From Bradyrhizobium sp. (GTDB lineage: Bacteria; Pseudomonadota; Alphaproteobacteria; Rhizobiales; Xanthobacteraceae), in assembly GCF_004799445.1 (NCBI RefSeq), contig NZ_SSNA01000112.1, positions 1-64,000 of the forward strand: a DNA stretch of 64,000 nt, in the 5' to 3' direction. Position numbers and translations under genes: made by a program. Below, piece by piece: positions 1 to 64,000 of the stretch; the first letter of the stretch is position 1; each line of letters starts with the position of its first letter. Under the pieces are notes generated by a model. The model saw nothing but the letters and a program-made list of their open reading frames with translations, was not told where the DNA came from and did no database searches.

Positions 1-214
1 TCGCGTTCTCGACGGATGCTATCTCCTCGTTGAGCTGATTGATGATGATGTGGGTGTGGAGATCGGAGAGGTTGTTGATCTGGGGGTCTGCCGCGCTCAG
101 CTGCTGCTGTACGCCGATGAGGTCCGAGACGATCAGGTTGACCTGATCCGGGCCGATACCGCCAATCTCGCGGGTCGTTGCGTCGTTGAATAGATCTGTT
201 GCCGTAAGCGCCAT
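1..214 (-). CDS. Partial hypothetical protein, N-terminus only; possible type I secretion substrate
   Basis: An open frame reads leftward from an ATG at 214 to the window edge without a stop, giving 71 codons of the N-terminus. A strong AAGGAGG ribosome-binding site lies just upstream of the ATG, so the start is well supported. The product begins MALTATDLFNDATTREIGGI and is rich in Asp, Asn and Gln, with no signal peptide or membrane segment. I do not recognise the family. It is divergent from a type I secretion ABC/HlyD pair, and such exporters often sit beside their substrate, which usually lacks an N-terminal signal. The substrate role is inference, because the C-terminal half, where RTX repeats and the secretion signal would be, is outside the window. 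Confidence 0.7.
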   Translation of the reverse strand, partial: MALTATDLFNDATTREIGGIGPDQVNLIVSDLIGVQQQLSAADPQINNLSDLHTHIIINQLNEEIASVENA

Positions 215-842
215 TTCCTGCCTCCTTCTCTACACTGTTACGAATGCACTGCCGTTACTTCGGTTAGTTGCGGAAGGGCTTGCTGGCGCAAGCCTCCCTC
301 GAGAAGTCCCATGGCCGCACAATTTAGATGGCGGTGATGCGCATTGTGCAGCGAGCCATTTTTGTCCCCTGTTGTCCCGTCAATGTTTCATCTCAGCCCT
401 GGCAATCCACCCGAGCAGCGATGTGATGCGCAGCATGAAGATTTATTTAGCTTCGTGGCGCCATTCGGCCGACACCGGGGCCAATGCGTACGGAAGCAAG
501 GTGATAGGCGGACGATTCTATGACGCCTGTCTCGCTTCTGGTTTGGGATTTGTTGAGTTGTGACAACTCTCACGAGCAGCGCTCGACCGTGATTCTGGCT
601 CGAATTTCGGCAGACCTTCGGAAAGCCGCCAACTCGGAATAAGAATCTCGGCGTCACATATATGGCCAACAAACTTCTGCCGCCACATTTGTGGCCGGTG
701 GAGTGTGGTGTCACATATGGTGGGGCCAATTGTCGGCAGAAATTGCCGACGGTCGCATTCCTGCCGAAAAATGGTCCGTATCACCTGTCAAGGAAATTTG
801 ATCGCCGATCGGTCTCGGCTCGACGGAAACGCGCAATTGCAA
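215..842. promoter_or_regulatory. Divergent intergenic region with several dyads before the secretion operon
   Basis: About 630 bases separate the left-edge gene from the ABC exporter and hold no convincing gene. The right part carries two perfect inverted repeats, GCCACA-TT-TGTGGC (682-695) and GTCGGCA-GAAAT-TGCCGAC (732-750). The 9-mer GTCACATAT occurs twice, at 653-661 and 710-718. They look like regulator-binding sites for the exporter operon; no specific regulator is recognised. Confidence 0.4.
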
Positions 843-2732
843 ATGAGTGTCGATCAAGGTCAGGCGCAAGCAGTACCTCCGCCTCGCGGGATTTCGAATC
901 TGCTATCGACCCTGGCGTCCGACGACCCCGTGGCGCTTGGGCTGCGCGAGAGCGCGCGGCGCATGGTTGGCATTGCCGTGTTCAGCGGGGTGATCAATGT
1001 TCTGATGCTGTCGGGCTCGCTTTATATGTTGCAGGTCTATGATCGGGTTATTCCGAGCCGCAACATTACGACCTTGCTGGGCCTCTCGCTGATCGTGCTG
1101 TTTGCCTATCTTATGCAAGGATACTTCGACGCGCTGCGATCGCGCATGCTGTGTCGGGTCGCAACGGTTTTCGACGCCGGCTTGCAGCAATCGATCCACA
1201 CGGCGCTCGCCACGTTGCCACTTCGCGGCGTGAAGCCGATGCTGATGCAGCAGCCTTTGCGCGATCTCGACCAGGTGCGCGGCTTTATGTCCGGCATGGG
1301 GCCAACGGCGTTCCTTGATATGCCGTGGATTCCGATCTTTCTCATTGCGTTGTTTCTGTTTCATCCGGCAATCGGTATGACGGCTCTGCTCGGGACCGCC
1401 GGGATCATTGCGATGACGTTGCTGACCGAGCGCATGTCGCGCGGTGCCGCCAGGGCCGCGATGGAATCAAGCGCCCAGCGCCAGGTGCTGGCGGATGCGA
1501 CGCAGCGCAATGCCGAAATTATCCGGGCCCTGGGCATGACGGATCGATTCACCGCCCGCTGGTCGCGGGCCAACGAGCGCTATTTGCGGGAAAATATCCG
1601 CGCCACCGACGTTGCTGCCAATCTCGGCTCGGGCGCGAAGGTGCTGCGCTATGTGCTGCAATCGGGAATGTTGGGCATCGGTGCATATCTTGTCGTGGCC
1701 GACCGGGCTTCGGGCGGCATCATGATCGCGTCGTCGATCATGATGGGACGCGCTCTGGCGCCGGTTGAAATAGCCCTCAGTACCTGGAAGCAGTTGGTCG
1801 CCGCGCGCCAGGGCATCGTCCGCCTGCGCGAAATCTGCAAGGTTACCGCGACACTTCCCGCACCACCGGTGGTGCTGCCGCGTCCTTGCCGTGAGCTATC
1901 GGTGCAGGGTCTGGCCGTCGCTGCGCCCGGCACGGAAAAGCTGATCGTCTCGGAAATTTCTTTCTCGCTCCGGGCCGGCATGGGTCTGGTTCTGCTTGGC
2001 GCGAGCGCATCGGGCAAGACCTCGCTCTCAAAGGCGCTGGTAGGAATCTGGCAGGCCCAGCGCGGAGTGGTGCGGCTCGACGGCGCCGCGCTCGATCAAT
2101 GGCGAAACGAGGATCTGGGCCGCTATATCGGCTACCTGCCTCAGGATGTTGCCTTGTTCGATGGCACCGTTGCCGAGAATATCTGCCGCTTCGACGATCA
2201 GGCGACCTCCGATGCCATCCTCAAAGCGGCGCAGATCGCCGGCGTGCATGACATTATCTTGCGCCTTCCGGAGGGCTATTCGACGCGGATCGGCGAGGGC
2301 GGCATGAGCTTGTCCGCGGGCCAGCGGCAGAGACTGGGGCTGGCGCGGGCGGTGTTCGGCGATCCGTTTCTGGTTGTGCTCGATGAGCCCAATGCCAATC
2401 TGGATGCCGACGGCGAAAATGCCCTGACCCGCGCCATTCAGATTCTGCGCCAGAACAATTGCATCGTCATCGTCATATCGCACCGTCCAAGTGCTCTCTC
2501 GGCATTGAACATGGCGATGGTGCTCTATGAAGGAAGGGCGATCGCCTTTGGCCCACGCGAAGAGATATTTGCGCGCGTTCGCACCGGGACAGGCCAAGCC
2601 GCGGCGGCAACGCAGGCCGCGGCAGCACGGCAGCCTGCGGCAGCAGGACAGTCGGCGGCGGCGAAGCAAACTGCGGCGCCGAGTCCGAATTCGGCGCGCC
2701 TCGCTGTGCTGGCCGAGAGCGCCCTGCCATGA
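843..2732 (+). CDS. Type I secretion system permease/ATPase (PrtD/HlyB-like ABC exporter)
   Basis: Inner-membrane ABC exporter that would energise one-step secretion of a protein through a HlyD adaptor and a TolC-type outer-membrane channel. I start it at the ATG at 843 (about 629 residues), because the 46 upstream residues in the ORF track are not family-like. An N-terminal six-helix membrane domain covers roughly residues 40-310 and an ATPase domain roughly 340-560. The ATPase has a Walker A GASASGKTS, a signature LSAGQRQRLGLARA and a Walker B VVLDEP. There is no peptidase C39 domain, as in PrtD/LapB-type exporters. The last 50 residues are a low-complexity Ala/Gln tail (AAATQAAAARQPAAAGQ) absent from typical PrtD proteins. 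The stop overlaps the HlyD start as ATGA, so the two genes are translationally coupled. No TolC-like gene is in the window. Confidence 0.9.
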   Translation: MSVDQGQAQAVPPPRGISNLLSTLASDDPVALGLRESARRMVGIAVFSGVINVLMLSGSLYMLQVYDRVIPSRNITTLLGLSLIVLFAYLMQGYFDALRSRMLCRVATVFDAGLQQSIHTALATLPLRGVKPMLMQQPLRDLDQVRGFMSGMGPTAFLDMPWIPIFLIALFLFHPAIGMTALLGTAGIIAMTLLTERMSRGAARAAMESSAQRQVLADATQRNAEIIRALGMTDRFTARWSRANERYLRENIRATDVAANLGSGAKVLRYVLQSGMLGIGAYLVVADRASGGIMIASSIMMGRALAPVEIALSTWKQLVAARQGIVRLREICKVTATLPAPPVVLPRPCRELSVQGLAVAAPGTEKLIVSEISFSLRAGMGLVLLGASASGKTSLSKALVGIWQAQRGVVRLDGAALDQWRNEDLGRYIGYLPQDVALFDGTVAENICRFDDQATSDAILKAAQIAGVHDIILRLPEGYSTRIGEGGMSLSAGQRQRLGLARAVFGDPFLVVLDEPNANLDADGENALTRAIQILRQNNCIVIVISHRPSALSALNMAMVLYEGRAIAFGPREEIFARVRTGTGQAAAATQAAAARQPAAAGQSAAAKQTAAPSPNSARLAVLAESALP

Positions 2733-4648
2733 GAACGGGGGACGGGGCACGACCTGACGGTCAATCTCCGCAGCGCTGGATCGGCGAGCAGCACGGCGGC
2801 GGAGTCGGGCCGCAAGGCGCCGCGCTGATTCTCGAACTGCAGCGGCTGCGCCAGGCGTTCGAACGCGAGGAACCGAACGAGCCGCATGCACCGCGGGCGC
2901 GTCACCCGGCGCGTGACGACCTGCATCGCGGGCGTCGGCGTGCGGCCCCGCCGAAGCGCAAAAAGGGCAAGATTGAACGGGTCATCAATGTCTGCCTGGA
3001 GCAATTTTGGTTTACTGGCGCCGCTCCGTCCGCGCGCGGAAGCGAACATGCACGCGAGCCGACTGCCGGCCCGCCGCCGCGCCGGCCCAGTCCGATCATC
3101 GTGCCTGACGGCCCATCCCTGATTAATGTGACGAGGCCCGGGCCGGACCTTCCCAAGCCGAATGACAAATATCAGTCGATGCATATCGAAAGCCCGCAAT
3201 TGACCCTTCCACCTCCGGCGGGTAACGCCGGGCCGGCAACGGCCATGGGACAGCTGATCAAGAACTGCCGTGTCGGCCTGAGCGAGGGCGTTGCCTTCCT
3301 CATCAATCGTGACGGTTTGGCCGACAACGATAACGCGCCAGGCGAAAGCCTGAGTTTACGGGCCGGACGCGCGTTCGAGCATGAATTGCGAACCGGGCTT
3401 CGAGTGCTGCTTGTTGCCGGCGTGTTGGCCGGCGGCTGGACCGTGCTGATGCCGCTTGCCGGGGCCGTCGTGGTTCCCGGTAACCTTGTGGTTCAATCGA
3501 ACGTCAAGACCATCCAGCATCCGACCGGCGGGGTTGTCGCGGAGATCGCGGCCCGCAATGGAATGCGGGTGGGTGTCGGCGATTTGCTGGTGCGGCTCGA
3601 CGCGACCCAGGCGCAGGCCAGTCTGCAGGTGGTGAGTAAGCAGCTCGATGAATTCCGGGCCCGGATTGCCCGGCTGGTTGCTGAGCGCGACGGCCTGCCC
3701 GGGCTCCAGGTGCCGGCCGAATTGGCGGTGCGATCGGGCGAGGGCACCGTCAAGACCCTCCTGGCATCGGAGGAATCCCTGTTCAAGGCCCGGGCCAATG
3801 CGCGTCGGAGCCAGATCGATCTTCTGCAAAGCCGGGTCTCGCAGCTCGGCGAGGAAATTACCGGCCTCGATGCCCAGGTGGCGTCCAAGACCAGGCAACT
3901 GGAGCTGATTACTGGTGAACTCTCCGGTGTCCAGGAACTCTATGACAAGCGGCTTGTCCCGCTGACGCGACTCACGAGCCTGCAGCGTGAGAGCGCGCGG
4001 ATCGAAGGCGAGCGCGGGCAGTTGATGTCGGCGATCGCCGAGACAAAATCAAAGATCGGCGAGGCGCAACTTCAGATCGTGCGACTCGATCAGGATTTCC
4101 GGACCGAGGTTGTGAAGGAACTCGGCGAGACACAGGGCAAGGAATCCGAACTTGTGGAGCGTAGCGTCGCTGCGCGAGATCTTCTTGACCGGATCGAGAT
4201 CCGCTCGCCGGCTTCGGGGGTGATCCATCAGCTCTCCGCGCACACCATCGGCGGTGTCATCCGCGCCGGCGACGCCATCATGGAAGTCGTGCCGGACACC
4301 GATGATCTGCAAATCGAAGCGCGGATGCAGCCCGGCGATATCGATCAGGTACGGACGGGCCAGACGGCGTTCATACGCTTCTCGGCCTTCAACCAGCGTG
4401 TGACGCCGCAGCTCACCGGTGTGGTGTCATATGTGTCTGCTGATACCAGCCGCGATCAGCAGACCAATGCGTCTTACTTCACGGTCAGGGTGATGCTTCC
4501 CGAAGATGAACGTCGTCGGCTCGCTGGACTGCAGCTCGTGTCGGGTATGCCCGCGGAAGTCTTCATGCAGACGGGCAGCCGGACCATGATGAGCTATTTG
4601 TTGAAGCCGGTTACCGATCAGTTCCAGCGCGCCTTTGTCGAGCGATGA
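2729..4648 (+). CDS. HlyD family type I secretion periplasmic adaptor
   Basis: Periplasmic adaptor that would bridge the ABC exporter to an outer-membrane channel. From the ATGA-overlapping start the protein has 639 residues, long for the family (usually 430-480). The first ~220 residues are an extra Pro/Arg-rich cytoplasmic region. A single membrane segment follows at about 223-248, then a lipoyl/barrel-sandwich part with the typical VQHPTGG-like motif (IQHPTGGVVAEI), a long coiled-coil hairpin at about 300-480, and a beta-barrel domain including RSPASGVIHQL. An alternative in-frame ATG at 3179 would give a 489-residue protein of nearly normal length. The overlap favours 2729, so the extension may be a real cytoplasmic domain that meets the exporter or substrate. 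Confidence 0.88.
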   Translation: MRTGDGARPDGQSPQRWIGEQHGGGVGPQGAALILELQRLRQAFEREEPNEPHAPRARHPARDDLHRGRRRAAPPKRKKGKIERVINVCLEQFWFTGAAPSARGSEHAREPTAGPPPRRPSPIIVPDGPSLINVTRPGPDLPKPNDKYQSMHIESPQLTLPPPAGNAGPATAMGQLIKNCRVGLSEGVAFLINRDGLADNDNAPGESLSLRAGRAFEHELRTGLRVLLVAGVLAGGWTVLMPLAGAVVVPGNLVVQSNVKTIQHPTGGVVAEIAARNGMRVGVGDLLVRLDATQAQASLQVVSKQLDEFRARIARLVAERDGLPGLQVPAELAVRSGEGTVKTLLASEESLFKARANARRSQIDLLQSRVSQLGEEITGLDAQVASKTRQLELITGELSGVQELYDKRLVPLTRLTSLQRESARIEGERGQLMSAIAETKSKIGEAQLQIVRLDQDFRTEVVKELGETQGKESELVERSVAARDLLDRIEIRSPASGVIHQLSAHTIGGVIRAGDAIMEVVPDTDDLQIEARMQPGDIDQVRTGQTAFIRFSAFNQRVTPQLTGVVSYVSADTSRDQQTNASYFTVRVMLPEDERRRLAGLQLVSGMPAEVFMQTGSRTMMSYLLKPVTDQFQRAFVER

Positions 4649-4658
4649 GCGCTGGTCG

Positions 4659-4700
4659 CGTGTGGTACTGACGCCATCCGAACGCCAGTCGAGCCACACG
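4659..4700. terminator. Hairpin between convergent genes
   Basis: An inverted repeat CGTGTGG (4659-4665) / CCACACG (4694-4700), with a partly complementary inner stem, lies between the stops of the HlyD gene and the convergent hydrolase. There is no clear T-run, so it may be a weak bidirectional terminator or a transcript-stabilising hairpin. Confidence 0.35.
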
Positions 4701-4717
4701 TGCTGAGCGAGGACCGC

Positions 4718-5725
4718 TCAGGTGGAGCGGAGTTGCATTTGCTCCAGCACCGCGCGGCCGAGCAGGCCGTAAGGGCTCGCGAACGTCTCCATCATCTCGA
4801 AGTGATTGTAGTTCTCATTGACGAGATACTGCACCGGCTTGTTGGCGGCCTTGAGCGCGGCGGCAAAATCGCGGGTCTGGCGTTGAAATTCGGGCGTCTC
4901 GTAGGTGCCATGGGCAAGCACCAGAGGCGTGTTGATCCGCGCCAGATGGCGCTGGGTAGAGAGACGCTCCTCCATCTCGTCTGTGAAGTGGACATATTTC
5001 GAGCGCGCCGAAAGCCGAACCGGCCTAAGATCGGACATGCCGCTTGAAAGCACGGCGCCCTTGATGAGGTTGTCGGGGAGGTCGAAATCCCCGCGCCATT
5101 CCGTGAGCAGCGCCACTCCGGCCAGATGCGCGCCGGAGGAGAAGCCGGACAAATAGATGCGTCCGGCGTCGCCACCGAAGTCCTTTGCATGGCGCGCGGT
5201 CCAGGCGATGGCGCGGCGGACCTGGTCGACCATCGGCATCAGATCGCCATTGGCCTCGTCCACCGAGATGAAGTCAGGGACGACGTAATGCGCGCCGGCG
5301 TTCATCAGCATTTCGGCGGGAAAGGCGTATTCAGCCGCCGGGCGCTGGTGCCAGGCCCCGCCGTGAATGTGAATGTGGATCGGCGCATTGGCCCGTTTGG
5401 TGGAATAGACTTCGAGCCGCTCGATGGCGGTCGGGCCGTAATCGAGGCGTTTGGGCTCGCCGAGGCGCGCGCGCATCGCATTGCTGTTGGACGCATAACG
5501 CCTGGTGATCTGCTGCAGGTTCGGCGCGTATTTGGACTGGTCATACGCGTCGTCGAGTTCCTTCTGGTCCATGTTGAGCCAGACCAGCGGCCCCTTTTCC
5601 GAACCGGCGGCGGGAGATGGCCCCGCAAACGCCGTGCCCTCTGCCGCGGCGGCGATGCCGACCGAAATCCCTGCCAGCACCGTTCTGCGATCGACTTTCA
5701 CAGCTTGGTTATTCCGTCCAGTCAT
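4718..5725 (-). CDS. Alpha/beta hydrolase, arylformamidase/carboxylesterase-like, Tat-type leader
   Basis: A 335-residue hydrolase of the alpha/beta-hydrolase_3/kynurenine formamidase-like group. The N-terminus carries a leader with DRRTVLAGISVGIAAAAEGTAFAG, where RR precedes a hydrophobic stretch and an Ala-x-Ala-type cleavage site, so export is likely. Next comes the oxyanion-hole motif HIHGGAW and the nucleophile elbow GFSSGAH. The C-terminal His is probably in NYNHFE. It starts only 3 bases after the stop of the ACMSD-like amidohydrolase upstream, so both are in one operon. The pair suggests breakdown of an amide, ester or tryptophan-like aromatic compound, but the leader argues against the cytoplasmic kynurenine pathway. 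The substrate is unknown. Confidence 0.8.
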   Translation of the reverse strand: MTGRNNQAVKVDRRTVLAGISVGIAAAAEGTAFAGPSPAAGSEKGPLVWLNMDQKELDDAYDQSKYAPNLQQITRRYASNSNAMRARLGEPKRLDYGPTAIERLEVYSTKRANAPIHIHIHGGAWHQRPAAEYAFPAEMLMNAGAHYVVPDFISVDEANGDLMPMVDQVRRAIAWTARHAKDFGGDAGRIYLSGFSSGAHLAGVALLTEWRGDFDLPDNLIKGAVLSSGMSDLRPVRLSARSKYVHFTDEMEERLSTQRHLARINTPLVLAHGTYETPEFQRQTRDFAAALKAANKPVQYLVNENYNHFEMMETFASPYGLLGRAVLEQMQLRST

Positions 5726-5728
5726 CGG

Positions 5729-6853
5729 CTAGGCACCGAGCCGCGGCAGCAGCTTCAGCGCATTGCCGCGCTCGATCTCCATGATCTGTGCTTCGGTGAA
5801 AACGCCCGAATTCCGCAGTCCCTTCACATGGTCGATGCCGGTGCGATAGGGAAAATCGGTGCCGAACACAATCTGCGAAGTCGGGATCACCGCGGTCAGC
5901 GCCGACATCGCGGCCTTGTTCGCGGTTTGCGCGGTGTCGTAATAGAAGCGCGTCAGTTCGGCCAGCGTTCCCTCGGGCACGGCCGCCTTTGATTTCGGAT
6001 CGAGCAACGGCTGGCGGACGAACCGCTCGATCAGGAACGGCATGGTGCCGCCGGCATGCGAGAAGATCCAGCGGATGTCGCGGAATTTCTGCGCGTTGCC
6101 GGAGAAGATGATGTCGCCGATGGTGCGGGTCGTATCGGTGCCCCATTCGATCATCCCCGGCGGTTCGGTGCGCACCAGGTTGACGCAGCAATCGGCCGTG
6201 GCCGGATGGGTGTAGACCACGACCTTGCGCCGGTTGAGTTCTTCCATGACCGGCAGGAAGGCGGGATCGCCGAGCCACTTGTCGTGATAGTTCGTCAACA
6301 GGCCGATGCCGTCGAGCTTGAGGGTGTCGAGTGCGTAGGATATTTCCTTCAGGCTGCCGTCGACATCGGTGAGTGGAAGCATTGCGAAGCTCCCGAAGCG
6401 GCCGGGATGGTCGGCGATCAGCTTTGCGGCGTATTCGTTGCACTCGCGCACCAGCTTGCGCGCCGCCTCGCCGGAGGTGAAATTGACGCCCGGCTGCGTC
6501 ACCGAGAGCATCGCGACCGCGATGCCCGCCTGGTCCATATCGGCCAGCGATTTTTCGGGCGTCCAGCCGCGCATCAGGCCATCACCGAAATTGGCGCCGA
6601 CCGACGCCGCGATGTAGCTCGGTGGCGACAGATGATGATGAACATCGATGCGGTAGGGCTTTGCCCCGGCGGTCTGCGCCATGGCGTTCTGCGGGTGTCC
6701 CAACCCCGCCGCCGCCACGGTCGCGGCGCCGGCCAGTCCAGCCACGAATTGACGCCGGCTCAGCGCCGCGCCGGACAGCGAAAGGGTGCTCTCGCAGCCG
6801 CCGCAGGCGCAGCCTCGGTACGACCAGCGCTTGTTGCCATCGTGTTCGTTCAT
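5729..6853 (-). CDS. Amidohydrolase family protein (ACMSD-like), with leader and Cys-rich N-terminus
   Basis: A 374-residue metal-dependent amidohydrolase of the amidohydro-rel (Amidohydrolase_2) group that includes ACMS decarboxylase. Visible metal-ligand motifs are DVHHHLSPP near residue 70, a His in YTHPATADCC, FSHAGG, and the late Asp in FGTDFPY. The N-terminus has a Tat-like leader (SRRQFVAGLAGAATVAAAG) preceded by an unusual cysteine cluster GCACGGC. The start at 6853 has a GGGAGGG ribosome site. It is the first gene of a two-gene operon with the hydrolase downstream. Decarboxylase and hydrolase activities both occur in this family, and the sequence does not decide between them. Confidence 0.82.
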   Translation of the reverse strand: MNEHDGNKRWSYRGCACGGCESTLSLSGAALSRRQFVAGLAGAATVAAAGLGHPQNAMAQTAGAKPYRIDVHHHLSPPSYIAASVGANFGDGLMRGWTPEKSLADMDQAGIAVAMLSVTQPGVNFTSGEAARKLVRECNEYAAKLIADHPGRFGSFAMLPLTDVDGSLKEISYALDTLKLDGIGLLTNYHDKWLGDPAFLPVMEELNRRKVVVYTHPATADCCVNLVRTEPPGMIEWGTDTTRTIGDIIFSGNAQKFRDIRWIFSHAGGTMPFLIERFVRQPLLDPKSKAAVPEGTLAELTRFYYDTAQTANKAAMSALTAVIPTSQIVFGTDFPYRTGIDHVKGLRNSGVFTEAQIMEIERGNALKLLPRLGA

Positions 6854-7299
6854 AACGCCCTCCCTGCCGGGTCCCTTCAGGACTTCTCGTCTTGATCGGT
6901 CCGATAAATGTCACAGTCCAGCTATGTACCGCAGATAGCGTGGCAGACAATAGATTCGCGATCTCAAGCCATTGGAAAATCCAAAAAATAGCATGGCCTG
7001 CGCGGGGGTCTGATCGGCGTGCCGGTTCACGCCTGCCGCTCGTTTTCTTGTTTGAAGCTTCGGATCGCGCGGCGCGTTCCGGTTTCACACGCGCGAAGCT
7101 TGCGTTCGAAGCCAAGCGGGTGCGGCGCGTCGGCATCTTGCATGCCAGAAGGCCGGCCAAATGTTTGCCGACATGCTGCACTGCGATGTCCACAAGGGCA
7201 GAAGGATTGCCTCTTTTCGCGCGACAAAATGCAACGGACTCGCGGTGCGGATTCTGCTATTGTGCGCGCGTCAATTGGCTTCACACAGGAGTGGAGTTC
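6854..7299. other. Intergenic region, nothing recognised
   Basis: About 450 bases between the divergent amidohydrolase operon and a small gene. No ORF with family-like features, no strong dyad and no RNA gene was seen. It must hold promoters for both flanking genes. Confidence 0.5.
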
Positions 7300-7488
7300 A
7301 TGAACAAGCTCGTTGAAATTCGCCGCCAGGAATATTTTTGCCGGGAGCGTGCGTACCTTGATTCCGAGCGTAGGGTTTTCTGGCTCGCAGAAGCCGAAGA
7401 GTGGGAGCAGCGTGCGCTTGACGAAATTGCGTTCCATTTCAGGGAATGCAATCTCGATGCTTCCGGTCATTCCCTTGCCGCCAACTGA
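7300..7488 (+). CDS. Small hypothetical protein, 62 aa
   Basis: A 62-residue soluble, charged protein beginning MNKLVEIRRQEYFCRERAYLD. The ORF track extends it upstream, but the ATG at 7300 has a good AGGAG site about 8 bases before it. It is predicted to be mostly helical (many Glu, Arg and Ala residues, with aromatic residues regularly spaced). I do not recognise a named family. It stands alone and converges on the zinc-ribbon gene. Confidence 0.6.
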   Translation: MNKLVEIRRQEYFCRERAYLDSERRVFWLAEAEEWEQRALDEIAFHFRECNLDASGHSLAAN

Positions 7489-7629
7489 GCGGTTCCAGAC
7501 CTTTCCGTTGCGTTAGACCGTTAGCCGCCGCGTGCAGCCGATACGCTGCCGGTGAGTTGCTGCGCGAGAGCGTGTTGCCGAGGCGGACCTCAGCCCGGCG
7601 GCGCGGTCGCGGCGACGTGCGCGCGCTGG

Positions 7630-7827
7630 TCAGTGCCGCCGTTCGGGCTTTGTGACGGTTTGCCTGACTTCGGCGCCGCAGTCGGCGCACTCATAGATGA
7701 AGTCGATCTTCGCCATGCTCCAATGCGGCTCGATGTCTCTGACATACATCGGCAGCAGCCCGATGCAGCCGGGGCAGACCACCGGGGGCGTCTCGACGAG
7801 GTCGTGATGCTGAACGTAGGCTGGCAT
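7630..7827 (-). CDS. Small zinc-ribbon-like hypothetical protein, 65 aa
   Basis: A 65-residue protein with two CxxC pairs, CPGC near residue 18 and CADC near residue 48, the arrangement of a single zinc ribbon. The start at 7827 has an AAGGAGAG site. There is no membrane segment. It sits alone between convergent and divergent neighbours. Two similar small zinc-ribbon proteins occur in the window (24381-24644 and 37818-38003). The role is unknown; RNA, DNA or protein binding is possible. Confidence 0.65.
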   Translation of the reverse strand: MPAYVQHHDLVETPPVVCPGCIGLLPMYVRDIEPHWSMAKIDFIYECADCGAEVRQTVTKPERRH

Positions 7828-8052
7828 ATCGCTCTCCTTCGAAAGCCGAAAGTGAACATCAACCCCGAAACCAGCCTACTGCGCGGAATCAAAGGTCCCT
7901 CATCAACTCTTTCGAACGTTTGAGGAACGGCTGCATAATCCCGGCACATGTGACATTCCTGTTACATATCCGTTCGCGGCCGATGCTGGCATCGTGCTAT
8001 ATGCCGGTTGCGATACATAATAACAAAAGATCATCACGGGGAAGGAATGAGG

Positions 8053-9372
8053 ATGGCACTGTTGCAGCAGAGCGTCCCGGGGGAACGCGATGCGTCGGAG
8101 CGGGCAGGGGAGGATCCCGTGCTGCAAAGCGCCGTTCGAAAAGCCGCGCTCAGGTTCGTGCCGCTTCTGACCATCGCCTATCTCTTCAACTATCTCGATC
8201 GCACCAGTCTTGGTTTCGCCGCCCTGACCATGAACCAGCAGCTTGGCCTGTCGGCGTCGCAGTTCGGTCTTGCGGCGGGCGTTTTCTTTCTCGGCTATTC
8301 GCTGTTTGAAGTGCCGAGCAACCTGATGCTCTATCGCTTCGGCGCGCGGCGCTGGCTTGCCCGCATCATGATCAGCTGGGGCATCGTGTCGGCGGCAACC
8401 GCCTTCGTGGTCGGGCCGAACAGCTTCTACGGCCTGCGCCTGCTGCTTGGGATCGCGGAAGCCGGGTTCTTCCCGGGGGTGACGTTCTTTCTCGCCGCCT
8501 GGTTTCCGGCCCAATACCGCACCAGGATGCTGGCCTGGTTCCTGGTCGGGATTCCCTTGTCCTCGCTGGTCGGCAGCCCGGTCTGCGGCCTGCTGCTGCA
8601 GATGGACGGCATCTGGGGTCTCGCCGGATGGCAGTGGCTGTTTCTGCTGGTGAGCCTGCCCTGCATCCCCCTGGGGTTTTTGACGCTGCGCCTGCTTTCC
8701 GATTCCCCGCAGGCCGCGACCTGGCTCACGCCCGACGAGCGTGACATGCTGGACGAGGTGCTCGCTTCCGAAGTGCGGGAGCGGCCGCATTCTTCATTGC
8801 TGGCGGCATTCAAGGATTCGCGCGTGCTGATCTGCGCCGTGATCCAGTTCGGCTTTACGCTAGGCTCCTACGGCATCGGCATCTGGCTGCCGCTGATGCT
8901 GAAGGAATATCATTTGTCGAATCTGGCGATCGGCTGGACCGCCGCCATCCCCTATCTGTTTGCTTCCGTTGGCATGATCCTGTGGGCGCGTTATGTCGAC
9001 GAAAAAGGCCGGCGCATCGTCAACCTGGCGATCGCGTGCCTTCTCGGCGGTGTCGGGCTGCTGGCGCCGATCATCTCCGGCTCGCTTCCCGTCGCCGTCA
9101 TCGGTTTCAGCCTGGCGCTGGTCGGCGTGACCGCGGCGCGGGCGATCTTCTGGACCATCCCGACCCGGTTCCTGACCGGGGTCGCGGCCGCGGGCGGGTT
9201 GGCCTTCATCAACTCAATCGCCACCGTCGGCGGCTTTGTCGGTCCATCGATGATGGGCTGGCTCAGGGAATTTTCAGGGTCCTACGTCGTCGGCTTGCTG
9301 GCCGTGGCGGCGATCATGGTCGCCGCGACCGCGGCGTCGATGTCGCTGAAGCTGGTGATATCGCGGGAGTGA
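8053..9372 (+). CDS. MFS transporter, anion:cation symporter (ACS) family
   Basis: A 439-residue permease with about 12 membrane segments. The motif LFNYLDRTSLGFA in helix 1 and the loop YRFGARRWLARIMISWG are typical of the ACS family, which carries organic anions such as phthalate, tartrate, hydroxyphenylacetate or glucarate. I start it at the ATG at 8053, which lies 6 bases after GAAGGA; the ATG at 8047 is too close to that site. It is alone in its orientation and no catabolic gene is coupled to it, so the substrate cannot be named. Confidence 0.87.
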   Translation: MALLQQSVPGERDASERAGEDPVLQSAVRKAALRFVPLLTIAYLFNYLDRTSLGFAALTMNQQLGLSASQFGLAAGVFFLGYSLFEVPSNLMLYRFGARRWLARIMISWGIVSAATAFVVGPNSFYGLRLLLGIAEAGFFPGVTFFLAAWFPAQYRTRMLAWFLVGIPLSSLVGSPVCGLLLQMDGIWGLAGWQWLFLLVSLPCIPLGFLTLRLLSDSPQAATWLTPDERDMLDEVLASEVRERPHSSLLAAFKDSRVLICAVIQFGFTLGSYGIGIWLPLMLKEYHLSNLAIGWTAAIPYLFASVGMILWARYVDEKGRRIVNLAIACLLGGVGLLAPIISGSLPVAVIGFSLALVGVTAARAIFWTIPTRFLTGVAAAGGLAFINSIATVGGFVGPSMMGWLREFSGSYVVGLLAVAAIMVAATAASMSLKLVISRE

Positions 9373-9460
9373 GGCGGCTCGCGAGGTGAGGGAAGAGCGG
9401 TTTCCGGTCGAGGGGCTAGATGTGACACCGGATCAAGTTTGTAGCCACGACGGAAGCGCG

Positions 9461-9634
9461 CTCCCTCTCCCGCTTGCGGGGGAGGGTTGGGGTGGGGGTC
9501 TTCACAAGACGCAGCTGGTCGAGGGGATAGGCTTTGCCCCACCCGCCGCGCTCTGGCGCGCAATTGCGCTCCCGAGCGCGTCGACCTCCGCCGCAGGCGG
9601 GAGAGGTGAAGAAGTGCACCTGAAGAAGTGCACC
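9461..9634. repeat. REP-like G/C-rich dispersed repeat plus a 14-bp tandem duplication
   Basis: The region after the MFS gene has no coding gene. It carries a near-perfect hairpin (CCCTCTCCCGC / GCGGGGGAGGG, 9463-9486) followed by GGGTTGGGGTGGGGGTC. I recognise this as a boilerplate intergenic repeat that is frequent in Bradyrhizobium-type genomes. A second half, GGCGGGAGAGGTGAAG, lies near 9596-9612. At its end, TGAAGAAGTGCACC occurs twice in exact tandem (9607-9620 and 9621-9634). Confidence 0.6.
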
Positions 9635-9686
9635 TATCGACAGGCCGATTCAATTAAGAGCCATCGCGTTCCAGGCGAAGCCTTCC

Positions 9687-9962
9687 TCACGCCGTCTCAT
9701 GCTTTTTGAGATCGCGCAGATGATCGAACCGGCTCGCCTGCAGGTCGGCGCCAGTCGAGGCGATTTCCGGAACCGCGGCCTCCGCCAGGATGTCCTTGGT
9801 GATGTCCTCGACCGCGCCGTCGGCGATCTCGTGAATGAAGCTGATGTTGCCGTATTCGCCGGACACGATGCGCGAGATAACCTCGCGCCGGGTCACTTCC
9901 GGATCGACGATGGCTTCGCGGCCGCGCCGTCCGTAGTCGATCATCACGACGAAATACTGCAT
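9687..9962 (-). CDS. Hypothetical protein of the phage-like cassette, 91 aa
   Basis: A 91-residue acidic protein beginning MQYFVVMIDYGRRGREAIVDPE. The ORF track starts it earlier at 10031, but those first 23 residues are encoded over an operator. The ATG at 9962 gives a compact protein. There is no membrane segment or known motif. Its promoter region carries palindromes also found before the S24 repressor, so it is probably under the same repressor. A role in phage or cassette biology is inference from that shared control. Confidence 0.6.
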   Translation of the reverse strand: MQYFVVMIDYGRRGREAIVDPEVTRREVISRIVSGEYGNISFIHEIADGAVEDITKDILAEAAVPEIASTGADLQASRFDHLRDLKKHETA

Positions 9963-10011
9963 GCGCGGTTCGCTGCGCTCCCGGCGGGCGTTGCCCGGTT
10001 GGGTCGCAGTA

Positions 10012-10061
10012 TTTCTGAAATTCAGAAACAAGTCAACCCTATAATTCTGGAAATCAGAAAT
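10012..10061. promoter_or_regulatory. Repressor operators overlapping a leftward promoter
   Basis: A perfect 17-base palindrome TTTCTGAA-A-TTCAGAAA lies at 10012-10028. A second, imperfect copy (ATTCTG-N6-CAGAAT-like) lies at 10044-10061, with centres 32 bases apart, about three helical turns. On the minus strand, a -35 TTGACT and a -10 AATACT with 17-base spacing bracket the perfect palindrome, so a bound repressor would block the promoter of the leftward gene. Confidence 0.65.
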
Positions 10062-10110
10062 TTGGTGCCTGCCGCATGGTTCAGCCCGCGAATCACGGCC
10101 CGTTCCGGCG

Positions 10111-10740
10111 TCATTTCGCGGGCGTTTTCCCGCGCGCCGCCTTGCGCGAGCGCGCCGTCGCCTTGGCGCGCAGCCGCTCGATCTGGCCCCGCGGCAGGGT
10201 GACGCAGATTTCCCCGATCCATTCCAGCTTTACCCCAACGATCGGCTTGGCGTTGAAGCTCGTGAGGTTGACCAGGGTGGCGGATTTGCCCCGCTCGACG
10301 GTTTTCAGGTAGCGCTCGCCGGTCTTCAGCCGCACCGCGGCCTCTTCCCCGTAAAAGCTCGAAACCGGGTGCCGCTGCTCCCGGTAGACCACGATAATGT
10401 CGCCATTTTCATATTTCGGCAGCATGGAATCGCCGGCCACTTCGAAGGCGATGGTCTCCTCCGCGATCGGGAAGGGCAGTTCGACCTCGCCCAGTCCCTC
10501 CGGGGGTACCTGCTCGTGTTCCGGCTCGATCGCCGCACCGGCGCCGACCCGGCCCATGATCGGCACCGAGTTCAGCTCGAGATAGTCGATGATCGGCTGG
10601 ATTTCCGAGGCCTTGATCAGGCGGGCATCGGACAGGATTTCGGAAACAGCACCGGGGCGAACGCCCATCGCCGCCGCAAGCCCCCCCTTGGTCTTGCCCG
10701 GCTTCTTGAGCCCCCGCTCGATCAGCTTGTTGTCCAGCAT
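10111..10740 (-). CDS. Phage-type repressor with S24 (LexA/CI-like) peptidase domain
   Basis: A 209-residue transcription repressor. The N-terminal ~60 residues form a helix-turn-helix (LAAAMGVRPGAVSEILSDARL). A linker contains VGAGAA (about 65-70), near where LexA/CI proteins self-cleave. The C-terminal S24 fold has VAGDSMLPKY with the catalytic Ser at about 105 and a Lys in RYLKTV at about 146. A basic tail follows. The start is MLDNKLIERG at 10740; the longer ORF upstream overlaps operators and is not family-like. Copies of a TTTCTGA/TCAGAAA palindrome on both sides suggest it represses itself, the leftward gene and possibly the gcrA-like gene, and may be released by RecA-type DNA-damage signals. 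Confidence 0.85.
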   Translation of the reverse strand: MLDNKLIERGLKKPGKTKGGLAAAMGVRPGAVSEILSDARLIKASEIQPIIDYLELNSVPIMGRVGAGAAIEPEHEQVPPEGLGEVELPFPIAEETIAFEVAGDSMLPKYENGDIIVVYREQRHPVSSFYGEEAAVRLKTGERYLKTVERGKSATLVNLTSFNAKPIVGVKLEWIGEICVTLPRGQIERLRAKATARSRKAARGKTPAK

Positions 10741-10749
10741 GGCGTATCT

Positions 10750-10826
10750 TTTCCGAATTTCAGAAATGAAAGCAATTCCGATTATCCGAAATCGGGCTTG
10801 ACTTTCATTTCGTAATATCAGAAGTA
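10750..10826. promoter_or_regulatory. Second operator set between the repressor and the GcrA-like gene
   Basis: TTTCCGAA-T-TTCAGAAA (10750-10766) matches the 10012 palindrome with one mismatch. TTCCGAT-T-ATCCGAA (10776-10790) is a related, weaker copy. A half-site TATCAGAA at 10816-10823 lies in the spacer of a rightward promoter whose -35 is TTGACT (10798-10803). The layout resembles a divergent phage immunity region. Confidence 0.6.
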
Positions 10827-10860
10827 TGAGAACATAACGTGAAAACCTCGGAGGGCTGCC

Positions 10861-11394
10861 ATGCAGTCGAGCTGGGCGGAAGAACATTCGCGGGCGCTGC
10901 GCGAATATCTCGAAAAAGGGCTGTCCTTTTCGCGGATCGCAAATGCGATCAACGCCAGGTTCAACACCGGCTATTCCCGCAATGCCACGATCGGCCGCGC
11001 CAGGCGCATGGGGCTTTCCGGTCCCGGGCGGGCCGATATTCCAGCAGCGCGGAAACCGCAGCCGAAGCCGCGTCCGGCGCGGCTGCTAAAAATACGCGCG
11101 CGCGCCCTTGCCCCATCCCGGCCGAAGCCGACGGTGCGGAAACGGGCCGCGGCGCTGAAACTGCGCTGCGTCGGCATCGTGCCGCGCCACCTGTCGCTGC
11201 TTGAGCTTGAACGCGGCGATTGCCGTTACCCTTATGGCGGCGAGGCGGAGGGCGAGGCCATCACCTTTTGCGGCCACCCACGCCGCGAGGGTTCGAGCTA
11301 CTGCGTCGCGCATTTTCACCTGACCAGCAGCCCCGCCGCTGTGTCGGAGCGCTCGGCGGGCAAGGTGCTGTTGCGGCTGGTGGCGGCGGCATGA
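10861..11394 (+). CDS. GcrA family cell-cycle regulator paralogue
   Basis: A 177-residue protein of the GcrA family, which in Caulobacter binds sigma-70 RNA polymerase at N6-adenine methylated promoters. The N-terminus has the W-x-LREYLEKGLSFSRIANAIN helix-turn-helix and RNATIGRARRMGL. The C-terminus has the family zinc-like motif GDCRYPYGG...ITFCGHPRREGSSYCVAHF. The middle is a basic, Pro/Lys/Arg-rich linker. Housekeeping GcrA has a strictly conserved CKWPxG and is not next to a phage repressor, so this is more likely an accessory paralogue carried by a phage-like cassette. It overlaps the next small gene by ATGA. Confidence 0.8.
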   Translation: MQSSWAEEHSRALREYLEKGLSFSRIANAINARFNTGYSRNATIGRARRMGLSGPGRADIPAARKPQPKPRPARLLKIRARALAPSRPKPTVRKRAAALKLRCVGIVPRHLSLLELERGDCRYPYGGEAEGEAITFCGHPRREGSSYCVAHFHLTSSPAAVSERSAGKVLLRLVAAA

Positions 11395-11573
11395 GCACAG
11401 AACTCTCTCATCTCGCAGTCCGTATCAAGCGGCTTTCGCCGCGGCATCGGCTGGCGCATCTGCGCGCGCTGATCCGGCGCGAGCCGGCCGGCTCAAACCG
11501 CAGGCTCACGCTCGTGGCGCTGTTGCACGATCAATGGGCGACGACGCCCGCAAACGATAACCGCAGTCTGTGA
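11391..11573 (+). CDS. Small hypothetical protein, 60 aa
   Basis: A 60-residue basic protein (MSTELSHLAVRIKRLSPRHRLAHLRALIRREP) that starts in an ATGA overlap with the GcrA-like gene and ends 10 bases before the DUF1376 gene. The operon position and overlap support it as real. It has a helical, Arg/Leu-rich N-terminal half and no recognised domain. Confidence 0.6.
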   Translation: MSTELSHLAVRIKRLSPRHRLAHLRALIRREPAGSNRRLTLVALLHDQWATTPANDNRSL

Positions 11574-11583
11574 GGCGTGCGCC

Positions 11584-12147
11584 ATGAACCGTCCCTGGAT
11601 GCCCCTTTATGTCGGCGACTATCTCGGCGACACCGGCCACCTGACCACGGCGCAGCACGGGGCCTATCTGCTCTTGATGATGCACTACTGGCGCAAGGGC
11701 GAGCTTCCCGACGACGACCGGCAGCTCTCCAAGATCACAAAGCTGCCTTTGCGGACCTGGTGCGAGTATCGTCCGACCCTGCAGGATTTTTTCCACGAGG
11801 GCTGGAAGCACAAGCGGATCGACGCCGAGTTGGCGCGGATGATGCGCGTTTCCGAGAAGCGCGCGATCGCCGGCCAAAAGGGCGGCCTCGGCTCGGCGCT
11901 GGCGCGCATGAAGCTGGAAAATGCCTCGCGTTCCCGGCCACTCCCGCCCCGGGCAATTGCTTCGCGATCGTCGGGCGTGGCTCAAGCCGGCGCCGACCAC
12001 TCACACCCACACTCAGATCAGAATCTTCCCCAGGGCGAAGCGCACATCGCAGCTGGCTCAATGCCGCATGCGGGGGGAGCGAAGGAAAAACCTGGCATCG
12101 CCGTCAGCCCGGAGCTTGTGGCCTACGTCGCGAGGCGCGCGACGTAA
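11584..12147 (+). CDS. DUF1376 domain protein (phage YdaU-like)
   Basis: A 187-residue protein whose first ~100 residues match the DUF1376 pattern (MPLYVGDYLGDTGHLTTAQHGAYLLLMMHYW). In phages this domain occurs in replication-initiation proteins such as YdaU. After about residue 115 the sequence becomes low-complexity, rich in Ser, His, Pro and Ala, without a DnaC/DnaD-type C-terminal domain. It follows the GcrA-like gene in an operon-like order with an S24 repressor, typical of the early region of temperate phages. No integrase, terminase or structural gene is near, so this is a remnant or a domesticated cassette. Confidence 0.75.
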   Translation: MNRPWMPLYVGDYLGDTGHLTTAQHGAYLLLMMHYWRKGELPDDDRQLSKITKLPLRTWCEYRPTLQDFFHEGWKHKRIDAELARMMRVSEKRAIAGQKGGLGSALARMKLENASRSRPLPPRAIASRSSGVAQAGADHSHPHSDQNLPQGEAHIAAGSMPHAGGAKEKPGIAVSPELVAYVARRAT

Positions 12148-12198
12148 GAGACGAACGATTTTCGCCATTCGAACATCCACGCTTGCAAGGGAGCTATC

Positions 12199-12750
12199 AT
12201 GGCACGGGCCAGACGCAAGAGGGCGCACAAATCGGCTAAAATTCATGACCGCAGGTCGCAGGACCTGCCGCGCAACGCCGAAGTGGCGGAGGTTGAAGTG
12301 GACGATCCGCTGGCGCTGGAGCCGGGCGAAAAGATCGTCACGCTGCGCTCGATCCGCAACGATCCGCTGGGCAGGCTGCACAGCCGCCGCCAGATCGACG
12401 AGGCGCAGTACCAGGGCGGGCGGGCGTTTCAGGACGATTGGGAAAAGGCCGAGCGCGACCCGCAGGCCGTCGATCCGACGCGGGAATATGTCGATGGCGG
12501 ACAGGCGCGGGAGCCGATCACCGAACGCCAGCGCAAGGCGGTGCTGCGGCTCAACCGCGCCGAGCGCGAACTCGGCGCTGATGGCGCAGCGCTGGTGCAT
12601 GAGGTTTTGGTTCTCGGGCTGACCATGGAGCAGATTGGCCAGCGCCGCGGGCTGCGTGGCCAGCGCTGGATCGACTATTTTGCCAGACGGTTCCGTGAAT
12701 GCCTCGACCGCCTGGCGCTGCTCTACGGCTTTGCGACGGAGCGGCGGTAA
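12199..12750 (+). CDS. Hypothetical protein, DUF6456-like, phage cassette
   Basis: A 183-residue protein with a basic N-terminus (MARARRKRAHKSAK). The middle reads DPLGRLHSRRQIDEAQYQGGRAFQDDWEKAE. The C-terminus reads LVLGLTMEQIGQRRGLRGQRWIDYFARRFRECLDRLALLYG. The last part looks like a helix-turn-helix and resembles DUF6456-type proteins found beside GcrA and DUF1376 genes in rhizobial prophage-like islands. The family name is from memory and uncertain. A DNA-binding or small-terminase-like role is possible. Confidence 0.6.
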   Translation: MARARRKRAHKSAKIHDRRSQDLPRNAEVAEVEVDDPLALEPGEKIVTLRSIRNDPLGRLHSRRQIDEAQYQGGRAFQDDWEKAERDPQAVDPTREYVDGGQAREPITERQRKAVLRLNRAERELGADGAALVHEVLVLGLTMEQIGQRRGLRGQRWIDYFARRFRECLDRLALLYGFATERR

Positions 12751-12868
12751 TGGTGCTGAATATTGGCTTCGCCGGATGAAAATTGGTGACTTTGCTTCTT
12801 GATGCAGCGGCGCTGCTGGGCGCCGCTTTGTGGAAGGTCGCGCTAGAACGAACGGGCAAGAAGAGTAA

Positions 12869-13201
12869 CTACGCCGCGTGCCCGATCACCGGCGCGATAT
12901 TCTTCAGCTCTTTTCCAATCGCGCGTTCGGCCATTTGAACATCAAAGGCATTCTGCAGGTTCAGCCACAGTGCAGCCGTCGTCCCGAACGCCTTCGACAA
13001 TCGCAGGGCCGTATCGGCGGTGAGGCCAGTCTCTTCATTGGCCAGTCGCTCGATACGCGTTCGAGGCACGCCGCACACCTTGGCTAGCGCGCCCGCTGAC
13101 ATATCGAGAGGGATCAGGAACTCTTCCCGAAGCACTTCACCGGGATGCATCGGTGCAAGTCTTTTTTGAGCGACTTTTTTTGATGCGTGTCTCTTTTTCA
13201 T
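12869..13201 (-). CDS. higA: HigA family antitoxin (HTH)
   Basis: A 110-residue antitoxin of the HigA/VapI group. After a basic N-terminus it has the family signature MHPGEVLREEFLIPLDMSAGALAKVCGVPRTRIERLANEETGLTADTALRLSKAFGTTAALWLNLQNAFD, which is an XRE helix-turn-helix. It would neutralise HigB and repress the operon. It lies 28 bases after the toxin stop, and toxin-before-antitoxin order is the hallmark of higBA. The C-terminal tail (AIGKELKNIAPVIGHAA) is slightly extended. Confidence 0.9.
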   Translation of the reverse strand: MKKRHASKKVAQKRLAPMHPGEVLREEFLIPLDMSAGALAKVCGVPRTRIERLANEETGLTADTALRLSKAFGTTAALWLNLQNAFDVQMAERAIGKELKNIAPVIGHAA

Positions 13202-13229
13202 TGGCGAGTTCCTGACACTAATTTATCCG

Positions 13230-13511
13230 CTAGTGATAGTCCGTAAATTCGACGTCGATCGGGCCCTCGTCTGTCCAGATGAAACAGATGCGGAACTGGT
13301 CGTTAACGCGGATCGAATGCTGCCCGATCCTGTCACCTTTCAGCATTTCCAGACGATTTCCCGGCGGAGCTCTCAGATCGCCTAATAGAGCCGCGGCATG
13401 CAGAAAACCAAGCTTGCGGCGGACGATCTTGATCAGGTCGGACGGAAAGCCCTTGCCCAGGATACCATTAAAAGCATTCTCCGTCTGTTTGTTCCGGAAG
13501 CTCCTGATCAT
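13230..13511 (-). CDS. higB: HigB-type toxin (RelE/ParE superfamily ribonuclease)
   Basis: A 93-residue toxin with family motifs FRNKQTENAFNG, PGNRLEMLKGDRIGQHSIRVNDQFRICF and a C-terminal VEFTDYH. HigB toxins cleave translated mRNA on the ribosome. It is the first gene of the operon with higA downstream. There is no Shine-Dalgarno sequence before the ATG. The predicted promoter places transcription initiation at or next to the ATG, so the mRNA may be leaderless. Confidence 0.9.
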   Translation of the reverse strand: MIRSFRNKQTENAFNGILGKGFPSDLIKIVRRKLGFLHAAALLGDLRAPPGNRLEMLKGDRIGQHSIRVNDQFRICFIWTDEGPIDVEFTDYH

Positions 13512-13516
13512 TCAGG

Positions 13517-13545
13517 TATGTATCATATCATGATACATGCGTCAA
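13517..13545 (-). promoter_or_regulatory. higBA promoter with overlapping operator
   Basis: On the minus strand a -35 TTGACG (13545-13540) and -10 TACATA (13522-13517) are separated by 17 bases. A perfect inverted repeat ATGTATCA-N5-TGATACAT (13518-13538) fills the spacer and the -10, so the HigA complex would block RNA polymerase. The expected initiation point, 6-7 bases after the -10, coincides with the higB ATG at 13511. Confidence 0.7.
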
Positions 13546-13658
13546 CGGCTGACCGAACGGAGGTAATGCGCGAAAACTTTTACCCCCGAGGTAATCGCCA
13601 CGCGTCATCCGGCCGGCCAGAATCGCGATCATCAGCAAATTGATCAGGGATCGAAGCC

Positions 13659-14594
13659 ATGGATAGACGCACTCTCATGAAATCGGCCGCCTCGGGTGCG
13701 GTCGGCGCCTGCCTGCTGGGCGGCATGACCGACAACGCGATGAACGCGCGTGCCGCCGCTCCGCCTGCGAAGCCGCACACCGGCGATTTCATCGAAACCG
13801 CCGACGGCGTGAAACTCGCCTACACCGATTGGGGAAGCGGCAAACCGGTCGTCTTCATTCACGCCTGGGCGCTGCCGTCGCCGATGTGGGACTACCAGAT
13901 CGGCGCGCTCTCTCAAGCGGGCCTGCGCTGCATCGCCTATGACCGCCGCGGCCACGGCCGCTCAAGCAAGCCGGGCAGCGGCTACGACTGCGACACGCTC
14001 GCCGACGATCTGTCCGCGCTGTTGACGCAGCTCGATCTGCGTGGCGTGACGCTGGTCAGTCATTCCTTCGGCAGCTGCGAGATCGTGCGCTATCTGACCC
14101 GGCACGGCGCGGGCCGGATCGAGAAAATCGTCCTCATTGCACCGGCGGCGCTGCCCTTCTTGACGAGGACACCGGACAACCCAAACGGCATCCCGGCCGA
14201 AGCGCTGGAGTTCTTCCGCAGCCACGTGCTGCAGGCGGACTTTCCGAAATGGCTGGAGGAGGGCAGGCAGGGCTTCTTTGTCGCCGACACTTCGCCGAGC
14301 CTGCAGGAGTGGGTCAAGCAGCTGATGCTGACTACGCCGCTGCCGGTCGCGATCGAAACCAGCCGGCGCATCACCTCGACCGACTTTCGCCAGGAGCTGC
14401 CCGGGATCACCGTGCCCACGCTGATCATTCACGGCGACAAGGATGTCTCCGCGCCGATCGATCTGACCGGGCGGCCCACCGCCGCGCTGATCCCGAAGGC
14501 CCAGTTCAGGGTCTATGAGGGCGCGCCGCACGGGATCTTTCTGACCCACAAGGACCGCCTCAACGCCGACCTGCTCGGCTTCATCAAGGGGTAG
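13659..14594 (+). CDS. Alpha/beta hydrolase, chloroperoxidase/arylesterase-like, with leader
   Basis: A 311-residue hydrolase with a leader MDRRTLMKSAASGAVGACLLGG that resembles a Tat signal. The fold markers are FIHAWALPSPMWDYQ (oxyanion region), YDRRGHGRSS, the nucleophile elbow SHSFGS, the acid in HGDKDVSAP and the catalytic His in APHGIF. The pattern is that of non-haem chloroperoxidase/arylesterases. It is a single gene. The substrate cannot be inferred. Confidence 0.82.
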   Translation: MDRRTLMKSAASGAVGACLLGGMTDNAMNARAAAPPAKPHTGDFIETADGVKLAYTDWGSGKPVVFIHAWALPSPMWDYQIGALSQAGLRCIAYDRRGHGRSSKPGSGYDCDTLADDLSALLTQLDLRGVTLVSHSFGSCEIVRYLTRHGAGRIEKIVLIAPAALPFLTRTPDNPNGIPAEALEFFRSHVLQADFPKWLEEGRQGFFVADTSPSLQEWVKQLMLTTPLPVAIETSRRITSTDFRQELPGITVPTLIIHGDKDVSAPIDLTGRPTAALIPKAQFRVYEGAPHGIFLTHKDRLNADLLGFIKG

Positions 14595-14666
14595 GTTGGA
14601 GCAGGGGTCCCGCCCTTGGCGTTGCTCCGGCAGGCGTTAGCTGCGGGCGCCGCGCGGGGCCGCGCC

Positions 14667-14680
14667 TTGATCTTGCGCAA
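14667..14680. promoter_or_regulatory. FixK/FNR-type box before the DUF3775 gene
   Basis: TTGATCTTGCGCAA fits the FixK2 consensus TTG(A/C)-N6-(T/G)CAA. It lies about 105 bases before the DUF3775 start, a plausible activator position. The match is seen in sequence; the function is inferred. Confidence 0.4.
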
Positions 14681-14683
14681 TGT

Positions 14684-14739
14684 GGCTTTCGCCGCGCAGC
14701 CTTAGGCTGCGTGTAGCGTTCGGCTTGCGGCCGAAAGCC
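14684..14739 (+). promoter_or_regulatory. Structured leader, possible three-way junction
   Basis: An outer stem GGCTTTCG (14684-14691) / CGAAAGCC (14732-14739) encloses a perfect hairpin CGCAGCC-TTA-GGCTGCG (14695-14711) and a competing hairpin TTCGGC-N5-GCCGAA (14719-14735). It lies 46 bases before the DUF3775 start. It could be a 5'-UTR element or the end of the preceding transcript. No known riboswitch is recognised. Confidence 0.4.
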
Positions 14740-14784
14740 TTGTATCTGATGAATTTTTGCCTGTTTCCCGAGGGGGAGTCTGCG

Positions 14785-15186
14785 ATGAAAAAAATCCCGA
14801 ACCTGTCGATCTCGCCGGAGAAGGTGTTCTTCATCATCGCGAAGTCACGTCAGTCCGAAAGCAGCGCCGCCGGGTTGAATCTGGAATCCGATTCCGACGA
14901 CGATGACATGCCCGAGAATCACAGCCAGAGCTCCGATCGCTCCGAGCTTTCCGGCTTCATTCGGGGATTGAACGAAGACGAGCAGATCGATCTCGTCGCG
15001 CTGATGTGGCTCGGCCGTGGTGACGGCAATCTCGACAACTGGCGCGATCTGCGCGGCGAGGCGTCGCGGGCTCACAACAACCGCACGGCCGCCTATCTGA
15101 TCGGGACGCCAATGCTTGCCGACTATCTGGAGGAGGCGCTGTCGGCGTTCGGCATGTCGTCGGAGGATTTCGAGGAGCATCTCTGA
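14785..15186 (+). CDS. DUF3775 domain protein
   Basis: A 133-residue cytoplasmic protein. The start MKKIPNLSISPEKVFFIIAKSRQ at 14785 follows GAGGGGGAG; the ORF track extends too far upstream. The core is GFIRGLNEDEQIDLVALMWLGRGD...W..LRGEASRAHNNRTAAYLIGTPMLADYLEEAL, the DUF3775 pattern, with a helical C-terminus. The function of the family is unknown. A FixK-type box and a structured leader lie upstream, so oxygen-linked control is possible. Confidence 0.75.
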   Translation: MKKIPNLSISPEKVFFIIAKSRQSESSAAGLNLESDSDDDDMPENHSQSSDRSELSGFIRGLNEDEQIDLVALMWLGRGDGNLDNWRDLRGEASRAHNNRTAAYLIGTPMLADYLEEALSAFGMSSEDFEEHL

Positions 15187-15190
15187 TCCT

Positions 15191-15640
15191 TCAAGGTCTG
15201 CCGCGGTTTCGGCCCGTCGTGGCGCCGCCCGTTGGCGAGATCGTGCAGCGGAACAGGGCCTCGATCGTTCCCAGCATGACGACGATGGCAATAGCCACCA
15301 ATACCACGCCGTGCGACAAATCCGTCGGCTCGGGCTTACGTTCGATAATGGATGGCGGCGCCGCCTGATCGATATCGATCCAGCGTGCATCATCCGGCGA
15401 CATGTCCGGCACCGAGTCATCCGGGCTAGGCTGTTCAATGGCCCGCTGAACTCCGTGGATTTGATGACTTCCACGCGTCGGCACCGCGTCCCAGCATTGA
15501 TCCCGGCCATGCCGGTAGAGGTGAACCGAACCAGAATGCTGACGCGCGTCGGTCCTGCTCACGCAGGGCCGTGAGGCTTCGGATGGTCCCATCAACACCA
15601 GACTGACCAGGATCGACGCAGTAATCACCACGACAGGCAT
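15191..15640 (-). CDS. Hypothetical secreted/anchored protein, 149 aa
   Basis: A 149-residue protein with an N-terminal signal-like segment (MPVVVITASILVSLVLMGPSEA). Next comes a region with two Cys and YRHGRDQCWDAV, reminiscent of small periplasmic proteins of Bradyrhizobium that carry a dGRKCWY-type motif. A linker rich in Asp and Pro follows, then a C-terminal membrane segment GVVLVAIAIVVMLGTIEALF. GGAGCG precedes the ATG. It converges on the DUF3775 gene with only 4 bases between stops. The function is unknown. Confidence 0.6.
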   Translation of the reverse strand: MPVVVITASILVSLVLMGPSEASRPCVSRTDARQHSGSVHLYRHGRDQCWDAVPTRGSHQIHGVQRAIEQPSPDDSVPDMSPDDARWIDIDQAAPPSIIERKPEPTDLSHGVVLVAIAIVVMLGTIEALFRCTISPTGGATTGRNRGRP

Positions 15641-15917
15641 CGGGCGCGCTCCGTCTTGATACAGACGTTGCCTCCGCCGAGGTGTGTCTTCCGTAGTCCC
15701 AACTAATTGACGATTTGCAAATGATCACGGATTTTAAAGGGCAGCATGCTTGCCCCAATTGACGATACTCAAATCACGCCGGGATTTCCGGCACTATCGC
15801 GGCGTCAATGCGGCAGGTTTCCTATTTCGGTCCAAGATTGGCCCCCGACTCAAATCACTCTTGCAGTGAACGGGAAAACTGGGCGCGCGTACGGCTACCT
15901 GAATGGGGGGATTGGCG

Positions 15918-16127
15918 ATGGGAAAGGTATCTCCGCTGGACAGCAATCAAGAGCGTGTCGACGGATCGTCACTCGAATGTGACGAAATTACCTATGACGA
16001 ACACACAGACGACGTTGCGTCGCTGCTTGAAGACAATGCCCGGCTGCGAGAGCTTGTTTTCAAGCTATCGGAGATCATCCTCAGAAACGTCGTTGATGGG
16101 GAGTGGCAGCCCATCGCCGACCCGTGA
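15918..16127 (+). CDS. Small coiled-coil hypothetical protein, 69 aa
   Basis: A 69-residue acidic protein (MGKVSPLDSNQERVDGSSLECDEITYDE) with a predicted coiled coil in DDVASLLEDNARLRELVFKLSEIILRN. The ATG at 15918 has a G-rich site 7 bases upstream, so I prefer it over the ATG at 15903. Similar tiny proteins are common in Bradyrhizobium. The function is unknown. Confidence 0.6.
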   Translation: MGKVSPLDSNQERVDGSSLECDEITYDEHTDDVASLLEDNARLRELVFKLSEIILRNVVDGEWQPIADP

Positions 16128-16149
16128 CCCAACGGTGCTGCAAGACGAT

Positions 16150-17100
16150 TCATTGAAACGTGGCCGACGCAAACCCTCCTTCTGGCGCTGAATGTTGCGC
16201 AGCCGCCGTTGGCCGTCGGGACAACGACGTCGTCGAAATCGCGATTCCGGTCTGATCGGAGCGTGGCTTCTTCGCCACCGTTGGCATGGATTTGGGTTGG
16301 CTTTCCGTTTCGATCCGCTTCGCCGGCGCGATGTCGGCGAAAGCGCGGTCAAATTTTGGCAGGCGATAAAACACGATGCCGCGGTCGATGTAGGAAGCTG
16401 AAAAGCCGGGATCAAGCTGGACCGCCTGATCCAGATCGGCAATTGCCCCGTTCAGGTTGCCGTTGCGGTAGGCGAAGACTCCCCGTGCGTGAAAAAATTG
16501 GGCATCGTTCAGGACGAGGTCGGGAGCCGCGCCGAAATTGAGCGCCGGCAGGCTTTCCAAGTTGGTCGGAATCATGGCGGCGCTTCGCACGATGGCGTCG
16601 GCGGCAATGCTTGTACTCTCGCGTTTACTCTCGAGCTTGGCGATGACCGAATTCTGGTCGGTCGGATACAGCGAATCGGTTCGGCTGACGGGCGCGATAT
16701 CAGGCGATACGCGCACAGCCACGCCAACGTTGTTGGCCGGAACAACCGATGCCGTCGATATCTGCATGAACAGCAAATAGCCGCCGACAGTCATGATGGA
16801 GATTCCGGCAAGTGCCATCACGCCGGAGGCAAGACTGTGAATCCTGGCGGCGAGGGGGCGCACGAACGCCCGGCGCTGCTCCGCGCGCGCGAGCGCCAGC
16901 AGATGGTCGTAAGCCTCGCGTTGTTCCGGGTCGATGAGGATTTCGTTGGCGCGGACGATCTGCCTGAATTTCAGCGCAGCGTCCGGATCGCCGGGTCTAA
17001 GGTCGGGGTGAGCGCCCTTGACGGCTCTGCGAAACGCGGCCCTCAGACCCTCGGCGTCATCGCGCGGAAGAGCGCCAAGCAAATCATAAAGCGTGTCCAT
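16150..17100 (-). CDS. J-domain and TPR membrane protein
   Basis: A 316-residue protein. Residues 1-70 form a J domain with the HPD motif (VKGAHPDLRPGD), the signature for stimulating DnaK ATPase. A single membrane segment follows at about 93-113 (SGVMALAGISIMTVGGYLLFM). Residues ~200-250 form a TPR-like unit (DAQFFHARGVFAYRNGNLNGAIADLDQAVQLDPGFSASYIDRGIVFYRL). The J domain would be cytoplasmic and the TPR periplasmic. The C-terminus is low-complexity. The J domain suggests recruitment of DnaK to the membrane; the partner is unknown. Confidence 0.75.
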   Translation of the reverse strand: MDTLYDLLGALPRDDAEGLRAAFRRAVKGAHPDLRPGDPDAALKFRQIVRANEILIDPEQREAYDHLLALARAEQRRAFVRPLAARIHSLASGVMALAGISIMTVGGYLLFMQISTASVVPANNVGVAVRVSPDIAPVSRTDSLYPTDQNSVIAKLESKRESTSIAADAIVRSAAMIPTNLESLPALNFGAAPDLVLNDAQFFHARGVFAYRNGNLNGAIADLDQAVQLDPGFSASYIDRGIVFYRLPKFDRAFADIAPAKRIETESQPKSMPTVAKKPRSDQTGIAISTTSLSRRPTAAAQHSAPEGGFASATFQ

Positions 17101-17498
17101 TACCGCACTCGCTGCCGGATCCTCGTCTCCGCACGAAATTCCAGCTGCGAATTTGCTGCGGAGTACGCATACAATTGAAAATCACCGCCCCTACAGAGTG
17201 TTGATCCAGTACGGCAAAACAATGGCTTTGGAAACGCGCCGGAGCCGTTCTGGATGACGTCCGGGTTTTCGCCGAAGCGTTGTTATCGAGCAGTTATCGA
17301 GCCCGAGGGCCTTCGCAACTTGATAGTGCGCTTCCGGGCGAAGGGGCTCTCGCTCTGCGGAGCATTTTCGAGGCCCCAGCCTTACAGCCTTTGAGCCGGA
17401 TCAGCCAACGGGTCGCGGGACTGCGCTGACGATGATAGGCTCTGTGCTCTCCGCCGCGCCGCCCGTCGAGGGGTGGTTTGCGCTTCCCAGGGCCCCAG
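17101..17498. other. Intergenic region, nothing recognised
   Basis: About 400 bases between the divergent J-domain and RMD1-family genes. No gene, strong palindrome or RNA structure stood out. Promoters for both genes must be here. Confidence 0.45.
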
Positions 17499-18317
17499 AT
17501 GAAGAATTTACCCGTTCGGTTCGTTTTGCCGGGAAATCGCGTTACCGCCCATGCGCTCAATGTGGGGGATCGGATCAATACGGCGAGCTTCGAAGGCGAA
17601 GCGCTCTCGGCGATTCCGCTGGCGCTGCGGGTTGGCAAGGACGGCGTCGCGGTCCTGTTTCGCTATGGCGCGGTGGTATTTGTTGGCATGTCCGCGGAAG
17701 GCGAGGCGGCCTTCCTGGAAAGGCTGTCACCGCGCATCGGCGGCAGGTTGACGCCGCCCGAGGAGGAAACCGCGACGTTCGAACTTGAGACCGAGGGCGA
17801 GGATCAGGTCGCCGCCGGAGGACCGATCCAGGTTCGCGACCTCTCGCTGGAAAGGCTTCTCATCATTTCCGACGCTCTCGCCAAGAGCGTCGTGCTCGCC
17901 CATGACGAACGCGAAGTGGCGAAAGTGTTCGAGATCATCGAACCCTTTGTGCGTGAATTGGCCAGCTCCGGGAAAACCCAGCGAAGCCGGCGGGGCATAT
18001 TGAAGCTGATCGGGGACGCGCTTTTGGTGCAGCACCATGTATCGGGCCGGGTCGCCATTACGGAAAAGCCCGATGCGCTGTGGGATCGTCCGGATCTGGA
18101 GCGGCTCTATGCGCGCCTGGAGGATGAGTATGAACTCAAGGAGCGGGTCGACGCGCTCAACCGCAAGCTAGCCGTGGTCGCGGAAACCGCCAACACGCTG
18201 GCCGACATCATCGATACAAGGCGCTCGCTTCGCCTCGAACTCATCGTCGTGCTCTTGATCGCCTTCGAGATACTGATCACCTTCTACCAGATCTATGCCG
18301 CGCGCGGAGGGCATTGA
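17499..18317 (+). CDS. RMD1 family protein (DUF155)
   Basis: A 272-residue protein of the RMD1/SIF2 (DUF155) family, known in yeast mitochondria and widespread in proteobacteria. Visible family features are FRYGAVVFVGM near residue 60, SDALAKSVVLAHDE, RGILKLIGDALLVQHHVSGRVAITEKPDALWDRPDLERLYARLEDEYEL, then a long helix DIIDTRRSLRLELIVVLLIAFEILITFYQI ending in a C-terminal membrane anchor. The ATG at 17499 follows AGGG. The ORF track uses a TTG at 17478, which would add seven residues. The molecular role of the family is not settled. Confidence 0.85.
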   Translation: MKNLPVRFVLPGNRVTAHALNVGDRINTASFEGEALSAIPLALRVGKDGVAVLFRYGAVVFVGMSAEGEAAFLERLSPRIGGRLTPPEEETATFELETEGEDQVAAGGPIQVRDLSLERLLIISDALAKSVVLAHDEREVAKVFEIIEPFVRELASSGKTQRSRRGILKLIGDALLVQHHVSGRVAITEKPDALWDRPDLERLYARLEDEYELKERVDALNRKLAVVAETANTLADIIDTRRSLRLELIVVLLIAFEILITFYQIYAARGGH

Positions 18318-18378
18318 GCATGATCGCGATGCCCCGCGGCCGCCACGCGAAATTCCTTGCCGGGAGCGGGGGACCGAA

Positions 18379-18459
18379 ATGAATCGGCGACTGGTTTTCA
18401 GCGTGGCGCTGGTGGCGGTTCTGCTGGGCTTTTGGCTGGTCATGTCCAGGCCGACGTGA
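18379..18459 (+). CDS. Very small membrane protein, 26 aa
   Basis: An ATG at 18379 preceded by GGGGGA encodes MNRRLVFSVALVAVLLGFWL and six more residues, a single hydrophobic segment with a positive N-terminus. It is too short for the ORF track. It follows the RMD1 gene by 61 bases and may be co-transcribed. The evidence is only the ribosome site and membrane-like composition. Confidence 0.4.
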   Translation: MNRRLVFSVALVAVLLGFWLVMSRPT

Positions 18460-18634
18460 CGGGATGGCTTTGCCGCCGCCCTTGGCGCGCGCTCGGGCTG
18501 GACCTGCGTCGCCGACGCCCCATAACGCGGCCGGGCGCCTTTGCGCGCCGCGGCCATGATTGTTTCGCGGCTTGGTCCTGAAAATGCGCCAAGCTCTGAC
18601 ATTTTCGGCCACAATCGGAAGCGACGCTAATCCG

Positions 18635-18745
18635 ATGAGAACGATGGCGGTCATCATGATTCTGGCACTGCTCACGATATCCGGGGCGGTGATCTCGGAC
18701 CAGATTCTGACCCGCGATGAGCGGGCGGCGCAAACCACGAATTGA
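18635..18745 (+). CDS. Possible small membrane protein, 36 aa
   Basis: A 36-residue frame (MRTMAVIMILALLTISGAVISDQILTR) with one membrane segment and a charged tail. The ORF track extends it upstream to 18560. The ribosome site is weak. It lies between two other tiny membrane-protein frames. Low confidence. Confidence 0.35.
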   Translation: MRTMAVIMILALLTISGAVISDQILTRDERAAQTTN

Positions 18746-18767
18746 AATCGTTTGGGGGACGACAATC

Positions 18768-18896
18768 ATGCTTTCGGTGGATCAATTCCTGAGACTCATC
18801 AGCGTGCCGGCGGTCGTTGCGGCCTTCCTGATCGCCTCCCAGGTTTCGGGGGCCGGGATCTTCCACTCCACGCCCACGCAGTTGGCGAGCGAGTGA
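18768..18896 (+). CDS. Small membrane protein, 42 aa
   Basis: An ATG at 18768, with GGGGGA about 9 bases upstream, encodes 42 residues beginning MLSVDQFLRLISVPAVVAAF. There is one hydrophobic segment and a polar tail with HSTPTQLASE. It is too short for the ORF track. The good ribosome site makes it the best supported of the small frames in this stretch. Confidence 0.45.
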   Translation: MLSVDQFLRLISVPAVVAAFLIASQVSGAGIFHSTPTQLASE

Positions 18897-19278
18897 CGTC
18901 TTGATAGCCGGCAGTCTGCGGGCCGGCCCGCTGATGCGCTTTGCAAAATCTCCCTTCGCATAAATTCAATCGCGTCGCAGCGATGGTTCTTGTTGCCGGA
19001 TCGCGACTGCTGGGGCGGGTAGCGACCCCCTTGGGATCGGCCGGCAACGCCGGCAAGCGGGCGCTGTCCGCCGAAGCAACCGGCGATCCGCAGCATGACA
19101 ATCGTGTGACAAGGGGGTCGTGATGCGGGCCGGTCCGCGCAATCAACCCAAAGCGAGGGCTGGCAGCCCGGTGATTAGATTAGAATTGAGCGGCGCGCGT
19201 TTACTCAACTTTAGATGATTGCCAGTAGTTCTACGGGGGTTAGGGCGTCATCACAATCCCCCCCAAAGGAGGCAGGTT
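18897..19278. other. Intergenic region before the Flp pilin gene
   Basis: About 380 bases without a convincing gene. It must contain the pilin promoter. Only the strong AAAGGAGG ribosome site at its end (19265-19272) is clear. Confidence 0.45.
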
Positions 19279-19443
19279 TTGCAGCGCATTTTCTCGAAAT
19301 TCTTGTCGGATCAATCCGGTGCGACCGCGATTGAATACGGTCTGATCGCGGCGGGTATCGCGCTTGCGATCATCGCGGTGGTGAACGGTCTGGGTTCGAA
19401 CCTCAACGACAAGTTCACGTCGGTCAATACTTCGTTGAAGTAG
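19279..19443 (+). CDS. Flp/Fap type IVb pilin, TTG start
   Basis: A 54-residue Flp pilin. The sequence LQRIFSKFLSDQSGATAIEYGLIAAGIALAIIAVVNGLGSNL has the short basic leader and the G-ATAIEYGLIA motif with Glu at +5 and Tyr at +6 after the prepilin-peptidase site. The ORF track runs upstream, but a TTG at 19279 lies 6-7 bases after AAAGGAGG and gives exactly the family length. Flp pilins build Tad pili for surface attachment. No tad/cpa gene is in the window, so this is an orphan pilin gene using machinery encoded elsewhere. A strong terminator follows. Confidence 0.9.
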   Translation: MQRIFSKFLSDQSGATAIEYGLIAAGIALAIIAVVNGLGSNLNDKFTSVNTSLK

Positions 19444-19488
19444 GCTTCTGCCCCCTTCTCAGGGGTATACTCGAGCGACACATGGCGT

Positions 19489-19521
19489 GGCCCCGCCGGA
19501 TCTGATCCGGCGGGGCCTTTC
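19489..19521 (+). terminator. Rho-independent terminator after the pilin gene
   Basis: A perfect 13-bp stem GGCCCCGCCGGAT / ATCCGGCGGGGCC with a 3-base loop (19489-19517) is followed by TTTCTCT. It lies 45 bases after the pilin stop. Confidence 0.85.
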
Positions 19522-19602
19522 TCTGTCGCAAGTGCCGGACCCGAGGTGGCCGCGAGCCCTTTTTGGCGCTAGCTTTTTGTTTTGACGCGTTTTCTTTACG
19601 CG

Positions 19603-19660
19603 AACCGGGGCCCACCCCCGGATCAAGTCCGAGGGCATGCTTCGCCGGAAAACGCTCTAA
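19603..19660. repeat. Dispersed intergenic repeat fragment
   Basis: The stretch GGGGCCCACCCCCGGATCAAG...GGGCATGCTTCGCCGGAAAACGC resembles an intergenic repeat I recognise from Bradyrhizobium-type genomes. It overlaps the end of the DUF3592 gene. Recognition is from memory and no second copy is in the window. Confidence 0.35.
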
Positions 19661-20661
19661 CCGCCGAAGCCGACCATGACGAATACCGCGAGCATCACCC
19701 CGCCGAACACGGCGCAAATGGCCGCGGCGATCAGTGGCGCCAGCGATCCCTGCCGGCTGTCCGGCTCCAGCACCGCGTTGCCCGGCTGCTCCGGATCGTA
19801 ATAGACCGTGACGGGCTGCCCCTGCCGGTACTGGCTCGCCGCCTTTTCCGCGAGTTCGCGCAGGCCATAGATCGCGGTCGCGCCCCAGTTGGCGGCGGTG
19901 CCGACAAAGTCGCGCTTGCCGACCTGATAGGCGTAGCGCAGGTCGACCTGATAGCGATAGATCCTGCGAATGCGGGATTTGTCGTCGTTGTCCTTCTCCT
20001 CGATCGCTTCCTCGATCACGTCCGACAGGGTGATGTTGCCGGCCGCCGTCGGCCATCGCGCGCTGGCACTGGCCACCTGCCGCTGACGCACGTATGCGAT
20101 GACGCCGAAGACGGCGCCGAGCAGGACAAGAACCGGCAAGGGAAAGACAAACAGCGGAACGCCCTTATCGGTATAGAGCACGTGGCCTGCGATCGAATGC
20201 GCAACCAGAACGGCCGCGATCAAGCCAAACACGATCGCAAAAGCGATCAGCGCTGCGAGATTTCCCTGATTGCTCGGCTCCAGCAGCGCGTTTTTGGGAT
20301 CGTTCGGGTCGACATGGACGTCGACGCGGGCGCCGACCGGATATCTTGCCACCGTCCGCAAGGCGAGCACGCGCGTCGTGAGCGGCGCCCCACCGACGCC
20401 GATCTGGTCGCCCTCGATGTCCTGGCCGCCGACGCGATAGCGATAATGGATGATGGGGGTGGCGTCGTTGAGATCGTCCGATACGTGGCTGGGAGGCTGA
20501 TCTACTTTTGATACGGTGATGACGCCCTCAACCGCGTCCCAGTTGCCGGCGGCCTGCATCCGGCTTCGCATGCGAAACATGTTGAACAGGAGGCCGGCGA
20601 AAATCAGCGTGCAAACGGCGGCGGCAATCTGGGTCCAGAGCAATTGGTGGGCATCCAGCAT
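19657..20661 (-). CDS. DUF3592 domain membrane protein (two copies)
   Basis: A 334-residue membrane protein with two DUF3592-type units. Each has a beta-rich soluble part (GNWDAVEGVITVSKVDQ...IHYRYRVGGQDIEGD...YPVGARVDVHVDPNDPKNALLEPS; then RWPTAAGNITLSDVIEE...YQVDLRYAYQVGKRDFVG...YRQGQPVTVYYDPEQPGNAVLEPDS) followed by hydrophobic segments (about 10-30, 180-235 and the C-terminal 30 residues). The repeat of YDPxxPxxAVLEP is clear, so it is an internal duplication. The function is unknown. Confidence 0.8.
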   Translation of the reverse strand: MLDAHQLLWTQIAAAVCTLIFAGLLFNMFRMRSRMQAAGNWDAVEGVITVSKVDQPPSHVSDDLNDATPIIHYRYRVGGQDIEGDQIGVGGAPLTTRVLALRTVARYPVGARVDVHVDPNDPKNALLEPSNQGNLAALIAFAIVFGLIAAVLVAHSIAGHVLYTDKGVPLFVFPLPVLVLLGAVFGVIAYVRQRQVASASARWPTAAGNITLSDVIEEAIEEKDNDDKSRIRRIYRYQVDLRYAYQVGKRDFVGTAANWGATAIYGLRELAEKAASQYRQGQPVTVYYDPEQPGNAVLEPDSRQGSLAPLIAAAICAVFGGVMLAVFVMVGFGG

Positions 20662-20712
20662 GGGCTTTCCTCAAAAGGGCTCTTGAAAATGACACGAAGT
20701 ATTCGGCCTGCT

Positions 20713-20790
20713 CGTCATTCCGGGTTCGATGCGGAGCTTGTCATCGGGCCGCGCTTCGCGCGGGCCCGTTGGCATCGCGCCGGAATGACG
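20713..20790. repeat. Dispersed repeat with 11-bp terminal inverted repeats
   Basis: CGTCATTCCGG (20713-20723) and CCGGAATGACG (20780-20790) are exact inverted repeats enclosing a GC-rich palindromic core (GGGCCGCGCTTCGCGCGGGCCC). This is the layout of a widely repeated intergenic element in Bradyrhizobium-type genomes. It lies between the DUF3592 gene and the next gene and could act as a transcript-end hairpin. Confidence 0.6.
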
Positions 20791-20811
20791 GATTGCAATT
20801 ATTCGCCGAAC

Positions 20812-21168
20812 TCACTGGTGCGGCACAACCGCATACGGCGTGGTGTAGGGTTCGACCCGCAGCGATGAATTCGCGATCAGCCCGATCTTCGCGGTCGGCG
20901 CCTGCTGCAATTCGCCGTTGGGGCCGCGATGCACATTGTATTGCCACACCGCCATGTCGCCCCTCTGCGCCAGCGCATGCGCCACCGCGCTCGCATCCGT
21001 ACCGCCGAGCCCCTTGAGCTCGTCGGGGGAAAGCCCGATGACGATTTCGTCCTTGACGGTGATGACCTTGAACAGCTCCGTCTTGGTCTCCTCCGCAAAC
21101 GCGCCTTGCGGAGGCGCAACGGTGAGCGCCAGAGCGCCGCTTTTGACAAGATCGCGCCGAGATAACAT
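20812..21168 (-). CDS. Hypothetical exported protein with Tat-like leader, 118 aa
   Basis: A 118-residue protein starting MLSRRDLVKSGALALTVAPPQGAFA, a Tat-like leader with SRRDLVKSG and a likely cleavage after AFA. The mature part is small (FKVITVKDEIVIGLSPDELKGLGG...MAVWQYNVHRGPNGELQQAP). GAGG lies 8 bases before the ATG. The ORF track merges it with unrelated upstream sequence. Family unknown to me. Confidence 0.65.
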   Translation of the reverse strand: MLSRRDLVKSGALALTVAPPQGAFAEETKTELFKVITVKDEIVIGLSPDELKGLGGTDASAVAHALAQRGDMAVWQYNVHRGPNGELQQAPTAKIGLIANSSLRVEPYTTPYAVVPHQ

Positions 21169-21549
21169 GCACCGCCTCTTTCTGTCCGGATGACATGCCG
21201 TGGCGTTGACGTGCAGCCGCCGGCACGGTCGATCTCGGGCATCGCCTCGATCGCACCGGCATTGGTCGCGGCAGGCCGCGTTTAAGTTCACATGCCCCTG
21301 GGGCGGGCGCCGCATGGCGGGCGCCACGAGTTTTTCAGGCTGTCCGCGCCGATGTTTGGGCCTAACGTTGCTCTTGCGCGGGGGTCGGCGGTGGCTCCGG
21401 ATGGGTCGCCTCATAGGCCAGCCACAACTCGAGCGCGGCCAGGAATGCCACGGCCGCGCCGTCGCCGGGAATTGGGAACAGACTTTAGGCGAATGAACCT
21501 GATCGGCGGTTGCGCCGTCATAAGGAGGGAGCCGCCCCGGGGGACCGCC
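21169..21549. other. Intergenic region, nothing recognised
   Basis: About 380 bases between divergent exported-protein genes. ORFs here are shadows. No clear dyad or RNA gene was seen. Confidence 0.4.
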
Positions 21550-22020
21550 ATGAAATACGCGCTTGCGATTTGCTGCTTGATTTGCGTTGGCGTCGCCGCC
21601 GTTGCTCCGGCCAAAGCCGCCGACGCGTTCTACATCGGGACCTGGAAGCTCGCCGGCGCGGTGGTGGCGCCATGGGCCGATCCCGGGCAAAAGCCCGATG
21701 GCGCCGAGCCGGCGCGGCTGATCGGCAAGACCGTCGTCCTGCGGCCCAGGGAAATCGCCGGGCCGCGTCCGTTCGCCTGCGCGGCTCCGCACTACAAGGT
21801 CAGCGTTTTCACCGCCGACATGGCTTTCCAGGGCGCCTTTGAAGAAATGCGATCGAACAACAAGTCGGTCGATCCGGACAAGCTCGCCGCCTCGCTCGGC
21901 CTTACCGGGAAAAGCATCAAGACGCTGGAAACCGGCTGCGAGATCGACTTTCATTTCATCGACGATTCGACCGCGGAAATCGGCCTCAACGACCGCGTCT
22001 ATACGCTGAAGAAGCAGTAG
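21550..22020 (+). CDS. Hypothetical secreted protein, 156 aa
   Basis: A 156-residue protein with a Sec signal peptide MKYALAICCLICVGVAAVAPAKAADA. The mature domain (FYIGTWKLAGAVVAPWADPGQKPDGAEPARLIGKTVVLRPREIAGPRPFACAAPHYKV) looks like a small beta-rich periplasmic fold with two conserved-looking Cys (FACAAP and ETGCEIDF) that could form a disulfide. The start at 21550 gives a clean signal peptide, whereas the ORF track begins 86 residues earlier. Function unknown. Confidence 0.65.
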   Translation: MKYALAICCLICVGVAAVAPAKAADAFYIGTWKLAGAVVAPWADPGQKPDGAEPARLIGKTVVLRPREIAGPRPFACAAPHYKVSVFTADMAFQGAFEEMRSNNKSVDPDKLAASLGLTGKSIKTLETGCEIDFHFIDDSTAEIGLNDRVYTLKKQ

Positions 22021-22128
22021 CGGCCCGCGCCTCGCCCGGTAGCTCTTCTGTTGCGCCTTGTGGAGCGGCCGATCGCGAGCATGAACCGATGGCCTCTTGG
22101 CCGCGACCAACTGTGAGGAAGGGTGCAG

Positions 22129-22275
22129 ATGGCCAATTTTTTGCAGTGGATGGGTTTTGCCTTCGGTCTCGGCGTGATTGTGCTCGGCCTGTCAGCCTTC
22201 TTTCGCGGCTTTTCGCTGCCGCCGAATTCCCCCGAGCATCGCGCGAATGGCAAGGACGAGACCTGGCGCCTCTGA
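22129..22275 (+). CDS. Small membrane protein, 48 aa
   Basis: An ATG at 22129 with GAGGAAGG 7 bases before it encodes MANFLQWMGFAFGLGVIVLG and 28 more residues. One membrane segment is followed by a Pro/His/Lys-rich tail (LPPNSPEHRANGKDETWRL). It is too short for the ORF track, but the ribosome site and composition support it. Function unknown. Confidence 0.55.
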   Translation: MANFLQWMGFAFGLGVIVLGLSAFFRGFSLPPNSPEHRANGKDETWRL

Positions 22276-22289
22276 TCCCCGGCGCGCGT

Positions 22290-23291
22290 TCAGTCGCAGG
22301 TCAGAACGATCTTCCCTTCCACCGTGCCTGTGGCCAGCAGTTCGAGTGCCTGCTTCGCTTCAGCAATCGGAAATGTCGCGGCGATGACCGGCTGGATTTG
22401 CCGGCGCGCGACCAGCGTGAAGATCTTCGGCAGGTCTTCGAGAAAGGGCTGCTTGTCCTTTCGGTACCACAATGAGATGCCGTAGAACGTGCCGCGGCGC
22501 CCGCGCAGGCGGCTACCTGCAAAGACATCGAAGAACGTGCGCGCCTGCGCAAGCCTGCCATCGACCGCCATGAAGCCGTAGCCGACGACCGTGCCGCCAC
22601 GCCGTACCGCGCGAACGCATTTGAGGATATTCGCACCACCAATCGCATCGAAGGCGACATCGACGCCATCAGGCTCGCGCGCGCGGATGAGACGGTCGAT
22701 GGGGCCGGCCCGATAGTCGATCGGCGTTGCCCCGAGTTGGGCAACTATCCCGTGCTTTCTCACTGAGGCGGCGCCGTAGGTTTTGACGCCGACTAGCCGC
22801 AGGAGCTGCAGGATCGCCGTTCCGACGCCGCCGCCCGCGCCGGTGATGAGCGCGCTCTCGCCGGCTTGCACCTTCGCCGCACGGTGGATCATTTGCCACG
22901 CGCTGACGTAGTTCAGGATGACGGCTGCGGCTTCCACGTCGGAGACCTCATCGGGGATCGGCACGAAATGCTCCGCGCCGCGAACCAGCCGTTCGGCAAA
23001 GCCGCCATGGACCGTCAGCGCGGCAACGCGCTGTCCAACATGAAAACCCGTCACGCCATCGCCGAGCGCCTCGACGATGCCTGCGATCTCGTAACCGCCG
23101 ACAAAGGGGATTTTGGGGGCGAAGGCGTAGCTTCCCGCCAGCATCGTCAGGTCCGTCGCGCCGACGCCGCAGGCGCGGACGCGGACCCGCAATTCGCCCG
23201 CACCGGGCTCGGCCACCGGCAAGGCCACGGGCTGCAGCACCTCGGGCCCGCCCGGCTTCGTAATCATCATCGCGCGATAGGTTGTCGTCAT
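22290..23291 (-). CDS. Medium-chain zinc-type/quinone oxidoreductase (MDR superfamily)
   Basis: A 333-residue NADPH-dependent oxidoreductase of the quinone oxidoreductase-like MDR branch. The N-terminal GroES-like domain has GGPEVLQP and VRVRACGVGATDLTMLAG. The Rossmann domain has ALITGAGGGVGTAILQLLRLVG and DVAFDAIGG. The structural-zinc Cys cluster is absent, as in QOR proteins, so it probably reduces quinones or enals. It is divergent from a LysR regulator across a short region, the classic arrangement for a regulator and its target. Confidence 0.85.
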   Translation of the reverse strand: MTTTYRAMMITKPGGPEVLQPVALPVAEPGAGELRVRVRACGVGATDLTMLAGSYAFAPKIPFVGGYEIAGIVEALGDGVTGFHVGQRVAALTVHGGFAERLVRGAEHFVPIPDEVSDVEAAAVILNYVSAWQMIHRAAKVQAGESALITGAGGGVGTAILQLLRLVGVKTYGAASVRKHGIVAQLGATPIDYRAGPIDRLIRAREPDGVDVAFDAIGGANILKCVRAVRRGGTVVGYGFMAVDGRLAQARTFFDVFAGSRLRGRRGTFYGISLWYRKDKQPFLEDLPKIFTLVARRQIQPVIAATFPIAEAKQALELLATGTVEGKIVLTCD

Positions 23292-23375
23292 GGCGCATCT
23301 CCTTCAGGCGTGTCGATGCGGTGGAGTATGGCGACTGCCTTGATAAAGGAAATTGCGCGAACTCGTATCCATGAT

Positions 23376-23389
23376 ATACATTTTTGTAT
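23376..23389. promoter_or_regulatory. Inverted repeat in the MDR/LysR divergent region
   Basis: ATACA-TTTT-TGTAT (23376-23389) is an exact inverted repeat that abuts the LysR start. LysR boxes are T-N11-A dyads of this size, so it is a candidate autoregulatory site. The MDR start is about 85 bases away. Confidence 0.4.
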
Positions 23390-24296
23390 GATGCAGGGCG
23401 AACCCGGCTGGGAGCTGTACCGTACGTTTCTGGAAGTCGTTCGCGACGGCAGCCTGTCGGGCGCGGCAAGAAAGCTTTCATTGACGCAGCCGACCGTCGG
23501 GCGTCACGTCGATGCGCTTGAGGCTTCGCTCGGACTGTCACTGTTCTCCCGTTCGCCGCAGGGGTTGAAGCCAACGCCTGCCGCGCTTGAACTGGTGAGC
23601 TACGCCGAGACCATGGCGGCCGCCTCGGCCGCGCTGCGCCGGACCGCCTCCGGCGGCGCCAAGGCCGATCGCGGCACGGTTCGCGTTACGGCCAGCGAGA
23701 TGATCGGATGCGAGGTGCTGCCGCCACTGCTGGCGAGCTTTCGCGACAGCCATCCCGGCATCACGCTGGAGTTGGCGCTCAATAACCGCAACGAAGACCT
23801 GTTGCGGCGGGATGCGGACATCGCCGTCCGCATGGTCCGTCCCCGGCAGAAGTCGCTCGTCGCCCGCCGCGTCGGCAAGAGCGCGATCGGATTTTATGCG
23901 CATCGAAATTACGCGGAAAAATACGGCCTTCCGAAACAGATCGCGGACTTCGAGAAACACTGCCTGATCGGCTTTGACCGGGACGATCTGGCGCTTCGCA
24001 GCCTTGGCAAGCTGCCGGGGCTGGTGACGCGGGACAATTTCGGTTTCCGCTGCGACAGTGATCTGGCCCAGTTCTCGGCCCTGAAGGCAGGCGTCGGGAT
24101 CGGTGGTTGCCAGCACAACATCGCCCGGCGCTTTCCGGAACTGGTGCCGGTACTTGCAAAGGCGATCCGCTTTGAACTGGAAGTATGGGTCGCGATGCAC
24201 GAGGATATGCGATCCACAGGCCGTGTCCGGCTGTTGTTCGATCACCTCGCGGCGGGACTTTCGGCCTTTGTCCGGGGCGTTGGCGCCGGTGGCTGA
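23388..24296 (+). CDS. LysR family transcriptional regulator
   Basis: A 302-residue LysR protein. The N-terminal winged helix reads ELYRTFLEVVRDGSLSGAARKLSLTQPTVGRHVDALEASLGLSLFSRSPQGLKPT. The effector domain has RGTVRVTASEMIGCEVLPPLLASFRDSHPGITLEL and DIAVRMVRP. I place the start at the double ATG (23388 or 23391), since the ORF track runs 174 residues too far upstream across the divergent gene. It probably controls the divergent oxidoreductase. Confidence 0.88.
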   Translation: MMQGEPGWELYRTFLEVVRDGSLSGAARKLSLTQPTVGRHVDALEASLGLSLFSRSPQGLKPTPAALELVSYAETMAAASAALRRTASGGAKADRGTVRVTASEMIGCEVLPPLLASFRDSHPGITLELALNNRNEDLLRRDADIAVRMVRPRQKSLVARRVGKSAIGFYAHRNYAEKYGLPKQIADFEKHCLIGFDRDDLALRSLGKLPGLVTRDNFGFRCDSDLAQFSALKAGVGIGGCQHNIARRFPELVPVLAKAIRFELEVWVAMHEDMRSTGRVRLLFDHLAAGLSAFVRGVGAGG

Positions 24297-24380
24297 TCAG
24301 CTTTAAAGCGGCGAAACACAACAGCCGCGCGCTTGCTCCGCGTCGGCTAATTCCTCGCCAATCCCTGCTGCTGAGCCGAG

Positions 24381-24644
24381 CTAGAACTGGCTGCGATCTG
24401 CGACGGGAGTTTTTGCCGCTGGCTCCAGGCTGGCAATTCTGCGCTCGGCTTCAACTGCCAATCGCACTTCCTTGGCACTCGAGAGCGCCCTGCGAATATT
24501 TCTGTCTTCCGAACTGCTGTCGAACGTGATCAGCCGATTGCAGTTCGTACAGTTGGTTTGAAGCCCGTCGCGGACCCGATGCGCGCGCTCGCGAAACACC
24601 TGCGAGCATTTCGTGCACTTGATTCTGACTTTTTCGTCGATCAT
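24381..24644 (-). CDS. Zinc-ribbon hypothetical protein, 87 aa
   Basis: An 87-residue protein with two CxxC motifs (IKCTKCSQVF and TNCTNCNRLITF), the MJ0042/zinc-ribbon pattern, followed by a helical charged C-terminus (RALSSAKEVRLAVEAERRIASLEP). It is a single gene. A nucleic-acid or protein-binding role is possible; no function is known. Confidence 0.65.
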   Translation of the reverse strand: MIDEKVRIKCTKCSQVFRERAHRVRDGLQTNCTNCNRLITFDSSSEDRNIRRALSSAKEVRLAVEAERRIASLEPAAKTPVADRSQF

Positions 24645-25030
24645 GAAACACCCCTGAATGCAGCCAATCTGCGTTCCAAGGCTTAACGTTGCGTTTGCGG
24701 GCAGGCTAAAACTCTAACGAGTCGAGGCGGCAACGCCGGTGAAAGCCGGTATCGCGGTTGCCGTTGCGGCAAGCCGCACCTTCCACGGGCATCGCGCGTC
24801 TGCCGTCCTTCCCGCGCGAAACCGTGCCTCGCCGTGCCGTCGCCGTCATTCGGCCCGACCTATTTCAGATGACGGTAGCGAATTCTTAAGGATGAAACCG
24901 CTCCGCCCGGCGTTACCGGATCGAACAACCCTTTTGACACCGTTCGACCGATATGTTTTTGCCGCCGATATGGTCGCCCTCCATCGGGGCCACACCTCGA
25001 TGGCTTCCGGACCGGCATCAGGATTGCACG
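24645..25030. other. Intergenic region, nothing recognised
   Basis: About 385 bases before the GGDEF/EAL gene. The plus-strand ORF at 24739 has no family-like features. No clear palindrome or terminator was seen. Confidence 0.4.
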
Positions 25031-27694
25031 ATGCGCGCTCACGATTGCCCGGTGATCGAAACCCCCGACTTGCTGCTCGCTGTGCTTGAGCGGGCGAACG
25101 ACGGCGTCGTGATCGTCGATGGCGATCTTCACGTCAGCCATTTCAATGCAGCAGCCGAACGGCTCTGGCAGCTCGATCGCGCCGAAGTGCTCGGCCATCA
25201 TGTCAGCCGCCTGGGACTGACGGACATCGAACTAAAGGACTTGGCACTGCATCATGTGGCGACCGCGGCCTCGGGTCAGCTGAACGGCAGCGACGCCACG
25301 CCGCGATCTGGCCCCGAGATCAGGATCCAGCGCAAGGATGGCAGCCGGATCCGTGCCGCGCTGTCGCTTTCGCGCGTCGAGGCCGGCGGTCAAGGCCGTA
25401 CCGTCGCCTTCGTTCGGGACATCACCGCCGAGGTTGGATTACGCGAAAGACTGGCGTTGCTCTCGTTGATCGCCGACAGGACCAGCCGCGCAGTGGTCGT
25501 CACCGATCACAACTTGAAGGTCGTCTATACCAACGCTGCGTTCTCGGGAATGTTCGGGTATTCGATCGAGGAAGCACAGGGCCGCCAGGCGAACGAGCTC
25601 CTGGTGGGCCGGCATACCGACCGCAGGACGCTGGCGAGGTTGCGACGCGTGATCGGCCAGGAAAGCGGCGGCGAAGAGGAAATCCTCAGCTACGACAAAA
25701 ACGGCGACGAAGTCTGGATCTCGGCCAATGTCACCACGTTCCGCAACGATCGCGGACGGGTCAAGTACATGTGCGCGCTGCTGACCGATATCACCGAGAC
25801 CCGGCAATTGCGGTCGCTGCAGCAGCTGATCATGACCGCGCTGGCCGATGAAATCCCGCTTACGGATATCGCCGACCAGCTTTGCCGGCGCGTCGAGCAA
25901 ATCGCGCCAGACGTCGTTTCGTCGCTGCTCCACATCGACGCCAACGGATTGGTCCATCCGCTGGGCGGCCCCAGTCTTCCCGACGACTATTCCCGGGCGC
26001 TGGAGGGCATCGCGATTGGCCCCGATACGGGGTCCTGCGGATCAGCGGCATTTTACGGCAAGCCGGTGCTGGCGATGGATATCGACACCGATCCGCGCTG
26101 GCAGCCGTTCAAGGCCCGGCCGCTCGAGGTTGGCTTGCGGGCGTGCTGGTCCACGCCGATCAAGGCCAAGGACGGCCGCGTGATCGGAACCTTCGCCTTC
26201 TATTTCAGGGAATGCCGTGCGCCGAGCCGCTGGCATCAGGCCATTGTCGACGCCTGCGTGCATCTCGGGGCGCTGGCGATCGAGCGCAATGACGCACGAG
26301 CCCAGATCGCGCGGCTCGCCTATCATGATATGCTGACCGGCCTGCCGAACCGCGCGCAGTTGCGTGGTCTGATCTCCCAGGCGATCGAAGCCTGTTCCGA
26401 GGGAAAACACGTTGCGCTGGCGTTTCTGGATGTCGATAACTTCAAGGACGTCAACGATACGCTCGGACACTCGGCCGGCGACGAATTGCTCATCCAGTTT
26501 GCCCAGTGCCTGCGCGCGCAGCTTCAGCCGGGTGACTTGCTGGGGCGTCTGGGCGGCGACGAATTCGTGATTGTGCTGCCGAACCGCGATGCTGCCGAAG
26601 CCTCGATGGTCGCCTCGCGGATTACCGATGCTCTGATCATGCCGCTGCGGATCGGAACCAGACAGGTGCCGATGTCTGCCAGCATCGGCATCAGTGTCTA
26701 TCCGGACAACGCGACCGACATCGATACCCTGATACAGCAGGCCGATGCGGCGATGTACAAGGCCAAGCGGGCGGGCCGTTCCACGTACCGCTTCTTCAGC
26801 GCCGACATGAACAGGCTCGCCGAGCAACGGCTGGTCCTGAGCGCGGCGTTGCGCAGCGCGATCGCAAGTGACGCCCTGAAATTGCATTATCAGCCGCAGA
26901 TCCGGACGGTCGACGGCGCCATCCATGGCGTCGAGGCGCTGGCGCGTTGGCATGATCCCGTGCTCGGCGAGGTCTCGCCTGCGAAGTTCATCCCGCTGGC
27001 CGAAGAGTGCGGCCTGATCGAGCAGATCGGCCTGTGGTCGATACGCGAGGCCTGCCGGCAGATGGCGGAGTGGCGCCAGTCCGGGCTCGACATACCCTGT
27101 GTCTCCGTCAACCTGTCTCCCATCAACTTCCAGAACGTGAACCTGGCAGCGGCGGTCGCCGAGATCCTGGCGGACCATGGGCTGCCGCCGGAAGTACTCA
27201 TGCTCGAGATTACCGAAGGCGTGATTATGAACGAGCGCTCGGTCGCGATCGAGACGATGCATGCCGTTCGCAAGCTGGGGGTGGGGCTGTCGCTGGATGA
27301 TTTTGGAACGGGTTATTCGAGCCTCAGCCGGTTGACGCAACTGCCGATTCGCGAGCTGAAGATCGACCGCGGCTTCATGCGCGATATCGAGAGCAACGCC
27401 AGCGCGCGGGCGATCGTTACCACCGTGGTTCGCGTCGGCCAGAGCCTGCAACTCATCGTCGTCGCCGAGGGCGTCGAAACCGAGTTGCAGCGAAATCTGC
27501 TCGCCGAACTCGGATGCGATGTGCTGCAGGGATTCCTCTACGCCCCCGCGCTGTCACCCCCAGCCTTCGGGCGCTGGCTGCTTGAGCATAGCGCCAGCCG
27601 AGCGAGCGTGATGCTCAGGCGCATCGGTCGATCGCTGTCGCAGCCGCCGGCCGAGTCTTCGCCCAGCGCCTCCTCAGCCGAGCGGCTGGGATAG
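25031..27694 (+). CDS. PAS-PAS-GAF-GGDEF-EAL c-di-GMP enzyme
   Basis: An 887-residue cytoplasmic signalling protein; the ATG at 25031 after CAGGA is preferred over 24953. Two PAS domains (about 15-120 and 140-250) and a GAF domain (about 270-420, PDTGSCGSAAFYGKPV) precede a GGDEF domain with intact RLGGDEFVIVLP near residue 509. The EAL domain has EALARWHD near 633, and DDFGTGYSSLSRLTQLPIRELKID near 755. Both catalytic motifs look intact, so it could make and degrade c-di-GMP. The inhibitory I-site RxxD is QPGD here, so product inhibition of the cyclase is probably lost. There are no membrane segments, so input is intracellular (haem, redox or small ligands). Confidence 0.92.
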   Translation: MRAHDCPVIETPDLLLAVLERANDGVVIVDGDLHVSHFNAAAERLWQLDRAEVLGHHVSRLGLTDIELKDLALHHVATAASGQLNGSDATPRSGPEIRIQRKDGSRIRAALSLSRVEAGGQGRTVAFVRDITAEVGLRERLALLSLIADRTSRAVVVTDHNLKVVYTNAAFSGMFGYSIEEAQGRQANELLVGRHTDRRTLARLRRVIGQESGGEEEILSYDKNGDEVWISANVTTFRNDRGRVKYMCALLTDITETRQLRSLQQLIMTALADEIPLTDIADQLCRRVEQIAPDVVSSLLHIDANGLVHPLGGPSLPDDYSRALEGIAIGPDTGSCGSAAFYGKPVLAMDIDTDPRWQPFKARPLEVGLRACWSTPIKAKDGRVIGTFAFYFRECRAPSRWHQAIVDACVHLGALAIERNDARAQIARLAYHDMLTGLPNRAQLRGLISQAIEACSEGKHVALAFLDVDNFKDVNDTLGHSAGDELLIQFAQCLRAQLQPGDLLGRLGGDEFVIVLPNRDAAEASMVASRITDALIMPLRIGTRQVPMSASIGISVYPDNATDIDTLIQQADAAMYKAKRAGRSTYRFFSADMNRLAEQRLVLSAALRSAIASDALKLHYQPQIRTVDGAIHGVEALARWHDPVLGEVSPAKFIPLAEECGLIEQIGLWSIREACRQMAEWRQSGLDIPCVSVNLSPINFQNVNLAAAVAEILADHGLPPEVLMLEITEGVIMNERSVAIETMHAVRKLGVGLSLDDFGTGYSSLSRLTQLPIRELKIDRGFMRDIESNASARAIVTTVVRVGQSLQLIVVAEGVETELQRNLLAELGCDVLQGFLYAPALSPPAFGRWLLEHSASRASVMLRRIGRSLSQPPAESSPSASSAERLG

Positions 27695-27849
27695 GGTGCT
27701 CCACCGCTCCGGCTGCCGGCCATCCACGTCTTTTATTCCGCAAGCGACGCCAAGACGTGGATGCCCTGCATCGCAGACAAGTTTAGGCCGTCTGCGCACG
27801 CTCGACTGGCCGGGCTTGACGGAAAGCAGGATGTTATTTCTGAACCTGG

Positions 27850-28272
27850 TCAGGCCGGCGAGGCGAGGGGCTTGCCCTTCTCCACGATATAGGTGCTCAC
27901 GATATGGCTCTTCTTGTCGCCATTCTTGCCGCCCGCATGCGGCGTGTTGGCCGGAATCACGACGGCGTCGCCCGGTTTAAAGGACTTGGTCGGCTGTCCC
28001 TCGATCGGCAGGTCAAATCCACCTTCGAGCATGTACGCAGATTCGATGCCCGGATGGGTATGCCGCCCGATGGTGACGCCGGGTTCGATTTCAATATCGA
28101 CAATGAGCGTGACATATCCCGGAGTCGGGCCGTCGGTCTGTGACAGAATCTTGCGCGCGACCCCCGGCGTTGCCGCGGGCGGTGTCTGCGCCGACGCGTC
28201 GGTCGCAGCGAATCCAGTGATGGAGCAGAGCGCGCAGGACGCAATGCCGGCAAAGCCTCGGCGTGTCAGCAT
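27850..28272 (-). CDS. Exported cupin domain protein
   Basis: A 140-residue single-domain cupin with a Tat-like leader (MLTRRGFAGIASCALCSITGFAATDASA). The cupin metal-site motifs are GRHTHPGIESAYMLEGGFDLP and KPGDAVVIPANTPHAG. The start at 28272 has GGGAGG. The ORF track adds about 70 spurious residues. The periplasmic location and single metal site suggest a small oxygenase, isomerase or binding role. The substrate is unknown. Confidence 0.78.
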   Translation of the reverse strand: MLTRRGFAGIASCALCSITGFAATDASAQTPPAATPGVARKILSQTDGPTPGYVTLIVDIEIEPGVTIGRHTHPGIESAYMLEGGFDLPIEGQPTKSFKPGDAVVIPANTPHAGGKNGDKKSHIVSTYIVEKGKPLASPA

Positions 28273-28504
28273 GGAAACCTCCCTGTGATGCCCGGATCGC
28301 TGCCGGGCTTGGAGACCGGCATCGCCTCGCGCCGGTTTCGGCGCAAAACTGCCTGACCAGGCTGTGCTTGGCAAGCGGCGGCGTGGCGCCGTGCGCCGCG
28401 CCGGATGTCCAATCTGTAACCGGTCTCGATCGAACGCACGAGCCGCGACCCACCCATCCCAGTGGCAATGGAGGGTTGGCAACGCGGGATGGTCCTTGTG
28501 ACCG

Positions 28505-28753
28505 TTACCCGATCCTGCGGAAGGACATGCTCAAGCTCGGTTTTTCCGGGAACACCGGCTCGCGGTGAATCTGGGTGCCTGACTCGTCGACGACAACAAC
28601 CGCAAGGGCGGGATCCTTGGGTCGGGGATCATCGCGAAGCTCGCTTGCGAGATTCTTGCTGTGTTCGATCGCCGCCGAGACGGTGGGAAATTCCAGTCCC
28701 CCCTTGTCCCTGACGGGAACGCCATCCTTGATGTCGAAATAATAGGTCCGCAT
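28505..28753 (-). CDS. DUF6894 family protein
   Basis: An 82-residue protein beginning MRTYYFDIKDGVPVRDKGGLEFPTVSAAIEHSKNLASELRDDP, the pattern of the DUF6894 small proteins that are numerous in Bradyrhizobium. AGAGGA lies 6 bases before the ATG at 28753. The C-terminal half is a beta strand with VVVVDESGTQIHREPVF. Function unknown. Confidence 0.75.
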   Translation of the reverse strand: MRTYYFDIKDGVPVRDKGGLEFPTVSAAIEHSKNLASELRDDPRPKDPALAVVVVDESGTQIHREPVFPEKPSLSMSFRRIG

Positions 28754-28930
28754 GGCAATCCTCTGAATACACCTGGCAGATAGGGCGACAGACGCTCCCC
28801 AGCAGGGGAGCCCGAGGAGCATCCGTGACCCGACGTGCAGAGAAAACGTCCAGAGAAGCTGGCTCCGAATTTCTTCAGCCGCGCTGCTCCCTCACGTATG
28901 CACAGAGAAGCACACGCCGCAGGCCGCGCC

Positions 28931-28944
28931 TTGATCCTGGTCAA
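28931..28944. promoter_or_regulatory. FixK/FNR-type box before the slipin gene
   Basis: TTGATCCTGGTCAA is a full match to the FixK2 consensus TTG(A/C)-N6-(T/G)CAA. It lies about 102 bases before the slipin start and 178 bases before the DUF6894 start. Low-oxygen control of the slipin is inferred. Confidence 0.5.
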
Positions 28945-29045
28945 TGCTTGCCGTGACCCCGGCGATTGTCCGCCGCGGCGTCGATCGCGCTGTCGCCACC
29001 CGGCGGTAACGTGCTAGGCTCGGTAAAATAACCGGTGAGGGCGTC

Positions 29046-29810
29046 ATGGGCTTCATTTCTTTTCCCGTACTGCTGATCATCATTTATGCCCTGATTTCGC
29101 TTCGGGTGCTCAAGCAGTATGAGCGCGGCGTGGTGTTTCTGCTCGGCCGGTTTGCCGGCGTGCGCGGCCCCGGCCTGACCTTGATCTTCATGCCGTTCCA
29201 GACCATGACGCGGGTGTCCTTGCGCACCGTCACCATGCAGATCCCATCGCAAAAGATCATCACCAAGGACAACGTCTCGATCGATATCGCGGCGGTCGCC
29301 TATTACCACATCACCGATCCGGAAAAGGCCGTGATCGCCATCGAGAACGTCTACAACGCGATCAACCAGATCAGCCAGACCACGGTGCGCAACGTGGTGG
29401 GTCGCTTCAGCCTCGATCAGCTGTTGTCCGATACCGCCAGCATCAACGATCAGATCAAGAACGTCATCGACCTCCACACCGAACCCTGGGGCACCCAGGT
29501 CACGGCGGTGGAGATCAAGGACATCACGCTGCCGGACAACATGCAGCGAGCGATGGCCAAGGAAGCCGAGGCCGAGCGTGAACGCCGCGCCAAGATCGTC
29601 GCCGCCGAAGGCGAATACCAGGCCGCGGTGAAGCTCGGCCAGGCGGCCGACATCATCACCCAGCATCCGGTGGCGCTGCAGCTTCGCACCCTGCAGACGA
29701 TGGCCGAAATCTCGGTGGAAAAAAACTCCACCATCATCTTCCCCGCCCAGTTCATGACGACGGTGCAGGAAGCGATCGCGCTGCTTTCAAAGGACTCGGC
29801 GTCGAAGTAG
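29046..29810 (+). CDS. Slipin (SPFH/stomatin-prohibitin family)
   Basis: A 254-residue bacterial slipin. An N-terminal membrane segment (FPVLLIIIYALISLRVL) is followed by QYERGVVFLLGRFAGVRGPGLTLIFMP, the stomatin core with DNVSIDIAAVAYYHITDPEKAV, and the C-terminal coiled coil AMAKEAEAERERRAKIVAAEGEYQAA. Slipins oligomerise on the membrane and scaffold proteases or transporters. They usually sit beside an NfeD/ClpP-class membrane protease; none is here. It ends 24 bases inside the convergent DHA2 transporter gene. A FixK-type box is upstream. Confidence 0.88.
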   Translation: MGFISFPVLLIIIYALISLRVLKQYERGVVFLLGRFAGVRGPGLTLIFMPFQTMTRVSLRTVTMQIPSQKIITKDNVSIDIAAVAYYHITDPEKAVIAIENVYNAINQISQTTVRNVVGRFSLDQLLSDTASINDQIKNVIDLHTEPWGTQVTAVEIKDITLPDNMQRAMAKEAEAERERRAKIVAAEGEYQAAVKLGQAADIITQHPVALQLRTLQTMAEISVEKNSTIIFPAQFMTTVQEAIALLSKDSASK

Positions 29811-31397
29811 CCTCGTCCACGATTGGCCCGGCGCCGTTGCCTGGGTTTGCGGCCACTTTCCGGCGAAGGGCACCAGTAGAAGTCCGATCAGCGCCACGGC
29901 CGCGAGCAGCGCCCAGGCTTCGTTGACGGAAAGCGCGAACGCCGCCTTCTCGACCATCGGGCGGACATAGGCCTCGACGGCGGCGTCCGATACATCGGGC
30001 GGCCGGTGCAGGAACAGCTTCAGATCAAGCCCGATCGCCTGCGCCGCGGTGACGTCGCCGGCAATCAGCCGGTCGCGCAAGGCCTCGCCATGCCCAATGG
30101 TGCGCCCATAGAGGATGGTATCGATCAACGCGATGCCGATCGCCCCGCCAAGGTTGCGCATCAGGTTGAACAGGCCCGAGGCGTCGGGCACCTGCGCTGC
30201 CGTCAGCGTGCCCAGCGCCAGCCGTGTCGGAGGCAGCAGGCAGAACATGATCGCGATGCCGCGCAGGACCTGGGGCCAGAACATCTCGTCGAAATCGGCG
30301 ACCCGGCTTTGCCACGCGCTCAAGCCGAGGCCGAGCGCGAACAGCGCGAAGCCCGCCGCGGACAGCATGCGCGCATCAAGCCTGCTTTCCAGGTGACCCG
30401 CGACCGGCGCGGTGACGAGTTGCGCGACGCCGGTGACGAGCATGATGGTGCCGATCTCGAAGGCGTCGTGATGCCGGACATAGGCGAGGAAGACCGGCAT
30501 CAGATAGACCGAGCCGAATAATCCAACCCCGAGGCAGAAACTCAAGCCGCAACCGACCGCAAAGGAGCGCGCCCGCAAGGTCGAAAGCTCCACCACCGGA
30601 TGCCGTGCTCCAAGCGTCCTGAATGCGAAGAGGGTTGCGGTCACCGTACTCACCGCGAACAGGCCGAGGCAGAGCGGCGAAAGCCAGCCATCCTGCGGGG
30701 CCTGTTTCAGGCCGATCTCGAGCGAGGCCAGCGAAATCGCCATCAGCACGAGCGAAGTGCGGTCGAGCGTGGCGAGATCGGTGAAATTGGGTTTCTCCGC
30801 CGGCAGCAAAAACGGCGTGGCGGCCGCCGCGATCAGCCCGGGGGCGACATTGATCAGGAACAGCCAGTGCCAGGACCAGGTCTCGGTGATCCAGCCGCCG
30901 ACCACCGGGCCGACCGTCGGCGCCAGCACCGCCATGATGCCGGCTATCGTGGTGGCGATCGGGTGCAGGCGGACCGGAAACAGCAGGAACACCGCGGAAA
31001 ACACCGCCGGGATCAGCGTGCCGCCGGCAAAGCCCTGAAGCACGCGGAAACCGACCAGGGTCGGAAAATCGAAGCTCGACGCGCAGCCGATCGAGGCCAG
31101 GGTAAACAGGCTGATCGAACCGACAAACAGCCAGCGCAAGCTCAGCACGCGCGTCAGCCAGCCCGTCAATGGAATGGCGATGATTTCCGCGATCAGATAG
31201 GCGGTCTGAATCCAGCTCATCGCATCGCGCGAGATTTCGAGCGCCTGCTGGATCGCGGGCAGCGAGGCCGCGACCACCTGGATGTCGAGGATCGCCATGA
31301 ACATGCCGAGGCACATCAGGAGGAAGCCGAGCCACGTCGCGGCATTGGCTTCGCCCGGCGCGGCGATCCCTTCGCTTGCGGCAATCCCCTCACTCAT
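29787..31397 (-). CDS. DHA2 family drug/metabolite exporter (EmrB/QacA-like)
   Basis: A 536-residue MFS transporter with about 14 membrane segments. Helix 1 reads LCLGMFMAILDIQVVAASLPAIQ (motif D1), then SWIQTAYLIAEIIAIPLTGWLTRVLSLRWLF and motif C-like GPVVGGWITETWSWHWLFLINV. The start at 31397 overlaps the stop of the methyltransferase gene as ATGA. It is the last gene of a PKS-methyltransferase-exporter operon, so it probably exports the polyketide product. The ORF track extends too far upstream. No EmrA-type adaptor is adjacent. Confidence 0.9.
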   Translation of the reverse strand: MSEGIAASEGIAAPGEANAATWLGFLLMCLGMFMAILDIQVVAASLPAIQQALEISRDAMSWIQTAYLIAEIIAIPLTGWLTRVLSLRWLFVGSISLFTLASIGCASSFDFPTLVGFRVLQGFAGGTLIPAVFSAVFLLFPVRLHPIATTIAGIMAVLAPTVGPVVGGWITETWSWHWLFLINVAPGLIAAAATPFLLPAEKPNFTDLATLDRTSLVLMAISLASLEIGLKQAPQDGWLSPLCLGLFAVSTVTATLFAFRTLGARHPVVELSTLRARSFAVGCGLSFCLGVGLFGSVYLMPVFLAYVRHHDAFEIGTIMLVTGVAQLVTAPVAGHLESRLDARMLSAAGFALFALGLGLSAWQSRVADFDEMFWPQVLRGIAIMFCLLPPTRLALGTLTAAQVPDASGLFNLMRNLGGAIGIALIDTILYGRTIGHGEALRDRLIAGDVTAAQAIGLDLKLFLHRPPDVSDAAVEAYVRPMVEKAAFALSVNEAWALLAAVALIGLLLVPFAGKWPQTQATAPGQSWTRLLRRRVL

Positions 31398-31909
31398 GGA
31401 GCGGACCGCGCCGTCATTGCGGCGGAGGCATCGAGGGCGCGGTTTTCGGCGCGGATGCGGATGGCGAGAACCGCTGAATTGAGCACCGTGAAGATCACGG
31501 CGGCGAGCGGCAGGCCGAACACAAGCGGAAGCACGGCGATTTCGCCGGCAACCACGGCATAGTTGGGATGGGCGAGAAATCGATACGGTCCCGCCGACAC
31601 CAGGTTCTCGCCCGGCAGCACAATGATCCGCGTGGTCCACCGCGGCCCCAGCGTTCGCATCACCCAGATCCGCAAGCCCTGCAGCATAAGATAGATCAGC
31701 AACGCTGCGACATTGACCGGCCGGTCGTGCCCGAACACCCACAGCGAGATCAGCCAGCCGGCATGGACGGCGACCATCAATGGATAGTGCCGCGGGGCGA
31801 CCTCGACGGCGCCGCGGGCCATCAGCCGGCGCGTGTTGTAATGTGAGAGAACAAGTTCTCCGGCGCGCTGCAGCGTGACCAGCGCGAGGATGAATTCGGC
31901 CGCCGTCAC
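31394..31909 (-). CDS. Isoprenylcysteine carboxyl methyltransferase (ICMT)-like protein, GTG start
   Basis: A 171-residue membrane methyltransferase. A GTG at 31909 overlaps the PKS stop as GTGA, and the length fits the family. Several membrane segments are followed by the SAM-binding C-terminal motif YRFLAHPNYAVVAGEIAVLPL and RIRAENRAL. Homologues beside type III PKS genes, such as Bacillus BpsB, O-methylate alkylpyrones rather than prenylated proteins. The gene is coupled to the PKS upstream and the exporter downstream, so product methylation is the likely job. Confidence 0.85.
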   Translation of the reverse strand: MTAAEFILALVTLQRAGELVLSHYNTRRLMARGAVEVAPRHYPLMVAVHAGWLISLWVFGHDRPVNVAALLIYLMLQGLRIWVMRTLGPRWTTRIIVLPGENLVSAGPYRFLAHPNYAVVAGEIAVLPLVFGLPLAAVIFTVLNSAVLAIRIRAENRALDASAAMTARSAP

Positions 31910-32985
31910 GCGGCGTGCCGCAGACTGACGCAGCTTGCGCTGAAGCCGGGGCCGAGTGCTGTCAACAGCGAGCGTGCCGGCAACCCCTTCGCGCGGGCCC
32001 GTTCGAGGATGAAAAGCACCGTCGGCGACGACATATTGCCGTAGTCGGCGATTACCTGCCGTTCGTGCTCCAGCGTTCCCTGATCGAGCGCCAGCGCGGT
32101 CTCGATCGCGTTGATCACCCTGGCGCCGCCGGGGTGGCAGATGAATTGGTCGATATCCGCCAGCGAGAGCTGCATGCGGGCCAGGATCTGCGTCAAGACC
32201 GGTTTGAGTTGCGCAGTGACGAATTCGGGAATGGTGCGGCGAAGGATGACGCCGAACCCTTGCGGATCGACGCTCCAGCCCATCACGTCGAGCGTATCGG
32301 GCCAAAGGTGCTCGCCGGCATGCTCGATCTTTGTCGCGCCGCCGTCGCCCGCGCGCAGCACGATCGCGGCGGCGCCGTCGCCGAACAGGCTGACGGCAAT
32401 GATGTTGGCCTTGGTGAGTTCGTCGAGGCGAAGCGCGAGCGAGCAGAGTTCGATCGTCACCAGCAGCACATTGGTACCAGGCCGCGCCTGGGCGAGGCGC
32501 GAGGCGATCGACAGGCCCGAGGTCCCGCCGGCGCAGCCGAGGCCGAACACCGGCACGCGCGACACGTCGGATCGAAAACCCATCCGGCGATGGACGCGGG
32601 CATCCAGGCTCGGCGTTGCGATCCCGGTGGAGCAAACGGTGACGACGGTGTCGACGTCGGCAGCGTCAAGGCCCGCGCCGGCCAGCGCCTTGCCGGCGAC
32701 GTCGATGAACAGCGCTTCGGCTCCCTCGAGAAACGCTTCGGTGCGCTCCGGCCAGCCTCGCGGCTCGAGATACCACTCGAACGGTTTCACGCCGTGACGC
32801 TTGACGATTCCGGTGTTGGTGAAAATGCTTGCGAACCTGTCGTAATCGGGAAAGCGGCTGCCGAACACGTCCCACGCCGCGGCCTGAACATCCTTCTGCA
32901 AGAAAACGTGCGGAGGTACCGATGTCGCGAGCGAGAGCAGGGCAGCCGTTGGCATTACGAGATCCTTCGTGTCGATTTCCCTCAT
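31906..32985 (-). CDS. Type III polyketide synthase (chalcone/alkylpyrone synthase-like)
   Basis: A 359-residue homodimeric ketosynthase that would condense a starter acyl-CoA with malonyl-CoA to pyrones or resorcinols. The catalytic triad is visible: Cys in GLGCAGGTSGL (about 151), His in ICHPGGARV (about 284) and Asn in DYGNMSSPT (about 317). The C-terminal GPGFSAS is also typical. It heads a three-gene coupled operon with the ICMT-like methyltransferase and the DHA2 exporter. By analogy with BpsA-BpsB the product may be a methylated alkylpyrone or alkylresorcinol. The chain length cannot be read from sequence. Confidence 0.92.
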   Translation of the reverse strand: MREIDTKDLVMPTAALLSLATSVPPHVFLQKDVQAAAWDVFGSRFPDYDRFASIFTNTGIVKRHGVKPFEWYLEPRGWPERTEAFLEGAEALFIDVAGKALAGAGLDAADVDTVVTVCSTGIATPSLDARVHRRMGFRSDVSRVPVFGLGCAGGTSGLSIASRLAQARPGTNVLLVTIELCSLALRLDELTKANIIAVSLFGDGAAAIVLRAGDGGATKIEHAGEHLWPDTLDVMGWSVDPQGFGVILRRTIPEFVTAQLKPVLTQILARMQLSLADIDQFICHPGGARVINAIETALALDQGTLEHERQVIADYGNMSSPTVLFILERARAKGLPARSLLTALGPGFSASCVSLRHAA

Positions 32986-33162
32986 GATGGGAACATCGAC
33001 AGGAAGTCTTTATTTCGGCGCTTGCGAAATTCTTCGCCGGAACGGGTCACTAAAGCGTGAAACCCGCGCACCAGGCGATCACGCTGCGTAGTCGCGGCGT
33101 CCCTGTTCTGTTCGCTGCAACGATGTTTCCTGCAGACTCCGAAGACCGCGGCGGACGCCTCG

Positions 33163-33999
33163 TCAGGCGCTCACGACCGGATTGCGCAGGATACCGATTC
33201 CCTCGATTTCGATTTCGCAGACGTCGCCTGGCCGCAGGAAGATGGGCGGCTTGCGGGGGTAGCCGACGCCTGCCGGCGTGCCGGTGATGATGACGTCGCC
33301 GGGCTCGAGCGTCATGACTTCGGAAATCAGTGCGATGGTGCGCGCGACCGGAAAGATCATGTTGCCCGTGTTGCCGTCCTGCAGGGTCTGGCCGTTCAAA
33401 CGGCAGACGATTCGCAGTCCCGCGGCGCCGGCGGGCAGTTCGTCCGCCGTGACGATGTCGGGGCCGAACGGCCCGGTGCCGTCAAAATTCTTGCCCATGG
33501 TCCATTGCGTCGATTTGCGCTGATAGTCGCGCAGCGAGCCGTCGTTGAAACAGGCGTATCCGAAGACATGGGACAGCGCGTCGGCTTCACTGACATTGCG
33601 CGCCGGCTTGCCGATCACGATCGCAAGTTCGGCCTCGTAGTCGAACTTGTCCGAGCACAGCGGCCGCACCAGCGGCTGGCCATGTGCCACCAGCGAACTT
33701 TTGGTGCGGAGGAAAACCGCGGGGTAATCCGGAATCGGATTGCCGCCTTCCTTGGCGTGGTCGACGTAGTTCAGGCCGATGCAAACGATCTTGCCCGGCT
33801 CGGGCACGGGCAATCCCAGGGTGATGTCGGCGAGGGGATGCGATCGCCCTTCCGTCAACCGGCGGCCTGCCGCAACCGCCGCAATGACGGCCTGCGCTGA
33901 ACCCAGATCGGAATCGGCGATTTCCACGATGCTGTCGCCACGACGCAGCGCCGGGCACCAGCGGCCTTCCCTTAGAAACGAAACCAGACGCATAGCCAT
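33163..33999 (-). CDS. Fumarylacetoacetate hydrolase (FAH) family protein
   Basis: A 278-residue FAH-fold enzyme. Motifs include KIVCIGLNYVDHAKE, PAVFLRTKSSLVAHGQPL, YEAELAIVIGKPARNVSEADA, NDGSLRDYQRKSTQWTMGKNFDGTGPFGPDIVTADEL and PGDVIITGTPAGVGYPRKPP. Metal-binding acidic residues fit EAELAIVIG and the ND of NDGS. The family cleaves or isomerises acylpyruvates in aromatic and sugar catabolism. It is divergent from a GntR/FCD regulator followed by a Bug-type binding protein, which together suggest uptake and breakdown of an organic acid. Confidence 0.9.
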   Translation of the reverse strand: MAMRLVSFLREGRWCPALRRGDSIVEIADSDLGSAQAVIAAVAAGRRLTEGRSHPLADITLGLPVPEPGKIVCIGLNYVDHAKEGGNPIPDYPAVFLRTKSSLVAHGQPLVRPLCSDKFDYEAELAIVIGKPARNVSEADALSHVFGYACFNDGSLRDYQRKSTQWTMGKNFDGTGPFGPDIVTADELPAGAAGLRIVCRLNGQTLQDGNTGNMIFPVARTIALISEVMTLEPGDVIITGTPAGVGYPRKPPIFLRPGDVCEIEIEGIGILRNPVVSA

Positions 34000-34050
34000 C
34001 TCCGATGCTTGACCATGGCGTCCTTAATCGATATTTTTTTCCAAATCAAC

Positions 34051-34066
34051 ATTTTGTCGACAAAAT
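34051..34066. promoter_or_regulatory. Perfect 16-bp palindrome, GntR/FCD operator candidate
   Basis: ATTTTGTCGACAAAAT is its own reverse complement. Its core TTGTCGACAA fits FadR/FCD-type operators (T-x-GT...AC-x-A). It lies in the 72-base region between the divergent FAH and GntR starts, so it could control both. Confidence 0.7.
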
Positions 34067-34071
34067 GGAAG

Positions 34072-34824
34072 ATGCTCGCAATGATCGACCAGCATGGCGC
34101 GCGAAATCTTCTCACCGGCGAAGCGTCCGGTAAAACGCTGGCGACCCATGCCGTCAGCGCTCTGCGTCAATGGATCCTCGACGGCGCGCTTGCGCCCGGC
34201 AGCCGGCTGCGGATCGAGGAATTGCGCGCACGCTTTGGAATGGGCGCGTCGCCGCTGCGCGAGGCGCTGAGCCAGCTTGCGGCGGAAGGTCTGGTGCAAC
34301 GGCTGGATCAGCGCGGATTTCGCGTCGCGACCGCGGACGCGGCCGAACTCAACGATCTGATCGAGACCCGATGCCTGATCGAAGGCAGCGCCTTGCGGGC
34401 GTCGATCGAGGCCGGCGATGATGCCTGGGAAGAGCGCATCATCATCGCGCACCGCCGGCTCTCGCGCGTGCCACGGTCGCTCGGCGCGGAGGCGTTCATT
34501 CCCAATCCGGAATGGGACAAGCTGCACCTGGCCTTGCACATGGCATTGATCGGCGCGTGTCGGGCAACCACCGTGCTTGAGATCTGCGAAACCCTGCACC
34601 ACCGTGCAACACGTTTTCGAAATTTGTCCAACGCGGTGGCGTGGCGGCAGCGTGAAGTCGGACACGAGCACGACGCGCTGGTGGCGGCTGTGGTTGAGCG
34701 CCGGGCAAACGAGGCGGTTGATCTGCTGTTGAATCATTATCGGAAGACCGGCGCGCTGGTCGGCGAGGCACTCGCCGTGAGCTATCGTGGATCAAGCCCG
34801 GCCGCAGAAATTCAAGGCGCGTGA
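34072..34824 (+). CDS. GntR family regulator, FCD domain
   Basis: A 250-residue regulator. The N-terminal winged helix is ALRQWILDGALAPGSRLRIEELRARFGMGASPLREALSQLAAEGLVQRLDQRGFRVA. The FCD ligand domain has LIETRCLIEGSALRASIE and His-rich metal-site residues (LHLALHMALIG, HEHDALVAAV). I prefer the ATG at 34072 or 34081, since the ORF track start at 34009 would place the operator inside the gene. It overlaps or abuts the binding-protein gene. It probably represses the FAH and transport genes until an organic acid binds. Confidence 0.87.
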   Translation: MLAMIDQHGARNLLTGEASGKTLATHAVSALRQWILDGALAPGSRLRIEELRARFGMGASPLREALSQLAAEGLVQRLDQRGFRVATADAAELNDLIETRCLIEGSALRASIEAGDDAWEERIIIAHRRLSRVPRSLGAEAFIPNPEWDKLHLALHMALIGACRATTVLEICETLHHRATRFRNLSNAVAWRQREVGHEHDALVAAVVERRANEAVDLLLNHYRKTGALVGEALAVSYRGSSPAAEIQGA

Positions 34825-34844
34825 GACGCCATCGGGAGAACGCC

Positions 34845-35855
34845 GTGTTCGACAGAAAGTCCGCTTTTGCTTCGCGCCGCGATATCCTGCGTGCGTCCGG
34901 CTGTGTGATCGGCGCCGCAGTGACTGCACGGCTTGGCATCGGGCGCGCCGAGGCGGCGGGCTATCCGGAGCGGCCGATCAAGATCATCGTTCCGTTCGCG
35001 CCCGCCGGCCCCACCGACATCATGGCGCGAATCCTCGGCCAGAATCTCGGGCTCGCGCTGCCCGGCAATGTCATCGTCGAGAACCGCTCGGGCGCCGGCG
35101 GCAATATCGGGATCGGATACGTCGCTCATGCCGAGCCGGACGGCTATACGCTGCTGGTCAGCTCGAGCGCCTACGTGGTCAACCCGAGCCTTTATGCCAA
35201 GGTGCCCTATGATCCCTTCAAGGATTTCGCGCCGATCGCCGAACTCGGCACCTCGCCGAATGCGATCCTGGTCGATCCCAAGCTCGGCATCGACTCGATC
35301 GCCGATCTGATCGCGCGGGGCAAGGCGAAGCCCGACGAACTCAATTATGCGAGCCCCGGCGCCGGCACCACGCCGCACCTTTCCGCCGAACTTCTCAAGA
35401 TCGTAGGCGCCTTCGAGATGACGCATGTGCCGTTTTCCGGCGCCGGCCCGGCCATCCAGGCGCTGCTCGGCGGCATCACGCAAGTAGCCGTCGTTGCCCT
35501 GCCGCCGGCGCTTTCCTATATCGAATCCGGCGCGATCAAGGCGCTGGCCGTTACCGGCGCGCATCGCTGGATCGATCTGCCCCACGTGCCGACCATGGTC
35601 GATCTCGGCTACAAGGATTTCATCGCGGAAACGTTTCAGGCTTTTCTGGCGCCGGCCAAAACCGCGCCTGATATCGTCGAGCGGCTGTCGGCCAAATCGC
35701 TCGAAATCCTGAAGACGCCGGCGATCAAGGATCAGCTGCGCATCAACGGCTTCGAGGTCATCGCCAATGGGCGCGAGGGCCTGCGAAATCGCATCGAAGT
35801 CGAAGTGCCGAAATGGCGCGACGTCATCGCCAAGGCCGGCATCAAGCCGGTCTGA
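34845..35855 (+). CDS. Tripartite tricarboxylate transporter binding protein (Bug/TctC family)
   Basis: A 336-residue periplasmic binding protein. A GTG at 34845 with GGGAGAA upstream is preferred; a GTG at 34821 overlapping the regulator stop is the alternative. A signal peptide with SRRDILRASGCVIGAAVTARLGIGRAEA precedes the mature start YPERPIKIIVPFAPAGPTDIMARI. The family loops IVENRSGAGGNIGIGYVAHAEPDGYTLL and ELNYASPGAGTTPHLSAELLKI are clear. It follows the regulator as one unit, but TctA/TctB membrane parts are absent, which is common for Bug proteins. Confidence 0.9.
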   Translation: MFDRKSAFASRRDILRASGCVIGAAVTARLGIGRAEAAGYPERPIKIIVPFAPAGPTDIMARILGQNLGLALPGNVIVENRSGAGGNIGIGYVAHAEPDGYTLLVSSSAYVVNPSLYAKVPYDPFKDFAPIAELGTSPNAILVDPKLGIDSIADLIARGKAKPDELNYASPGAGTTPHLSAELLKIVGAFEMTHVPFSGAGPAIQALLGGITQVAVVALPPALSYIESGAIKALAVTGAHRWIDLPHVPTMVDLGYKDFIAETFQAFLAPAKTAPDIVERLSAKSLEILKTPAIKDQLRINGFEVIANGREGLRNRIEVEVPKWRDVIAKAGIKPV

Positions 35856-36162
35856 TTGAAATTGAACGCCCGATCGCCACGCGATCGCCAGCTCGAGCTG
35901 CGCCGATCCGGTCGCGGTGGCTCCCAACAATGGCGCTGCGTGTCTGATTGTGCAGGGATCGACGGGCGGCGGCGGCAGGCGGCCGTCTCACGTCAGGCGG
36001 CACAGAGGCAACGATGCGCGCCAATTTCCGCCCATCTGCCGCGGCAAGTGCAGAATCCGCATGGCGGAACCATCGCCGTGCCCGGCAGTTTGCCTTGCCG
36101 GTGGAGTTGTTCCTTGGCATACTTTCAACTTGGCGGGCCCACCTGCCGGTTAAAGGCGCGAG
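35856..36162. other. Intergenic region, nothing recognised
   Basis: About 307 bases after the binding protein. The ORFs on both strands look like noise. No terminator with a T-run was seen. Confidence 0.4.
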
Positions 36163-36366
36163 ATGAAAAATCGCACATATGTTGCCGAACTGAGCGAGAA
36201 GCTCGGATATCCGACGAGCGAAACGATCGAAGGCCTGCGGCTGTTGAAGGCTTTCATCAAGCTTTCGCCGCTGCAACGGTCTGAAGTTATCGATCTGGTC
36301 GAACGGCTCGTCACCGACCCCGCGCCTGCGCCCGGCGGCATGAACGGGCGGCACGATACGCGCTGA
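36163..36366 (+). CDS. Small hypothetical protein, 67 aa
   Basis: A 67-residue helical protein (MKNRTYVAELSEKLGYPTSETIEGLRLLKAFIKLSPLQRSEVIDLVERL) with a Pro-rich end. It has AAAGGCG before the ATG and its composition is coding-like. The helical part resembles small regulatory or adaptor proteins; no family is recognised. A terminator-like hairpin follows. Confidence 0.6.
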   Translation: MKNRTYVAELSEKLGYPTSETIEGLRLLKAFIKLSPLQRSEVIDLVERLVTDPAPAPGGMNGRHDTR

Positions 36367-36429
36367 GCGCAATGGTTCGGACAACGGTTCTTGAGATAAC
36401 AAGTCTTGGGGCAATAGGCTGAAATGAAG

Positions 36430-36459
36430 GAGGTCGCCAGGGGAGCGGCCTCTTTCTGT
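36430..36459 (+). terminator. Probable terminator
   Basis: GAGGTCGC (36430-36437) / GCGGCCTC (36445-36452), an 8-bp stem with one mismatch and a 7-base loop, is followed by TTTCTGTTTT. It lies about 64 bases after the small gene at 36163. Confidence 0.5.
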
Positions 36460-36465
36460 TTTCGA

Positions 36466-36604
36466 TCATGATCCGATTCGATTGTATCGGTTCATGACCA
36501 TGTCTTTGGCTGAACATGATCTCGGGCAAACGCTTCGCGGCTGTTCCGAGTGAAAACCAACTACCACCTTGCGCTAACGCGGCTTCGGATCCGGATCATG
36601 CTCC
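36466..36604. repeat. Dispersed palindromic repeat element
   Basis: TCATGATCCGAT / ATCGGTTCATGA (36466-36477 and 36486-36497) is an inverted repeat with one mismatch. Further right, GAACATGATC pairs with GGATCATG in GGATCCGGATCATGCTCC. The stretch TTGCGCTAACGCGGC...TCCGGATCATGCT resembles a repeat that is very common between genes in Bradyrhizobium. No gene is present. Confidence 0.5.
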
Positions 36605-36610
36605 AGGATA

Positions 36611-36856
36611 CTATCGTTCCCACCACCACCAGTCGGCATGGGCCCTGCGCCAGTCCGCATGGCGCTGCTGGTTCTGGCCGATCAGAATACCAAAACGCAC
36701 GCAGGCCCTGCGGTCGCCTTTTTCGCAAAGCTGATGGAAGCCGATCATTTCCGCCTCCACCGCGTTCTGGGCATGCGCTGGTGTTGCGACAATCGCTGCG
36801 CTAGCCGAAACGCCGGCTGCGATCACCGCGGCAGTCATCAATGGCCTAAAGATCAT
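36611..36856 (-). CDS. Small secreted protein, 81 aa
   Basis: An 81-residue protein with a signal peptide MIFRPLMTAAVIAAGVSASAAIVATPAHAQ. The mature part has two Cys (LCEKGDRRACVRFG, possibly disulfide bonded) and ends in an unusual WWWWER. AGGAGAA precedes the ATG. Function unknown. Confidence 0.65.
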   Translation of the reverse strand: MIFRPLMTAAVIAAGVSASAAIVATPAHAQNAVEAEMIGFHQLCEKGDRRACVRFGILIGQNQQRHADWRRAHADWWWWER

Positions 36857-37154
36857 TGGTTCTCCTGTTCAAATGCCGCCCCCAAACGAAAAACTAAGGC
36901 GCGTAATCTGAACGCAAACTGAACTCGCGGGAGCGGCCGGCCGCGCGGGTTCGTCGTCAGGAGCCGGGCTGCGGCGTCGACTTCCGCAAGGTCTGGGATG
37001 GCAATTCGTCGCGCGAAAGCAACCGCCTCAAGCTGGAGGTCGACAAGTTCCTCGCTACCGTTCGGGCGGCCTAGCGCCGCCCGGCCGGTTGCCGGCGAAT
37101 TCGCCATCGCGTCGGAAGTGTGGTAACCACGGGCCAAATAGGAGGATTGCGCCG

Positions 37155-37508
37155 ATGGAGGAGCCGAAACTGGAAGTCCCGGCTGAACTGCGCGACTTGG
37201 CGGAGAAAACCATCGATCAGGCGGAAAGGGCGTTCGGGATGTTCTTCGACGCCGCCAACAAATCGGTGGCATCGATTCCGAGCCCCGGCACGCAGATTTC
37301 CAAGCAGGCATTGTCGTTCACCGAGCAGAACATGAAGGCGGCCTTCGAGCACGCGCGCAAACTGGTCCACGCCACCGATCTTCAGCAGGCCATGCAGATT
37401 CAGTCGGAGTTCCTGAAGAGCCAGTTCACCAATGCCGGCGAGCATATGCGACAGATCACGGGCGACGTCATGTCTGCCGCCAAGGACGCAACCAAGCCCA
37501 AATCCTGA
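37155..37508 (+). CDS. Phasin family protein
   Basis: A 117-residue phasin (MEEPKLEVPAELRDLAEKTIDQAERAFGMFFDAANKSVASIPSPG...ISKQALSFTEQNMKAAFEHARKLVHATDLQQAMQIQSEFLKSQFTNAGEHMRQI). Long amphipathic helices with the AF-H-A-KL-A-D pattern are typical of proteins that coat polyhydroxyalkanoate granules or act as general envelope phasins. AGGAGG precedes the ATG at 37155. It is a single gene; no PHA synthesis gene is nearby. Confidence 0.85.
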   Translation: MEEPKLEVPAELRDLAEKTIDQAERAFGMFFDAANKSVASIPSPGTQISKQALSFTEQNMKAAFEHARKLVHATDLQQAMQIQSEFLKSQFTNAGEHMRQITGDVMSAAKDATKPKS

Positions 37509-37817
37509 AGCGCGCGCGGCCCGCAGCGGCGATGCATGCATGAGCAATCCACTGCCCACAATATAGTCTTGCGTGGACTCGCGCCGTGGACTTCAATTTC
37601 ATTTGCAGGTCCTTGACGGGCCACCGGGACTAGCCGCCCGCCGTCTGTCAACCTTTCTGCTGATCCCTGTCGGCCAACACCGGCGGGGATTTGCATTTGT
37701 GGACTTTGCAAATTTTGGCCCTGCAAATGTGGGCTATGTAAAATCCGGACCGTGTAGCTGTCGACGCCACCACACGCCGACGCGGGACCAGCGTGCAGGC
37801 GCCGATCCGCCCGCGCG
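37509..37817. repeat. Intergenic region with four imperfect 15-bp tandem repeats
   Basis: No gene is supported here. At 37692-37751 four degenerate 15-base units follow one another: TGCATTTGTGGACTT, TGCAAATTTTGGCCC, TGCAAATGTGGGCTA, TGTAAAATCCGGACC. Their TGCAAAT core also occurs inverted as ATTTGCA just before and near 37600. This AT-rich island stands out from the GC-rich surroundings. Confidence 0.5.
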
Positions 37818-38003
37818 CTAGATGGCCTTGAGAAAACTCTCATCCGACGCGCACGCGCCGCACCGGTAGGTCAGGAGATTGAAGCAGCTGTCTTGCGGCT
37901 CGATCAGGACCAGCCTCATATGCTCGCCACATTTCATGCACGGCATCTCGATGGTGGTTTGAAAGCGCGTGCAGGTCGGTGTCGGTCGGGGAATGTTCAG
38001 CAT
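37818..38003 (-). CDS. Small zinc-ribbon protein, 61 aa
   Basis: A 61-residue protein with CMKCGEHM and CGAC (MPCMKCGEHMRLVLIEPQDSCFNLLTYRCGACASDESF), a single zinc ribbon. The start at 38003 has GAGGA 5 bases upstream. Small zinc ribbons of this type are common in Bradyrhizobium. Function unknown. Confidence 0.65.
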   Translation of the reverse strand: MLNIPRPTPTCTRFQTTIEMPCMKCGEHMRLVLIEPQDSCFNLLTYRCGACASDESFLKAI

Positions 38004-38254
38004 GCTGTCCTCGGATCCCGTGCAAGACCAAACGCCACGCTACGCCGTTGACCAAAGCCTGACGGCATTGTGTCCGATTCCCGACATAATAGGAATCCGG
38101 TTCCCGACGGGAAAATCGCTCAAAAACTAGGCATTGGGGACGGAACCGGCCGGTCCAGACCGACCGGAGCCGGATCGCATCCGGGCCGATTGCCTCGGCG
38201 CCGCGGTCCAGCTCGCACCGGCAGCGGCCGGCATTGCGGGCCGGCGCGCGCGCG

Positions 38255-38587
38255 TTATTTGCGGAGCGCGCCGATATAGGCGGCGAGATCGGCCGCCTCG
38301 CTCCGGCTCAGATGAAAATCGGGCATCTTCGGGTGCGGCTCGAGCAGGAAGAAGGCGACCTTTTCCGCGGTAAAATCCGATTTGCGCGCGATGGCGGCGA
38401 ATGGCGGAACGTCGGCGCTTGCCCGCTTCTGGTCGCTGTCAACCAGGTGACAGCTGGCGCACCAGCGTTTGGCGAGCACCGCGCCGTGATCCGCGTCGGC
38501 TGCGACCGCCGGGGGAATGCTGAGTGCCCCGCTCAACGCGGCGGTGGCAAATACCAGAACCTGAAGATGTGTGAAACCCGCGCGCAT
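38255..38587 (-). CDS. Small c-type cytochrome
   Basis: A 110-residue periplasmic monohaem cytochrome c. A signal peptide (MRAGFTHLQVLVFATAALSGALSIPPAVAADA) precedes the haem motif CASCH in AKRWCASCHLV. The Met ligand is in PKMPDFHLS and the C-terminal helix is DLAAYIGALRK. The start at 38587 has GGAGGAGAA. A perfect FixK/FNR palindrome lies about 96 bases upstream, so expression at low oxygen is likely. It is a free-standing electron carrier; its partners are unknown. Confidence 0.87.
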   Translation of the reverse strand: MRAGFTHLQVLVFATAALSGALSIPPAVAADADHGAVLAKRWCASCHLVDSDQKRASADVPPFAAIARKSDFTAEKVAFFLLEPHPKMPDFHLSRSEAADLAAYIGALRK

Positions 38588-38682
38588 CCGATGTTCTCCT
38601 CCGACAGGCCGACGGCCCATGCGAGGGCTCTGCATACTGCGTCAATCTGTTAAAAACAATGCGCCGTAACGCGCCGGCGCCG

Positions 38683-38696
38683 TTGATCCTGATCAA
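38683..38696 (-). promoter_or_regulatory. FixK/FNR box for the cytochrome c gene
   Basis: TTGATCCTGATCAA is a perfect palindrome (TTGAT-N4-ATCAA) and an exact match to the FixK2/FNR consensus. It lies about 96 bases upstream of the cytochrome c start on the minus strand, a distance typical of activation sites. Confidence 0.7.
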
Positions 38697-38755
38697 GGCG
38701 GCCCATCATCGTCGCAGGCGCCATCGTTTCAGCCGCGGCGTCATTCCGCTCCGTA

Positions 38756-39046
38756 TCATCCGCAGCACGATCCCGGGAAATCCGTGACATCAATCCGCGC
38801 GAGCAGACGCTTGAAAAAGTTCAGCGTGCGGCCGAAGCCGTGGCGAGCGGTGGGGGATATTCCGGATCGTGCCTGCGATGGTGTCTGTGCTTCAATGGGA
38901 GCCAGACCCGGCAAAGCCGCTCGAAGAGGGATGACGGTGCCTTTCGACTGGCGCGGGGGCCTCGCCACTCGCGGCGACGGCAAGTGCGGCGCCAAGTCAA
39001 TGACGTCATTTTTCGCCGTTGACGACATCTCGTTTTTCATTGTCAC
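38756..39046 (-). CDS. Hypothetical protein, 96 aa or shorter
   Basis: A minus-strand frame of up to 96 residues (MTMKNEMSSTAKNDVIDLAPHLPSPRVARPPRQSKG). Starts at 39046, 39040 or 39028 are possible, and all overlap the upstream small gene by 23-41 bases. The C-terminus (RTLNFFKRLLARIDVTDFPG) is amphipathic. No family is recognised. The overlap with the better-supported neighbour keeps confidence moderate. Confidence 0.45.
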   Translation of the reverse strand: MTMKNEMSSTAKNDVIDLAPHLPSPRVARPPRQSKGTVIPLRAALPGLAPIEAQTPSQARSGISPTARHGFGRTLNFFKRLLARIDVTDFPGSCCG

Positions 39047-39206
39047 CCAACATCTTGCCGGTGGTCTTGTTGATGAGATGGATCCGGGTACAGGCCGGGC
39101 AGGTCACCGATTCATAACTGTCTGCATGGTCAGTCGGTGCCTTTTCAGGCATCTCGATCTGAACATTCATGCCGGTCCGCGCGCAGCGAAAAATCAGTCT
39201 GGCCAT
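39006..39206 (-). CDS. Small hypothetical zinc-binding protein, 66 aa
   Basis: A 66-residue protein starting MARLIFRCARTGMNVQIEMPEKAPTDHADSYESVTCPACTRIHLINKTTGKMLG. It has a CPAC pair and the MARLIF-C-TG-N pattern of a small protein repeatedly seen in Bradyrhizobium. The ATG at 39206 is inside a longer ORF-track frame. Function unknown. Confidence 0.65.
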   Translation of the reverse strand: MARLIFRCARTGMNVQIEMPEKAPTDHADSYESVTCPACTRIHLINKTTGKMLGDNEKRDVVNGEK

Positions 39207-39381
39207 TTTTAATGTTGATGCCGTCGTGCACGCTCGCGCGTTGATTTGCCTCAAGTCGCCCGACTTCTTTTGCAGCCGGCCGCGTCGCGGAGCCAGCCGG
39301 CCAGCGCTGATCAGGACGCAGGGATGCAGAGGATGGAACTCGAGTTCTCGAAGTTCGCACGAACCGCAAAAACCCCTGTCT

Positions 39382-39630
39382 CTATTTGCTCTCCGGAGGG
39401 GATGGCGGCGCGGCGGGCGCCGGCACTTCCCTGATGTCCGGCGTCGGGTTGTATCCGGCCGATCTGGCTCCGGCGGGCAGTCCCGGAATGTTCCGGCATT
39501 CCATTGAATAGACCAGGTCGCCCTTCGACGTGCGCCCGGTGGGTTCGCAGACCGGCTCTTTTACCGCAGGCGGCGTTTGCGCCAATGCAGGCGTCGCCAG
39601 CAGCAACACCACGGCAGTCCATTTTTTCAT
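39382..39630 (-). CDS. Small secreted hypothetical protein, 82 aa
   Basis: An 82-residue protein with a signal peptide MKKWTAVVLLLATPALAQ. The mature region has two Cys (PVCEPTGRTSKGDLVYSMECRNIPGLPAG) and a Pro-rich tail (VPAPAAPPSPPESK). The ATG at 39630 with AGGG upstream is preferred over earlier ones. Function unknown. Confidence 0.65.
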   Translation of the reverse strand: MKKWTAVVLLLATPALAQTPPAVKEPVCEPTGRTSKGDLVYSMECRNIPGLPAGARSAGYNPTPDIREVPAPAAPPSPPESK

Positions 39631-39901
39631 TTCATGCCCTGACATTATCGGCGAACGCGGCACGCCGAGTCGTGCTTGCATGGTGCGAGCAGGTCGATGG
39701 CCCACGCTCTCACGCAAGGAGCGCAATGCATGGCTCCGCTGCTCGTTCCCTTCGATCGGGATTTCTTTCGAAGACCGCGTGTTTGTTGCAAAACATTAAC
39801 TTCCCGGCCAGCACGCCGTAAGGCCGGAGATCTCATGTTGAGGCTCAGCATCGGGCGCGAGTCGCGCCCCGCCATTGCCTCAAATTCATGGAGACTTTGC
39901 T

Positions 39902-41476
39902 ATGACAGACCATCGATCCGACCGTGTTTCAGTTCCCCTCTATCTTCGAGCCCGGCGTTCGATGTTCTCCGCGCGCAAGATCGCGCTGATGGCTTCCGTC
40001 GTTGCCGGCCTCGGCGTCGCCGTCTACGGCTTTGATTCCTCGCCCGGCGGCTTCGGCATTCTGGTCAGCCCGGCCCATGCGCAGGTCGACAACGATGTCA
40101 GCAAGGTCGCGCAGCCGATCGGGTTCGCCGACATCGTGCAGCGCGTGAAACCTTCGGTCATTTCAGTCAAAGTCACGATGAAGGACAAGGCCGCCGACGC
40201 CAGCGATCGCGGCGATGACGGGGCGGATCAGTCGGGCCCACCGATGGAGCGCTTCTTTCGTCGGTTCGGCGGGCCCGAAGGTACGCCTCCCGGAATGCGC
40301 GATCACCGCGGTGGTCGTGGCGCCATGATGGGTCAGGGCTCGGGCTTCTTCATCTCGCCGGATGGCTACGCGGTTACCAACAACCATGTCGTCGATGGCG
40401 CCAGCAAGGTCGAAGTCACGACCGACGACGGCAAGACCTACACCGCCAGGGTGATCGGCACGGATGCGCGCACCGACGTCGCGCTGATCAAGGTCGAAGG
40501 CGGCGCGGACTTTCCGTTTGCCAAGCTTGCCGCAGGCAAGCCGCGGACCGGCGACTGGGTACTGGCGGTCGGCAATCCGTTCGGCCTCGGCGGAACCGTC
40601 ACCGCCGGCATCGTCTCGGCAAGTGGCCGCGACATCGGCAACGGTCCGTATGACGATTTCATCCAGATCGACGCGCCGGTCAACAAGGGCAATTCGGGCG
40701 GTCCTGCCTTCAACATGCAAGGCGAAGTCGTCGGCGTGAACACCGCCATCTACTCTCCCTCGGGCGGCAGCGTCGGTATCGCCTTCTCGATCCCGGCTCC
40801 GACCGTGAAGAACGTCATCGCCCAGCTCAAGGACAAGGGAACCGTCAGCCGTGGCTGGATCGGCGTTCAGATCCAGCCGGTGACGCAGGATATCGCCGAC
40901 AGCCTGGGTATGAAGAAAGCGGAGGGCGCGCTGGTGGCGGAACCCCAAGCCAACGGCCCCGCCGCCAAAGCCGGCATCGAATCCGGCGACGTCATCACGT
41001 CGGTCAACGGTGAGGCGGTCAAGGATCCCCGCGAACTCGCGCGCACCATCGGCAGTCTTCCGCCCGGCAACGCGGTCAAGCTCAACGTCCTGCACAAGGG
41101 AAAAGACGCGGCCATCAACCTCACCCTGGGCCAATTGCCGGCTACGCAGCAGGCGAACGCCGCTGAACCGGAGCACGGCTCTCAGGGGTCCGACGTTCCG
41201 CGGCTCGGCCTGACGGTCGCGCCGGCGAGTTCGGTCGCGGGCGCCGGCAAAACCGGCGTCGTTGTCACCGACATCGATCCGAAGAGCGCCGCCGCCGATC
41301 GTGGCGTCAAGCAGGGTGACGTCATTCTCGAAGTTGCGGGAAAGAGCGTGGCGAATCCGGATGACGTCCGTGAGGCGATCAAAACCGCACACGCCGAGAG
41401 CAAGAACAGCGTGTTGATGAAAGTTCGCTCCGGCGACGGCTCGCACTATATTGCGGTCCCGCTCGCGCACGGCTAG
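39902..41476 (+). CDS. Do family serine endopeptidase (DegP/HtrA)
   Basis: A 524-residue periplasmic protease/chaperone. An N-terminal membrane/signal segment (FSARKIALMASVVAGLGVAVYGF) precedes a Gly/Arg-rich linker. The trypsin-like domain has the triad His in VTNNHVVDGA (about 160), Asp in TDARTDVALIKV (about 190) and Ser in NKGNSGGPAFN (about 263). Two PDZ domains follow (about 310-400, with RGWIGVQIQPVTQDIA, and 425-520, with GVVVTDIDPKSAAADRG). It degrades misfolded envelope proteins. The ATG at 39902 after GGAGA gives a clean N-terminus. A strong terminator follows. Confidence 0.95.
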   Translation: MTDHRSDRVSVPLYLRARRSMFSARKIALMASVVAGLGVAVYGFDSSPGGFGILVSPAHAQVDNDVSKVAQPIGFADIVQRVKPSVISVKVTMKDKAADASDRGDDGADQSGPPMERFFRRFGGPEGTPPGMRDHRGGRGAMMGQGSGFFISPDGYAVTNNHVVDGASKVEVTTDDGKTYTARVIGTDARTDVALIKVEGGADFPFAKLAAGKPRTGDWVLAVGNPFGLGGTVTAGIVSASGRDIGNGPYDDFIQIDAPVNKGNSGGPAFNMQGEVVGVNTAIYSPSGGSVGIAFSIPAPTVKNVIAQLKDKGTVSRGWIGVQIQPVTQDIADSLGMKKAEGALVAEPQANGPAAKAGIESGDVITSVNGEAVKDPRELARTIGSLPPGNAVKLNVLHKGKDAAINLTLGQLPATQQANAAEPEHGSQGSDVPRLGLTVAPASSVAGAGKTGVVVTDIDPKSAAADRGVKQGDVILEVAGKSVANPDDVREAIKTAHAESKNSVLMKVRSGDGSHYIAVPLAHG

Positions 41477-41493
41477 CCAAATAACGAAAGAAG

Positions 41494-41525
41494 CCGGCGG
41501 CGCGTCCCACGCGCCGCCGGTTTTT
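41494..41525 (+). terminator. Rho-independent terminator after degP
   Basis: CCGGCGGCGCG / CGCGCCGCCGG, an 11-bp perfect stem with a 5-base loop (41494-41520), is followed by TTTTT. It lies 18 bases after the protease stop. Confidence 0.9.
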
Positions 41526-41623
41526 GCGTGCTGATGGTCCCGCGTTTGCTTCGCCGCCTTCCGCCGTTAATGCGCAACAACGCGGTCTTCGGGCGCTGAT
41601 CCGAAACGGCAAGCGGTCACCCG

Positions 41624-42463
41624 CTATGGATAGGGCGCCGGCCCGAGCTTGGCGATCAGCGGATTGTCGGTTGGCGCCGGCGAAAGGTCGCTCACGGAGC
41701 TGTCGCCCAGGAACTGGCCGAGGGTGGCCTGAATCATCTCCTTCGCGGAATCCGGGCCGCGGTCGCTCATCCAGGTGTGCTGAAACTTGGTTTTGACGAT
41801 GTCGATCCCATCGGCCTTGGCCTCCTGGGCGGTCGGCAGCACGCCGGGGTCGGTTTTGAAATTGGGGTCCGTCGAGCGGAACGACAGGATCTTCATCTTG
41901 TCGTTGAGCACGAAGGGAACGCGCAGATTGTCGAGCGTGATGACTTTCGACACCAGTTCGGGGTGTTGCTGGGCGCAGAACATCGCGACGTCTCCGCCGT
42001 TGGAATGTCCGACCAGCGTCAGGTGATTGTAGTCGGCGTTCGGCTGCAGCTTTTTCAATTGGCCGAGCACGAACAGGATATTGGCCTCGCCGCGTTGATA
42101 GACCTCCAGGCGGCCGACGTAAGGCAGTCCGACCTTGGTCATCAAGGGCGGGTCGGTCGGCAGATCCTGCTGAATGCTGGCGACCAGATATCCCCGTGCC
42201 GCAAGGACGTTGGCCAGGAATGAATATTCGGTATTCTTGACCGTGTTGCCGTTGCTGATGACGGCGACCGGAAGCTTCCAGTAACCGGCATCGGCCTTCA
42301 TCTCGTAATCGCGGCGCACGGCGATATCCACCGAGACGGGGCGCGCCCGCGCGGCGTCGAAAAGATTCAGCGTTTCATGCCGAATGGCCCACTTGCTGGC
42401 GGCGACGTAAAGGCCGCCGGCGAGAATGCAGATGCAGGCGAATACGGCAAATGCCCTTTTCAT
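41624..42463 (-). CDS. Alpha/beta hydrolase-like membrane-anchored protein
   Basis: A 279-residue protein with an N-terminal anchor/signal (MKRAFAVFACICILAGGLYVAAS). The hydrolase elements are VAVISNGNTVKNTEYSFLANVLAARGYLVASIQQ and the nucleophile elbow VGHSNGGDVAMFCAQQHPEL. The acid and His are not certain. The start at 42463 has GGTGGAGACG. It probably acts in the periplasm or at the inner membrane on a lipid or ester. It is followed on the same strand by nothing for 100 bases. Confidence 0.78.
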   Translation of the reverse strand: MKRAFAVFACICILAGGLYVAASKWAIRHETLNLFDAARARPVSVDIAVRRDYEMKADAGYWKLPVAVISNGNTVKNTEYSFLANVLAARGYLVASIQQDLPTDPPLMTKVGLPYVGRLEVYQRGEANILFVLGQLKKLQPNADYNHLTLVGHSNGGDVAMFCAQQHPELVSKVITLDNLRVPFVLNDKMKILSFRSTDPNFKTDPGVLPTAQEAKADGIDIVKTKFQHTWMSDRGPDSAKEMIQATLGQFLGDSSVSDLSPAPTDNPLIAKLGPAPYP

Positions 42464-42609
42464 CGTCTCCACCACCGATCACTTCTGGTTCAATAGATGG
42501 TGTTAAAACGCCTGAACAGCGACTTCAGGCCATGCCGGTGGCGAATTAATTTTAGGAAAGTTATTGCTCTGCAGCATCGATGCGGGCGGCCAAAGGCCCC
42601 AGGCCTGGC

Positions 42610-44157
42610 TCAGCCGGCCGTTCGACTTGCGGCATGGCCTGAAGCCTGGTTTGCGGCCTTGCCTGCGCCGGCCGCCTTTTCCCTGATCATGGCGACAACG
42701 GCGTCGATGATTCTGACGATGGCGGTGCGCCGGTAGGCCCAGCGCTGGTCGGGATCGGGGGCCGCGATCACCATGGTGGCGTTGGCCTCGAACAGCAACA
42801 GATCGCCGTCGGGACCCAATCCGAAATCGATGCCGGCATAGTCGAGGCCGAGCGCGTCGCGTATCCCGGCGAGCGCGACCATCGCCTTGTCGCCCAGCAC
42901 CGCCGGCATATCGGCAAGGAAGGCCAGTTCCTCCGCCCGATGGTCCGGCTGGTCGGCCATGTCGGAGGTGAAATAATGCACCTTCCAGTTTCGGGATATC
43001 GCCAGATGCAGCGGATAGATTTGTCCCGCGATCATCATCACGCGGTATTTGCGCGCGCTGCCGTCCTTGCCGCGGGCATCGAGATATTCGATCGCCAAGA
43101 GATCGCTTCCCGGCAGGTCCGCCACCGCCGCCGATAATTCGGCGGCGCGCTCGACCAGGATGAAATTGCGTCCGGTGTGATAGCCGGGCGAGCGCAACAG
43201 CAGCGGAAACGCAAATCCGTGATCCGCAAGGAAAGCGGCGGCAGCGGGACCGGTCAGGATGTCGCGCGCGATCGCCAGGGTTTTCGGGGTCACCACCCCG
43301 GGCACGGCGGCAAGCCGCGCCGCGTTGCTGATGCGCCCGGTCTTCATGACCGCGCGGGGCTCGTTGATGACAGGCTTGGTGCTGCGCGCGATCAGATCGA
43401 TAGCGGCTTCAAGCGCGGGCTCGCAGAGGTCGGCATCGCCGATCGCGTTGAAGATCAACTGGTGCGGCGGCAGCGGCGCCTTTGGGTCGAGATAATCAGC
43501 GACAACCACCGAGGTGAGGAAGATGCAGTCGTCCAGGAATGGGGCGGTCGGAATATTGCCGCCGCCGGAGGACACCAGTTGCAGGAGCGTCAGCGGCGGC
43601 GCGCTGCCGCGATAGGGCAGGCTCGAGATGGCATGGCCGGCAAAGCCTTTGCGGAAATGCTCGCGCGCGCCGTCGCGGTCGCCGTCGTCGGCGAGCACCG
43701 CGCCCAGTCCCTGATGTGCCTGCGCGTGATCCGGATCGGCCCGCAACGCTGCCTCGTAATGCGCGCGCGCCTCTTGATGCTTGTTGGCCCGCAGCAGGAG
43801 ATTGGCGAGATTGACATGCCCCATCGGGTTGTCGGGATGGTGGAGGATCGCCTCGGCATAGACGCGGCAGGCGGCATCGATGGCGCCCTGGCCCGCCAGC
43901 AGCGTTCCGAATTCGTTGAGCGCGCTGAAATTCGTGGGCCGCCGCCGCAGGATATCGATGAAGGCGGCTTGCGCGTCCTGCCGCCGGTCCAGCGCGCCGA
44001 GCAACGCCGCGTGCTCGATTTCGGTTTCGAGCGCTTCGTCGCCGCTGCGCGGGCGCGCGAGCAGATCCTCCAGCTGACGCAATCTGGATTCCTGTGCCAG
44101 CCGGGGCGCCCAGCCGCCGCCGCGAGAGGGGAGCGCGCTCTGTTTCGGTACGGTCAC
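42610..44157 (-). CDS. TPR domain fused to an ATP-grasp-like domain
   Basis: A 515-residue cytoplasmic fusion. Residues ~40-175 form TPR units (NEFGTLLAGQGAIDAACRVYAEAILHHPDNPMGHVNLANLLLRANKHQEARAHYEAALRADPDHAQAHQGLGAVLADDG). Residues ~200-490 form an ATP-grasp-like region. FPLLLRSPGYHTGRNFILVE suggests a phosphate-binding loop, LLAIEYLDARGKDGSARKYRVMMI a lysine/strand core, and GLDYAGIDFGLGPDGDLLLFEANATM the C-terminal Mg/ATP motif (D-F...FE-N). ATP-grasp enzymes ligate carboxylates to amines or thiols. The substrate is unknown. It lies 136 bases downstream of a PilZ gene on the same strand. Confidence 0.75.
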   Translation of the reverse strand: MTVPKQSALPSRGGGWAPRLAQESRLRQLEDLLARPRSGDEALETEIEHAALLGALDRRQDAQAAFIDILRRRPTNFSALNEFGTLLAGQGAIDAACRVYAEAILHHPDNPMGHVNLANLLLRANKHQEARAHYEAALRADPDHAQAHQGLGAVLADDGDRDGAREHFRKGFAGHAISSLPYRGSAPPLTLLQLVSSGGGNIPTAPFLDDCIFLTSVVVADYLDPKAPLPPHQLIFNAIGDADLCEPALEAAIDLIARSTKPVINEPRAVMKTGRISNAARLAAVPGVVTPKTLAIARDILTGPAAAAFLADHGFAFPLLLRSPGYHTGRNFILVERAAELSAAVADLPGSDLLAIEYLDARGKDGSARKYRVMMIAGQIYPLHLAISRNWKVHYFTSDMADQPDHRAEELAFLADMPAVLGDKAMVALAGIRDALGLDYAGIDFGLGPDGDLLLFEANATMVIAAPDPDQRWAYRRTAIVRIIDAVVAMIREKAAGAGKAANQASGHAASRTAG

Positions 44158-44292
44158 GATGCGAACGATTCGAGAGGGGAGACTTCCAAGCCGCCACTAT
44201 CGGCTGATTCGCAACCTTCGTGTATCCCGGAAATGCCGACGGCAGCGCTCGCGCGGTACTGCGGCCATATTCGGGCGTTTCGAAATGCCCCG

Positions 44293-44535
44293 TTACGGCT
44301 TTTGATCGAAGGTGACGCCGATCCGCTTCTCCTTGCGCCAGACGACGCGGCAGGGCAGATGGTTGCCATCGGTCACCAAGGTGAACTGCGCCGGGATTCC
44401 AAGTGGGCTGCCAACGTCCAGAGCCGCGCCGGTGGCGGAGATATTGCGGACCGTGCAATCGATCGCACCGCCGCCGAACTCGATCTTTCCGGCCTTCAAG
44501 ACCCGATGCCTGGTTGCAATCCGGTGCTCGTCCAT
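44293..44535 (-). CDS. PilZ domain protein, 80 aa
   Basis: An 80-residue single-domain PilZ protein. The first motif is in RIATRHRVLKAG (RxxxR) and the second in CTVRNISATGAALDV (D/NxSxxG), the residues that bind c-di-GMP. The ATG at 44535 gives a compact domain; the ORF track uses a TTG at 44553. It is upstream of the TPR/ATP-grasp gene on the same strand. A PAS-GGDEF-EAL protein is encoded elsewhere in the window, but no link is implied by position. Confidence 0.85.
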   Translation of the reverse strand: MDEHRIATRHRVLKAGKIEFGGGAIDCTVRNISATGAALDVGSPLGIPAQFTLVTDGNHLPCRVVWRKEKRIGVTFDQKP

Positions 44536-44659
44536 CGGGTCGTCCAGCTCCAAAACCGCATCGAATGATAGCAGGTTTCCCGAAAAAGCCCCGGACCACG
44601 CGGGGTCTTCTGGCGGGGAACCGAAAGCGGGCCGGAACCATCACGGAGCTGGCGACTTA

Positions 44660-44752
44660 GCGATGTACTGCCGGACGCCCGGAGCCCCCCTTTGGCGTCC
44701 GTCTTAACGACGGCCCCAGCGCGCCCCCCTCGCGCTGGGGCCGGTCCTTTTT
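44660..44752 (+). ncRNA. Candidate small RNA with two C-rich hairpin loops
   Basis: On the plus strand, between two minus-strand genes, a perfect 8-bp stem CGGACGCC / GGCGTCCG (44672-44701) carries a 14-base loop with GCCCCCCTTT. A 13-bp stem CGGCCCCAGCGCG / CGCGCTGGGGCCG (44711-44743) carries the loop CCCCCCT and is followed by TCCTTTTT. The T-run makes sense only for a rightward transcript, yet both neighbours read leftward. C-rich loops of this type pair with Shine-Dalgarno sequences in alphaproteobacterial sRNAs. The 5' end is not defined; 44660 is an estimate. Coding and promoter evidence are lacking. Confidence 0.5.
44711..44752 (+). terminator. Plus-strand intrinsic terminator of the sRNA candidate
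   Basis: A 13-bp stem (44711-44743) with a 7-base C-rich loop and a T-run ending near 44752. On the minus strand the same hairpin lacks a T-run, so it does not serve the kinase gene. Confidence 0.65.
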
Positions 44753-44790
44753 GGCGAGCCGCGTGGGGCCAAATCGAGACGTGTTTTCGG

Positions 44791-45573
44791 CTATTCGGAA
44801 ACGGTCGAAGCCAGAGAGGCCAGCGGCACGTTGAGCGCATAGACGAAGCCGGCGGGCTCATAGGTCAAAACCACGTCGCCCTTGAGCTGCCTGCCGAGCG
44901 TTTCGATCAGCCGGGTGCCGAAACTGCGCCGCTCGGGAGAGCGGACCTCGGGGCCGTTCTTCTCGGTCCATGTCAGATTCAGGCGCTGCCCGCTGGGGTC
45001 GAGCGCCCAGGCGATCTCGACGCGCCCGGTTGGAACCGACAGCGCGCCGAATTTCGTGGTGTTGGTGCAGAGTTCGTTGAGCGTCATCGCAATCGCGATC
45101 ACGGCTCCCGACGTCATCCGTATTTCGGGTCCCGCGATCGAGAATTTCGGGGTGTCCGCACTGTCGAATGCTTCGATCGCACCGCGAATGATGTTGCCGA
45201 GGTCCGCGGTCGTCCATCTCGCCTGCAACAGAAGGTCGTGAGCCCGCCCCAGCGCCAGCAGCCGGCCCTCGATCGCGCGCTGCGCGTGTTCGGCGCCCGC
45301 CACGTTGCGCAGGCTCTGGGAGACAATCGCGTTGACGGTCGCCAGCGTATTCTTGATGCGGTGGTGCAGTTCCTCGAGAATCAGCTTCTGGAGCTTGTCG
45401 GCCGCCTCGCGCTCCATGGCGTCAATACCGGCCTGGGCGAGCAATTTCCGCGCATCGATTTCGGCCTGCTCAAGCAGCAACCGAAGGCTGACGTTCTCCG
45501 CCTCCAGAATCTCATGGTGCGGCGCGTCGAGACCAGCATGGCGCTCGTGTTGATGAAGGTCAGTTCCAAGCAT
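44791..45573 (-). CDS. HWE/HisKA_2 family histidine kinase
   Basis: A 260-residue soluble histidine kinase with no membrane segment. A coiled coil (about 20-65) leads to the dimerisation helix with the phospho-His in EELHHRIKNTLATV (about 71). The ATPase core has MTLNELCTNTTKFGALS (N-box) and SFGTRLIETLGRQLKGDV. The HRIKN motif and FGTRLIE are characteristic of the HWE/HisKA_2 group of the alphaproteobacterial general stress response. It follows a single-domain response regulator by about 100 bases on the same strand, so they are likely partners. The ATG at 45573 is preferred over a GTG at 45636. Confidence 0.85.
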   Translation of the reverse strand: MLGTDLHQHERHAGLDAPHHEILEAENVSLRLLLEQAEIDARKLLAQAGIDAMEREAADKLQKLILEELHHRIKNTLATVNAIVSQSLRNVAGAEHAQRAIEGRLLALGRAHDLLLQARWTTADLGNIIRGAIEAFDSADTPKFSIAGPEIRMTSGAVIAIAMTLNELCTNTTKFGALSVPTGRVEIAWALDPSGQRLNLTWTEKNGPEVRSPERRSFGTRLIETLGRQLKGDVVLTYEPAGFVYALNVPLASLASTVSE

Positions 45574-45676
45574 GAGCAAGTGTATCACCTTATGTCGGAT
45601 ACCGGTCAGAACAATCGAGGCGGCATTGGTACACAACGGGCTGAATATCGACGTTTTTCGCCTGGAAGCACCGAAA

Positions 45677-46063
45677 TCAGGCGTGGCCGATCATTTTCTG
45701 CATCTGGGAGATCATTTCCGCGGCTTCGAGCGGTTTTCCGAAGAATCGGCTGTCGGCAGGAATTTCGGTGGTGCTCAGCTTCAACTGGCCGGAGACCAGG
45801 ATGATCCTGATCGGGGGCCAGCGCTCATGCACCGTGTGGGCGAGCTTCAGCCCGTCCATGCTGCCGGGCATCTGGATGTCGGTCATGACCAGCGCGATGT
45901 CGGATCGGGATTCGAGGATTGCGACAGCTTCGTCTGCATCCACGGCCTCAACCGAGGTATAGCCGGCGTCTTCGACCATATCGACCGCGCGCATCCGCAG
46001 CAGCATCTCGTCTTCGACGACGAGAATGACCGCGCGAACAAGCGAATGATCCAGAACCGTCAT
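45677..46063 (-). CDS. Single-domain response regulator
   Basis: A 128-residue receiver domain without an output domain. The phosphorylation Asp is about residue 62 in ALVMTDIQMPGSMDG, the acid pair is VVEDE, and the conserved Lys is in FFGKPLE. The start MTVLDHSLVR at 46063 is preferred over the longer track frame. It is upstream of the HWE kinase in an apparent two-gene unit. Single-domain regulators often act as phosphate sinks or protein-binding switches. Tandem 12-bp repeats lie just upstream. Confidence 0.87.
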   Translation of the reverse strand: MTVLDHSLVRAVILVVEDEMLLRMRAVDMVEDAGYTSVEAVDADEAVAILESRSDIALVMTDIQMPGSMDGLKLAHTVHERWPPIRIILVSGQLKLSTTEIPADSRFFGKPLEAAEMISQMQKMIGHA

Positions 46064-46124
46064 GACGGGCGCTTTCGAGGGTGGCGAAAGAAATCGGCCC
46101 GTGCCATCGACCGGAATGGCCGCG

Positions 46125-46172
46125 CGAGACAACTATCGAGACAACTATCGAGACAATTATCGAGACAAGTAT
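46125..46172. repeat. Four tandem 12-bp repeats upstream of the response regulator and opgC
   Basis: CGAGACAACTAT occurs twice exactly (46125-46136 and 46137-46148), followed by CGAGACAATTAT (46149-46160) and CGAGACAAGTAT (46161-46172). They lie between the divergent response-regulator and opgC genes. Twelve bases is just over one helical turn. They could be a regulator array or simple slippage. Confidence 0.75.
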
Positions 46173-46320
46173 CTCGTGAGCGATATGATCCCGATTAACT
46201 TAAAAATGCCAGAACAAGCTCGCGCGTCGCAGCGGGGAGAGGGGTGCAGCGCCCGCAAGCCGCTGATATCGCCCGCAATATGCCGAATACAGACACCCGC
46301 TTGCGAATCTGCGACATAGA

Positions 46321-47511
46321 GTGCGTTCGGAAATCCGGAGATGGACGAGGCTGATCGAGGCCCTGACCAATCATTTGCGGGGGGCTGGGCAGGCTCCCGC
46401 CGTCCAGGGCGATGGCGATCGCCGTGACCTGCGGCTCGATGCCTGCCGTGGACTGGCGCTGTGGTTTATCTTCATCGATCACATTCCCGGTGACGCGTTC
46501 GGCTGGCTGACGCTTCGCAATTACGGCTTCAGCGACACCACCGAAGCGTTTGTGTTCGTGTCCGGCTATACCTGCATGCTGGCCTATGGCGGAGCGTTGC
46601 GCGCGCAGGGCTGGCCCACGATCGTGGCGCGGAGCTTGCGGCGCGGCTTTGAAATCTACGCCGCTTTCCTGCTGCTCTTGATCGGCTATTTCGTCTTGAT
46701 CTGGCTCGCCGGCGGCGGCCGTTATATCGACGACACCAACACGCGGGTGTTTTTCGAAAATCCCGGCGCGGCCCTGATTCACGCCGTGGTCCTGCAATAC
46801 ACGCCGGTCAACACCGACATATTGCCCACCTTCGCGCTGCTGCATCTGGCCTTCCCGGTCGTGCTGTGGCTCCTGATCCGCAATGCCGCGGTGGCGCTGG
46901 CCTTGTCGTTTTTGCTTTATCTCATGGTACAGCTCTTCAGCTGGCACGTGCCGGCGTGGCCGGGCGGCGAATGGTACTTCAATCCCCTGGCCTGGCAGTT
47001 CCTGTTCGTGTTCGGTGCCTGGTATGCCGATGCGGGCGCCGGACGGCTCAAGGCGATCGCGCAGTCGCGCGCTGTGCTGTGGCTTGCGCTGATCTATCTC
47101 GTGCTCAGCCTCGTCGTCGCGCTGAGCTGGCAGATCGAGCCGCTCAGATGGCTGATCCCCGATATGGTGTCGGGACTGATCTACCCGATCGACAAGAGCC
47201 ATTTGGCGCCGCTGCGGCTCGCGCACTTTCTGGCGCTGGCCGTCGTGGTCTCGCGGCTGATGCCGCACGACTGGCACGGGTTGATGAAGCCGTGGATGAC
47301 GGCGATGATCCGCTGCGGCGAAAACTCGCTCGCCGTATTCTGCCTCAGCATCCTGCTGTCGTTCGCGGGCGAGGTGATCCTGCAGGAGATTTCCGGCAGC
47401 ATCGCGATGCAGGCCGCCGTCACGCTTGCCGGGATCGCGCTGATGATAGCGGCGGCGACCCTGATGACGTGGGAAGCCAGGCTCGACCGGCGCGGGCCGA
47501 AGCTGTTTTGA
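46321..47511 (+). CDS. opgC: OpgC family membrane acyltransferase
   Basis: A 396-residue inner-membrane protein with about 10 segments and a GTG start. The N-terminal motif DLRLDACRGLALWFIFIDHIPGDAFGWLTLRNYGFSDTTEAFVFVSGYTCMLAYG is the OpgC signature (D-R-G...FIDH...S...FVFVSG). OpgC proteins transfer succinyl groups to osmoregulated periplasmic glucans. Bradyrhizobium has several homologues of unsettled substrate. It stands alone, divergent from the two-component genes. Confidence 0.85.
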   Translation: MRSEIRRWTRLIEALTNHLRGAGQAPAVQGDGDRRDLRLDACRGLALWFIFIDHIPGDAFGWLTLRNYGFSDTTEAFVFVSGYTCMLAYGGALRAQGWPTIVARSLRRGFEIYAAFLLLLIGYFVLIWLAGGGRYIDDTNTRVFFENPGAALIHAVVLQYTPVNTDILPTFALLHLAFPVVLWLLIRNAAVALALSFLLYLMVQLFSWHVPAWPGGEWYFNPLAWQFLFVFGAWYADAGAGRLKAIAQSRAVLWLALIYLVLSLVVALSWQIEPLRWLIPDMVSGLIYPIDKSHLAPLRLAHFLALAVVVSRLMPHDWHGLMKPWMTAMIRCGENSLAVFCLSILLSFAGEVILQEISGSIAMQAAVTLAGIALMIAAATLMTWEARLDRRGPKLF

Positions 47512-47586
47512 AGCGGATCGCCTTTCCGCGCTGTCTTTTGCGGGACATGCGTTGCAGATAGACAGGTCACTTCGGAGGTGTTGCCC

Positions 47587-48564
47587 GTGAGCGATGTTTC
47601 AAGACCAGATCCGACCAAACGCATCGCGGTGCTTGGCGCACCGATCGAGATCGGGGCGTCGCAGCGCGGAACCCTGATGGGGCCGGCGGCGCTGCGAACG
47701 GCCGGGCTGCTGACCCTGCTGGAGGGGCTCGGATTCGCGGTGGACGACCACGGCGATCTCTCCGTCGCCGGGGTGGCCGAGCTCGATGACGCTGTCCCCG
47801 GCAACGCCCGGCATTACCGGGAAATTCAGCGCTGGATCCGGACATTGAGCGCACGCGCCTACCAGCTCGCGCATTCCGGCGTCATCCCGATCTTTCTCGG
47901 TGGCGATCACTCGCTGTCGATGGGCTCGGTGAACGGGGTCGCGCGGCATTGCCGCGATACCGGCCGCGAGCTGTTCGTGCTGTGGCTGGATGCGCATGCC
48001 GACTACAACACGCCGGCGACGACGATCACCGCCAACATGCACGGGATGTCGGCGGCGTTTCTGTGCGGCGAGCCGGGGCTCGACGGCCTCTTGGGGCAGG
48101 AGCCGCGTGCCTCGATCGGTTCGACCCAGCTCGAATTGTTCGGCACGCGTTCGCTCGACAAGGCGGAAAACGATCTTTTGCGCCATCGCCGCATCAGCGT
48201 TGCCGACATGCGCCAGATCGATGAATTCGGGGTCGGGATCCTGATCCGCCGCGTCATCGACAAGGTCAAAGCCCGCCAGGGTGTGCTGCATGTGAGCTTT
48301 GACGTCGACTTTCTCGATCCCGATGTTGCGCCCGGCGTCGGCACCACGGTTCCCGGCGGCGCGACCTATCGCGAGGCGCATCTGGTGATGGAGATGCTGC
48401 ATGATTCCGGACTGGTTCAATCCCTCGACATCGTGGAACTCAATCCATTCCTCGATGAGCGCGGGCGCACCGCGCGCACCGCGGTGGAACTGATCGGAAG
48501 CCTGTTTGGCCAGCAGATCACCGATCGCCCGACACCTACCAACGCGATTGGTTCCGATCGCTGA
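47587..48564 (+). CDS. rocF: Arginase
   Basis: A 325-residue arginase hydrolysing arginine to ornithine and urea. A GTG at 47587 follows GGAGGTG by 7 bases; the ORF track uses a TTG three codons earlier. Manganese-site motifs are all visible: GGDHSLSMGSV (His), WLDAHADYNTP (Asp-x-His-x-Asp) and SFDVDFLDPDVAPG (Asp-x-Asp). The substrate-end motif is QSLDIVELNPFLDERGRTA. The N-terminal GAPIEIGASQRGTLMGPAALR is the arginase type, not agmatinase. It is a single gene; it does not sit beside an ornithine cyclodeaminase here. Confidence 0.93.
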   Translation: MSDVSRPDPTKRIAVLGAPIEIGASQRGTLMGPAALRTAGLLTLLEGLGFAVDDHGDLSVAGVAELDDAVPGNARHYREIQRWIRTLSARAYQLAHSGVIPIFLGGDHSLSMGSVNGVARHCRDTGRELFVLWLDAHADYNTPATTITANMHGMSAAFLCGEPGLDGLLGQEPRASIGSTQLELFGTRSLDKAENDLLRHRRISVADMRQIDEFGVGILIRRVIDKVKARQGVLHVSFDVDFLDPDVAPGVGTTVPGGATYREAHLVMEMLHDSGLVQSLDIVELNPFLDERGRTARTAVELIGSLFGQQITDRPTPTNAIGSDR

Positions 48565-48640
48565 GACGTTTAAACGAGGAACCTTCACCGCCGCGCATGA
48601 TTGACCTTCGGAAGTGGAAACGTCAGGCGAGGTAGATTCG

Positions 48641-48907
48641 ATGATCGAACATCATCCGGGACGAAGCGGTGTGCATCCTGTCATCGTCGCGATAGCGGTA
48701 GCGATCTTCGGCGCATTGGCGATGCTGATCGTCGATCATGGTCCGTGGAGCCACCCGAACGTGCAGACCGCGGAGGTCGCCAATCACCAGACCACCGGTC
48801 AGGCCGCGCGGGCCGCGGGCGCTGCGGTGTCGCCGACCGCGCCCAAGCTGTCGCTGGAGCCCGAAGCTCCCGGGCCGAAGCCTGCACAGCCGGCCAGTCC
48901 TGATTAA
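48641..48907 (+). CDS. Small membrane-anchored hypothetical protein, 88 aa
   Basis: An 88-residue protein starting MIEHHPGRSGVHPVIVAIAVAIFGALAMLIVDHGPW, with one membrane segment and a Pro/Ala-rich periplasmic-type tail (VSPTAPKLSLEPEAPGPKPAQPASPD). GAGG precedes the ATG. It follows arginase but with a 76-base gap. Function unknown. Confidence 0.6.
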   Translation: MIEHHPGRSGVHPVIVAIAVAIFGALAMLIVDHGPWSHPNVQTAEVANHQTTGQAARAAGAAVSPTAPKLSLEPEAPGPKPAQPASPD

Positions 48908-48945
48908 CCACCGGGATCAGCTGCTCTTGAAAAACGCTTCAGCGC

Positions 48946-49131
48946 CTAACGGATGCTGACAAAGGTGCCCCAAAGCGCCGCGAGGATGGCGCCCACGAAT
49001 ACCCAGGAGGGATTGTCGCAGAACGTGCTGCCGTATTGGCACATGGTCACGCCGAACGAGCCGATCTCATGATGTGCGGCGGCGTAAAACAGCCCCGACA
49101 GCACGGCCAATGCCCCAGCTACAAAAAGCAT
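48946..49131 (-). CDS. Small membrane protein, 61 aa
   Basis: A 61-residue protein (MLFVAGALAVLSGLFYAAAHHEIGSFGVTMCQYGSTFCDNPSWVFVGAILAALWGTFVSIR) with two membrane segments and two Cys in the connecting loop. The ATG at 49131 follows AGGGAGG, which overrides the much longer track frame. Function unknown. Confidence 0.65.
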   Translation of the reverse strand: MLFVAGALAVLSGLFYAAAHHEIGSFGVTMCQYGSTFCDNPSWVFVGAILAALWGTFVSIR

Positions 49132-49336
49132 CACACCCTCCCTGAAGGGATAAAATATCGATGGCTTCAAAAGCGGAGGTGATCCGGTCCGCTGATAGGC
49201 GCGATGGTGGCGCCGAGCGGTTGCAAATCGGACAAAGAATCCGGTTAATTTTTCGCTAATCCTTTTCATGCTCACGGGTGTTCGCCCGCGAGCATTCAGC
49301 CGAGCCAATCCGCGCCACAGACGACAGAAGAGGTTG

Positions 49337-50224
49337 CTATTCCGCCGCCTGCGACGACGGCGGGCGCATGGTCTCGACGCCATCGGCCACGGTGGCGGAG
49401 ATCGTGGTGCGTACCATCAGCCGCGCCTCATGCGAGGGCCACGGCCGGCCGCGATGCATGGTCGCGCGGTTGTCCCACATCACGACGTCGCCTTTTCGCC
49501 ACTGGTGCACATAACTCGTGCCCGGGGCGGTTGCGAACGCCATCAGCTCGTCGATCAGCTTGCTCCCGGCCGCCGGCTCCATGCCTTCCACCGCATAGGC
49601 GTGCGAGGCGAGGTAGATCGCGCCGCGGCCGTTCGCAGGATTTTTCCACACCATGCGCCAGCATTGCGGCGGCAGTGCCGCGCGCTCTTCGGGGCTCGCA
49701 AGGTCCGGCGCGATCTGGCTGCGTGAATGCGCGTAGTCATGCCAGGCAAAGGAATTTTCGAGCCTCTCGCGCATGGGCGCATCGAGCCGCTCGAAGGCAA
49801 GGCGGGTCGAGACGTATTCGGTCTCCCCGCCATGCGCGGGAATGATGCGGGCCGACAGGATCGAGGTCAGCGCCGGCACGCGCTTGAACGAGGAGTCGGT
49901 ATGCCAGAGCTGGTTGGCTCTGTTGCGCAGGACAAGCCGGTGATCCGGCGGCACAACCTTGCCGTCAGGACCGATCGTGCTGAGGATCACGAAATGCGAA
50001 CCCGTCCCCTGCGAGCCGACTTTGGTCACCTCCGGCGGACCGAAGCGGCGCGAAAACTCAAGCTGGATCTCGTCGGTCACCTGCTGGTCACGAAACACCA
50101 GGACGGAATGTTCCTCGAACGCCGCGCGCGCCGCCGCATAGGCGGCATCGTCGCGCGCGATATCGGAAAGGGTCACGCCGCGCAGCTCGGCGGCGAATCC
50201 CGGACCCATGGGCACGACGTCCAT
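49337..50224 (-). CDS. TauD/TfdA family Fe(II)/2-oxoglutarate dioxygenase
   Basis: A 295-residue dioxygenase of the TauD/TfdA family. The iron ligands are HTD in QLWHTDSSFK (His, Asp) and the distal His in RATMHRGRPW. The 2-oxoglutarate Arg is in HEARLMVRTTI. The N-terminus has FAAELRGVTLSD and HSVLVFRDQQVTDEIQLEFSRRFG. The start at 50224 has GGGAGG. The family oxidises taurine, sulfonates, or phenoxyacids such as 2,4-D. The substrate is not readable here and no transport genes are coupled to it. Confidence 0.9.
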   Translation of the reverse strand: MDVVPMGPGFAAELRGVTLSDIARDDAAYAAARAAFEEHSVLVFRDQQVTDEIQLEFSRRFGPPEVTKVGSQGTGSHFVILSTIGPDGKVVPPDHRLVLRNRANQLWHTDSSFKRVPALTSILSARIIPAHGGETEYVSTRLAFERLDAPMRERLENSFAWHDYAHSRSQIAPDLASPEERAALPPQCWRMVWKNPANGRGAIYLASHAYAVEGMEPAAGSKLIDELMAFATAPGTSYVHQWRKGDVVMWDNRATMHRGRPWPSHEARLMVRTTISATVADGVETMRPPSSQAAE

Positions 50225-50349
50225 CGGTAGGTCCTCCCTGTTGTTATGGCCGGCGAGGTTAGGGCAAATCCGCCCGAGCGGCAACGCGCGGGATCGCTTG
50301 GCGCGGCGCGGAAGGCAACCCGTCAAATCTGTTGCGGCAGTCCCAACGT

Positions 50350-51165
50350 CTATTTCGGTCCGCTCGCGGCGGCGGCCTGCTGGGTGACTTTGCTCTGCGC
50401 AATGATACCTTCGAGCCGGGCGATGTTTTCCAGCAGGCGCTGGCTGGTCAGCACCAGGAAGTAATAGCCGAATTGCGGGTTCTGGAAGTAGATCTCGAGC
50501 AGCTTCTCATAGGTGATGGTGAGCACGTGGCCGTCCTCGAGGCATTCAACCGTCGCGGTGCGCTTGTTGTCGGGCGACAGGAAACCGAGTTCGCCCATCA
50601 GGCGTCCCGGCGGCAGCTCGACCTTGATTTCCGTGACCAGGAATTTTCCGGTGAGGGTCAAAAACATCTCATTGGCGGTATCGTCCTTTCTGAACAGCAC
50701 ATCGCCCTTGCGATATTTGCGCTCGGTCATGAACGGCTTCAGCCATTCCATCGAGGTGTCGCCCTGGGTCGCGCTGCGTGCCTTCTTTACGAGAACGAGC
50801 ATCTGGCGGAGGCGAAAGGCATTGATGGGGACCATCAGGAGATACAACAGGAACGTCGTGACGGTTCCGGTGAGCGCGCCGAAGCCGGCGAAGAAGGCGC
50901 AGCCGATCATGTTGGCAACCCGCAACGGCACCATGGTCTGCGTCAGCAAAGTGGCGACAAAGAAGATCGCGCCGATCAGCGCGAACATGTTGGCGAGCGT
51001 GATGTTGGCCAGAAAGATTTCCAGCAGGCGGTTGAAAATCGCGTCGTAGGTGATGTTGTTGGGATCGAGACCGAGCTGAACCAGAATCTTGGCGACCCTG
51101 AGGTTGTCAGCGGCGGTGTCGAGAATGCGATTGAGCGTCGTCGACATGTCTGCACTGAACGTCAT
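50350..51165 (-). CDS. Cyclic-nucleotide-binding domain membrane protein
   Basis: A 271-residue protein with two or three N-terminal membrane segments (about 45-110, ITLANMFALIGAIFFVATLLTQTMVPLRVANMIGCAFFAGFGALTGTVTTFLLYLLM) and a C-terminal cNMP-binding domain (about 130-245). The domain has MTERKYRKGDVLFRKDD and PGRLMGELGFLSPDNKRTATVECLEDGHVLTI, with GELGFLSPDNKRTATV at the nucleotide pocket. It lacks a helix-turn-helix, so it is not a Crp-type DNA-binding regulator. It may be a membrane-bound cAMP/cGMP sensor. The start at 51165 has GGGGGA. Confidence 0.8.
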   Translation of the reverse strand: MTFSADMSTTLNRILDTAADNLRVAKILVQLGLDPNNITYDAIFNRLLEIFLANITLANMFALIGAIFFVATLLTQTMVPLRVANMIGCAFFAGFGALTGTVTTFLLYLLMVPINAFRLRQMLVLVKKARSATQGDTSMEWLKPFMTERKYRKGDVLFRKDDTANEMFLTLTGKFLVTEIKVELPPGRLMGELGFLSPDNKRTATVECLEDGHVLTITYEKLLEIYFQNPQFGYYFLVLTSQRLLENIARLEGIIAQSKVTQQAAAASGPK

Positions 51166-51504
51166 CGAATCCCCCGCGCAAAATTGCCGGTCATCGCCAT
51201 AGACCCCGGATCTGGTGAAAATCGAGGTCGGGCAGCCACGGTTGAGCCAGTTAGTAGCGGTCTGGATGCCAACGATCAACTTTTACCCGTGAAGCCGAGC
51301 GCATCCTGTGCGAGCCGGGTTGAGGTGCCCGGCTGGCCTGGCGGCGGGAGGGGGAGCCAGGCTTGGCAGGATATCGTCGATCGGCGGCGCCGTGGCCGGC
51401 GGGGCGGCTCGGTGCCGGCGGTGGCGCCAGGTCGGGGCTCGCATTTCAAAGGCGGCTTCCGGTCCGCCGTCGACTGTTGCCCGCGGACCGCTGGCGATGA
51501 AACC
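51166..51504. other. Intergenic region, nothing recognised
   Basis: About 340 bases between two minus-strand genes. GC-rich, with no ORF of family-like composition and no clear terminator. Confidence 0.4.
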
Positions 51505-52266
51505 CTAGGGGTTCAGGGGCAATAGCGCGCTCCGTAGCGTCGCACTCGAAATCCCCATCAACCCTGTGAAGGGGTTATCCAGCTCCAAAACCAGAAAAAT
51601 CGCGCAGGCAAACGACAGCGCGCAGACCAGCAGGGATGTCATGACGACCAGATTGGTTCGCGCGAACAGGGTGAAGCTCAGGAAAATAGCGCTCAGCCAA
51701 AAAACCAGAATGATCAAGAACGGAGTCGGGATTGAGCGCCCGGCCTGGGCGAACAACTGCAGCCGGGTCTGTGCGCCTTCCGTGAAGGTCTGAATGGCGC
51801 GAGCTTGCAGGGAGCGTTGCGCATCATTGGCCGGCGCGAGACGCTCCAGTTCACTTTCGAACGCCAGCGACTCGGCGCTCGACTTGAACTGAACGGGTCT
51901 GGCGGCCGCGACTTCCTCCTCGTGCCAGATGCGATTGGCCAGCGGCTGGATGCTTTGCCGCAGCAGGTTGCGGAGCTGAGTTGCTTCCGGACCATATTGC
52001 GCGAGCAGATCGTCCAAAAGGATGATGCTGGCGGTCATTTGTCTGACCTGGCTGGTCTTCTGATCGAACGAGTTTTTCGCGGACGCGATCAACAGGCCCA
52101 GCACAAGGGCGGCTAACGTGCCGATCAGGCCGGTTGCCATTTTCACAACATCGCGGGAGTCCGGATGCAGGTGGTCCTCCGACAGCAAAGGTCGGAGGAC
52201 CACCCCGAGCAAGGCGCCGCCAAATATGATCGCGAATACAAGAAGCGAGATCTGCCAGGCGCTCAT
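51505..52266 (-). CDS. Bestrophin-like/DUF4239 membrane protein
   Basis: A 253-residue protein with four membrane segments: two N-terminal (SLLVFAIIFGGALLGVVLRPLL and MATGLIGTLAALVLGLLIASAKNSF) and two C-terminal (PFLIILVFWLSAIFLSFTLF and VVMTSLLVCALSFACAIFLVLE). A helical cytoplasmic part lies between. The sequence LGLLIASAKNSFDQKTSQVRQMTASIILLDDLLAQYGPEATQLRNLLR and the C-terminal ELDNPFTGLMGIS are typical of the bestrophin-like DUF4239 proteins. The start at 52266 or 52269 is preferred. Possible channel role, unproven. Confidence 0.75.
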   Translation of the reverse strand: MSAWQISLLVFAIIFGGALLGVVLRPLLSEDHLHPDSRDVVKMATGLIGTLAALVLGLLIASAKNSFDQKTSQVRQMTASIILLDDLLAQYGPEATQLRNLLRQSIQPLANRIWHEEEVAAARPVQFKSSAESLAFESELERLAPANDAQRSLQARAIQTFTEGAQTRLQLFAQAGRSIPTPFLIILVFWLSAIFLSFTLFARTNLVVMTSLLVCALSFACAIFLVLELDNPFTGLMGISSATLRSALLPLNP

Positions 52267-52286
52267 CATTGCGATACGCCCAGCAA

Positions 52287-52496
52287 TCAGTAGACCCTGC
52301 GGTGAACGACAACTGCCCGTCGTGGCGCAACGACAACAGCACGGCGGACCACGGGAGTTCCAACGACCACGGCGCCGCCAGCGCCAACGCAGCCGGCGCG
52401 ATGGACGCCGCGGGCGCAGACAACCGCACCTGCATCCATGGTGCTCAAGGCGACGAAGCTTGCTGCCAGCAATAGAGAGATCATCAGATGTTTCAT
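52287..52496 (-). CDS. Small secreted Val/Arg-rich protein, 69 aa
   Basis: A 69-residue protein with a signal peptide (MKHLMISLLLAASFVALSTMDAGA) and a short mature part with repeated Val and Arg (VVVGTPVVRRAVVVAPRRAVVVHRRVY). The ATG at 52496 follows AAGGAGAA. Similar small proteins with CARGVHRAGCVGP-type sequences occur in Bradyrhizobium. Function unknown. Confidence 0.7.
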   Translation of the reverse strand: MKHLMISLLLAASFVALSTMDAGAVVCARGVHRAGCVGAGGAVVVGTPVVRRAVVVAPRRAVVVHRRVY

Positions 52497-52575
52497 GACT
52501 ATTCTCCTTGGGTTGCACGTCGTTTGGTTGGTCAATCTCAATTCCCCGGCGTTCGCCGGACGAGCGACGCGTCGC

Positions 52576-53898
52576 TCAGGCCGCCGTGACAATCGCCGGT
52601 TTCTTCGCCAGCATGTTTCGTCGGTCGTGGATCAGGCTCTCCAGCCGATGGGCTGCCACGTTCAAGGTGGCGTCATCCACCGCGTTCTCGTCTCCGCGAG
52701 CGGATCCGGCGCGCTGCGCCCTGAGGATGTCGTCGATTTCCTCTTCGATATCGGAAAGCTCAGCCTCTGTGCCGGCCTTCCGGATCCGGCGTCCCATGGC
52801 ATACAGGGAATCCAGCGGCCCTTGTCCGGTCGCGGGCTGGCCTAGCCCAAGGAATTTCCAGGCCGCGGCAAACAAGGTGGCCGCGCCCCCCAGAGCCATC
52901 GGCGTCAGGTAAATCCAGTTGCCGTATTCATCCATGAAGCTTTGCTGGGTGCCATTATAGACGGCTGCTGCGCCGGGATGCAGGGGAAGCCAGGCGTCCT
53001 GGTCGGTGCTCGGCGCGGTGATCTGCGCAAAAATCGGCTGCTCGCCCAGAAGCTCCCTGCGCACTTTCATGATCGTCAGCGTAAGGCTGGTGACCAAATC
53101 GGTGCCGAGCTTCTTGTTCGCCACCAGATACAGTGAAGCCCTCAAGGTGGTCAGATCCTCTTCCGGAACCGGCGGCGACCCGCGCAGCGTGCCTTTGGGA
53201 ACGTCGAAGCTTTCGTAGGCGCGCTCGGCCTGCGCGATGGCGCCGGCAGAATCGATCGGGATCAGTACCGGCAACGCCTTGGGGCCCTGCTGAAAGAAGT
53301 CCCGCACGAGGGACAGATATTTTCCAGCCAAAGGGATCACGACAAGCAGCGCATTCACCTCCTTGGATTGAATGGCGCGCCGGGCATCCGGCAGAGCGAT
53401 ATCCTTGAATACCCTGGCGCGATCGAGGCCGTATTCCCTGCTCAGCACGTCGACAATTTTGGCATTGGCCTCGCCGCCGACCACGCCGACGCGGCGGCCC
53501 TTCAATTTGTCGATGCTGTCGATGGTCGAGCCCGGCGGCGCGATCAGGAGTACGACCACATGGCTCACGACGACGACGGCCTGGGCTTGCGACAGGTCAC
53601 CGACGTCGCCGCGAACCACCGCGAGATCCGCCTTGCCCGCCGCAAACGCATTGGCCGCTTCGAGCGCGGTGCCGCTGTCGATGACCCTGAGCCGCACCGG
53701 CGCATTGGTCGAAACCAGCCGGCTCGCAATAGCCGACATGGCCTTGGCGGCTTCGCCGTCGATCGACCCTACCGCCACGCTCAGCGTTACCGGACGCGTA
53801 TAATACCGATAGGCAAGGAGGCTCGCGCCCGCCGCAAGACCAACCACGCCAACAACCAGGACGAGGCGAAGCCAGAGCGGCAAATTCAGCGAAACCAT
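52576..53898 (-). CDS. Membrane-anchored TAXI family binding protein with cytoplasmic tail
   Basis: A 440-residue protein. An N-terminal anchor (LWLRLVLVVGVVGLAAGASLLAYRYY) is followed by a TAXI-type (TRAP-associated) domain with VTLSVAVGSIDGEAAKAMSAIASRL and a DLAVVRGDV strand. A second membrane segment lies at about 330-352 (YLTPMALGGAATLFAAAWKFLGLG). The last ~80 residues form a charged helical tail (AELSDIEEEIDDILRAQRAG, HRLESLIHDRRNML). Ordinary TAXI proteins have about 320 residues and no tail. No TRAP permease is nearby. It may sense or present a ligand rather than feed a transporter. Start at 53898 with GGAG. Confidence 0.8.
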   Translation of the reverse strand: MVSLNLPLWLRLVLVVGVVGLAAGASLLAYRYYTRPVTLSVAVGSIDGEAAKAMSAIASRLVSTNAPVRLRVIDSGTALEAANAFAAGKADLAVVRGDVGDLSQAQAVVVVSHVVVLLIAPPGSTIDSIDKLKGRRVGVVGGEANAKIVDVLSREYGLDRARVFKDIALPDARRAIQSKEVNALLVVIPLAGKYLSLVRDFFQQGPKALPVLIPIDSAGAIAQAERAYESFDVPKGTLRGSPPVPEEDLTTLRASLYLVANKKLGTDLVTSLTLTIMKVRRELLGEQPIFAQITAPSTDQDAWLPLHPGAAAVYNGTQQSFMDEYGNWIYLTPMALGGAATLFAAAWKFLGLGQPATGQGPLDSLYAMGRRIRKAGTEAELSDIEEEIDDILRAQRAGSARGDENAVDDATLNVAAHRLESLIHDRRNMLAKKPAIVTAA

Positions 53899-54163
53899 GC
53901 CCGTCACTCCCAACGCGCCGACTAATCGCCGCCGCTGCCCGGCCGGCTTTCTTCGTCATATTCTTTGGCGGCAATGCCGTTTTTCATGACTCTACACGAA
54001 ATAGCTGCCGATGCGACCGCTGCGATGCGGGTCCTCATGGACCGGTTCGTTGTTACCGACGAAACCTCCGATTGTTCGGTCTGCGGACGACGATCAATTG
54101 CTGCGTTGTGCTTGTGCGACGGGCGCCCCGGGTGTGAGGCACCCTCCGCATACCTTGGCGCGT

Positions 54164-55774
54164 CTACTTGGCGATTGAGTTCCTGGCCGCCTCGATCTTT
54201 GCCTTCACGGCATCGAGGTTGAAACTGGCCCCCCTCTGCATCGGCGGAAACTCGATCGCTGTCATCGCCAGCTTTTCCACCTGCTGCTGAACAAACACAA
54301 AGCGCCAGAATTCGTATTTGAACCAGTCGAAATATTGCTGGGCTCCGTATCTGGTCCCGCTATCGGGCCAGCCCGTGCGCTCGAAGGGATCGAGTCGAAG
54401 GTTGATCAAGTAGGGCACGTCGGGTTTGGTTTTTTCGCCGAGCCATCCCGCAGGCTGATCGATGAAACGATACTTGTAATCGTCGACGCGCACGGCGCCC
54501 AGTTCGCTTTCGCCGAAGTACCAGATTTCGTGCCGGTTCGACGGTCCCTTGCCGGTGATCATGTCGATCTGGTTATAGCCGTCCAGATGACACTTGTAGG
54601 TCGTATCGCCGATCTGCTTGCCCTTCTTCAATTCCTCGACGATGTTCGGATTGCCCGCCGCGGCAAGGAACGTCGGAAACCAGTCCAGCCCGGAGATAAT
54701 GCCGTTCTCGACCTTGCCCGCCGGCACCTTGCCCGGCCAGCGGATCAGCGCCGGCACGCGGAAGCCGCCTTCGAAGACGGTACCCTTGCTCTGCGCGAAA
54801 GGCGTCTGTCCGCCGTCCGGCCAGGTAAACACCTCGGTGCCGTTGTCGGTGGTGAAGACCACGATGGTGTTGTCATCCACACCGATGTCTTTCAACTTCT
54901 TCATCACGATGCCGACGTCGTCGTCGAGCTGCGCCATGCCCGCCTCGTGGATGGACCAGCCGTTCTGCGAGTTGCGCAGCGCCTCGTATTTCGGCGAAAG
55001 GTGAGTGACAATGTGCATGCGCGTCGGATTCAGCCAGAGGAAGAACGGCTTGTTGTCGGCCTTGGCCTTGTCAATGAACTTCAGCGCAAGGTCGCGGATT
55101 TCGTCGTCCACGGTTTCCATTCGCTTGGGATAGAGGGTTCCGGCATCCTCGATTCTTTGTTTGCCGACCTTGCCCCAGCGCGGATCTACGGTAGCGTCGT
55201 CGACGTTGGTCGCATACGAATGGATCATGTTGCGCGGCCCGACCGTATTCAGCAACTCCTGCGGATAGGCGGGATGCGCCGGATCTTCCATCGCGTCGAG
55301 GTGATAGAGATAACCGAAGAATTCGTCGAAGCCGTGCACCGTCGGCAGGAATTCATTCTTGTCGCCGAGGTGGTTCTTGCCGAACTGGCCGGTGGCGTAG
55401 CCCATTCCCTTTAGTGCGGTGGCGATCGTCACCGCCTGCGCAGGTATACCCGTCGGCGCGCCGGCCTGCCCGACCGTGGTCATGCCGGTGCGGATCGGCA
55501 GTTCGCCGGTAATGAAGTTGGCGCGGCCTGCCGTACAGCTCGCCTCTGCGTAGTAATCGGTAAACAGCATGCCTTCGGCGGCGAGCTTGTCGAGATTCGG
55601 CGTCCGGCCGGCCATCATGCCGCGATGGTAGGCGCCGAGATTCCACATGCCGATGTCGTCACCCATGATCATGACGATATTGGGTGGCTTGGCAGGCGCC
55701 TGTGCCGAGGCGGCGCTGCCGAACGCGAGCGGGAGCGCCAGTATCGCGGCCGCGAGATGGTAACCCTTGGTCAT
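54164..55774 (-). CDS. Arylsulfatase (type I, formylglycine-dependent)
   Basis: A 536-residue periplasmic sulfatase with a signal peptide (MTKGYHLAAAILALPLAFGSAASAQA). The FGly motif C-x-A-x-R is in AEASCTAGRANFITG (Cys about 80). Metal-site motifs include NIVMIMGDDIGMWNLG, TTDNGTEVFTWPDGG and LWLNPTRMHIVTH, with GTVFEGGFRVPALIRWPGKV. The Cys must be oxidised to formylglycine before it works. The adjacent gene for the oxidising enzyme is a pseudogene, so maturation must come from elsewhere. The start at 55774 follows GGGAGG. Confidence 0.92.
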   Translation of the reverse strand: MTKGYHLAAAILALPLAFGSAASAQAPAKPPNIVMIMGDDIGMWNLGAYHRGMMAGRTPNLDKLAAEGMLFTDYYAEASCTAGRANFITGELPIRTGMTTVGQAGAPTGIPAQAVTIATALKGMGYATGQFGKNHLGDKNEFLPTVHGFDEFFGYLYHLDAMEDPAHPAYPQELLNTVGPRNMIHSYATNVDDATVDPRWGKVGKQRIEDAGTLYPKRMETVDDEIRDLALKFIDKAKADNKPFFLWLNPTRMHIVTHLSPKYEALRNSQNGWSIHEAGMAQLDDDVGIVMKKLKDIGVDDNTIVVFTTDNGTEVFTWPDGGQTPFAQSKGTVFEGGFRVPALIRWPGKVPAGKVENGIISGLDWFPTFLAAAGNPNIVEELKKGKQIGDTTYKCHLDGYNQIDMITGKGPSNRHEIWYFGESELGAVRVDDYKYRFIDQPAGWLGEKTKPDVPYLINLRLDPFERTGWPDSGTRYGAQQYFDWFKYEFWRFVFVQQQVEKLAMTAIEFPPMQRGASFNLDAVKAKIEAARNSIAK

Positions 55775-55958
55775 TGCACTATCCTCCCTTTTTCCAGTCT
55801 TCATGCCGGTCAATAGACAAACTTCCTGACGCGCGTGGTTGCTCTCCCTTGATCAAGGCGGTCGCTCACCGATCCCAGCCGCCCGATGACCGCCGACGCC
55901 GGGCCCAAGAGGACACTATGCAACCCCGCTTCCAGATGGCGCTGTTCAAGACTGCACA

Positions 55959-56246
55959 CACATGACTCATGGACGTGTCGGCCGGCTGCGGGTGGCGCCC
56001 GGCGGGCCGGTAGCGACGGCAGTAATTGGGCGCGCATAAATGCGAGCCGCCTTTGACGACCTTGCGGGGAATCCTGATCTGCGGCTGGCATGTGTCGTAG
56101 CTGCCCGCCTCGATGCCGCCACGCGGATTTTCCGGAATGCAGCACGCCTTCGGCGATCCCATGCGAAATGTGCCGCCGGGAACGAGCCGCATGTCGGCTT
56201 GTTGCTGGTGTCGGGCCGATGAAGAGTCCGCGTTGGCCAGACTCAT
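55959..56246 (-). pseudogene. Formylglycine-generating enzyme (FGE), internally deleted
   Basis: The frame begins with an FGE N-terminal motif (MRLVPGGTFRMGS) and then jumps directly to the C-terminal FGE motif PENPRGGIEAGSYDTCQPQIRIPRKVVKGGSHLCAPNYCRRYRPAGRHPQPADTS. About 200 residues of the middle are missing. The active-site cysteine pair C-APNY-C is still present. After TSMSHV the expected GFRC end is lost. The gene sits 185 bases upstream of the sulfatase in the same orientation, the usual FGE-sulfatase pairing. The product cannot be functional in this form. Confidence 0.85.
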
Positions 56247-56597
56247 GGGGACCTGACTTTATCTGATCAAGATGACGCTTTCCCGGCACATCAATTGCGC
56301 TACCGGAGGTTTAGGGTTGATCAAATCCAGAATCGAAAGTTTCGATAAATGCGACATGCCAACGACGGGCGTTGATGATGGCCAGTGCAAGCCGGCTTGC
56401 CAAACGTGTCAGTCAACCTGACACTGTCTTCGTTAGCCAATTCTGCCTCCGACGCGACATGGGAGCAAGCACGATCGTCACCGCGATTGCGAAAGGCGCG
56501 TGGGAAACATTTCAAAGACGAAATCAGCCTTGACGAAATCAGCCTTGGCTCATCCGCTAGGAAACGCCATGTCCGCTGACCCTGATGGCAATCGAAG
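56247..56597. other. Degenerate intergenic region with a 15-bp tandem duplication
   Basis: No intact gene was seen. GACGAAATCAGCCTT occurs twice in exact tandem (56517-56531 and 56532-56546). The surroundings look like decayed coding DNA between two pseudogenes. Confidence 0.4.
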
Positions 56598-56960
56598 AGT
56601 GGACATGGTGGACGTCTCTCAGGCGGCGGTCCGCCGCCGCGCTGTCATGACTTCGAGCAGATGTTCACTATCCCGGAGGGCGAGATCGAGTTGATGTTTC
56701 GCGGTGAGGTCAGGTGCGCAGCTGCGGGTTCGACCGTGAACGTCCCGGCCCACGCGCCGCACTTCCTCAGGAACGAGTCGGACCGGCCGGCGCGCCGGCT
56801 CTGCATTTGCGCGCCGGCTGGGCGCGAGCCGTTTTCGCGTTGGTCGGCGATCCCGTCGACAGCCGCGGCGTCTCCCGTGCTCGGCCAAGATGAACGGGCC
56901 GAGCGCGTCAACGCGCAAAGGCACGCGCGGCCAAAGACCGAACCGAGCCGTTACGGTGGG
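56598..56960 (+). pseudogene. Cupin domain protein, truncated and frameshifted
   Basis: One frame gives GGGPPPRCHDFEQMFTIPEGEIELMFRGEVRCAAAGSTVNVPAHAPHFLRNESDRPARRLCICAPAGREPF, a recognisable cupin with RCHDFE where functional proteins have HxH. The next homologous piece, FALVGDPVDSRG, is in another frame. Missing one T in the run at 56832-56835 would join them. The tail LGQDERAERVNAQ returns to the first frame. The N-terminus is absent. It is a decayed gene, next to the FGE pseudogene. Confidence 0.7.
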
Positions 56961-57191
56961 GGACTTTGTTCCGCGGGCGCGTCACTGGGTCGCGCCAATG
57001 CCGAACTTGTGAAGCTCAATGCCCCGGTATTGCTGCCGTCCGCGCCCAAACTGCTGCCGTTGGCGCGCAGGGGCGCCCCTACATTAACGGATAATTAACT
57101 CGCGGGCGCCGGGCGCCAGTAGTAGCCCGGATGTTGCGCGGCGGTTACATGTCACAGAAATCATATCATTTTTCGGCGATGGCGGATCAAC

Positions 57192-57207
57192 TAGCACAAC
57201 TATTGCA
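57192..57207 (+). promoter_or_regulatory. Sigma-54-type (-24/-12) promoter of the prkA operon
   Basis: TAGCACAACTATTGCA matches the consensus TGGCACG-N4-TTGCA at all but two positions, with correct spacing between the -24 and -12 elements. It lies about 145 bases before the prkA start. In E. coli the orthologous yeaGH operon is sigma-54/NtrC-dependent, which supports the call. Confidence 0.6.
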
Positions 57208-57350
57208 TTGCTTCAGGGAGTCGGTCGCGTGTCCAATGGCTTCATGTGCTGAAGTTGATTCGCGGTCCGGGTACACAGGCAGCGCTTTGACGACGTGGGA
57301 GTAAGGACGGGCGTTCCAGCGGTGCCGCAAACCATGTGAGGAGAGGGATC

Positions 57351-59297
57351 ATGTACAACGATTCTCTGTTCAATGCTTTCGCCCGGTCCTTCGAGGCCCG
57401 AAGCGAAACCGACATGTCGATGGCGGAATATCTGGAGTCGTGTCGAGGCGACCCGATGCGATACGCCAATGCAGCCGAACGACTACTAGCGGCAATCGGT
57501 GAGCCCCAGATGATCGACACGGCCAAGGACCCCCGCCTTGGCCGTATTTTTTTGAACCGCACCATGCGCATCTATCCGGCCTTCGCCGCCGGGTTTTATG
57601 GCATGGAGGAGACCATCGAGCGGATTGTCGGCTTCTTCCGGCACGCCGCTCAGGGCCTGGAGGAGCGCAAGCAGATACTTTATCTGCTGGGCCCGGTGGG
57701 CGGCGGCAAGTCCTCGCTTGCCGAGCGGCTGAAGTCGCTGATGGAAGTCCATCCGATCTATGTGCTGAAGGCCGGCGACGAACTCAGTCCGGTATTCGAG
57801 AGCCCGCTCGGTCTGTTCGATCCGGACTCCCTCGGCCCGATGATCGAGGAGAAGTACGGCATTCCGCGCCGCCGCCTCAACGGGCTGATGAGCCCATGGT
57901 GCTACAAGCGGCTTGAAGCCTTCGGCGGCGACATTTCCCGCTTCCGCGTCGCCAAGATCCAGCCCTCGCGCCTGCGCCAGATCGCGATCGCGAAAACCGA
58001 ACCGGGCGACGAGAACAACCAGGACATCTCCTCGCTGGTCGGCAAGGTCGACATTCGCAAACTGGAGACCTTCGCCCAGAACGATCCCGATGCCTACAGC
58101 TACTCCGGCGGTCTCAATCGCGCCAACCAGGGCGTGCTCGAATTCGTCGAGATGTTCAAGGCGCCGATCAAGATGCTGCACCCGCTTTTGACGGCGACCC
58201 AGGAAGGCAACTACATCGGCACCGAGAATATCGGGGCGATCCCCTTCACCGGCGTCATTCTCGCCCATTCGAACGAATCCGAATGGCAGAGCTTCAAGGC
58301 CAACAAGAACAACGAAGCCTTCATCGACCGCATCTGTGTCATCAAGGTGCCGTACTGCCTGCGGGTGACCGAGGAGCAGAAGATCTACGAGAAGCTCATC
58401 TCGGGATCCGAGCTCGCCAAGGAGCCGTGTGCGCCGGCAACCCTGGAGACGCTGGCGCGTTTCTCGGTGATGTCGCGTCTGCGCAAGCACGAGAACTCGA
58501 CGATATTTGCCAAGATGCGGGTCTATGACGGCGAAAGCCTTAAAGAAAGCGATCCCAAGGCCCGCAGCGTCCAGGAATACAAGGATGCCGCCGGCGTCGA
58601 CGAAGGCATGGACGGCGTCTCGACCCGTTTCGCGTTCAAGGTTCTGGCCGCGACCTACAATCACGACACCGCGGAGCTTGGCGCCGATCCGGTCCATCTG
58701 ATGTATGCGCTGGAGCAGTCGATCCGCCGCGAGCAGCTTCCGGAGGAAGTCGAGAAGCGTTACCTCGAATTCATCAAGGCCGAGCTCGTGCCGCGCTATG
58801 CGGAATTCATCGGCAACGAGATCCAGAAGGCCTATCTCGAATCCTACTCCGATTACGGCCAGAACCTGTTCGATCGTTATGTCGATTACGCCGACGCCTG
58901 GATCGAGGATCAGGACTTCAAGGACCCCGACACCGGCCAGCTGCTCAACCGCGAGCTTCTCAACCAGGAGCTGACCAAGATCGAGAAGCCCGCCGGGATC
59001 GCCAATCCGAAGGACTTCCGCAACGAGGTGGTCAAGTTCTCGCTGCGGTCGCGGGCCCAGCACGGCGGCAAGAACCCGTCCTGGACCAGCTATGAGAAGA
59101 TTCGCGAAGTCATCGAGAAGCGGATATTCTCCCAAGTCGAGGACCTGCTTCCGGTGATCTCGTTCGGTTCGAAAAAGGACGGCGATACCGAAAAGAAGCA
59201 CGGCGAGTTTGTCTCGCGAATGGTGGAGCGCGGATATACCGAGCGCCAGGTTCGCAGACTGGTGGAGTGGTATATGCGCGTGAAACAAGCCGGCTGA
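57351..59297 (+). CDS. prkA: PrkA family serine protein kinase/AAA+ (YeaG)
   Basis: A 648-residue cytoplasmic protein. The N-terminal PrkA AAA+ part has a P-loop YLLGPVGGGKSSLAERLKSL (about 120-140). Other motifs are AGDELSPVFESPLGLFDP, YKRLEAFGGDISRFRVAKI and NRANQGVLEFVEMFKAPIKMLHPLLTATQEGNY. The C-terminal PrkA kinase-type domain follows (KIEKPAGIANPKDFRNEVVKFSLRSRAQHGGKNPSWTSYEKIREVIEKRIFSQVEDLLPVISFGSK). In E. coli it responds to nitrogen starvation, and in Bacillus it has been proposed to act as a Lon-like protease rather than a kinase. The ATG at 57351 follows GAGGAGAGGG. First gene of a three-gene operon. Confidence 0.95.
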   Translation: MYNDSLFNAFARSFEARSETDMSMAEYLESCRGDPMRYANAAERLLAAIGEPQMIDTAKDPRLGRIFLNRTMRIYPAFAAGFYGMEETIERIVGFFRHAAQGLEERKQILYLLGPVGGGKSSLAERLKSLMEVHPIYVLKAGDELSPVFESPLGLFDPDSLGPMIEEKYGIPRRRLNGLMSPWCYKRLEAFGGDISRFRVAKIQPSRLRQIAIAKTEPGDENNQDISSLVGKVDIRKLETFAQNDPDAYSYSGGLNRANQGVLEFVEMFKAPIKMLHPLLTATQEGNYIGTENIGAIPFTGVILAHSNESEWQSFKANKNNEAFIDRICVIKVPYCLRVTEEQKIYEKLISGSELAKEPCAPATLETLARFSVMSRLRKHENSTIFAKMRVYDGESLKESDPKARSVQEYKDAAGVDEGMDGVSTRFAFKVLAATYNHDTAELGADPVHLMYALEQSIRREQLPEEVEKRYLEFIKAELVPRYAEFIGNEIQKAYLESYSDYGQNLFDRYVDYADAWIEDQDFKDPDTGQLLNRELLNQELTKIEKPAGIANPKDFRNEVVKFSLRSRAQHGGKNPSWTSYEKIREVIEKRIFSQVEDLLPVISFGSKKDGDTEKKHGEFVSRMVERGYTERQVRRLVEWYMRVKQAG

Positions 59298-59310
59298 GGC
59301 GGCTGCAACA

Positions 59311-60591
59311 GTGGCCATGTTCATCGTCGATCGGCGTCTCAATCCAGGCAGCAAGAGCCTGGAAAACCGCCAGCGTTTCCTGCGCCGTGCCAAGGCGCTG
59401 GTTCAGGGCGCCGTCAAGAAAACCTCCGAGGGCCGCGACATCAAGGATGTCCTGGAGGGTGGCGAGGTCAGCATTCCGCTCGACGGGATGCATGAACCCC
59501 GCTTTCGCCGCGAAGGCGGCACGCGTGACAGGGTGATTCCCGGAAACAAGAAGTTCGTCGAGGGCGACATCCTTCCGCGTTCGGGCGAGGGCCGCGGCAA
59601 GGCATCCGAGCCGGGCGAAGGCGACGGCGAGGACGACTTCCGCTTCGTGCTCAGCCGCGATGAATTCGTCGATCTGTTCCTCGACGATCTCGAATTGCCG
59701 GATCTCGCCAAGCGCAAGCTTGCCGATGCCGAAAGCGAAGGACTTCAGCGCGCGGGCTATTCGACCTCCGGTTCGCCGGCGAATATATCGGTGAGCCGCA
59801 CGGTGCAGCTGGCGATGGCGCGCCGCATCGCGTTGCGGCGGCCGCGGCCGGAGACCATCGCGCAGCTCGAGGCGGAGCTGGCCGAGTGCCACGACGAGGC
59901 GCGCCGCGCCGAGCTTGAGGCCGAGATCGAGGCCATGAAGGCGAAGTCCAGGCGAATTCCGTTCATCGATCCGATCGACATCCGCTTCCGCCGGTTCGAG
60001 ACCGTGCCGAAGCCGGTCGCGCAGGCCGTCATGTTCTGTCTGATGGACGTTTCCGGTTCGATGTCCGAACACATGAAGGATCTGGCCAAGCGGTTCTACA
60101 TGCTGCTCTACGTGTTCCTGACGCGGCGCTACCGGCATGTCGAGATCGTCTTCATTCGCCATACCGACCGGGCCGAGGAGGTTGACGAAGATACGTTCTT
60201 CCACGGGCCGGCGTCGGGCGGCACCATGGTGTCGAGCGCGCTGCAGGCGATGCACGATATCGTCAGGTCGAGGTTCCGTCCCTCGGACTGGAACATCTAC
60301 GCCGCCCAGGCCTCCGACGGCGACAATTCGATTTCGGACAGCGCCGTCACCGGCCGGCTTCTGACCGAGATGATCCTCCCGGTAAGCCAGTTCTTTGCCT
60401 ATCTCGAAGTCGGCGAGGCCGGCGGCGGCACTTTCGATATGCCGGATTCATCGCTGTGGACGCTGTACCAGCGCTTGCGGGCCGACGGCGCGCCGTTGTC
60501 GATGCGCAAGGTCAGCGACCGCAGCGAAATCTTTCCGGTGTTTCATGACCTGTTTCAGCGTCGCCGGAATCAGGAGAAAGCCGCGCCATGA
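59311..60591 (+). CDS. yeaH: YeaH/YhbH family protein (DUF444, VWA-like)
   Basis: A 426-residue protein (GTG at 59311; an ATG at 59317 is an alternative). The N-terminus MFIVDRRLNPGSKSLENRQRFLRRAKALVQGAVKK is the family start. A linker rich in Gly/Glu (about 85-115) is followed by a von Willebrand A-like domain with the metal-adhesion motif CLMDVSGSMSEHMKDLAKRFYMLLYVFL and GGTMVSSALQAMHDIV. It accompanies prkA in almost all genomes and partners it in starvation adaptation. It ends with an ATGA overlap into spoVR. Confidence 0.93.
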   Translation: MAMFIVDRRLNPGSKSLENRQRFLRRAKALVQGAVKKTSEGRDIKDVLEGGEVSIPLDGMHEPRFRREGGTRDRVIPGNKKFVEGDILPRSGEGRGKASEPGEGDGEDDFRFVLSRDEFVDLFLDDLELPDLAKRKLADAESEGLQRAGYSTSGSPANISVSRTVQLAMARRIALRRPRPETIAQLEAELAECHDEARRAELEAEIEAMKAKSRRIPFIDPIDIRFRRFETVPKPVAQAVMFCLMDVSGSMSEHMKDLAKRFYMLLYVFLTRRYRHVEIVFIRHTDRAEEVDEDTFFHGPASGGTMVSSALQAMHDIVRSRFRPSDWNIYAAQASDGDNSISDSAVTGRLLTEMILPVSQFFAYLEVGEAGGGTFDMPDSSLWTLYQRLRADGAPLSMRKVSDRSEIFPVFHDLFQRRRNQEKAAP

Positions 60592-62132
60592 CCGCGTCAA
60601 CCGAGTACCTGTTTGAAGGAGCGGACTGGGATTTCCCGAAGCTGCAGCGCATCCACGATGCCTGCGAGGAGATCGCGCGAACCGAACTTGGGCTCGATGT
60701 CTACCCCAACCAGATCGAGATCATCACCGCCGAGCAGATGCTGGACGCGTATTCCTCGGCCGGCATGCCGCTGTTCTACAAGCATTGGTCGTTCGGCAAG
60801 CATTTCGCCCATCACGAAGCGTTCTACCGCAAGGGCCTTAGAGGTCTCGCCTATGAGATCGTGATCAACTCCTCGCCGTGCATCTCCTATCTGATGGAGG
60901 AGAACACCGCGACCATGCAGACGCTGGTGATCGCGCACGCGGCGTTCGGCCACAATCATTTCTTCAAGAACAACTATCTGTTCAGGCAATGGACCGATGC
61001 GGAAGGCATCCTTGATTATCTCGACTTCGCCAAGACCTATGTGGCGCAATGCGAGGAGCGTTACGGACGGCTCGCGGTCGAAGTGACGCTCGATGCGGCG
61101 CATGCCCTGATGTCGCACGGGATCGATCGCTATCCCGGAAAGAAAAGCCTTGACCTGCGCGTGGAAGAAAAGCGCGCCGAGGAACGCCGCGCCCATGAGC
61201 AGAGCATGTTCAACGACCTGTGGCGGACCGTTCCGACCGGGCCGGTGAAAAGCGCCGAACTGCTGAGCACCGAGCGGCGCCGCAAGCTGCTCGGGCTGCC
61301 GCAGGAAAATATCCTGTATTTCCTCGAAAAGGTGGCGCCGCGCCTGCAGCCCTGGCAGCGCGAATTGCTCCGGATCGTGCGCCACATCGCGCAGTATTTC
61401 TATCCGCAAAGCCAGACCAAGGTCATGAACGAGGGCACCGCGACCTACGTGCATTACCGCATCATGACCCGGCTGCATGAGCAGGGCCGGCTGTCCGACG
61501 GCAACTTCCTCGAGTTCCTGCAGTCCCACACCAATGTGGTGTTCCAACCCGACTTCGACGATCCGCGCTTTTCCGATTTCAATCCCTACGCGCTCGGATT
61601 CGCGATGATGCAGGATATCGAACGCATCGTCTCCAATCCCGACGACGAGGACCGCGAGTGGTTTCCCGACATTGCCGGAAAAGGCCATGTCATGGCGGTG
61701 CTGCGTGACATCTGGGCCAATTACCGCGACGAGAGCTTCATCAGCCAGTTCCTGAGCCCGCGGCTGATGCGGAGCTGGCGGATGTTTCATCTGCACGACG
61801 ATCCGCAGGAAACCGCCGGCATCAAGGTCGATGCGATCCACGACGCGCGCGGCTACCGCAGGATCCGCCGCGAGCTGGCGCGGCAATACGACGTCGGATA
61901 CCTCGATCCCAACATCGAGGTGATCGACGTCGATCTCGCCGGCGACCGCCGTCTGATGCTGCGCCACGTCGTGGTCAAGGGCGCGCAGCTGAACGAGACC
62001 GACGCCAGGCGCGTGCTCCAGCACCTCGCCGATCTCTGGACCTATGACGTATCGCTGGTTGAAGTCGATGCCAGGGACAACGTTTTGAAAGAGTATGTCG
62101 TGAGCCCGCGCGCGCTCGCCGTGGCCGCGTAA
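60588..62132 (+). CDS. SpoVR family protein (YcgB)
   Basis: A 514-residue cytoplasmic protein. The family N-terminus is EGADWDFPKLQRIHDACEEIARTELGLDVYPNQIEIITAEQMLDAYSSAGMPLFYKHWSFGKHF. Further motifs are VIAHAAFGHNHFFKNNYLF, ILYFLEKVAPRLQPWQRELLRIVRHIAQYFYPQSQTKVMNEGTATYVHYRI and HDARGYRRIRRELARQYDVGYLDPNIEVIDVDLAGDRRLMLRH. The ATG overlaps the DUF444 stop. In spore-formers SpoVR helps build the spore cortex; in Gram-negatives it belongs to the prkA-yeaH starvation operon with unknown biochemistry. Confidence 0.93.
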   Translation: MTASTEYLFEGADWDFPKLQRIHDACEEIARTELGLDVYPNQIEIITAEQMLDAYSSAGMPLFYKHWSFGKHFAHHEAFYRKGLRGLAYEIVINSSPCISYLMEENTATMQTLVIAHAAFGHNHFFKNNYLFRQWTDAEGILDYLDFAKTYVAQCEERYGRLAVEVTLDAAHALMSHGIDRYPGKKSLDLRVEEKRAEERRAHEQSMFNDLWRTVPTGPVKSAELLSTERRRKLLGLPQENILYFLEKVAPRLQPWQRELLRIVRHIAQYFYPQSQTKVMNEGTATYVHYRIMTRLHEQGRLSDGNFLEFLQSHTNVVFQPDFDDPRFSDFNPYALGFAMMQDIERIVSNPDDEDREWFPDIAGKGHVMAVLRDIWANYRDESFISQFLSPRLMRSWRMFHLHDDPQETAGIKVDAIHDARGYRRIRRELARQYDVGYLDPNIEVIDVDLAGDRRLMLRHVVVKGAQLNETDARRVLQHLADLWTYDVSLVEVDARDNVLKEYVVSPRALAVAA

Positions 62133-62246
62133 ATCGCCAATCCTGTTGAAAATCTCACTGCGCCACCAAATGTCCGCTTCGGACGCTGAATTTTGCCCCA
62201 ATCCCTGCGAGATATGGCGCGGGGTGCGTTTAGTAGGGGATTACAG

Positions 62247-62432
62247 ATGGCGTCCAGGCGTACAGAGGTTGCAATCGAGAAAATCATCGCAGCATGCGAT
62301 GGCAATATGCGCGGAGCTCTTGAGGCGCTGATGCTTGTCAATGAGCACCTGGAAAGCGAGCTTCATCGGATTTATGCCGTGATGTCGCGCATCGGCCAGC
62401 CGGATGAAGAGTGCTTCGAAACGCTACACTGA
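62247..62432 (+). CDS. Small hypothetical protein, 61 aa
   Basis: A 61-residue protein (MASRRTEVAIEKIIAACDGNMRGALEALMLVNEHLESELHRIYAVM) that I recognise as a common small helical Bradyrhizobium protein. The ATG at 62247 follows AGGGGA. Downstream of spoVR by 114 bases, it may or may not be in the same transcript. Function unknown. Confidence 0.65.
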   Translation: MASRRTEVAIEKIIAACDGNMRGALEALMLVNEHLESELHRIYAVMSRIGQPDEECFETLH

Positions 62433-62518
62433 GGACGAGCTCGCCATTTTGACGTGCAATCGCGGGCGGCCGGCTCGATCAGGTTGAGCCGTGATCGTCG
62501 CGTCGCCATGGCTCGTTG

Positions 62519-63445
62519 TCAGGATTGTTCCGGCCAGTAAAGCCGCATCGGATTGTCGACCAGCAGCTTGCATTGCAGCGCAGGTGTGGTGGCGATGTGC
62601 GGGATGAAATCGACCAGCAGGCCGTCGTCCGGCATGTGGTCCTTCAGATTGGGATGCGGCCAGTCGGTGCCCCAGAGCACCCGGTCGGGAAACGTCTCGA
62701 CGATGCGCCGGGCGAACGGGATCACGTCGCGGTAGGCGTTTTGTTCGCCGTTCAATGCCGGCGGACCTGAAACCGACAGCCGCTCCGGGCAACTGACCTT
62801 GGACCACACGTTGGGGTGCTGCGCCAAGAATTTCACGAACAGCTCGAATTCGGCTCCGTCGATCGGCTTTGAGAGATCGGGGCGGCCCATGTGATCGACG
62901 ACCACCATCGTCGGCAAAGCTGTAAAGAAGTCCCACAGTTCCGGCAGGTCGACCGCCTCGAAATAGATCACGACATGCCAGCCGAGCCGTTTGATGCGGC
63001 CGGCGATCTCCATCAATTCGTCGCGCGGCGTGAAATCCACCAGCCGCTTGACGAAGTTGAAGCGCACGCCGCGCACGCCGGCGTCATGCAGCGCCTGCAG
63101 CTCGGCATCGGGGGTGTCGCGCCGCACGGTGGCAACGCCGCGCGCTTTGCCGCCGGAATGGTTGAGCGCATCGACCATCGCGCGGTTGTCGGCGCCGTGA
63201 CAGGTCGCCTGCACGATGACGTTGCGCGCGAAGCCGAGATGATCGCGCAACGCAAACAGCTGCGCCTTCGAAGCATCGCAAGGGGTGTACTTGCGTCCGG
63301 CGGCGTAGGGGAATTCGGCGCCGGGACCGAACACATGGCAATGCGCGTCCACCGCGCCGACCGGCACCTTGAAACGCGGCTTTGAAGGGCCGGCGTGCCA
63401 GTCCAGCCAGCCGGGCGTCTTCGTAAATGGCGTGGTCTCGGTCAT
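62519..63445 (-). CDS. Amidohydrolase, LigI-like (2-pyrone-4,6-dicarboxylate lactonase family)
   Basis: A 308-residue metal-dependent hydrolase. The N-terminal VDAHCHVFGPGAEFPYAAGRKYTPCDAS is the LigI signature with the HxH metal pair. VVVDHMGRPDLSKP and LWGTDWPHPNLKDHMPDD provide other active-site residues. LigI opens 2-pyrone-4,6-dicarboxylate in the protocatechuate 4,5-cleavage pathway, but related proteins act on other lactones. Its ATG directly follows the stop of the upstream dehydrogenase (TGAATG), so both are in one operon. Confidence 0.87.
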   Translation of the reverse strand: MTETTPFTKTPGWLDWHAGPSKPRFKVPVGAVDAHCHVFGPGAEFPYAAGRKYTPCDASKAQLFALRDHLGFARNVIVQATCHGADNRAMVDALNHSGGKARGVATVRRDTPDAELQALHDAGVRGVRFNFVKRLVDFTPRDELMEIAGRIKRLGWHVVIYFEAVDLPELWDFFTALPTMVVVDHMGRPDLSKPIDGAEFELFVKFLAQHPNVWSKVSCPERLSVSGPPALNGEQNAYRDVIPFARRIVETFPDRVLWGTDWPHPNLKDHMPDDGLLVDFIPHIATTPALQCKLLVDNPMRLYWPEQS

Positions 63446-64000
63446 TCAACCGTCTTTCTTGTTGTTCTTCTTGTCATTTTTGGCCGCGACGTTGGCGAGG
63501 ATGCGGTCGGCTTCGCTGCGCCAATCCGGGCTGCGCGCAAAGGCGGTGGTGCCTTTCTGGCCGAACAGGCCTTCGTCGGCGAGGTCGGCGATCCATGCCT
63601 GGCGCTCGGCGGTGCCTTGCGCGGACCACGGCGTAAGACCGGCCTCGCGCACGGTTTCGGCGACCTCGCGGACCTCTTCGCTGCGGCGCCGGCCATGTTC
63701 GATCACGCGCTGGAAGAAGTAGGCGCCTTGCTTTTCCCAGTCGATGCCGGGGAATGTTTCCTTGAGCGAGGCCAGCACCGCGTCCTCGACGCCGTAGGCG
63801 CGCGCGGTGGTGAAGCTTTCGATCACCATGGCTTCAAGGCCCTTGATCATCACGCTGCGGCACATCTTGACCGCCGAGGCGACGCCGAGCTTCTCGCTCG
63901 CTACCTTGGCAGCGAAACCCAATTCCACCAGCAGCGGCGCGAGCTCGCTTGCGCCGCCGCCCCCGAGCAGCAGGGGCACCTTGATGCGGTAGGGCGGGAT
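63446..64000 (-). CDS. NAD(P)-dependent oxidoreductase, DUF1932 C-terminal domain (partial)
   Basis: The frame stays open to the right edge, so only the C-terminal ~184 residues are in the window. The part KVPLLLGGGGASELAPLLVELGFAAKVASEKLGVASAVKMCRSVMIKGLEAMVIESFTTARAYGVEDAVLASLKETFPGIDW is the DUF1932 domain of 6-phosphogluconate-dehydrogenase-like enzymes. The C-terminus is a Lys/Asn-rich tail (KNDKKNNKKDG). The N-terminal Rossmann domain is outside the window. It is coupled to the LigI-like gene and probably oxidises or reduces a hydroxy or keto acid in the same pathway. Confidence 0.85.
   Translation of the reverse strand: MPPYRIKVPLLLGGGGASELAPLLVELGFAAKVASEKLGVASAVKMCRSVMIKGLEAMVIESFTTARAYGVEDAVLASLKETFPGIDWEKQGAYFFQRVIEHGRRRSEEVREVAETVREAGLTPWSAQGTAERQAWIADLADEGLFGQKGTTAFARSPDWRSEADRILANVAAKNDKKNNKKDG

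Follow-up and report, generated by a model that had tools for sequence, protein, structure and literature searches.

Within the window, that is, the whole 64,000-nucleotide stretch of Bradyrhizobium sp. DNA analysed in this study (contig NZ_SSNA01000112.1), the genes for a PilZ-domain protein and an HWE-family histidine kinase, both read from the minus strand, flank a short region that contains a stem with a T-run (Table 1). The presence of a rightward terminator between two minus-strand genes, proposed in an earlier note on this DNA, was confirmed. Judged from its sequence, the region 44634-44752 (+) looks like a complete, unannotated small-RNA (sRNA) gene with its own ECF-type promoter and terminator.

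Table 1 Predicted sRNA gene and its neighbours (window coordinates).
Feature	Position	Strand	Basis
Predicted sRNA gene overall, promoter to terminator	44634-44752	+	Computed promoter and fold
Predicted -35 element GGAAC of the ECF-type promoter	44634..44638	+	GGAAC enrichment upstream of hairpin 1
Predicted -10 element CTTA, 17 nt past GGAAC	44656..44659	+	Same spacing in held-out relatives
Predicted sRNA, ~85 nt	44668..44752	+	R2 match and fold; start from promoter spacing
Hairpin 1 (H1), 8 bp, C6 loop run at 44685-44690	44672..44701	+	Fold; covarying stem
Hairpin 2 (H2), intrinsic terminator stem, 13 bp, loop CCCCCCT at 44724-44730	44711..44743	+	Fold; covarying stem
Terminator tail GTCCTTTTT, directly after H2	44744..44752	+	
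PilZ-domain protein gene, divergent neighbour	44293..44553	-	PF07238, E 1.5e-8
HWE-family histidine kinase gene, convergent neighbour	44791..45636	-	PF07536, E 2.7e-24; synteny
Receiver-domain response regulator gene, upstream of the kinase gene	45677..46132	-	PF00072, E 1.8e-14; synteny

The fold of the RNA 44668-44752 has an energy of -48.7 kcal/mol, compared with -32.7 ± 3.1 kcal/mol for shuffled sequences (z -5.15, 0/200 shuffles). On the minus strand the stem has no T-run behind it, hence the terminator points rightwards. Both hairpins with C-rich loops described in the earlier note are present, but the second does not precede the terminator as was stated there: it is itself the terminator stem, so that the C-rich loop belongs to the terminator.

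In a BLAST search covering 61 genomes, among them 36 congeners, matches came from 8 genomes, all of them Bradyrhizobium. A covariance model built from six of the sequences found by BLAST (R1) had matches in 55 of 120 congeneric genomes. With a second model built from 40 members (R2), the covariance search across Bradyrhizobium genomes suggested in the earlier note found relatives in 121 of 272 genomes, often in several copies, and, beyond the genus, in a small number of genomes from sister genera. Under strict filters, which lose weak matches, R2 had no match in over half of the congeneric genomes. The window copy matches R2 at 44668-44753 with 66.2 bits (E 6.2e-14), a copy of the window sequence being among the 40 from which the model was built. 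The highest copy number, 23 R1 matches, was found in one genome, from which 11 distinct fetched copies carry the promoter. In the window's own genome R1 has six matches; among those examined, two (the window copy and C28) have GGAAC rightly placed. When a named collection was scanned for the promoter-plus-terminator pattern, most matches again came from Bradyrhizobium; those from other organisms were mostly chance terminators, the exceptions being two alphaproteobacterial MAGs (L139, L151). The sRNA is one of a multicopy family whose centre is Bradyrhizobium. In two genomes, members lie in tandem or at most ~1.3 kb apart (L058 and L068 in G012, L027/L072 in G110), which suggests local duplication of the sRNA unit.

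Selection on the structure was assessed in a MAFFT alignment of 40 members, in which 91.3% of the cells assigned to pairs are paired; when the partner was slid by 1-3 columns as a control, pairing fell to only 31-44%. The earlier note had made its proposal depend on stems conserved with compensatory changes, and such changes were found: 34 cells are changed on both sides, compared with 11.8 ± 3.0 after shuffling, and 11 pairs covary, compared with 6.9 ± 1.4, although these shuffle counts are not readable as probabilities because the aligned members are kin. Wobbles are one-sided when the plus strand is read, with 67 G.U and 7 A.C cells (p ~2e-13, assuming independent cells), as would be expected if the plus-strand RNA is the folding species. 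Across the family, C makes up 63% and G 10% of the letters in hairpin loops. Among 86 distinct members, an unpaired run of at least four C occurs in H2 of 71 and in H1 of 46, so a C-rich H1 loop is not universal, and an unpaired run of at least four G occurs in one. The C tract in the loop also varies in length: in L047 (G025:C1:7540905-7540992) that of H2 is C11, where the sister copy L017 has C6.

In the relatives, hairpin 1 is preceded by GGAAC, followed after 16-17 nt by CTTG or CTTA, or by CGTT in some subfamilies; the window promoter is GGAAC-N17-CTTA (44634-44659). At 24-40 nt before hairpin 1, GGAAC was found in 39 of 40 held-out loci, taken from genomes not used for R2, and in 2.2% of control windows elsewhere in promoter-bearing loci. 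R2 has no promoter columns and was built from promoter-carrying members, hence what the 39 of 40 shows is that a structure match in a new genome predicts the promoter, and not that every match carries it. In a looser first set, GGAAC was present in 66 of 102 loci, with 3.4 expected. The -10 element at this spacing is CTTG in 28 and CTTA in 5 of the held-out loci with GGAAC, together 33/39. When 47 non-redundant members were aligned at GGAAC, conservation was clear downstream and none was seen upstream; since it starts abruptly at this motif and continues downstream, what is repeated is a single predicted transcription unit that extends from the -35 element to the T-run. From the promoter spacing, transcription would begin at the base of hairpin 1, probably near 44667-44670 instead of at 44660, the start given in the earlier note. 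A scan for sigma-70 promoters found none, as expected for an ECF promoter. Four loci (L101, L104, L073, L069) represent subfamilies in which hairpin 1 differs, the terminator is similar and the promoter is GGAAC-N16/17-CGTT; they are apparently further EcfG-type sRNAs.

The genes next to 108 promoter-bearing members (~105 with GGAAC itself, a few near-variants having been added by hand) occur in all orientations, the recurrent ones encoding cNMP-binding regulators, transglycosylase-associated proteins and a response regulator. Eight or nine other loci repeat the convergent arrangement of the RNA with an orthologous HWE kinase gene (kinase identity 68-77%), mostly within ~60 nt and in one case ~400-500 nt away, and at most of these loci a response regulator gene lies upstream of the kinase gene, in the same order as in the window. 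In other Alphaproteobacteria, the general stress response receives input from HWE/HisKA2 kinases and single-domain regulators (PMC5964349).

Of the ECF sigma factors, the one that would recognise the promoter is probably EcfG, which serves the general stress response. The EcfG class consensus is GGAAC-N16-CGTT in R. etli (PMC3892343) and GGAAC-N17-20-GTT in Sphingomonas (PMC6599016); the CTTG/CTTA of the sRNA matches the EcfG pattern in part only and is not the usual cGTT. Across 30 Bradyrhizobium genomes, most nepR-ecfG promoters read GGAAC-N17-ATTA or ATTG and most phyR promoters GGAAC-N16-CGTA, and this variation indicates that the -10 sequence is loose. Among the EcfG sites in the literature are GGAACGAATG...ATT and GGAAC...CTTT (PMC6599016). 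In the window's own genome, the nepR-ecfG / phyR intergenic region (L105, 1255-1413) carries divergent GGAAC promoters.

At the gathering cut-off, Rfam 15 has no match in the window, and among 20 relatives it places no family on the sRNA, matching elsewhere in these loci only tRNA and Atu_At1; the latter (RF02496), a Rhizobiales sRNA, lies in L311 at 2312-2425 (-), ~0.7-0.8 kb from a family member. The nearest Rfam family is 6C RNA (RF01066; B11 in mycobacteria), known from Actinobacteria, which likewise has two hairpins with C6-type loops, the second followed by a 3' tail, whereas its promoter class differs. The window RNA scores 34.9 bits against this model (E 0.0094), under the gathering score of 47, and we do not assign it to 6C, though it shares the two hairpins with C6 loops. 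In B11, the two loops are redundant in action on a G-tract (PMC10470900).

GsrN of Caulobacter, a sigma-T/EcfG-dependent sRNA whose 5' C-rich loop pairs with a G-tract in the katG leader and activates katG (PMC5869019), resembles the window sRNA in being alphaproteobacterial, with an ECF-type promoter, in the window apparently of the EcfG class, and an exposed C-rich loop; the window family, by contrast, is multicopy and has a second C loop in the terminator. Relative to the GsrN promoter, GGAAC-N16/17-cGTT, the -35 element and spacing agree and the -10 CTTA differs. By published BLASTn, sequence relatives of GsrN are found in Caulobacteraceae only, and GsrN-like predictions outside this family rely on closeness to the ecfG-nepR-phyR locus (PMC5869019). 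In the window's genome (G000), the NepR locus and the window copy are on different contigs (C177 and C16), and none of the listed G000 matches of either family model lies on C177. The position away from the ecfG locus and the different -10 element led us to set the family apart from GsrN. The Sinorhizobium alpha-r14 / NfeR1 sRNAs, six copies of which are present in S. meliloti with an anti-Shine-Dalgarno motif in the loops (PMC7143759), are similar in copy number and loop type; NfeR1, however, has three hairpins with the motif in every loop. The window RNA has only two hairpins from promoter to terminator and no Rfam match to the alpha-r14 family, and we do not count it as a member. ReC64 of Rhizobium etli is an sRNA of similar length (88 nt) with an EcfG1 promoter (consensus GGAAC-N16-CGTT) and a mapped transcription start (PMC3892343), but it occupies a single locus downstream of phyR-tcrY, and its likeness to the window family is one of length and promoter rather than of shown sequence kinship.

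The best reading is a new family among the C-rich-loop sRNAs, a kind already known; it would work like GsrN or 6C and belongs to neither. Our search of the open literature found no paper describing it, though the family may overlap with the BjrC sRNAs, which Madhugiri et al. reportedly described in 2012.

On the computed structure, promoter position, conservation, family and synteny, we propose an ECF-driven, probably EcfG-driven, trans-acting sRNA whose C loops pair with G-rich or Shine-Dalgarno sites, and give this reading as a whole a probability of about 0.65. Stress would free the ECF sigma factor, which would then direct transcription of the 85-nt RNA; its two exposed C loops, the second belonging to the terminator hairpin, would pair in trans with G-rich mRNA stretches, leading to repression where they lie at or near a Shine-Dalgarno site and to activation where they lie in leaders. 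That the sRNA is transcribed seems very likely; by analogy with the studied C-loop sRNAs, it also probably acts on mRNAs through its C loops. Several gene starts in the window have suitable sites, e.g. ugagggcguc and gggagggcgu. In a weak test over 53 window genes with crude start calls, loop duplex energies at translation starts were no better than those at random sites (p 0.21). Thus, of the anti-Shine-Dalgarno sRNA proposed in the earlier note, the gene itself, with its two C-rich loops, has strong support from the conserved promoter at a fixed distance, the covariation and the plus-strand G.U bias, and further from the family-wide C-richness of the loops and the multi-copy dispersal, while the anti-Shine-Dalgarno function is still one that we infer. 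That note did not mention the ECF promoter, the linkage to HWE kinase genes or the existence of a multi-copy family.

Other explanations may be weighed against this one. Many copies per genome of a short, palindromic, intergenic and sometimes tandem element, together with a number of weak matches that have only the terminator hairpin in common, could also point to a mere terminator or a dispersed repeat (REP/MITE-like) and no gene at all. We regard this as very improbable: the conserved block spans the -35 element to the T-run, the promoter is present in 39 of the 40 held-out copies, the flanking genes take all orientations, and the asymmetry between G.U and A.C with the compensatory changes argues for a structured RNA made from one strand. 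Both the simple-terminator and the repeat explanations were rejected on the promoter and G.U evidence. Only slightly less improbable is a cis-acting antisense element, in which rightward transcription would control the convergent HWE kinase/response-regulator mRNA. In the window, the predicted RNA does end ~40 nt short of the stop codon of the kinase gene, and the arrangement recurs at the eight or nine other loci; however, it has no overlap with the kinase coding sequence, and members with the same RNA and promoter adjoin unrelated genes, such as those for cNMP-binding regulators, transglycosylase-associated proteins and VIT-family proteins.

Two further alternatives keep the sRNA gene and alter its control or its action. 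A stress sRNA under a non-EcfG ECF sigma factor recognising GGAAC-N17-CTTR, which we consider possible though rather unlikely, would account for CTTG/CTTA in 33/39 held-out loci as against ATTA/ATTG at nepR-ecfG and mostly CGTA at phyR; for Bradyrhizobium japonicum, 17 putative ECF sigma factors are given (PMC3420878). Against it stand GGAAC-N16/17-CGTT in other family members (e.g. L069, L073, L101, L104), the CTTT and ATT endings among published EcfG targets (PMC6599016), and the motif of EcfF, GTAAC-N14-15, which differs from the GGAAC promoter and is the sole other such B. japonicum ECF motif that we found in the literature (PMC3420878). It is also conceivable, though improbable, that the RNA binds a protein (a C-rich-loop-binding regulator or a chaperone) or sponges RNAs instead of pairing with mRNA. 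The many sibling copies, the strongly conserved H2 stem and the lack of target preference in the window duplex test fit such a role; on the other hand, no partner was identified, and the studied C-rich-loop precedents, GsrN and B11, pair with G-rich mRNA sites.

Bradyrhizobium is the genus of soybean symbionts, and its general stress response affects both stress survival and symbiosis; to our knowledge, few sRNAs have been characterised in the genus. A multicopy sRNA family with ECF promoters that is not in Rfam 15 offers concrete genes for questions about post-transcriptional stress responses, raises the question why a single genus multiplied such a gene, and widens the pattern of C-rich-loop sRNAs seen in GsrN, 6C and NfeR1, possibly via convergent evolution. 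More speculatively, and with the odds against it, one stress-driven C-loop sRNA may have been amplified in Bradyrhizobium into a battery of diverging siblings under a single ECF sigma factor, with feedback at the kinase locus included; the 11 promoter-bearing copies in one genome, and the position of several beside stress or signalling genes, are consistent with this. If so, one ECF sigma factor would launch many anti-G-tract RNAs, and the copy at the HWE kinase locus would feed back on its own input pathway.

A separate three-hairpin RNA-like element was observed in genus g48 of the same bacterial family (L259, 1450-1582 (+), also L260, L261 and L262). It has no GGAAC promoter, its C-rich loops lie around UUUUCCCCCAACC, GCUCCCCCUCU and GCUCCCCC, and its fold has z -6.6 in L259 and -5.6 in L261; it is possibly another C-loop sRNA family.
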